Part shown: positions 1-21,116 of the stretch, piece by piece
Position numbering within the stretch: the stretch's first letter is position 1
Layout of the letters: every line of letters starts with the position of its first letter
IMG/VR virus record: IMGVR_UViG_3300032223_001306
Location: 1 to 21,116 of that record
Direction: 5' to 3' (one strand)
Length of the DNA stretch: 21,116 nt
Origin: a virus
Position numbers and translations under genes: made by a program
Notes under the pieces: generated by a model
The model's input: the letters and a program-made list of their open reading frames with translations, nothing else
Databases searched by the model: none
Told to the model about the DNA's origin: nothing

Positions 1-399
1 GGTGTTCTTTCTGATGAAACAGGTACTGGTTCAGTAGTATTTGGTACAAGCCCAACGCTTACTACGCCAAAGATTGCATTAACCTATAGCGCAAAGACTG
101 CTGCTTATACTTTTGTATCAGGCGATGAAGGCAACATCTTCTCGATGAACAATGCTGCAACACAGCAGTTCAACATTCCTACTGATGCTACATTCAACTT
201 TGCAGTTGGAACACAGTTCAACGTGTTCTGGGTAACGGGTGCTGGTCAGCCAACTATTGGCGCAGTTACACCAGGCACAACAACGGTTATTTCAACAGGT
301 GCTACAAGTGCTACACCTAAATTGCGTGTAGCAAACTCAATGGCTACTGTAATGAAAATTGCTACTAACTCTTGGATAGTAATTGGAGATATTGCATAA
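1..399 (+). CDS. Tail fibre protein, C-terminal part (5' truncated)
   Basis: The reading frame is open from the first base of the window to the TAA at 397-399, giving 132 visible residues of a longer protein. The visible part starts GVLSDETGTGSVVFGTSP, a phrase common in phage fibre and appendage proteins, followed by a Thr/Ala/Gly-rich beta-type sequence with no catalytic motif. The role is inferred: structural, a virion fibre or baseplate appendage outside the cell. It is followed by the glycine-rich adhesin with a 1-nt TAATG overlap, so the two are probably translated together. The N-terminus, which would show how it attaches to the tail, lies outside the window. Confidence 0.7.
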   Translation, partial: GVLSDETGTGSVVFGTSPTLTTPKIALTYSAKTAAYTFVSGDEGNIFSMNNAATQQFNIPTDATFNFAVGTQFNVFWVTGAGQPTIGAVTPGTTTVISTGATSATPKLRVANSMATVMKIATNSWIVIGDIA

Positions 400-1250
400 T
401 GCCAGTTCTTGGAAGTATTGCTTCTTCTATTAGCGGAAACCTTGGCGTACCAGTAACTTATCTTGTAGTTGCTGGTGGCGGTACTGGTGGCGTTCGCTCT
501 AACTTTATGGGTGGATTCTACCCAGGTAGCGGTGCTGGTGCCGGAGGCATGGCTACCGGCTCCCTTCTTTGCTCAAAAGGAACTGCACTTACAGTTACAG
601 TTGGAGCAGGTGGAGCAACTGGTAGTGGTTACAACCCGCCAGGCAACCCATCTGTATTTTCAACAATTACTGCAGTAGCAGGCGGTTCAGGCGAGTCCAA
701 TGCACCAATTAGTCAAACTCCAAATGGTGGTTCTGGTGGTGGTTCTTACGGATTAACTGGTCAAGGTACTGGCACAACAGGTCAAGGAAACAATGGTGGT
801 CTTGGCGGTGGAAGCACTCAAGGTGCAGGTGGCGGTGGTGGTGCAGGTGCCGTAGGTGGTAATAACGCAACAACAGCAGGTGGCGCTGGAGGAGCAGGTG
901 CTTCTAACTCAATTACTGGTACTGCTGTAGTTTATGCTGGCGGCGGTGGCGGCGGTGGTGGTGCTGGAGGCGGTGGTGCTGGAGGAACAGGTGGCGGTGG
1001 TGCTGGTGGCACAACTGATAGTTCCGGAACAAGCGGAACAGCAAACACCGGAGGCGGTGGCGGTGGTGTTGGTACCTTTTCAAATTCAGGAGCAACTCCA
1101 ACTCAAGGTGGTGGCGGCTCAGGAATTGTTATCATTTCCTATCCAACATCTTATGGCTTGGCTTCTGCAACTACAGGTTCGCCAACTCAAACTACAGTAA
1201 GTACAAACTATGTTTACAAATGGACAGGAAGCGGGAGCATTACTTTCTAA
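399..1250 (+). CDS. Glycine-rich tail tip adhesin / receptor-binding protein
   Basis: The protein has 283 residues. ATG at 399 overlaps the previous stop by one base; an in-frame ATG at 372 is possible but would overlap by 28 nt. After a short N-terminus comes YLVVAGGGTGG and then a long array of Gly-Gly-Gly-Ala-Gly blocks separated by short variable loops, ending in a beta-type segment (SGIVIISYPTS). This fits the glycine-rich domain family found in phage tail fibres, where polyglycine-II-like sheets display host-specific loops, as in T-even gp38 adhesins. Receptor recognition is inferred from that family and from the position at the end of the tail module. The extreme Gly content creates several spurious open frames on both strands. 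Confidence 0.75.
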   Translation: MPVLGSIASSISGNLGVPVTYLVVAGGGTGGVRSNFMGGFYPGSGAGAGGMATGSLLCSKGTALTVTVGAGGATGSGYNPPGNPSVFSTITAVAGGSGESNAPISQTPNGGSGGGSYGLTGQGTGTTGQGNNGGLGGGSTQGAGGGGGAGAVGGNNATTAGGAGGAGASNSITGTAVVYAGGGGGGGGAGGGGAGGTGGGGAGGTTDSSGTSGTANTGGGGGGVGTFSNSGATPTQGGGGSGIVIISYPTSYGLASATTGSPTQTTVSTNYVYKWTGSGSITF

Positions 1251-1558
1251 TGGCACACTTCGCGCAACTAAATGAAACAAATATAGTTACATTAGTAATT
1301 GTTGTTAACAATGAAGTTATTAACAATGCAGAAGGACTTGATGAAGAAGCAATAGGAATTGAGTTCTGTCAATCGCTTTATGGTGCTGATACCAAATGGG
1401 TTCAAAGTTCATACAACTCTAAGTTCCGCAAAAACTTTGCAGGAGTTGGTTCATTATATGACCCAGTACGCGATGCTTTTATTGCACCTAAGCCTGAGTA
1501 TGGAGAGTGGACCCTCAATGAAGAAACTTGCCAATGGGAACTAACATCAGTGATATAG
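1250..1558 (+). CDS. Small tail-associated protein
   Basis: The protein has 102 residues. ATG at 1250 overlaps the stop of the adhesin by one base (TAATG). It begins MAHFAQLNETNIVTLVIVV and carries VQSSYNSKFRKNFAGVGSLY followed by PKPEYGEWTLNEETCQWEL. Proteins with this beginning and the SYN...RKN(Y/F)AG...YD...F..P(K/Q)P pattern are common next to tail-fibre genes of environmental tailed phages. Their exact role (fibre tip, chaperone or minor structural protein) is not established. The family match is from recall and the structural role from context. No membrane segment or enzyme motif is visible. Confidence 0.6.
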   Translation: MAHFAQLNETNIVTLVIVVNNEVINNAEGLDEEAIGIEFCQSLYGADTKWVQSSYNSKFRKNFAGVGSLYDPVRDAFIAPKPEYGEWTLNEETCQWELTSVI

Positions 1559-1770
1559 GTTTTTACTATATTAACTATGATAAAGCAGATAAAAACTTAC
1601 CTTGGAAAATTACTCTAACTGATAAAGATATATCCAAAGTAATCAACGAATGGCTTGCCAGCGATTTTGAAATCAATGTACCTTGCTGGTCTTTTAAAAG
1701 TATCTACCACTATCTTGCCTGCAAAGGCGTTTTATCATGGAATGGTACTAAAGCTATTATTAGTAAATAA
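1534..1770 (+). CDS. Hypothetical protein in tail module
   Basis: The protein has 78 residues from ATG 1534; an in-frame TTG at 1528 is an alternative. The start overlaps the end of the preceding gene by 25 nt. It is rich in aromatic residues and Lys/Ile, with no signal peptide, membrane segment or cysteine motif. I do not recognise the family. It is the last gene before a 61-bp AT-rich gap with a promoter candidate, so it probably ends the tail transcript. Confidence 0.5.
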   Translation: MGTNISDIGFYYINYDKADKNLPWKITLTDKDISKVINEWLASDFEINVPCWSFKSIYHYLACKGVLSWNGTKAIISK

Positions 1771-1778
1771 TAAAACAT

Positions 1779-1807
1779 TTGATTATTGTGTATAAACTGT
1801 TTATTAT
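1779..1807 (+). promoter_or_regulatory. Putative promoter with internal palindrome
   Basis: TTGATT (1779-1784) and TATTAT (1802-1807) are separated by 17 nt and lie 24 bp upstream of ATG 1832, which has a strong AAGGAG site. A short palindrome, ATAAAC-T-GTTTAT (1792-1804), covers the spacer and enters the -10 box, a place where a repressor could act. It would drive the small structural gene and the lysis genes that follow. Seen by eye only. Confidence 0.4.
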
Positions 1808-1831
1808 ATTTAATAAATAAAAGGAGAATCA

Positions 1832-2080
1832 ATGGCAATTACATCGCAGCAATTGCAAGTTGGAACAACTCCCACTTTGATTCAACTTGGTGATGGTGCA
1901 ACACTTGTATATTTGCATTGTATGGGGATCATGTATCTTGGAAATTCAACGGTTACGACTTCGACTGGATACAAGATGGATACTGGTGATAAATTAACAG
2001 TCGAAACCCATGAGACTTCTTTATATGCTGTTGTTAGTAGTGGAACAACCGAACTTGATGTTTTGGTAATTAGCAAATGA
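1832..2080 (+). CDS. Small beta-rich structural protein
   Basis: The protein has 82 residues. ATG 1832 is preceded by AAGGAG with 5-6 nt spacing. It starts MAITSQQLQVGTTPTLIQLG and continues with short alternating hydrophobic strands and Thr/Gly turns, ending ELDVLVISK. Small proteins with this beginning and beta pattern occur in phage structural modules, probably as decoration or fibre-associated proteins. That is an inference from the general look and the location. There are no catalytic residues, cysteine pairs or membrane helices. Its stop overlaps the next start as ATGA. Confidence 0.5.
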   Translation: MAITSQQLQVGTTPTLIQLGDGATLVYLHCMGIMYLGNSTVTTSTGYKMDTGDKLTVETHETSLYAVVSSGTTELDVLVISK

Positions 2081-2355
2081 ATGCAGATACAGCCACAATA
2101 GTTTATTCATACTTTTTTGTGACGGCAGCTGTAATTGGCGCAGTAAGTCTTGTGGCAAAGCATACAATTAGAACGCATACTGATGAATTAAAAGATCAAC
2201 TTGCAAAAATTACCTATGCACTCTATAATGATGGACAAACTGGTTTAATCAACAAAGTGGATCAGCTTATTGAAAATCAGCAACTCATTAAAATTGATGT
2301 AGAAGTTATGAAAGCAAAGTCTGAAGTAAAAACACGATCAAGGAAATCAGAATGA
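2077..2355 (+). CDS. Membrane-anchored coiled-coil protein (holin-like or spanin-like)
   Basis: The protein has 92 residues, with the start coupled to the previous gene by ATGA. One hydrophobic segment (about residues 10-28, YSYFFVTAAVIGAVSLVAK) is followed by a charged, heptad-like region rich in Leu/Ile and Lys/Glu. The C-terminus is strongly basic (KTRSRKSE). The layout N-out, one helix, cytoplasmic coiled coil is typical of small phage holin-like membrane proteins. It lies directly upstream of the CHAP endolysin, which supports a lysis role. The topology is inferred, and a scaffold or tail function cannot be excluded. Confidence 0.5.
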   Translation: MNADTATIVYSYFFVTAAVIGAVSLVAKHTIRTHTDELKDQLAKITYALYNDGQTGLINKVDQLIENQQLIKIDVEVMKAKSEVKTRSRKSE

Positions 2356-2846
2356 GTCAAGCAGCAGATTTTGTAGCAAAAGCACGCACTCAAATTGGAG
2401 TGGTGGAAGTTCCTGATAACAAGACTATTTATGGCAAGTTTACTGGCCATGATGGACAACCTTGGTGTGGTTCATTTGTAATGTGGTGTGCAGCTCAAAT
2501 TGGTTTTAAGGATATGCCAAATTGTGTATACACTCCAGCTGGAGCCCAGGCATTTAAGAGTAAAGCACAATGGACAGATCATAATGTTGCAAAACCTCAA
2601 CCTGGAGATATTGTTTTCTTCTCATTCTCAGGTAATGGAATTGAGCATGTTGGAATTGTTGTCAAAGATAATGGAGATGGAACCGTCACCACAGTCGAAG
2701 GCAATACAAGTCCAATGACAAAGCCTAAAGGCAGTCAAGCCAATGGCGGAGAAGTTGCAGAAAAAATCCAAGCATACAAATCAAACAATTCAAGAAAGAT
2801 GGCTGTATTCATAGTAGGATTTGGCCATCCAAAATGGATCAATTAG
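2352..2846 (+). CDS. CHAP-domain endolysin (peptidoglycan hydrolase)
   Basis: The protein has 164 residues, with an ATGA overlap to the gene before. It is almost entirely one CHAP domain. The nucleophile Cys39 lies in PWCGSFVMWC, the catalytic His99 in GIEHVGIV, and the third polar residues are Glu116/Asn118 in VEGNT. PGDIVFFSF just before the His block is also typical. CHAP enzymes cut the stem peptide or the amide bond of peptidoglycan. There is no signal peptide and no separate wall-binding domain, so it should need a holin for export; holin-like genes flank it on both sides. A tail-associated lysin is less likely because of size and position. Confidence 0.85.
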   Translation: MSQAADFVAKARTQIGVVEVPDNKTIYGKFTGHDGQPWCGSFVMWCAAQIGFKDMPNCVYTPAGAQAFKSKAQWTDHNVAKPQPGDIVFFSFSGNGIEHVGIVVKDNGDGTVTTVEGNTSPMTKPKGSQANGGEVAEKIQAYKSNNSRKMAVFIVGFGHPKWIN

Positions 2847-2853
2847 GAGAAAT

Positions 2854-3102
2854 ATGAAACTCGATTCAGCGAAAGTTAAGGCATTAGTTTTGACATATGG
2901 AACTATTACATTGCCAGTTGCAACAGCAGCTTTGGCAATGAATGCAAAGCCAATTGTCAAAATCCTTTCATTCTTTTCTGGAGTTCTTGCCCTTGTTATT
3001 CGTCAAGCAAACCCTAAAGATCCATTTACAATGAATCTTCTTAAGGTTGCTGAAGAGCAAGTAAATGTAGAACTTGAGAAAACAACTAAAAAAAAGGCAT
3101 AA
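2854..3102 (+). CDS. Holin-like small membrane protein
   Basis: The protein has 82 residues from ATG 2854, preceded by AGGAGAAAT; an in-frame upstream TTG (2821) would overlap the endolysin and lacks a good site. Two hydrophobic stretches are seen (about residues 10-30, VLTYGTITLPVATAALAMNA, and 31-48, ILSFFSGVLALVI). An amphipathic tail rich in Glu and Lys ends KTTKKKA. Two membrane helices, a basic C-terminus and the place right after the endolysin are the usual marks of a class II holin. The function is inferred from architecture and context; no family signature is recognised. Confidence 0.55.
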   Translation: MKLDSAKVKALVLTYGTITLPVATAALAMNAKPIVKILSFFSGVLALVIRQANPKDPFTMNLLKVAEEQVNVELEKTTKKKA

Positions 3103-3106
3103 TTAA

Positions 3107-3355
3107 ATGAAACAGGGGGATTTTTCTCAATCAGTCCAACAAATGGTTTTGACAGATGATCGATTCTCTTGCGCCGTTCGTGAAATAGGAAAAAAACTGC
3201 CAGAAGCAGATCGACCTGCACTTGCAGATCTTATGGAATCTTCGCTATCGACATATAAAGTAACCAAGTTTCTCCGTGATTCTGGTTTTACTATAGGTCA
3301 AACAACCGTATGGAAGCATAGAACAAAACAATGTTCATGCGAAAGGGAAAAATGA
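3107..3355 (+). CDS. Small helix-turn-helix protein
   Basis: The protein has 82 residues. ATG 3107 lies 4 nt after the previous stop. The C-terminal half (TYKVTKFLRDSGFTIGQTTVWKHRT) looks like a helix-turn-helix, with helix one YKVTKFLRDSG and recognition helix GQTTVWKHR. CSC near the end could bind metal. It resembles small phage DNA-binding proteins that choose whether a spacer or site is recognised by sequence, but no specific family is recognised. The stop overlaps the phosphoesterase start as ATGA, so it is co-translated with that gene. Confidence 0.5.
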   Translation: MKQGDFSQSVQQMVLTDDRFSCAVREIGKKLPEADRPALADLMESSLSTYKVTKFLRDSGFTIGQTTVWKHRTKQCSCEREK

Positions 3356-4401
3356 CATTTGCCGAAGAAGCCAAACTTCTCAAAGAAGAAGCTGATCCAG
3401 TAGTTGCAGAACTTCGTGCAGCTCTCATTAGAACTCAAAAGCAACTTTCCAAAACCAAGGAAAGAACTGATGAGCTTGTTGCTGCAACAATTCAAGCTTG
3501 CAAAGATGCTACTCTTGCATTAGGACCAATTCCTAAAATTGAACCACCAGTTCTAGCCAAGTCAAAGAAAAAAGCTGAAGTTGCACTTTGGCATTTGACT
3601 GACTGGCAAGGATCAAAAGTAACTCAAAGTTACAATTCAGAAGTTATGCGCAAGCGTGTTATGGACTTTGTCCATAAAGCTGCCAAGATCACTGAAATCC
3701 AACGCCAAGATCATCCAGTTGATAATGTCGTCATCTGCTTTGGTGGAGACATGGTCGAAGGACTTTTCAATTATCCTGCTCAGTTATGGGAAATTGATGC
3801 AAGTCTTTATGATCAGTACACAATTGTCAGTCGCTTAATAGTTGATGTGGTCCGTCAAGCTCTTGCTATCTATAAGCATGTGACTGTAGTGGCTGAATGG
3901 GGAAACCATGGTCGAATCGGTTCTAAGCGAGATCACGTACCAAAATCTGATAACTTTGATCGCATGTGCTATGAACTTGCACGACAGTTGTTGGCTTCAG
4001 ATGATTCAGTTAACAAGCGTTTGACTTGGGATCCTTTGCATGGCACTGAAGATATTCAAAGAATTGAAATTGGTAACTACAGAGCTTTGCTAATGCATGG
4101 CGATGAAGTAGGCCGATCTGGTTTTGCTTCTCCTTCTGCTTGGCAGGGCGCAGGCAATCGCTGGAAAGCTGGTGCTTATGGATGGGACTTCCAAGACATT
4201 TACTTGGGTCATTATCATCGTCATGCACAGGAACCGCTATCCGATGGCTTGGGAGCTGTATATTGGACAGGTTCCACTGAATCTGACAATCGGTATGCCC
4301 GCGATTCCATGGCAGCCTCGGGTACTCCTTCTCAACGACTACACTTCATAGATCCAGAACGCGGTCGAGTTACTGCTGCCTATCAGGTTTGGGTCGACTA
4401 A
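3352..4401 (+). CDS. Calcineurin-like metallophosphoesterase
   Basis: The protein has 349 residues from ATG 3352 (ATGA overlap). An in-frame ATG at 3331 adds only seven residues inside the previous gene. Residues 1-75 form a charged coiled coil. The phosphoesterase core then shows the metal ligands in order: Asp84-x-Gln86 (the usual second His is Gln), Gly132-Asp133 in GGDMVEG, Asn185-His186 in WGNHGR, His249 in LMHGD, and GHYH (287-289). Such enzymes hydrolyse phosphodiesters, and the phage forms are usually considered DNA- or RNA-processing nucleases. The substrate here is unknown. The coiled coil may serve for oligomerisation. Confidence 0.8.
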   Translation: MTFAEEAKLLKEEADPVVAELRAALIRTQKQLSKTKERTDELVAATIQACKDATLALGPIPKIEPPVLAKSKKKAEVALWHLTDWQGSKVTQSYNSEVMRKRVMDFVHKAAKITEIQRQDHPVDNVVICFGGDMVEGLFNYPAQLWEIDASLYDQYTIVSRLIVDVVRQALAIYKHVTVVAEWGNHGRIGSKRDHVPKSDNFDRMCYELARQLLASDDSVNKRLTWDPLHGTEDIQRIEIGNYRALLMHGDEVGRSGFASPSAWQGAGNRWKAGAYGWDFQDIYLGHYHRHAQEPLSDGLGAVYWTGSTESDNRYARDSMAASGTPSQRLHFIDPERGRVTAAYQVWVD

Positions 4402-4700
4402 TGAACCGACAGGAAATTCTTGTTGAAGCCATTGATCTGATCTACAATGATCGTCAAACAGATTATGGAACTCCACAGGATAATTTCAAGCGCATAGCAA
4501 CTCTATGGTCAGTTGTTTTAGGAATTCCTGTCAAGGAGCATCAAGTTGCTTTATGCATGAATCAAGTCAAAGTTGCTCGTCTAGTTGAGTCTCCTAAAAA
4601 GCTTGATGGTTGGGTTGATGCTGCAGCTTATATGGGAATCGGCGGAGAACTTGCCACTGAAGAACCTATTAAGATAGATGATTCGGAGGATTGTGAATGA
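4401..4700 (+). CDS. DUF6378-like phage protein
   Basis: The protein has 99 residues from ATG 4401, which shares one base with the previous stop (TAATG). The pattern NDRQTDYGTPQDNFKRIATL, then LCMNQVKVARL, then KLDGWVDAAAYMGIGGEL matches a widespread small phage family (DUF6378-like, from recall). The family is all-helical and of unknown activity, sometimes compared with nucleotide-pool proteins. The C-terminus is acidic (DDSEDCE). It is coupled to the next gene by an ATGA overlap. Confidence 0.7.
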   Translation: MNRQEILVEAIDLIYNDRQTDYGTPQDNFKRIATLWSVVLGIPVKEHQVALCMNQVKVARLVESPKKLDGWVDAAAYMGIGGELATEEPIKIDDSEDCE

Positions 4701-5248
4701 CAACTCTTGTTGCTTTTCAAGGTCCTGGTTGGTCAGTCATTGGTTCTGAAAGCCGCACCACGGTTGGAAATAGAATCATTGATGATTCGACAATTAAGAT
4801 CAGAAAAGTCGGCGAAATTGTCATTGCTGCATGCGGAGATGTAAGAGGCGAGGATATTGTTTTCCACTCTTGGCGACCTCCTGCAATCAAGACTAAAGAT
4901 CTAAATCGGTATGTCAGATCAAGTCTGATTCCATCTCTTCGTAAAGCGTTTATTGTTTCAGGTTATGAAGCTCAACCATCGAACGATTCAGCATCTCATT
5001 CGTCTGGGTTCATAGTTTCGGTCCGTGGTGAGTTGTTCCAGATCTGGATGGATTATGCAATTACTCGATCCGATGTTTATTCTGATGGATCTGGCGGAGA
5101 TTTTGCAATTGGAGCTGCTGAAGCTCTAGGCATCAGAAATGCTGCAACAGCAGAAGAAGCTGAAGAAATTCTACGAAAAGCAATTGAAGTCGCTAAGCTC
5201 TACGACATGGCATCAGGCGGAGAAGTCTGGACGATCATCCACAGATAA
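4697..5248 (+). CDS. Proteasome beta / HslV-like Ntn-hydrolase (putative peptidase)
   Basis: The protein has 183 residues from ATG 4697, with GGAGG upstream. It begins Met-Thr-Thr, so removal of Met would expose Thr as N-terminal nucleophile. Numbered from that Thr, Lys falls at 33 (TIKIRKVG) and an acidic Glu at 17 (GSESRTTVGN), the places of Lys33 and Asp17 in proteasome beta/HslV. A SGGDFAIGAAEAL block (about 131) matches the S-G-G loop followed by a helix in that family. Length also fits. It most likely forms a peptidase ring in the cytoplasm; no unfoldase is seen nearby. Glu for Asp at position 17 is a conservative oddity. It ends just before a strong terminator. A non-peptidase Ntn hydrolase remains possible. 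Confidence 0.7.
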   Translation: MTTLVAFQGPGWSVIGSESRTTVGNRIIDDSTIKIRKVGEIVIAACGDVRGEDIVFHSWRPPAIKTKDLNRYVRSSLIPSLRKAFIVSGYEAQPSNDSASHSSGFIVSVRGELFQIWMDYAITRSDVYSDGSGGDFAIGAAEALGIRNAATAEEAEEILRKAIEVAKLYDMASGGEVWTIIHR

Positions 5249-5254
5249 AAGTCA

Positions 5255-5296
5255 ATAAAAAACCCCCTCCTTTCGGAGGGGGTCTATTTTTTTTTG
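5255..5296. terminator. Bidirectional intrinsic terminator
   Basis: CCCCCTCC (5263-5270) and GGAGGGGG (5275-5282) form an 8-bp G+C stem with a TTTC loop. A run of T follows on the plus strand (5287-5295), and a run of A precedes the stem, giving U on the minus strand. It sits between convergent genes ending at 5248 and 5299, and can stop both. Confidence 0.9.
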
Positions 5297-5298
5297 TC

Positions 5299-6267
5299 TT
5301 AGCGAACCATCTCCAAGACTCGATCTGAGAGCAAGTTGCCTTGATTTAGCATGAAACGCTCGCCTGCTGCATAGTTATCTTCCTTGAGAGTTGTGCGTGC
5401 CCACTGCTCATACTCGGTGAAAGCATTGACAATTCCCCATGCTGTTCCCTTGATGTTTTCTTGAGTATGTCCGTTCCAGATATTCAGCAAAGCACGCTGA
5501 CGTTCACGAGCATTTTCCTGCTGACGATCAGTCATATTGTCCTCATCGATAGGGAAAACATCCTTGACGATTGAGAAGAAGTCAGAGTTGGCAACTTTCT
5601 TTTCAACTAGTGAAGAAGAAAGAAGATTAAATTCTTCAGTTGACTTCAAGATGACTCCAAGAGTCTGACGAACATCTTCAATCTTGACACTCATGCGAGC
5701 TGAATGCTTAAATGAAATTGATGATGCATTTGTCCAACGTGTCATTCCATTCTTGCAGATCAAGCGGAGGTACTTGATTTCGAAGCGAAGTGAATCTGTT
5801 CCATCGTGAGTATTCGATGCAACTAGATATGCATCAACTGGATCAATATTCTTGAGTGTGAGATCAAGAGTGTTAGGAAGCTTTGCAGCCATAAAGATTT
5901 TCTTACCGCCGCGTAGTTCACCAGCAGATTCGTACATTGCTCCAGCTTCAAACATCACTGAGTCAACAATTTTGATGATGTCGTGGTTTTGGACAATTGA
6001 ATATGTTGGTGAAGTAATTCCAAGAACAGATGCTGATCCATCAGCATTAACGCGAGTTGTTGCAACTTTATTTTCAAGCGCAACATTTGTAACTCCATTC
6101 TCAGTAATTACGGATGTATGAAGTGGAGTGTGCTGAACTTCCCAATTGAGATTTGCAGCTTCAAGAACTTGAGTCGCATTGAACTCTTCATTGTCCTTAT
6201 TGATCCATGTTGCTGCATTGATCCATGGAGCTTTGCGACGTGCTGCGTTTGTGATCTGAACTGACAT
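5299..6267 (-). CDS. DUF932 family phage protein
   Basis: The protein has 322 residues on the minus strand, starting at 6267 after an AGGAG site. The sequence matches the DUF932 / phage-plasmid-like family: LNWEVQHTPL near the N-terminus, NADGSASVLGITSPTYSIVQ, then GGKKIFMAAKLP, a SNTHDGTDSL segment, RLICKNGMTRW and SISFKHSARM. Family members are common in phages, plasmids and actinobacteria, and are unannotated in function, with suspected roles in recombination or replication. The mRNA leader contains a hammerhead ribozyme, so the transcript for this gene is expected to begin with a ribozyme-cut 5' end. It converges on the terminator at 5255-5296. Confidence 0.85.
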   Translation of the reverse strand: MSVQITNAARRKAPWINAATWINKDNEEFNATQVLEAANLNWEVQHTPLHTSVITENGVTNVALENKVATTRVNADGSASVLGITSPTYSIVQNHDIIKIVDSVMFEAGAMYESAGELRGGKKIFMAAKLPNTLDLTLKNIDPVDAYLVASNTHDGTDSLRFEIKYLRLICKNGMTRWTNASSISFKHSARMSVKIEDVRQTLGVILKSTEEFNLLSSSLVEKKVANSDFFSIVKDVFPIDEDNMTDRQQENARERQRALLNIWNGHTQENIKGTAWGIVNAFTEYEQWARTTLKEDNYAAGERFMLNQGNLLSDRVLEMVR

Positions 6268-6294
6268 TTGTTTCTCCTAGCGGTTTGTTCTGAT

Positions 6295-6349
6295 GGACTC
6301 ATCAGTGACGTCATCTAACGTCAGACACTCCTTGCGGAGTGTTTCGTCC
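6295..6349 (-). ncRNA. Type II hammerhead ribozyme
   Basis: Read on the minus strand, all catalytic-core elements of a hammerhead are present in order. Stem II 5' strand is GGAC (6349-6346) and core GAAA (6345-6342). Stem III is CACUCC/GGAGUG closed by a GCAA tetraloop (6341-6326). U-C is at 6325-6324, with the expected cut after C (6324). Stem I is UGACGU/ACGUCA with loop UAGAUG (6323-6306). Core CUGAUGA is at 6305-6299 and stem II 3' strand GUCC at 6298-6295. Stems I and III are closed and stem II is open, which defines type II. The last A of GAAA pairs with the U before the cut. It begins on the last base of the upstream gene's TAG stop and lies in the leader of the DUF932 gene. Confidence 0.85.
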
Positions 6350-6588
6350 TATTTTTTTAAGTAGACGCGTGTGACTCGTGTTCCATCAGCATTTTCTACT
6401 GAATAACAAATCTCATCACTAAAAATATCAATCTCAGCTTTTTTAATATTCTTTTGAATAAAAGACATTCTTTTCAAAACTTTTGTAGATGTATCTCCTG
6501 CTTCAGTATAACTACCTCCACAACCACATGCGCAACCAGTTTTTCCATTGTAAGTACGAGTTACATTTGCAAACTTAAATTCTGACAT
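6349..6588 (-). CDS. Small Cys-rich protein upstream of hammerhead ribozyme
   Basis: The protein has 79 residues, starting at 6588 on the minus strand and preceded by CCAGGAGG. Longer open frame upstream runs through the control region and lacks a site, so this start is preferred. GCACGCGGSY (about residues 17-26) gives a compact Cys-x-Cys-Gly-Cys cluster, possibly metal-binding. The remainder is a charged helix-and-strand mixture ending RVTRVYLKK. No family is recognised. Its stop codon TAG supplies the first base of the ribozyme, and its leader has a hairpin and the same motif as the divergent rightward operon. Ribozyme cutting would leave its mRNA ending in a stable stem-loop. Confidence 0.65.
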   Translation of the reverse strand: MSEFKFANVTRTYNGKTGCACGCGGSYTEAGDTSTKVLKRMSFIQKNIKKAEIDIFSDEICYSVENADGTRVTRVYLKK

Positions 6589-6635
6589 TTTTTCCTCCTG
6601 GCGGTTATGGCAACCTCGGTGGTTGCTCATGGGAT

Positions 6636-6665
6636 AATTGAATCTTGTCCACCAGTATTTGTACA
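6636..6665 (-). promoter_or_regulatory. Leftward promoter candidate
   Basis: On the minus strand, TGTACA (6665-6660) and TCAATT (6641-6636) are 18 nt apart. The transcript would start just before ATGAGCAACC. The layout mirrors the rightward promoter (TGTACA, 17 nt, TAAATT), which makes it more credible than either alone. Confidence 0.45.
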
Positions 6666-6907
6666 CTCTATTTGAAAGATCTTTTGGATCCTGTGGAAAT
6701 CTTTCCAGCATGAATATGTCCAGATCGAGCGGCCAGGTTTGGCCCAGAACCGCGGACATTAAGCTCAGAGTATAAACATTTGAACCAGATACCAAAATCG
6801 ATCCTGGCGGATCCTGGGGCTATTTGGACACTTTTTGGCATATACCAGAACAAACGTTTTGGCCGGATTACATGTAAAAAGAATTTTAGAATCTTTGTCC
6901 ACCAGAC

Positions 6908-6936
6908 TGTACAAATGGACTGATCCGCATTAAATT
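6908..6936 (+). promoter_or_regulatory. Rightward promoter candidate
   Basis: TGTACA (6908-6913) matches four of six consensus -35 bases and is 17 nt from TAAATT (6931-6936). The predicted start, near 6943, falls at the foot of the leader hairpin. The matched promoter on the other side supports it. Confidence 0.5.
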
Positions 6937-6941
6937 GTACC

Positions 6942-6959
6942 TATGAGCAACCGCTCATA
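6942..6959 (+). promoter_or_regulatory. 5' leader hairpin
   Basis: TATGAGC (6942-6948), loop AACC, GCTCATA (6953-6959) form a perfect 7-bp stem at the very 5' end of the predicted rightward transcript. The ribosome site AGGAGG follows 10 nt later. A different hairpin (GCAACC...GGTTGC) occupies the same place in the leftward leader. It may protect the mRNA 5' end or tune translation. Confidence 0.5.
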
Positions 6960-6979
6960 CGAAACCGCCAGGAGGAAAA

Positions 6980-7195
6980 ATGAACACAATGTCTGAAGAA
7001 CAAACATCTTGGAACAATTGTTGTGGATTGCCAGTAAAGTTTCTTTTAATGAAAATCATCCTTGATTACGCAAATGGTTCTTCTTCTCGTGAAGAATATA
7101 CAGATTATTACAACCGCATGACTACTGAGCAAAAGCAAATTGCAGATGACATGGTAATGGAAATTGGAATTGCTACAAGCAAGGAGATGAACTAA
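6980..7195 (+). CDS. Small hypothetical early protein
   Basis: The protein has 71 residues from ATG 6980, 5 nt after AGGAGG; the in-frame ATG at 6989 is an alternative. It is acidic and helical in appearance (EEYTDYYNRMTTEQKQIADD), with a Cys pair NNCCG near the N-terminus. No family is recognised. It is the first gene of the rightward operon beyond the divergent control region, so it is expected early in infection. Such small acidic proteins often act on host functions, but nothing in the sequence says which. Confidence 0.6.
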   Translation: MNTMSEEQTSWNNCCGLPVKFLLMKIILDYANGSSSREEYTDYYNRMTTEQKQIADDMVMEIGIATSKEMN

Positions 7196-7197
7196 CT

Positions 7198-7413
7198 ATG
7201 ACTATCAACGAACAAATTGCAGAAATTGCTTCAACATCAATTGAAAATGCAAAGTTGATCCGCAACTACATTGATGAAGAAGGAGATCTTGATTGGTCTG
7301 AATGTACCGCTCGTCAACTCAAAGTTGCGGTACTACAAGCTCGAATTGCACTCGGCATTTTAGAAATCAAAGAAGTTGCATTTGTTCCACAAGTTTTCAA
7401 GGAGGCAAACTAA
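7198..7413 (+). CDS. Small hypothetical helical protein
   Basis: The protein has 71 residues from ATG 7198, with AAGGAG inside the end of the previous gene. It looks fully helical: INEQIAEIASTSIENAKLIRN, then RQLKVAVLQARIALGILEIK. No cysteine motif or membrane segment is present. It ends in Glu-Ala-Asn, whose codons also form the next gene's GGAGG site, the same arrangement as in the following gene. No family is recognised. Confidence 0.55.
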   Translation: MTINEQIAEIASTSIENAKLIRNYIDEEGDLDWSECTARQLKVAVLQARIALGILEIKEVAFVPQVFKEAN

Positions 7414-7614
7414 ATGTCACGCAGACTTCCAAATGGAACTAAGTCGCAATTGACTGATGGTCAGCGTCATCAAGCGGTTGGCGCAGTTAAGGCAATGCTT
7501 TTTGTTGATGCGTCACGTGATGAAATTCTTGACTATTTAACTGAAAAATTCGAAATGAATTATGCTGAATATCTTGTTAAAACTATGATTGACGACTATA
7601 TGGAGGCAAACTAA
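7414..7614 (+). CDS. Small hypothetical early protein
   Basis: The protein has 66 residues. ATG 7414 directly follows the previous stop, with AAGGAGG 9 nt upstream. The N-terminus is basic (MSRRLPNGTKSQLTDGQRHQ) and the rest is helical (FVDASRDEILDYLTEKFEM), a layout that may bind nucleic acid, although this is a guess. The C-terminus (MEAN) and the junction sequence repeat those of the gene before. No family is recognised. Confidence 0.55.
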   Translation: MSRRLPNGTKSQLTDGQRHQAVGAVKAMLFVDASRDEILDYLTEKFEMNYAEYLVKTMIDDYMEAN

Positions 7615-7809
7615 ATGACTACAAAGCCAATGACATGGTTCTGTTCGTGGTGCCATGAAGCAAAACAAATGAATTCTCATACGATGATCTGGAATTTTAA
7701 TGATCAACTTTTTGCAGATCCAATTGGTTATTGCTCTGAAGAATGTATCAAGCACGCTTTAGTCCGCAAAGAAATGGCATTAGCTGCAATGGAAAAGGCT
7801 GGTGCATAA
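7615..7809 (+). CDS. Small zinc-ribbon-like protein
   Basis: The protein has 64 residues. ATG 7615 follows the repeated GGAGGCAAACTAA junction. Cysteines are spaced Cys-x-x-Cys (FCSWCHE, residues 9-12) and, after about 28 residues, YCSEECIKHA (Cys-x3-Cys). This is the pattern of a single four-ligand zinc knuckle with a following helix. The family resembles MYM/FCS-like or TRASH-type treble clefs. The target is unknown. Its stop overlaps the next gene as TAATG. Confidence 0.6.
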   Translation: MTTKPMTWFCSWCHEAKQMNSHTMIWNFNDQLFADPIGYCSEECIKHALVRKEMALAAMEKAGA

Positions 7810-7976
7810 TGTCTCAAGATGAATCATGGTGGGGTGATTGGTTTGAAGATTGCGAAATGTGCGGATCTAGAAAAGCCACCAAAGTTCGTTTATACAAGTA
7901 TGACAATGGAGAAGAATTCAAGGCCAACGTCTGCAATAGATGTGCCGATCTACATGGAAAGCTGGTAAAAAAATGA
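7809..7976 (+). CDS. Small zinc-ribbon protein
   Basis: The protein has 55 residues from ATG 7809 (TAATG overlap with the previous stop). Two Cys-x-x-Cys knuckles (CEMC and CNRC) separated by about 24 residues (RKATKVRLYKYDNGEEFKA) form a classic zinc ribbon. A strongly acidic Trp-rich N-terminus (DESWWGDWFEDCE) precedes it. The function is unknown. Two zinc proteins in a row suggest a related role in the early operon, for example contact with host transcription or replication proteins (inference). Confidence 0.6.
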   Translation: MSQDESWWGDWFEDCEMCGSRKATKVRLYKYDNGEEFKANVCNRCADLHGKLVKK

Positions 7977-8116
7977 AACTTACAAAGCGAGGAAAACGTG
8001 TACGCGCAGTAGCAATTTTAATTGGCATTTATTCGATTGCAATGATTGCTACGCATTTTTGGTGGTCAGCTAATGGTCCATGCTGGGGATCAATGCAGCA
8101 TTGCGTAGGTCTATAA
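7973..8116 (+). CDS. Single-helix membrane protein (47 aa)
   Basis: This short gene starts at ATG 7973 with ATGA overlap to the zinc-ribbon stop and ends at TAA 8114-8116. The basic N-terminus MKLTKRGKRVRA is followed by one membrane helix (about residues 13-30, VAILIGIYSIAMIATHFWW). A short tail has two cysteines (PCWGSMQHC) that could form a disulfide outside the membrane. It resembles the tiny one-helix membrane proteins common in actinophage early operons, which have no known function. The positive-inside rule puts the N-terminus in the cytoplasm. Confidence 0.65.
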   Translation: MKLTKRGKRVRAVAILIGIYSIAMIATHFWWSANGPCWGSMQHCVGL

Positions 8117-8123
8117 ATGGAAA

Positions 8124-8159
8124 GATCGGTTGGAGAACCGCCAGGTAAACCAACCGATC
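8124..8159 (+). promoter_or_regulatory. Perfect 10-bp stem-loop with motif in loop
   Basis: GATCGGTTGG (8124-8133) pairs perfectly with CCAACCGATC (8150-8159). The 16-nt loop shows AACCGCCAGG (8136-8145), the same 10-mer that precedes ribosome sites in the control region. No T run follows, so it is not a standard terminator. It could be a protein-binding RNA or DNA site or an mRNA processing end. Confidence 0.55.
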
Positions 8160-8200
8160 AGTGAGCGAATTGTATAGTGTAAATAAAAAAACAATAGATT

Positions 8201-8224
8201 TGTCCACAGAAGAATCTGCGGACA
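8201..8224 (+). promoter_or_regulatory. Inverted repeat, operator-like
   Basis: TGTCCACAGA and TCTGCGGACA form 10-bp arms with one mismatch and a 4-nt AGAA centre. It lies 30 bp upstream of the MerR-like HTH gene and just downstream of TATAGT (8173-8178), a -10 candidate with no clear -35. Placement suggests autoregulation by that HTH protein. Confidence 0.4.
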
Positions 8225-8254
8225 TTGCAACATAACTACTAAGGAGATGGTAAA

Positions 8255-8446
8255 ATGTCAGATGAAACAACGAGAGCTTCGCTGTCCACAGGAGACGCAG
8301 CAAAGCTTATTGGACTCAACTCCAAGACATTGCGTCGTTGGGTTGATATTGGCAAGGTGGACGGATTTAAGTCACCTTCAGGGTTTCGGTACGTGTATGC
8401 CGATTCATTAAACACAATCATCGAATCGAGAAAACAAACTAACTAG
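8255..8446 (+). CDS. MerR-like helix-turn-helix DNA-binding protein
   Basis: The protein has 63 residues from ATG 8255 with AAGGAG upstream. The sequence LSTGDAAKLIGLNSKTLRRW followed by GFKSPSGFRYVYADSLNTII is the compact winged-helix fold of MerR-family and excisionase-like (HTH_17) proteins. The first helix pair is AAKLIGLNSKTLRRW and the wing GFRYVYAD. There is no effector domain, so it should act as a small repressor, directionality factor or transcription switch. An inverted repeat upstream is a candidate site. No integrase is in the window, so excisionase is not favoured. Confidence 0.75.
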   Translation: MSDETTRASLSTGDAAKLIGLNSKTLRRWVDIGKVDGFKSPSGFRYVYADSLNTIIESRKQTN

Positions 8447-8463
8447 AGCTATGGGAGGCAACC

Positions 8464-8883
8464 TTGATAGCACTAATGATGGCCGCAACTTTGCATTCAA
8501 CCCCGGTTGAACTTAAAGCTGCACAGATACCAAAGCAAGAACTAGCTTTTGCAAAGTGCGTAAGCTGGCAAGAGTCCAGGAACAATTATCATGCCATTGG
8601 TGATAACCAATTTGCTCGTGGCCGGTGGCAGTTCTTGGACAATAACTGGAGACATGGACTATCATTCATGGTTGCTGATCGTCTAGTAACTTTTGGACTT
8701 CCTAAGTCAAAGGCTAAAAACTTAATAAAAGATTTACAGAAACATTCAATTGATACATGGAAACCTATCTACCAAGATATAGGATTTGTATCAGCTTTGA
8801 ATGCCAAAGGACTTTGGTCCGGCTGGCGACATTGGGCAGTTGATTCTCAATGTGTAAAGCTAGTTCCACTAAACAAACGATAA
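8464..8883 (+). CDS. Lysozyme-fold (lytic transglycosylase/Rpf-like) protein
   Basis: The protein has 139 residues. TTG 8464 is chosen because GGGAGG lies 5 nt upstream; ATG at 8476 or 8479 has no good site. The N-terminus MIALMMAATLHS is hydrophobic but short, perhaps a weak export signal. CVSWQESRNNYHAIGDNQFA followed by RGRWQF matches the lytic-transglycosylase/Rpf core, with Glu37 as acid catalyst and G-x-W-Q as in soluble lytic transglycosylases. Cys32 and Cys130 could form a disulfide, which suits an exported enzyme. It lies in the early region, far from the CHAP lysin. A role in wall entry or remodelling is inferred; substrate is unproven. Confidence 0.6.
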   Translation: MIALMMAATLHSTPVELKAAQIPKQELAFAKCVSWQESRNNYHAIGDNQFARGRWQFLDNNWRHGLSFMVADRLVTFGLPKSKAKNLIKDLQKHSIDTWKPIYQDIGFVSALNAKGLWSGWRHWAVDSQCVKLVPLNKR

Positions 8884-8892
8884 GGGGACAAT

Positions 8893-9240
8893 ATGAAAAC
8901 CGCCAGGAGCGACGATGATAAATCATGGTCGACAGGTCAGCAATATGCGTTATTTGAAGATCCAATTGACGCACAATTTGTCAAGTTCCACCATGAAAAT
9001 CCACATGTCTATCGAAGTCTTGTCGATCTTGCATATCAATGGAAAAATGCAGGAAACGACATTTGTTCGATCGATTTGCTTATCAACAAACTACGCTGGG
9101 AAATTGGAATCAAATCCTCTGGATCTCAGTTTGCAATATCAAACAATTATGCAAGCCGCTATTCTCGCCTTATTGAGGCCAATGAAAAAGGACTTGCCAA
9201 TTTCTTCACTAAGAGACAGTTGAGAAGCGCATGGGATTAG
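8893..9240 (+). CDS. Conserved phage protein upstream of Cas4-like nuclease
   Basis: The protein has 115 residues from ATG 8893, with AAGGGGACA upstream. The sequence FVKFHHENPHVYRSLVDLAY followed by SIDLLINKLRW and NNYASRYSRLIEAN matches a small phage family (F..fh..NP.vy..l......RW) that I recall from many phage recombination modules. It is all-helical and its activity is unknown. The AACCGCCAGGAG motif is found at its second to fifth codons (8898-8909). It overlaps the nuclease gene by 10 nt, suggesting coupled expression. Confidence 0.6.
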   Translation: MKTARSDDDKSWSTGQQYALFEDPIDAQFVKFHHENPHVYRSLVDLAYQWKNAGNDICSIDLLINKLRWEIGIKSSGSQFAISNNYASRYSRLIEANEKGLANFFTKRQLRSAWD

Positions 9241-10007
9241 AACGCATTGAAACAAAGCGTGGTCATAAATATGAACTTGATGGGGTAGAAGTCAAGGGAG
9301 TTACCACGCTTTTAGGCAATGGTATGCCAAAACCTGCTTTGCCATATTGGAGCGCAAAGATGGTTGCGGAATATATTGCTAATAACTATGATGAGATTGG
9401 TGGGATGCTTTCCCGCAATTCTGAATCAGCAATCAAGCACCTTAAAATGGTTCCTTGGACTCATAGAGATAAAGCTGCAACTCGAGGCACGGATGTGCAC
9501 AAAATTGCAGAGGAAATCATCCATGGTCGTGAAACTCAAGTTGAGGTTGAGATTGCTGAATATGTCAAAGGTTATATCGATTGGGTTGATGAATGGGATC
9601 CAGAACCTATTCTGACTGAAAAGGTCATTGGTAATCGAACTAATTGGTACGCAGGAACTTTTGATGCTATTCTGAAGTTTAGAAAAGGTCCTCTAGCTGG
9701 TAAAACTTATCTTTGTGATTGGAAAACAAGCTCTGGGGTTTATGGTGAAATGGCCATGCAGCTTGCAGCTTATGAAAAAGCTGAGTTTTATCTAGATGAT
9801 GAAGGCAATGAACATTCTCTTCCAGTAGTTGATGGCACGGCGATTGTTCATATAACTCCAAATGGAACATCGTTTCATGAGGTCACAGACAGAGATATGG
9901 CTTGGAATTCATTCTTAGCTGTAATTGATGTTGCAAAAAGATTATCCACAATTGATGAATTACTAAAGCCAATAGGGGGCACAAGTGAGCAGTCCGAAGC
10001 ATCTTGA
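9231..10007 (+). CDS. Cas4/RecB-like PD-(D/E)XK exonuclease
   Basis: The protein has 258 residues from ATG 9231, overlapping the previous gene by 10 nt. The motifs of the RecB/Cas4 nuclease family are in order: RGTDVHKIAEE (His90), EKVIGN (Glu130), YAGTFDAIL (Asp145), LCDWKTSSG (Asp163-x-Lys165) and QLAAYEKAE (Gln177...Tyr181). No four-Cys iron-sulfur cluster of true Cas4 is seen, so it is the RecB-like phage type. It probably resects DNA ends for recombination. The next gene, a likely annealing protein, fits an exonuclease-annealase pair as in lambda Exo-Bet. Confidence 0.85.
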   Translation: MGLERIETKRGHKYELDGVEVKGVTTLLGNGMPKPALPYWSAKMVAEYIANNYDEIGGMLSRNSESAIKHLKMVPWTHRDKAATRGTDVHKIAEEIIHGRETQVEVEIAEYVKGYIDWVDEWDPEPILTEKVIGNRTNWYAGTFDAILKFRKGPLAGKTYLCDWKTSSGVYGEMAMQLAAYEKAEFYLDDEGNEHSLPVVDGTAIVHITPNGTSFHEVTDRDMAWNSFLAVIDVAKRLSTIDELLKPIGGTSEQSEAS

Positions 10008-10545
10008 TAACTATGTAGATGTACCACAACGTATTAAGCTTTTCTATGAAAAGTTTCCAGAAGGATCACTACAAATGGATTCCAATATCCGTTTTGAGTA
10101 TGTGGACAACCAAGTCATTGTAATTGGACAGGCGTTTGCTTACCGTTATCCTGATGACCCAAAACCTGGAGTTGGAACAGCACAAGAATATTTGCCTGGC
10201 AAAACGGCATTTACGCGTGGTTCAGAACTCCAAAATCTTGAAACAAGTTGCTGGGGTCGTGCAATTGGATCTTTGGGAATTGGCATTGATAAATCCATTG
10301 CTACTCGAGAAGAAGTTGAATTGGCTATTGAGCGCAATAAGCCAACAGAGTCCATCACCATGAAGCGTGCAAATCCTGGTGTGGTCCGTATAGTAGAATT
10401 GCTCAAGGGGCAAGGAATCACTGAAAAAGATGCAATCCTTGAAGCAGTAACGGTCATCATTGATCGAGAAGTCAAGTCTAGTAATGATTTAACTGACGAC
10501 GAAGTTGGCTTGATCCTTTCACAACTCGAAGAAAATAAATCATGA
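9985..10545 (+). CDS. Putative single-strand annealing protein
   Basis: The protein has 186 residues. GTG 9985 has AGGGGG upstream and overlaps the nuclease by 23 nt. The conserved block includes FYEKFPEGSLQ, AFAYRYPDDPKPGVGTAQE, then GKTAFTRGSELQNLETSCWG with RAIGSLGIG. This matches a family widespread in actinophages (YR.PDDP.PG.G...E..PG.T..TRGSELQN.ET..WGRA). It is usually unannotated, but resembles the Rad52/ERF-type beta-sheet-and-helix annealases. Direct adjacency to a RecB-like nuclease supports recombination. The C-terminal third (from about 125) is helical. Function is inferred. Confidence 0.6.
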   Translation: MSSPKHLDNYVDVPQRIKLFYEKFPEGSLQMDSNIRFEYVDNQVIVIGQAFAYRYPDDPKPGVGTAQEYLPGKTAFTRGSELQNLETSCWGRAIGSLGIGIDKSIATREEVELAIERNKPTESITMKRANPGVVRIVELLKGQGITEKDAILEAVTVIIDREVKSSNDLTDDEVGLILSQLEENKS

Positions 10546-10967
10546 CAAGACTATCGTGGGATAATTACGGATTAGAAATTGCAAAGACTGCCTCCCTTCG
10601 CAGTGAAGATCCGTACTTAAAAGTTGGTGCTGCGGTATTTCGTCCGGATCGAAGTATCTTAAGCATTGGTTACAATGGAGCTGCGTCTGGCGTTGATATA
10701 TCCTGGGACGATAGGGAAGCTAGACGCGGTTCTGTAATTCATGCAGAAATCAATGCATTGAGGTATTGCACACCGCAAGAAACCCAAAATGGATTTATGT
10801 ATGTTACTCACCATCCATGTTTGGAATGTGTAAAAGTAATTGCTAGTTACAAGATCTACAATGTGATGTATAAAGATTTAATTGACAGTTCAGTTTATGA
10901 CCTAGAAAGCATTGCCAATTTAGCAACCAAATATGGGATAAAACTAATTCAAGGGGGAAACGAATGA
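10542..10967 (+). CDS. Deoxycytidylate (dCMP) deaminase
   Basis: The protein has 141 residues with an ATGA overlap. It carries the zinc site of the cytidine/deoxycytidylate deaminase superfamily: His67-Ala-Glu69 (VIHAEINALRY) and Pro92-Cys93-x-x-Cys96 (HHPCLECVKV). SIGYNGAASGVD is also typical of dCMP deaminases. The reaction is dCMP to dUMP plus ammonia. It is the first gene of a seven-gene set of overlapping genes for nucleotide and base modification. Its job is probably to balance dCMP and dUMP pools for modified-base synthesis, and it can also lower unmodified dCTP. Confidence 0.85.
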   Translation: MTRLSWDNYGLEIAKTASLRSEDPYLKVGAAVFRPDRSILSIGYNGAASGVDISWDDREARRGSVIHAEINALRYCTPQETQNGFMYVTHHPCLECVKVIASYKIYNVMYKDLIDSSVYDLESIANLATKYGIKLIQGGNE

Positions 10968-11395
10968 GTGCTTTACAAATGATTTTAGATAACCAAAAAG
11001 CATTGCAAAAGAAATCATATGGAATTGATGTATCAACTTTATCTGCAGAAGATCGAGCAACTTATATCAGAGACATGTCTTTGGCATTAACTGATGAACT
11101 GCATGAAGCATTGAATGAAGTTGGTTGGAAACCATGGGCAACTAGTCGCCATCTTAATCGAGCTGCATATGCAAGTGAGCTTATTGATGTTCTGCATTTC
11201 TGGTGCAATTTAGTTCTTGCTGCTGATCTAAGTGAGCAAGATATTCTTGATTTGTATTTTGCCAAAGCAGAAAAGAATGCTAAGCGTCAATTAGCTGGAT
11301 ACGATGGTGTTACAGATAAATGTAGAACATGTGGTCGTGCATTTGATGATGCAGCAGTTCTTTGCACTCCTATAGCTTGTGAGCACATTGAATGA
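10964..11395 (+). CDS. Dimeric all-alpha dUTPase/dCTPase-like pyrophosphatase
   Basis: The protein has 143 residues with ATGA overlaps at both ends. LALTDELHEALNEVGWKPW (metal ligands Glu45, Glu48) and ASELIDVLHFWCNLVLA (Glu72, Asp75) match the dimeric dUTPase (dUTPase_2, MazG-like) family, which splits dUTP/dUDP or dCTP to the monophosphate and pyrophosphate. A C-terminal tail adds a possible zinc knuckle (Cys120, Cys123, Cys134, Cys139/His141), unusual in the family. In this operon it would supply dUMP or dCMP to the hydroxymethylase and remove the unmodified triphosphate. dU versus dC preference cannot be read. Confidence 0.75.
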   Translation: MSALQMILDNQKALQKKSYGIDVSTLSAEDRATYIRDMSLALTDELHEALNEVGWKPWATSRHLNRAAYASELIDVLHFWCNLVLAADLSEQDILDLYFAKAEKNAKRQLAGYDGVTDKCRTCGRAFDDAAVLCTPIACEHIE

Positions 11396-12405
11396 CCTCA
11401 TTAGTTATTGATGACATTGTCACATCATTCAGTGACCGTATATCTAGCCATCGATCTGCATGGCCTAGGATGCAAGCATGCATGATTTCTGATGCAACTG
11501 AAAGAGATGTATACCCGGCATTTGGTAATGCAAATGCTGTTTTTGATAACAACACATGGTTGATTTCAACTCCTATGGAATTCAAAGGTGAAGTTTTTAA
11601 TCTATTTGGGGGATTTACACAGGAAGTACGAGATCGAATTGAACGTCTTCTTGATATGGATCCACAAAATGTAAAAGCTTTGGACATTGCACCTCCTAGA
11701 ATTGGAGATTTGTTAGGCGAGCGTGCAGCAAAAGCTGGATTAGATTTCTCTAAAACTCAATGGGATAAAATCAATGAAGTATCAATGTGCGAAGTAATTC
11801 CACATGAAGATTTTGTTCTAAATATTCAAAGAGTTGTAATTGGTGATTCTCATTCAATTGCTCGATATCGTAGAAATTCAATAGTTTATCGGCATGATGG
11901 ACTTACTTTACATCGACTTACACAGAATGGTATCAAGTCATATTTGCCACCATATCCAGTAAAGCACTTGGTTATTGCAGCTGGTAACATTGACATTCGT
12001 CATCATATTATGCGTCAATTAGATCCAAATCTGTCGATTATCAAGTTAGCAAAAGATCTTCATGATCAACTTGAAAATCTTAAGTTGGAAGGTTTAATCG
12101 AATCATATGAAGTCACTAGTCCCTACCCAATTGAGTTTGAAGGACGCAGAATTCCAAAGACTGGTTGGTACAAAGGTTCAGCATTTGCTGGCACTAGAGA
12201 GCAACGTGACAAAATTCGACAGACTTTCCAAGCATATTTAGACTTAAATATTGAAAATGTTTTCCATTGGCCTGACTGGTGGTACACAATGGATCCAGAA
12301 AAGTATGCAAAAACTTATATGGAAAAGCCTGGATCTGTCCATCTATCACCAGAATTCTATGAATGGGATTTAGTAGAAAATCAGGAAAATAAATGGCACA
12401 ATTAG
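11392..12405 (+). CDS. SGNH-hydrolase-like protein of base-modification cluster
   Basis: The protein has 337 residues, ATGA-coupled. Residues 1-140 form a domain that I do not recognise. The second part looks like an SGNH/GDSL hydrolase: block I VVIGDSHSIARY (Ser153), block III AAGNIDIRHH (Gly198-Asn199), and a C-terminal block V-like SVHLSPEFY (His317). The family cleaves esters and acyl groups, or acts as acyltransferase. A typical block V Asp three residues before the His is absent (GSVH). It is embedded in the modification operon, so it may add or remove an acyl or amino-acyl group on a base. This role is inference. Confidence 0.55.
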   Translation: MTSLVIDDIVTSFSDRISSHRSAWPRMQACMISDATERDVYPAFGNANAVFDNNTWLISTPMEFKGEVFNLFGGFTQEVRDRIERLLDMDPQNVKALDIAPPRIGDLLGERAAKAGLDFSKTQWDKINEVSMCEVIPHEDFVLNIQRVVIGDSHSIARYRRNSIVYRHDGLTLHRLTQNGIKSYLPPYPVKHLVIAAGNIDIRHHIMRQLDPNLSIIKLAKDLHDQLENLKLEGLIESYEVTSPYPIEFEGRRIPKTGWYKGSAFAGTREQRDKIRQTFQAYLDLNIENVFHWPDWWYTMDPEKYAKTYMEKPGSVHLSPEFYEWDLVENQENKWHN

Positions 12406-13454
12406 TCGATACTATTTATTGGGAAGACTTTAAAAATTATTACGCTAAAGCTTCTCATTTGCAAACAATAAATATCAACAGTGAAAATGGACGTGATACA
12501 TCTGAGGATCTTCATGTAGATGATCCATTGCAGCATTACATAACTATCTATGACACAGTTGACCGTGAGTTTGCAGGATTTAGTAATGCTATTCAACAAA
12601 TCTGGCATGGATTGGATAATCCAAAACAATGGCAAGTGAATCCGCAATTTGCTAATTTTCAATTAGAAACCGTGGATTGGTTTTGGTTGTTTTTGATCCA
12701 TAGAGTTACTGGTTCTGGTGCATCATTTAGCCATGACCATGGATTTAGAAATAGCATACTTGCTGATATGGCTTTGCATAGCAATGAAATGAATGGAATG
12801 CGTCGTTATGTTTTAGGTGAAATGAAAGAAGGTCGACCAATATTTACAAGTATTGGAAACCAAATTCCACAATTCCCTAAACCAAATGATGAACATTATC
12901 GTGGTTCTGAAGTTTATATTGCCGATTTTATGCCTAAGCTAGTACAAGATTTCCATGATCATATTATGGAAAATCCTAAATCTATGAGCATTCGCCAAGC
13001 TGTAGATTGGATCAATGAATGGCATGTTGCAAGAGGATTAAAAAGATTTCATTTTGTAATGACAGCATTTGTAATGGATGTTGCTCAATATTTTCCAAAT
13101 CTGATAGATCCTTGGAGCCAAGTTAATTATGGCAAAAATGCAATTGAAGCTTTGCATCTGTTATTTGATAATAATGGATATAAAGAAAAAGATTTCCTTG
13201 ATGCTGCAATGGATAAAATATGCAATGAGTTTAGAAGTCCCTATGACTCAATGGATTTAGTGATGAACCGAGGCAAAGGTTTATCTTTGGAAGATGTTGC
13301 TTGTGATTATGTCCGTTATGTTGAATGTTATGTTCCAAAAGGATATGAACATTTAGAACCATGGAAAGTAACAAACAATTCTGCAGTTCCAAATCATAAA
13401 AAACACTGGACATATGAAAAACACCTATATGATTGGAAACAAATCAATGTTTAA
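12393..13454 (+). CDS. Candidate amino acid:DNA transferase-like modification protein
   Basis: The protein has 353 residues; ATG 12393 overlaps the previous gene by 13 nt. It is mainly helical. The most distinctive segment is RVTGSGASFSHDHGFRN (residues 104-120). From recall this resembles the amino acid:DNA transferase group (glutamyl/putrescinyl-thymine pyrophosphorylase relatives) described in phages with hypermodified thymine. These enzymes attach an amine to an activated 5-hydroxymethyl base in DNA. I cannot confirm the match without a profile search. Its neighbours, a PLP enzyme, kinase and hydroxymethylase homologue, are those seen in such phages. It may equally be a new helical family of the same system. 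Confidence 0.45.
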   Translation: MAQLVDTIYWEDFKNYYAKASHLQTININSENGRDTSEDLHVDDPLQHYITIYDTVDREFAGFSNAIQQIWHGLDNPKQWQVNPQFANFQLETVDWFWLFLIHRVTGSGASFSHDHGFRNSILADMALHSNEMNGMRRYVLGEMKEGRPIFTSIGNQIPQFPKPNDEHYRGSEVYIADFMPKLVQDFHDHIMENPKSMSIRQAVDWINEWHVARGLKRFHFVMTAFVMDVAQYFPNLIDPWSQVNYGKNAIEALHLLFDNNGYKEKDFLDAAMDKICNEFRSPYDSMDLVMNRGKGLSLEDVACDYVRYVECYVPKGYEHLEPWKVTNNSAVPNHKKHWTYEKHLYDWKQINV

Positions 13455-14334
13455 AGTAACTCATGATAAATCAAGCAAATATGATTACAAGACTCGTGAA
13501 GAATGGCTAGAACTAGCTGGTGATTGGGTTGATGAAACACCAGCTCCAAATATCACAACATTTCATGGTGCAACTATTTGGGATGATTCCATAACTGGAG
13601 TAGGAACAAAAGGTCGTTGGGGAGATTTATTAGTCAAAAGCATTGAATCCGATCATCTTGTTTATGTCCAACCTAGAGTTGGCTGGGCAGGGGTATCACT
13701 TTCAGCATTAGCAAAAAAATATGATAAAAAATTGACTTTGTTTATGCCTGCATCAAAAGAAGCTAGTGCTCATCAACTAGTTTGCATTGAACGTGGAGCT
13801 AATCCAATTTTCAGACGTATTGCTGCAATGCCAGTCTTAAACAAATATGCAAAAGAATGGGCAGAGGAAAATAATGCTGCATTTGTTCCATTTGGTTTAG
13901 ATCATCCACTTGTTGTTGCAGCAGGAGTAAAGTCCACAATTCAACAATGGGGAAATCGCCCTGAACCGCAAGATGTTGTTTCAGTAATTAGCACTGGTGT
14001 TTTAACTAGGTCATTACAAATTGCTTGGCCAAATGCCCGATTCCACGGTGTTGCAGTTGCAAGAAATCTTCATAAAGGTGAAATTGGCCGAGCTGATGTT
14101 TCTGCTTATCATAAAGGTTTCACTGCTCCAGCAGATTTAGCGGACAAGATCAATGAAGAGATAAACTCTGCTCCAACATACGATTGTAAAGGTTTAGAGA
14201 GTTTTATGTTGTCCAAAACTGCTGCTCCACATATAGAATCAACCGTTATCTGGAATGTTGCAGGAGATGTTAAGCCTGAAACTATTCAAGCTTTGCAGGT
14301 TGATTCATATAGAAATTGGGGAGAGTTTAGATGA
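13447..14334 (+). CDS. Fold-type II PLP-dependent enzyme
   Basis: The protein has 295 residues from ATG 13447; in-frame ATGs at 13429 and 13414 would extend into the upstream gene. It follows the tryptophan-synthase-beta/threonine-synthase fold. GVGTKGRWGDLL replaces the usual S-x-K-DR block, with Lys55 the likely PLP lysine. PRVGWAGVSLSALAKKY matches the phosphate-binding glycine helix, FMPASKEASAHQL the usual MP...K segment, and SVISTGVLTRSL the PLP-phosphate loop region. PLP enzymes are known in base hypermodification clusters, where they change an amino acid already joined to the base. Substrate is unknown. Divergence at the lysine block is notable. Confidence 0.65.
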   Translation: MFKVTHDKSSKYDYKTREEWLELAGDWVDETPAPNITTFHGATIWDDSITGVGTKGRWGDLLVKSIESDHLVYVQPRVGWAGVSLSALAKKYDKKLTLFMPASKEASAHQLVCIERGANPIFRRIAAMPVLNKYAKEWAEENNAAFVPFGLDHPLVVAAGVKSTIQQWGNRPEPQDVVSVISTGVLTRSLQIAWPNARFHGVAVARNLHKGEIGRADVSAYHKGFTAPADLADKINEEINSAPTYDCKGLESFMLSKTAAPHIESTVIWNVAGDVKPETIQALQVDSYRNWGEFR

Positions 14335-14789
14335 TAACAATCATTGAAGGTGTTGACGGCACTGGAAAAACTACATTTGCAAAAAGATTAGCTGAAGAAA
14401 CTAAATCTGAATATTTGCATGCTTCACAACCTAAGACTGATTCATGGCTAAAAGAATATTTGACTCCAATTTTACGTGGTGATTTTGTTTTAGATCGATG
14501 GCATATTGGAGAACTTGTTTGGCCACAAATCTATGGCAGAAAAGCTTTATTTGGTCCTGAAACATTTGACATGTTGAACTATCAACTAGCAACAATGGGA
14601 GCAAAGTTGATTCTTCTAAATCGTTCTGATAATGCAATAGCTGATGAGTTATTGCGAAGAGGCGAAGAGGAGGAAATTGAATTAGTTCTTAAAGCTAAAT
14701 CATTATTCCTTGATGCTTTTACAAAAGTTAAATACATCGACAAACAAATTATAGATAGTGAGGTAGTTCATAATGTATATCGTAACTGA
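14331..14789 (+). CDS. Short P-loop deoxynucleotide or hmdU/hmdC kinase
   Basis: The protein has 152 residues, ATGA-coupled. The Walker A motif GVDGTGKTT (residues 7-15) and DRWHIGELVWPQIYGR (55-70) resemble thymidylate kinase (P-loop, DR motif), but it is much shorter than the usual 200 residues. A lid-like RRGEEEEIEL region is at 109-118. Two roles fit: a monophosphate kinase that turns hydroxymethylated dCMP or dUMP into the diphosphate, like T4 gp1 in role, or a DNA-level 5-hydroxymethyl-base kinase that activates the base. Position just before the hydroxymethylase homologue supports the first slightly. Confidence 0.65.
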   Translation: MITIIEGVDGTGKTTFAKRLAEETKSEYLHASQPKTDSWLKEYLTPILRGDFVLDRWHIGELVWPQIYGRKALFGPETFDMLNYQLATMGAKLILLNRSDNAIADELLRRGEEEEIELVLKAKSLFLDAFTKVKYIDKQIIDSEVVHNVYRN

Positions 14790-15579
14790 AACTCCTAGTC
14801 AAGCTTTAGAACTTGCAACACTTTTTGTAGTCAATCAAGGTAAACCTATTTCTCCACGTGGTATGACTACTTATGAAGTGCTCAATGGCAATATTGAAAT
14901 CTTAAAGCCATGGAATATTCCACTTAAGATGATTAACCGTCAATTTAATCAAAAAATTGGTGCTAGAGAAGCTTTGCAATTGGTTGGTCAAACAACAGAT
15001 CCTGAAATCATGAGTGAAACAACAAAAATCTTTAACAATTTTATGGATGAAGGAATTCTTCATGGTGCTTATGGACCAAGAATTCATGGCAATCTTAATA
15101 AACTTGTCAATCAATTGAAAAAAGATCCATCAACTCGTCAAGCCATTCTTACTATTTATGATTCAAACAAAGATCTGAATGTAGATGTCAAAGATGTGCC
15201 TTGTACTTTAACTTTACAATATTTTATCCGTGACAATAAACTATTAGCAAGAACATCAATGAGAAGCAATGATGTTTTCTTAGGTATGCCATATGATTTC
15301 GTTCAATTTATTGCTTTACAAGGTGCAATTGCCAAAGCTTTGGACATTGAGATGGGTACTTATTCTCATACAGTTGGATCTATGCATATTTATGAAAAGC
15401 ATATGCAAGAATCTGAATTCATTGAAACAGATACCGATGAAGAAATAGATTTTTATTCACCTCTTTGGTCAGGATCAACAATAGGTGCTATCAGTTCAAC
15501 TGCTAGATCTATTCTTAAAGGTAATTTGCCTGATCATCCGACTGCATTTGAAAGGTTTTTAGGTCAAGATAATGGATGA
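14773..15579 (+). CDS. Thymidylate-synthase homologue, probable dCMP hydroxymethylase
   Basis: The protein has 268 residues, overlapping the kinase by 17 nt. The thymidylate-synthase fold is clear: Glu66 (REALQLVGQT), catalytic Cys144 (DVPCTLTLQY), phosphate-binding Arg164-Ser165 and GMPYDF, His205/Tyr207 (GSMHIYEKH). The residue that reads the pyrimidine ring (Asn177 of E. coli ThyA, in PFN) is Asp175 here (PYD). T4 dCMP hydroxymethylase has Asp at this place, and the Asn-to-Asp change in L. casei thymidylate synthase shifts it to dCMP. The usual C-terminal APVAI folate clamp is missing. It should convert dCMP (less likely dUMP) and methylene-THF to the 5-hydroxymethyl nucleotide. Confidence 0.75.
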   Translation: MYIVTETPSQALELATLFVVNQGKPISPRGMTTYEVLNGNIEILKPWNIPLKMINRQFNQKIGAREALQLVGQTTDPEIMSETTKIFNNFMDEGILHGAYGPRIHGNLNKLVNQLKKDPSTRQAILTIYDSNKDLNVDVKDVPCTLTLQYFIRDNKLLARTSMRSNDVFLGMPYDFVQFIALQGAIAKALDIEMGTYSHTVGSMHIYEKHMQESEFIETDTDEEIDFYSPLWSGSTIGAISSTARSILKGNLPDHPTAFERFLGQDNG

Positions 15580-15706
15580 GAATATTAAAGCATGTGAATC
15601 ATGTGGGGCTTGGACATATGTTCCAACATATGAATTACTAATGGGTCAACAAATATTTTGTAGTTTCTGTAAAGAAGGGAAGAAAAATGTTGCCAAATCA
15701 GCTTGA
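15572..15706 (+). CDS. Small zinc-ribbon protein (44 aa)
   Basis: This short gene starts at ATG 15572 inside the end of the hydroxymethylase homologue and stops at TGA 15704-15706, overlapping the next gene by 20 nt. It has two Cys-x-x-Cys pairs (ACESCGAW and FCSFCKEG), 18 residues apart, forming a zinc ribbon, and a basic tail (KKNVAKSA). The overlap pattern is like that of the surrounding genes and supports that it is real. Function unknown; a small DNA- or protein-binding adaptor is likely. Confidence 0.55.
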   Translation: MDENIKACESCGAWTYVPTYELLMGQQIFCSFCKEGKKNVAKSA

Positions 15707-16040
15707 TACCGTAAAGCGCCTTGGTGAACTATCTCGCCTTCTAGACAATGCAACAAATGAAGTTGCTGAGTTTGATCAAATTGCTGTAAAAGCAAAATCA
15801 GATTATGAAGTGGCATATGCCAAATCATTTCTAAATTCTGAAGGTGCTATGGATCAACGCAAGCAAATCTCTGTTCTTGCATGTAGTGACCAAAAATTAG
15901 CCTTTGAAATTGCAGATGCACATGTCAGGGCTTGCAAGGAAAGAATCAATACATTGAGAGCTCAAATCAGTATTGGTCAATCAGTATCTGCAGCTTTGAG
16001 ACAATCATTCAGCGCTGAAGGTGTCGGTCAATACACTTGA
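15687..16040 (+). CDS. Conserved phage coiled-coil protein
   Basis: The protein has 117 residues from ATG 15687 with AAGGGAAG upstream. It is helical throughout, with TVKRLGELSRLLDNATNEVA, a YEVAYAKSFL segment, then FEIADAHVRACKERINTLRA and QISIGQSVSAALR. This matches a common small protein of actinophage and other siphophage replication regions (AD..vr..r..i..lr.qi..g.S..aa.r). Activity is unknown; proximity to replication genes suggests DNA metabolism. No membrane segment or cysteine motif. Confidence 0.6.
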   Translation: MLPNQLDTVKRLGELSRLLDNATNEVAEFDQIAVKAKSDYEVAYAKSFLNSEGAMDQRKQISVLACSDQKLAFEIADAHVRACKERINTLRAQISIGQSVSAALRQSFSAEGVGQYT

Positions 16041-16321
16041 GCATTCGTCCCAGAAGTAAAAAAATGGCTTTGTTATATGTTGCACGACGCAAACTTGTTG
16101 CTGAATTATTAGAACAAAATCCAATTTGCGTCCGATGTGGCAAAGAACCATCGACAGAAATTCATGAGATTTTGAGTAGAGCAAGAGGTGGATCTATTTT
16201 AGATAGAGACAATTGCGTTGCTTTATGTCATAAATGTCACTTTTGGATAACAACCAATCCGAGAGAAGCGCATGAACATGGCTGGTTGAAACATTCATGG
16301 GAGAAAAATGCCGACTTATGA
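16037..16321 (+). CDS. HNH endonuclease-like protein
   Basis: The protein has 94 residues from TTG 16037 (TTGA overlap with the previous stop); ATG 16064 would be a shorter alternative. ICVRCGKEPSTEIHEILSRA continues to LDRDNCVALCHKCHFWI: a zinc-bound HNH core with Cys-x-x-Cys, HE, Asn and Cys-x-x-Cys-His. HNH proteins nick or cut DNA, either as homing endonucleases or as packaging and replication helpers. Here it lies among replication genes, not beside a terminase, and no intron is evident. Its last bases overlap the FmdB-like gene by 14 nt. Confidence 0.7.
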   Translation: MSIRPRSKKMALLYVARRKLVAELLEQNPICVRCGKEPSTEIHEILSRARGGSILDRDNCVALCHKCHFWITTNPREAHEHGWLKHSWEKNADL

Positions 16322-16478
16322 TTTTAAGTGTCCAAAATGCCAAATAACTGTTGAAATCACAGCAAGTGTTGATGAGCAAGCTGCACCAATGTGTGATTGT
16401 GGTTTGGTAATGGAAAAGCAATTCAGTGCAGTGCCAACAATATTCAAAGCAAAAGGTTTCTATTCTACAGGAGGGTAA
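16308..16478 (+). CDS. FmdB-like zinc-ribbon protein (56 aa)
   Basis: ATG 16308 lies within the end of the HNH gene, after GGGAGAAAA. The sequence MPTYDFKCPKC, MCDCG, and FSAVPTIFKAKGFYSTGG matches the FmdB/putative regulatory family, which begins MP-x-Y-(D/E)-(Y/F)-x-C and ends with GFY-x-T(D/G). Cys8-Cys11 and Cys29-Cys31 (Cys-x-Cys in place of Cys-x-x-Cys) are the metal ligands. Its last Gly-Gly codons are also the GGAGGG site for the next gene. Role is unknown; regulatory or structural for nucleic acid binding is inferred. Confidence 0.7.
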   Translation: MPTYDFKCPKCQITVEITASVDEQAAPMCDCGLVMEKQFSAVPTIFKAKGFYSTGG

Positions 16479-16479
16479 A

Positions 16480-16644
16480 ATGAAGTTAACATCAGAACAA
16501 ATCCGTACAATTCGCAAAGAATATGTCCACCGGAGTCAATCACCAGTAGCGTTAAATGTCATTGAACTAGCTCAGAGATATAAAGTGAGCCAGAATACCA
16601 TTCGACGAGTTGCAAAAGGTCAATTATATAGAAAGGTTAAGTAA
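16480..16644 (+). CDS. Small HTH protein (54 aa)
   Basis: The protein starts at ATG 16480, one base after the FmdB stop, with AGGAGGG just upstream; earlier in-frame starts run into the FmdB gene. It carries MKLTSEQIRTIRKEYVHRS, then NVIELAQRYKVSQNTIRRVA followed by KGQLYR, a homeodomain-like helix-turn-helix of the resolvase/Psq-like type. It is basic and likely binds DNA. It may be a regulator for the replication operon. The TAA stop shares a base with the next start. Confidence 0.65.
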   Translation: MKLTSEQIRTIRKEYVHRSQSPVALNVIELAQRYKVSQNTIRRVAKGQLYRKVK

Positions 16645-16799
16645 TGAAAACATTTGCCATATGGTTTTTAATCACATATATGCTAGTGCAAATCTATGCA
16701 ATTAAAAAGGTAATCCGTGACTGGTTACCGAAATTGCGTATTATGAAAGATAGACTTGAGCAATTAGAGCTTGAAGTCATCTACAAAAGGCAATCATGA
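16644..16799 (+). CDS. Small membrane-anchored coiled-coil protein (51 aa)
   Basis: ATG 16644 overlaps the preceding stop by one base (TAATG) and the TGA at 16797-16799 overlaps the next start (ATGA). A single N-terminal membrane helix (FAIWFLITYMLVQIYAI) is followed by a basic linker and a heptad-like helix (IMKDRLEQLELEVIY). Tight coupling on both sides is good evidence for a real gene. Function unknown; perhaps anchors replication proteins at the membrane (speculative). Confidence 0.55.
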   Translation: MKTFAIWFLITYMLVQIYAIKKVIRDWLPKLRIMKDRLEQLELEVIYKRQS

Positions 16800-17134
16800 G
16801 CAATGAATCGAGACGTCGTAGAGGACGCGAAACAGAACTCATTATGGCAAATTACTTAAAAAAGAACGGTTGGATTTATGCAGAAGCAACAAGCGCTGCA
16901 GCTCAAGGAACAGATGTAACTGGAGTTGTTGGCGTAGATTGGGAAATGAAAGCACGAACAGGTTTTCCAGTCAAAGAAGCAATGAAACAACAAGCAAAAA
17001 GAGCAAAGGAAGGAATCATTCCTATTGCTGTATTACGACAAAATGGACAGGGGGAAGCAGATATTGACAATTGGCCAGCAGTAATGCCACTTAGTGTTGT
17101 AATCCATTTATTAAAAGAAGCGGGCTATCAGTGA
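16796..17134 (+). CDS. PD-(D/E)XK nuclease, Holliday-junction-resolvase-like
   Basis: The protein has 112 residues with an ATGA start. The basic, Arg-rich N-terminus (ESRRRRGRETELIMANYLKK) leads to an acidic residue (Glu14), then GWIYAEATSAAAQGTD (Asp40) and GVDWEMKAR (Glu50-x-Lys52). This is the Hjc/VRR-type PD-(D/E)XK core: E, D, E-x-K, with a Gly-rich bend. Size fits a small resolvase acting as a dimer on branched DNA before packaging. A generic DNA-repair nuclease is possible. It overlaps the WhiB gene by 4 nt (GTGA). Confidence 0.7.
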   Translation: MSNESRRRRGRETELIMANYLKKNGWIYAEATSAAAQGTDVTGVVGVDWEMKARTGFPVKEAMKQQAKRAKEGIIPIAVLRQNGQGEADIDNWPAVMPLSVVIHLLKEAGYQ

Positions 17135-17394
17135 CCAATTTGTTTTCAATAACTCCACAACCTTGGACAAAATATGCAGAATGCACAGATCCATCAATAA
17201 ATCCAGATTGGTTTTTCCCTGAACCAAAAACTGCAGATCCTTATGAAATAGCAACTGCATTAAGAATCTGTGCTGCATGTAAAGTAAAAAATCAATGTTT
17301 GAACTATGCAATTGAAACTTGGCCCAATGACGGTATTTGGGGCGGAGTCCGACCTGCACAACTAAAAAAACTAGCAGAAATGAGAATCAAATGA
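17131..17394 (+). CDS. WhiB-family Fe-S transcription regulator
   Basis: The protein has 87 residues from GTG 17131 (GTGA overlap). Four cysteines are placed as in WhiB: Cys18 in AECTDPSINPDWFFPE, Cys47 and Cys50 in ICAACKVK, Cys56 in QCLNYAI. The G(I/V)WGG turn follows (GIWGGVRP). WhiB proteins bind a [4Fe-4S] cluster and the host primary sigma factor. Phage homologues, such as TM4 WhiBTM4, can override host Wbl function and block superinfection. The family is confined to actinobacteria and their phages and so strongly points to the host. Beyond GWGG the tail is short (AQLKKLAEMRIK). Confidence 0.9.
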   Translation: MTNLFSITPQPWTKYAECTDPSINPDWFFPEPKTADPYEIATALRICAACKVKNQCLNYAIETWPNDGIWGGVRPAQLKKLAEMRIK

Positions 17395-17789
17395 GCGCAC
17401 AAATCGTTATCAATGGTCGAGTAGGTAAAGATCTAGATATTAAGTTTACAGCAAGTGGAATGGCATTTGTACCTTTTAGCGTAGTAAGTAATGGACGTAA
17501 ACAAGTTAACGGAACTTGGACTGATGTTGATACTTCTTGGTGGGAATGCAAAGCGTTCGGAGCTTATGCTGAAGCTTTGGTAGACAACATCAAAAGAGGT
17601 GACCTGGTGACGATCACGGGCTCGATAAAGCAATCCGTATGGATCGATAAGGACGGCAATAAAAAGTCGTCCTACGAGGTCCTGGTCAACACAATTGGAA
17701 AACAAATTATCGTCCAAAAATATCATGGTGAGAAGCGTACTAAAAATCCTGATGCTACTCAATGGGATCCAACAGAAGTAGGTTTCTAA
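17391..17789 (+). CDS. ssb: Single-stranded DNA-binding protein
   Basis: The protein has 132 residues from ATG 17391 (ATGA overlap). It shows the SSB OB fold: IVINGRVGKDLDIKFTASGM, then AFVPFSVVSNGR, TSWWECKAFGAYAEALVDNI and RGDLVTITGSI. The C-terminal acidic tip of bacterial SSB (DDDIPF) is replaced by DPTEVGF. It coats ssDNA during replication and recombination and should cooperate with the initiator and the annealing-protein candidate. A 90-bp stretch (17601-17690) uses G+C-rich codons unlike the rest of the gene. Confidence 0.9.
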   Translation: MSAQIVINGRVGKDLDIKFTASGMAFVPFSVVSNGRKQVNGTWTDVDTSWWECKAFGAYAEALVDNIKRGDLVTITGSIKQSVWIDKDGNKKSSYEVLVNTIGKQIIVQKYHGEKRTKNPDATQWDPTEVGF

Positions 17790-18026
17790 ATGACCCACGA
17801 TGAATTGCTGGCATACATGAACAAGGAAATCGATCAAGCTGCATGGACTAAGGAATACTATCCATTTAAACCTTTGCAAGCACTTCGCGCAGTAGTGAAG
17901 TTGCATAAACCACAAGATATTACTTTGCCAAATGGCGATTGGGATCAAAATTGCAGTTTATGTGACGGCTGGATATATCCATGTCAGACCATTCAAGCAA
18001 TTGAAAAGGAGTTAAAATGTCCGTAA
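17790..18026 (+). CDS. Conserved small phage protein with Cys cluster
   Basis: The protein has 78 residues; ATG 17790 immediately follows the SSB stop. The N-terminal half is helical and charged (MTHDELLAYMNKEIDQAAWT), and the C-terminal half has NCSLCDGWIYPCQTIQAIEK, a Cys-x-x-Cys...Cys pattern seen in small actinophage proteins near replication genes. A final KCP gives a fourth possible ligand. Function is unknown. It overlaps the initiator gene by 10 nt. Confidence 0.6.
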   Translation: MTHDELLAYMNKEIDQAAWTKEYYPFKPLQALRAVVKLHKPQDITLPNGDWDQNCSLCDGWIYPCQTIQAIEKELKCP

Positions 18027-18478
18027 GAGCAATGTCATACGTATGGGATTATTCTCCTTACAACGGCAACTCTTTAATTGTCCATTTAGCATTAGCAGAT
18101 CATTGTGATGATCAAGGTATTTGTTGGCCAAGTCAAAAATACTTGGCAGCTAAATGCAAAATTAGTGAGCGCCAGATCAGAAGAATAATTTACCAGATGG
18201 TAAATGATGGATTCTTATTTGTTGATGTACGTGGTAGAGAAGGTAAAAACAACAATCGTTATCGTCTTGTCTTCAAAAAAGTACAGGTCACCGGTGACCC
18301 ATTGGACATTGAAGATGATGCAATTCGTCCTGTCCAACAGGACATAGCTGTGGCCTGTCCAACAGGTCAAGCTGGTGGCCTGTATAACCACCATAAACCA
18401 TCAATAACCATCAATAAGAAAAATCCTCCACCAAAAGAAGTAATGGAAATTCTAGAAAAGATTAGGAAAGGTCTCTAA
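18017..18478 (+). CDS. Winged-helix replication-initiator-like protein
   Basis: The protein has 153 residues from ATG 18017 with AAAAGGAG upstream. WDYSPYNGNSLIVHLALADH, a CWPSQKYLAAKC segment, then ISERQIRRIIYQMVNDGFLF form the helix_turn_helix_36 winged helix found at the N-terminus of phage O-like and RepA-like initiators. A proline-rich linker and a helical C-terminus (PKEVMEILEKIRKGL) could contact the helicase or loader. The coding DNA from 18286 to 18415 holds palindromes and tandem 10-mers, as lambda O does with its origin. A transcription factor role is an alternative. Confidence 0.65.
   Translation: MSVRAMSYVWDYSPYNGNSLIVHLALADHCDDQGICWPSQKYLAAKCKISERQIRRIIYQMVNDGFLFVDVRGREGKNNNRYRLVFKKVQVTGDPLDIEDDAIRPVQQDIAVACPTGQAGGLYNHHKPSITINKKNPPPKEVMEILEKIRKGL
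18286..18415 (+). repeat. Repeat cluster inside initiator gene, candidate replication origin
   Basis: Four elements lie in 130 bp: a perfect 14-bp palindrome GGTCACCGGTGACC (18286-18299), two copies of CCTGTCCAACAGG (18329-18341, 18354-18366), and a tandem 10-mer run (AACCACCATA, AACCATCAAT, AACCATCAAT at 18386-18415). Their location within the initiator gene follows the lambda O/ori plan. Origin activity is inferred. Confidence 0.45.
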
Positions 18479-19101
18479 TGGACAATAAGTGTTTGACTTG
18501 CAAAAGCATGTCTGAATTAGGAGCTTGCAATTATTGTCGCAAACGACTTAAAAAAATGTTGTCCGAGTTGATCTCATTTATAGATCTCTTAAACTCTAAT
18601 GCTTCTTTACGGCAACAAGTTTCAACTAATCAAGAAGGAAGAGGATCTTTATCTTCAGCTTTGATTATCAATGTCCAAATTGTTGATCTTATTGCTAAAA
18701 CCGGAGTGCAAGCAGTTTTACAAGCTTGGGCCGAATACGTTATTGAATCAAGAAATCTTTCAATGTCTTTGATCAATGCAACAAAGCAACGATCTAAGTT
18801 GCATTCAATTCACTTATTGTTGGACACTCATCATGATTGGTTAGCATCAAATGATATGTGGCCAGACTTTTACAATGAAGTTAAAGAACCGTGGACAACA
18901 CTTAGAAGAATTATTTATGGAGAGCGCAAGCCACCTAAAAAGATTAAATGTCCAGTAAGTGAATGTAATGGATCTTTACATTTAGAATCTAATGCAGATG
19001 TCCATTGTATTAAAGATAAGACTCACTTTTGGAAATATGAAGATTGGTCTAGACTTGCAAAACTTTTAATTGAATCTAACTCTGCCCAAGAAAAGTCATG
19101 A
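18478..19101 (+). CDS. Conserved phage zinc-binding protein next to initiator
   Basis: The protein has 207 residues; ATG 18478 shares one base with the previous stop. Two zinc pairs occur: CLTCKSMSELGACNYC at the N-terminus and CPVSECNGSLHLESNADVHC near residues 160-180. Between them is a long helical part, with LRRIIYGERKPPKKI as a basic linker. I recall similar double-zinc proteins at this place in actinophage replication operons, with unknown role. A helicase-loader or regulatory function is possible, but no P-loop is present. Confidence 0.6.
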   Translation: MDNKCLTCKSMSELGACNYCRKRLKKMLSELISFIDLLNSNASLRQQVSTNQEGRGSLSSALIINVQIVDLIAKTGVQAVLQAWAEYVIESRNLSMSLINATKQRSKLHSIHLLLDTHHDWLASNDMWPDFYNEVKEPWTTLRRIIYGERKPPKKIKCPVSECNGSLHLESNADVHCIKDKTHFWKYEDWSRLAKLLIESNSAQEKS

Positions 19102-19117
19102 TACAATGTATCCACCG

Positions 19118-19135
19118 AACTACAGCTATGTAGTT
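19118..19135 (+). terminator. Leader hairpin, weak terminator candidate
   Basis: AACTACA (19118-19124) and TGTAGTT (19129-19135) form a 7-bp stem with a GCTA loop, and the TTTTT run extends from the second arm. It is in the gap between genes ending at 19101 and starting at 19153. It has few G+C pairs, so termination would be partial; TACAAT at 19102-19107 may be a -10 box instead. Confidence 0.35.
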
Positions 19136-19152
19136 TTTCGGACGGATAAAAA

Positions 19153-19482
19153 ATGCCACTGAAACCATGTCTTGATTGTGGAATGCCATCTGCATTGAGC
19201 CGATGTAGAAAATGCATATATGAACAAGAACAAAAGAATGCTTATAAAAGATTCAGACAAACCTCTCATAACAGAGGTTATGACAAAGACTGGCGAATCT
19301 TACGAGTACAAGTACTTGAACGTGACCGTTGGATCTGTTACTTATGTGGCAAAAAATTGGTGGAAGTTGATGCCACTGTTGATCACATCGTACCGATTAC
19401 GAAAGATCAATCAAAAAGATTAGACATAACAAATCTTGCTGCATGTTGTAGGAGTTGTAATAGCCGCAAAAGAGATAAATAA
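19153..19482 (+). CDS. HNH endonuclease
   Basis: The protein has 109 residues from ATG 19153. The N-terminal zinc knuckle pairs CLDC and CRKC, followed by RGYDKDWRILRVQVLERDRW, then CYLCGKK, VDHIVPITKDQSK, DITNLAACCRSCNSRKRDK. This is the textbook HNH fold (DH...N...CxxCN..K). HNH proteins of this type in siphophages usually sit beside the small terminase and help cos cutting or packaging. The terminase is not in the window but may follow elsewhere. It is a free-standing enzyme, as no intron splits a gene here. Confidence 0.85.
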   Translation: MPLKPCLDCGMPSALSRCRKCIYEQEQKNAYKRFRQTSHNRGYDKDWRILRVQVLERDRWICYLCGKKLVEVDATVDHIVPITKDQSKRLDITNLAACCRSCNSRKRDK

Positions 19483-19502
19483 CCGCCAAACAGGGGATAA
19501 AT

Positions 19503-20183
19503 ATGAAAGATCTAGTTGTTATCATTCCAAGCCGTTCAAGGCCTGAGAATATTCATGAAGTTGTCAAATCATTTGATGAGACAAAAACAACTTCAGATCT
19601 ATTTGTGGTTGTAGATGAAGATGATCCAAAGCTTGAAGATTATTTTGCTTTGTTAGAAAAAGAAGTAAATATCATTCGAGTTAAGCCTGAAGGCAAAGGA
19701 ATGGCTCGTCCTCTTAATGAAGCTGCAAGATTTCTCATGCCTCATTATAGGAACTTTTGTTTCATTGGTGATGACCACCGTCCTCGCACAGAAGAATGGG
19801 ATAAAAAGTTTGTTGCCGAATTAGACAAACTTGAAATTGGTTTAGTTTATGGCAATGACTTGCTACAAGGAAGAAATCTTCCTACTGCAGTGGCAATGAC
19901 TGGTAACATTGTTAAAGAATTAAATGGAATGGTTCCTAATGGAATGGTTCACTTATATCTAGATAACTTCTGGATGAAGCTAGGAACCGATCTAGGAGCA
20001 ATCACTTATTTAGATGATGTAATTATTGAACATATGCATCCTATTGCAGGTAAAGCTGAATGGGATGATCAATACAAAGCAGTTAATGCTGATGATGTTT
20101 ATCATACAGATGCAAAAGCTTATAGTGATTACATTGCAAGCATGGATTATGCCAAGCTATTGATGAACTTGGAACAAGTATGA
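19503..20183 (+). CDS. GT-A type glycosyltransferase
   Basis: The protein has 226 residues from ATG 19503 with CAGGGGATAA upstream; the leader holds AACCGCCA (19481-19488). It starts with MKDLVVIIPSRSRPENIHEV, a family-2-like nucleotide-sugar binding start. FVVVDEDDPK and the FIGDDHRPRT motif (Asp90-Asp91, metal/UDP) follow. YGNDLLQGRNLPTAVAMTG and EHMHPIAGKAEWDD form the acceptor side. Actinophages often carry such enzymes, with unknown acceptors. Its overlap with a sugar epimerase gene suggests a phage-made nucleotide sugar. Acceptor could be a virion protein, a host wall glycan, or 5-hydroxymethyl bases in phage DNA. Confidence 0.75.
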   Translation: MKDLVVIIPSRSRPENIHEVVKSFDETKTTSDLFVVVDEDDPKLEDYFALLEKEVNIIRVKPEGKGMARPLNEAARFLMPHYRNFCFIGDDHRPRTEEWDKKFVAELDKLEIGLVYGNDLLQGRNLPTAVAMTGNIVKELNGMVPNGMVHLYLDNFWMKLGTDLGAITYLDDVIIEHMHPIAGKAEWDDQYKAVNADDVYHTDAKAYSDYIASMDYAKLLMNLEQV

Positions 20184-21073
20184 AGATCTTAGTCACTGGT
20201 TCTCAAGGCTTTGTCGGCAGACACTTTGTTAAAAGACTATTGCAAGATGGTCATTCACTTACTTGTATTGATGTTGCTAATGGTGGCATAGATGCAAGAG
20301 ACTTCTTTCGTTCAGATGATACATACTTCGATAAGGTAATCCACTTAGCAGCAGTTGTTGGTGGACGTAAGATGATTGAAGGATCACCACTTGCTTTAGC
20401 TGTCGATCTATCTATTGATGCTGAGATGTTTGGTTGGGCATTACGCACACAGCCAGGTTGTATCACCTACTTCTCATCATCTGCAGCATATCCAACTTAT
20501 ATGCAAATGGATGACTTCCAAATAAGTGGCGGATCATATAGACTAAAAGAATCAGACATAGACTTGAACAACATATCTAATCCTGATCTGTCTTATGGTT
20601 GGTCTAAGCTTACAGGTGAGATGCTTGCACAATACGCACGTGATAAAGGATTGACAGTCCACGTGTACAGACCATTCAGTGGATATGGCAATGATCAGTC
20701 ATTAGACTATCCATTCCCATCATTCATTCAACGTGCTGCATTAAGTAATGATCCATTCACCATATGGGGTGATGGCAATCAAGTTAGAGATTTTATCCAC
20801 ATTGATGACATAGTAGAGGCCTCACTAGTCGGCTGTGAAATGAATGTGACTGTATCCAATTTGTGTACTGGAAGATCTACAAGCTTCAATGAGTTGGCAA
20901 GACTTGTCGTCCAACGTGCATCATATAAGAATTACTCCCCGAATTTTGAACACCTTCAAGCAGAACCAGTAGGTGTCTCCTATAGAGTGGGAGATCCTAC
21001 CTACATGAACACCTTCTATAAGCCTAAGATCACCCTTGAAGAGGGAATTGATCTAGCTTTAGCATACAGATAA
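20180..21073 (+). CDS. NAD-dependent sugar-nucleotide epimerase/dehydratase
   Basis: The protein has 297 residues, ATGA-coupled to the glycosyltransferase. An extended short-chain dehydrogenase: Rossmann GSQGFVGRHF (Gly7-x2-Gly10-x2-Gly13), IDVANGGIDARD, VIHLAAVVGG, catalytic Ser in FSSSAAYP, Tyr140-x3-Lys144 (YGWSK), then VYRPFSGYGND, WGDGNQVRDFIHIDDIV, all typical of UDP-glucose 4-epimerase/GDP-fucose-type enzymes. It acts on nucleotide sugars, probably supplying the substrate for the preceding glycosyltransferase. Exact sugar cannot be told. Confidence 0.85.
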   Translation: MKILVTGSQGFVGRHFVKRLLQDGHSLTCIDVANGGIDARDFFRSDDTYFDKVIHLAAVVGGRKMIEGSPLALAVDLSIDAEMFGWALRTQPGCITYFSSSAAYPTYMQMDDFQISGGSYRLKESDIDLNNISNPDLSYGWSKLTGEMLAQYARDKGLTVHVYRPFSGYGNDQSLDYPFPSFIQRAALSNDPFTIWGDGNQVRDFIHIDDIVEASLVGCEMNVTVSNLCTGRSTSFNELARLVVQRASYKNYSPNFEHLQAEPVGVSYRVGDPTYMNTFYKPKITLEEGIDLALAYR

Positions 21074-21080
21074 CATCCAT

Positions 21081-21116
21081 ATGCAAATCGTATTTTTTCT
21101 ATATGCAACCCAGAAC
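21081..21116 (+). CDS. Possible start of a truncated next gene
   Basis: An ATG at 21081 opens a frame (MQIVFFLYATQN) to the window end. No ribosome site is visible, and ATATGCAA is repeated (21079-21086 and 21101-21107), so it may be non-coding. It is listed only as a possible 5' end. Confidence 0.2.
   Translation, partial: MQIVFFLYATQN

Follow-up and report, generated by a model that had tools for sequence, protein, structure and literature searches.

Introduction

Type II hammerhead ribozymes of bacteria and phages (RF02276) were surveyed in 2011, and the main text of that survey (Perreault et al. 2011, PMC3088659) describes a shared core, an open stem II, placement at gene boundaries, several copies per genome and, in most members, a pseudoknot between loop I and the tail. 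Gene-flanking arrays cut in vitro, and for clustered hammerheads a role in processing long phage transcripts was proposed, giving mRNAs the length of an operon or a gene (PMC3088659). The same source reports Agrobacterium hammerheads in tandem around ardA, where single genes of a polycistronic phage-like RNA have ribozymes on either side, and the HHphage variant of haloviruses HF1 and HF2, which lies in a leader just before the start codon and has a 5′ end mapped to the cut, insertions in the core and a dependence on high salt. A review (PMC6155905) still counts the function of hammerheads in bacteria and phages among the open questions.

Here we describe a genuine-looking self-cutting RNA, a predicted type II hammerhead, that separates two genes in an uncultured phage. 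It lies on the minus strand of a 21,116-nucleotide stretch of DNA (IMG/VR record IMGVR_UViG_3300032223_001306, positions 1 to 21,116), called the window below. The core, the open stem II and the gene-boundary placement are those of RF02276 hammerheads. This ribozyme differs in that it scores under the Rfam cut-off, has a 4-bp stem II and shows a possible loop I–tail pairing that is not conserved; it also carries a tail that can pair with the core and covaries with core position 7 (N7). Like the HHphage variant it is a viral hammerhead in a leader just before a start codon, although its core is canonical and its cut site is predicted rather than mapped. Unlike the tandem ribozymes at ardA, it is a single ribozyme, at a DUF932 gene.

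Taken without its tail, the window ribozyme adds one more member to a known class, whose boundary placement has been known since 2011 (main text of PMC3088659). Pairing of the tail with the core and its covariation with N7 appear to be new, being undescribed in the open literature searched, including that main text.

A predicted hammerhead between a 79-aa gene and a DUF932 gene

Positions 6349 to 6295 of the minus strand read as a perfect type II hammerhead. The 5′ strand of stem II, GGAC (6346–6349), pairs with the 3′ strand GUCC (6295–6298). Between them lie the core bases G12 A13 A14 A15.1 (GAAA, 6342–6345), the stem III hairpin ACACUCC-GCAA-GGAGUGU (6325–6342, strands 6342–6336 and 6331–6325), C17, the stem I hairpin UGACGU-UAGAUG-ACGUCA (6306–6323, strands 6323–6318 and 6311–6306, with an extra U6317–G6312 wobble) and the core CUGAUGA (C3 to A9, 6299–6305), in which N7 is the U at 6301. 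All bases of the hammerhead core (C3 U4 G5 A6 N7 G8 A9, G12 A13 A14 A15.1–U16.1 and H17) are present. Stems I and III are closed and stem II is open, with 4 pairs in stem II, 7 and 7 in the others, and no mispairs flanking the core. By homology to the hammerhead core, cleavage is predicted between C17 (6324) and U1.1 (6323).

The initial annotation of this sequence had called a complete type II hammerhead, with a canonical core and perfectly paired stems, cut between 6324 and 6323. Its bases and coordinates are all correct on the minus strand, and an Rfam match and eight orthologues agree with it; the cut site stands as a prediction. It had also placed the element in the leader of the DUF932 gene, starting on the final base of the upstream stop, and indeed the two genes are co-oriented and the final G of the TAG (6351–6349) doubles, at 6349, as the first G of stem II. 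Just beyond its coordinates, it missed the AUCAG tail at 6294–6290 and the alternative hairpin that this tail can form with the core.

A covariance-model scan, which the annotation had proposed as a check, matched Rfam Hammerhead_II (RF02276) over its full length with 32.3 bits (E = 4.6e-5 in a 251-base scan and 9.3e-7 in a genome search), though under the gathering score of 37, which is a filing threshold and not a biological feature. Because only 1 of the 24 places reported in 10 related records reaches 37, the gathering score is a poor judge here. Under loose survey settings on both strands, 600 order-1 Markov versions of the window gave 0 matches; the predicted window hammerhead is not a chance match. 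A strict search of the window found no additional hammerheads. Rfam matches to PK-PYVV and freshwater-2 were dismissed as weak and far under their cut-offs.

The upstream gene (6349–6588, minus strand, ATG at 6588) encodes 79 aa of unknown function; it has a strong Shine-Dalgarno, AGGAGG, ahead of its ATG and a weak match to PHROG 5930. Downstream, the DUF932 gene (5299–6267, minus strand) encodes 322 aa with family matches to PF06067 and TIGR03299 (phage/plasmid-like protein), a protein for which we found no solved structures. Its Shine-Dalgarno, AGGAG (6274–6278, minus strand), lies outside both the hammerhead and the alternative hairpin. The 79-aa gene, the ribozyme and the DUF932 gene form a leftward unit ending at a terminator-like hairpin (5285–5260, minus strand; consensus scan, 11 pairs).

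Compensatory conservation at the DUF932 locus

A search of IMG/VR for DUF932 homologues gave 36 loci, and wherever the leader is present the ribozyme lies 35–40 bases ahead of the DUF932 start. A counterpart of the 79-aa gene (~35% identical) is found upstream in many of the orthologous loci. Variation that breaks the core or the stems in relatives, which the initial annotation had named as evidence against it, was looked for in eight distinct orthologues: the core bases are invariant and 100% of the 144 pair cells are formed, down to ~61% protein identity.

Among these orthologues, 7 of the 18 pairs are changed on both sides, 4 of them among the 7 pairs of stem I. For example, stem I UGACGU/ACGUCA becomes CAGUGU/ACACUG, stem II GGAC/GUCC becomes GAGC/GCUC (in L035), and an A–U pair of stem III becomes G–C. 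When the alignment was slid as a control, the number of double changes was 0 in every slid version. Four relatives of ~37 kb have one such hammerhead apiece. Cultured actinophages with distant DUF932 genes (Abba, Jace, Sting, Cinna and NiceHouse) have no hammerhead, and a search of cultured phages with the element sequence returned nothing relevant.

Type II hammerheads at phage gene boundaries

We collected 476 distinct type II hammerheads by gene-independent pattern scans of IMG/VR plus one UCAG-tail scan, with a script that checks the stems. An ORF stop lies within 20 bases of the ribozyme 5′ edge in 413 of the 476, compared to 344 of 1428 random positions. The commonest distance is −1, a shared base as in the window, and −1 or 0 predominate. 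For 281 of the 476, a stop at most 20 nt upstream is combined with a Shine-Dalgarno and a start 8–42 nt downstream.

Arrays in some contigs place roughly one hammerhead at each gene boundary (7 in L069; 12 in the 7481 bases of L185). All seven hammerheads of L069 are UCAG-tailed, U7/AUCAG alternating with C7/GUCAG.

GNRA or UNCG tetraloops make up 191 of the 279 four-base loops on stem III, compared to 1 of 112 on stem I. Such stable stem III tetraloops are as expected if the hairpin is retained as a stable 3′ end; a folding aid would explain them equally.

DUF932 is the commonest downstream gene in the survey. At loci fetched by the ribozyme pattern alone, 18 of the 315 ORFs directly after a ribozyme are DUF932, compared to 16 of 5405 other ORFs (odds ratio 20, p = 1e-14, a value that is indicative since ORFs were called mechanically and loci are partly related). 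These DUF932 proteins go down to 22–34% identity with that of the window. Another family also recurs among the genes that follow hammerheads (a cluster of 8, ~325 aa; L155, L165, L182, L212 and L243). Genes near self-cleaving ribozymes were reportedly listed by Weinberg et al. in 2015.

A UCAG tail covaries with core position 7

The tail AUCAG (6294–6290), five bases right after stem II, is complementary to the core CUGAU. The two can form the 6-bp hairpin CUGAUG-AGUC-CAUCAG (6290–6305, minus strand, 6305–6300 with 6295–6290), which is supported by the minimum-energy fold and by covariation over IMG/VR. As this pairing excludes stem II and the active core, it belongs to an inactive or spent state. 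The tail is not needed for cutting, since most type II hammerheads have none: its frequency is 63 of 348 (18%) in two scans whose patterns left the tail unspecified plus the DUF932 loci, a value that depends on the scan.

The covariation concerns N7 and the first base of the tail. Among 472 distinct ribozymes, those with U at N7 have AUCAG in 72 cases, GUCAG in 4 and UUCAG in 1, and those with C have GUCAG in 68, AUCAG in 1 and CUCAG in 1. With similar-stem ribozymes removed by simple string similarity of stems, 57 representatives remain (C7/GUCAG 27, U7/AUCAG 24, U7/G 3 and other 3; Fisher p = 2.8e-11). Control ribozymes that lack UCAG mostly have A directly after stem II, irrespective of N7 (p = 0.45). 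The window, with AUCAG and U7, fits the general form N′UCAG within a few bases of stem II, N′ pairing with N7.

The two states also occur side by side. Tail states are mixed in six loci, five of which (L069, L074, L134, L168 and L180) have both U/A and C/G in one contig. At the orthologous DUF932 place, within one supported clade, L342 has U/AUCAG while L316 and L362 have C/GUCAG. A genome-contig scan gave 2 matches, both U7/AUCAG and both in one Acidobacteria metagenome assembly; a scan with another stem II (GGTC/GACC) gave only 2 new tailed cases, both matching, and adds little.

We had predicted beforehand that A7 or G7 would go with UUCAG or CUCAG, and a strict detector found no such ribozymes in IMG/VR. 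A purine-7 pattern scan of IMG/VR gave 8 matches, and the 7 listed form no hammerhead stems. U directly follows stem II in only 1 of 282 cases, a rarity which may explain the missing A7 tails but not the missing G7. Purine-N7 ribozymes exist (for example in L155) but are never UCAG-tailed, and often have C after stem II.

The start codon lies at a median of 27 nt from tailed ribozymes compared to 22 nt from untailed ones; the hairpin is therefore fitted in ahead of the Shine-Dalgarno. The covariation indicates that the tail pairs with the core; it does not tell when or for what purpose.

The tail pairing is predicted to take over after the ribozyme is complete

In the predicted minimum-energy fold of the segment, stems III and I are accompanied by CUGAUG-AGUC-CAUCAG instead of the hammerhead. 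Followed by transcript length in the window, the hammerhead is the predicted winner at 56–58 nt and the alternative hairpin from 60 nt. The downstream product alone is predicted to fold into two adjacent hairpins, stem I and the alternative one, end to end from its first base. In an energy model that ignores tertiary contacts, core–tail pairing in this product reaches 0.80 compared to 0.37 with shuffled tails, and 92% of 84 representatives energetically favour the alternative fold (median −1.8 kcal/mol).

The explanation we favour, and consider somewhat probable, is cleavage first, followed by tail-driven refolding of the downstream product. The hammerhead would cut the 79-aa/DUF932 transcript right after the upstream stop codon, at 6324/6323. 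The upstream mRNA would end one base beyond the GNRA hairpin of stem III, and the DUF932 mRNA would start with a 5′-OH at the foot of stem I. The AUCAG tail, transcribed about five bases after completion of the ribozyme, would then pair with the core CUGAU(G) in the downstream product. Core and stem II strand would become part of another hairpin that stacks behind stem I, and the 4-bp stem II would open; this would free the upstream RNA and block religation. The downstream mRNA would thereby gain a fully structured and possibly protected 5′ end, with its Shine-Dalgarno free. Two points speak for refolding after the cut: transcription reaches the tail last, and the downstream product by itself is predicted to form two hairpins. 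Ribozyme anatomy, compensatory conservation, intergenic layout and core–tail covariation are read from the sequences; cleavage, the order of events, product release and RNA-end protection are what we infer.

Splitting of the message, as the initial annotation proposed, is the natural reading because hundreds of relatives have the stop–ribozyme–Shine-Dalgarno layout. The arrangement is not rare, and such splitting had been put forward in 2011 (main text of PMC3088659). Together, the layout, the stem III tetraloops and the DUF932 link point to defined RNA ends in phage operons.

The main rival, a less likely reading that fits the same sequences, is an off-switch acting before cleavage. The tail hairpin would compete with the ribozyme, leaving part of the transcripts uncut or making cleavage conditional on transcription speed, a factor, or a ribosome at the overlapping upstream stop hiding GGACGAAA. 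The alternative fold is indeed the predicted minimum and near the hammerhead in energy. Moreover, the stop overlaps stem II in the window, and −1 or 0 is the most frequent distance in the survey; a terminating ribosome would thus sit on the 5′ strand and leave the 3′ half able to fold alone. Nevertheless, transcription completes the ribozyme before it reaches the tail, natural hammerheads in the literature can cut rapidly, untailed ribozymes show the stop overlap just as often, and a nearby ligand-like structure is absent.

We regard as improbable a reading in which the tail makes a tertiary contact within the active ribozyme, joining loop I to the strand after stem II, and matches the core incidentally. 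Loop I–tail pseudoknots are typical of the type II hammerheads in the main text of Perreault et al. 2011 (PMC3088659), and GAU in the window loop could form 3 pairs with AUC of the tail. This pairing is broken by the orthologue loops AAAU and GAAU, in which AUCAG is kept, and the covariation involves N7 and is restricted to UCAG ribozymes. As a reason for AUCAG across the class we rejected such a pseudoknot: loop–tail complementarity is 2.32 compared to 2.27 for shuffled tails, no excess.

It is very unlikely that the palindrome CTGAYG...CRTCAG is a protein-binding site, as DNA operator or RNA hairpin: a palindrome would give the same covariation, but this one precedes many unrelated genes in many phage groups and always overlaps a hammerhead core (the searches were for ribozymes). 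Least credible is a decayed or inactive relic, which the score under the Rfam gathering score could suggest, as core and pairs are kept with compensatory changes among orthologues to ~61% protein identity and nearly all other clear type II hammerheads found likewise score below 37.

A conserved pairing that excludes the active core suggests that selection acts on events around or after the cut. For the question of what bacterial and phage hammerheads do, the core–tail covariation gives a specific handle, testable by single and compensatory mutants. More tentatively, these ribozymes could represent a widespread phage hammerhead class with a built-in second fold, in which a core-pairing tail under selection makes the ribozyme self-terminating or switchable and the stop codon and translation set the fold.

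Genomic surroundings of the window

Elsewhere in the window, a WhiB-family transcription factor is encoded at 17131–17394 (plus strand; PF02467, 1e-14). This gene and the GC content of 39% suggest a low-GC actinobacterial host, possibly from freshwater. A Proteasome/HslV-like protein (4697–5248, plus strand; PF00227, PHROG 1040), here in a phage, is encoded next to a DUF6378 gene. Divergent units are separated by ~390 bases without an evident gene (6590–6980). We did not find a convincing promoter in this region; it contains small inverted repeats, for example GATCCGCCAGGATC at 6813–6800.
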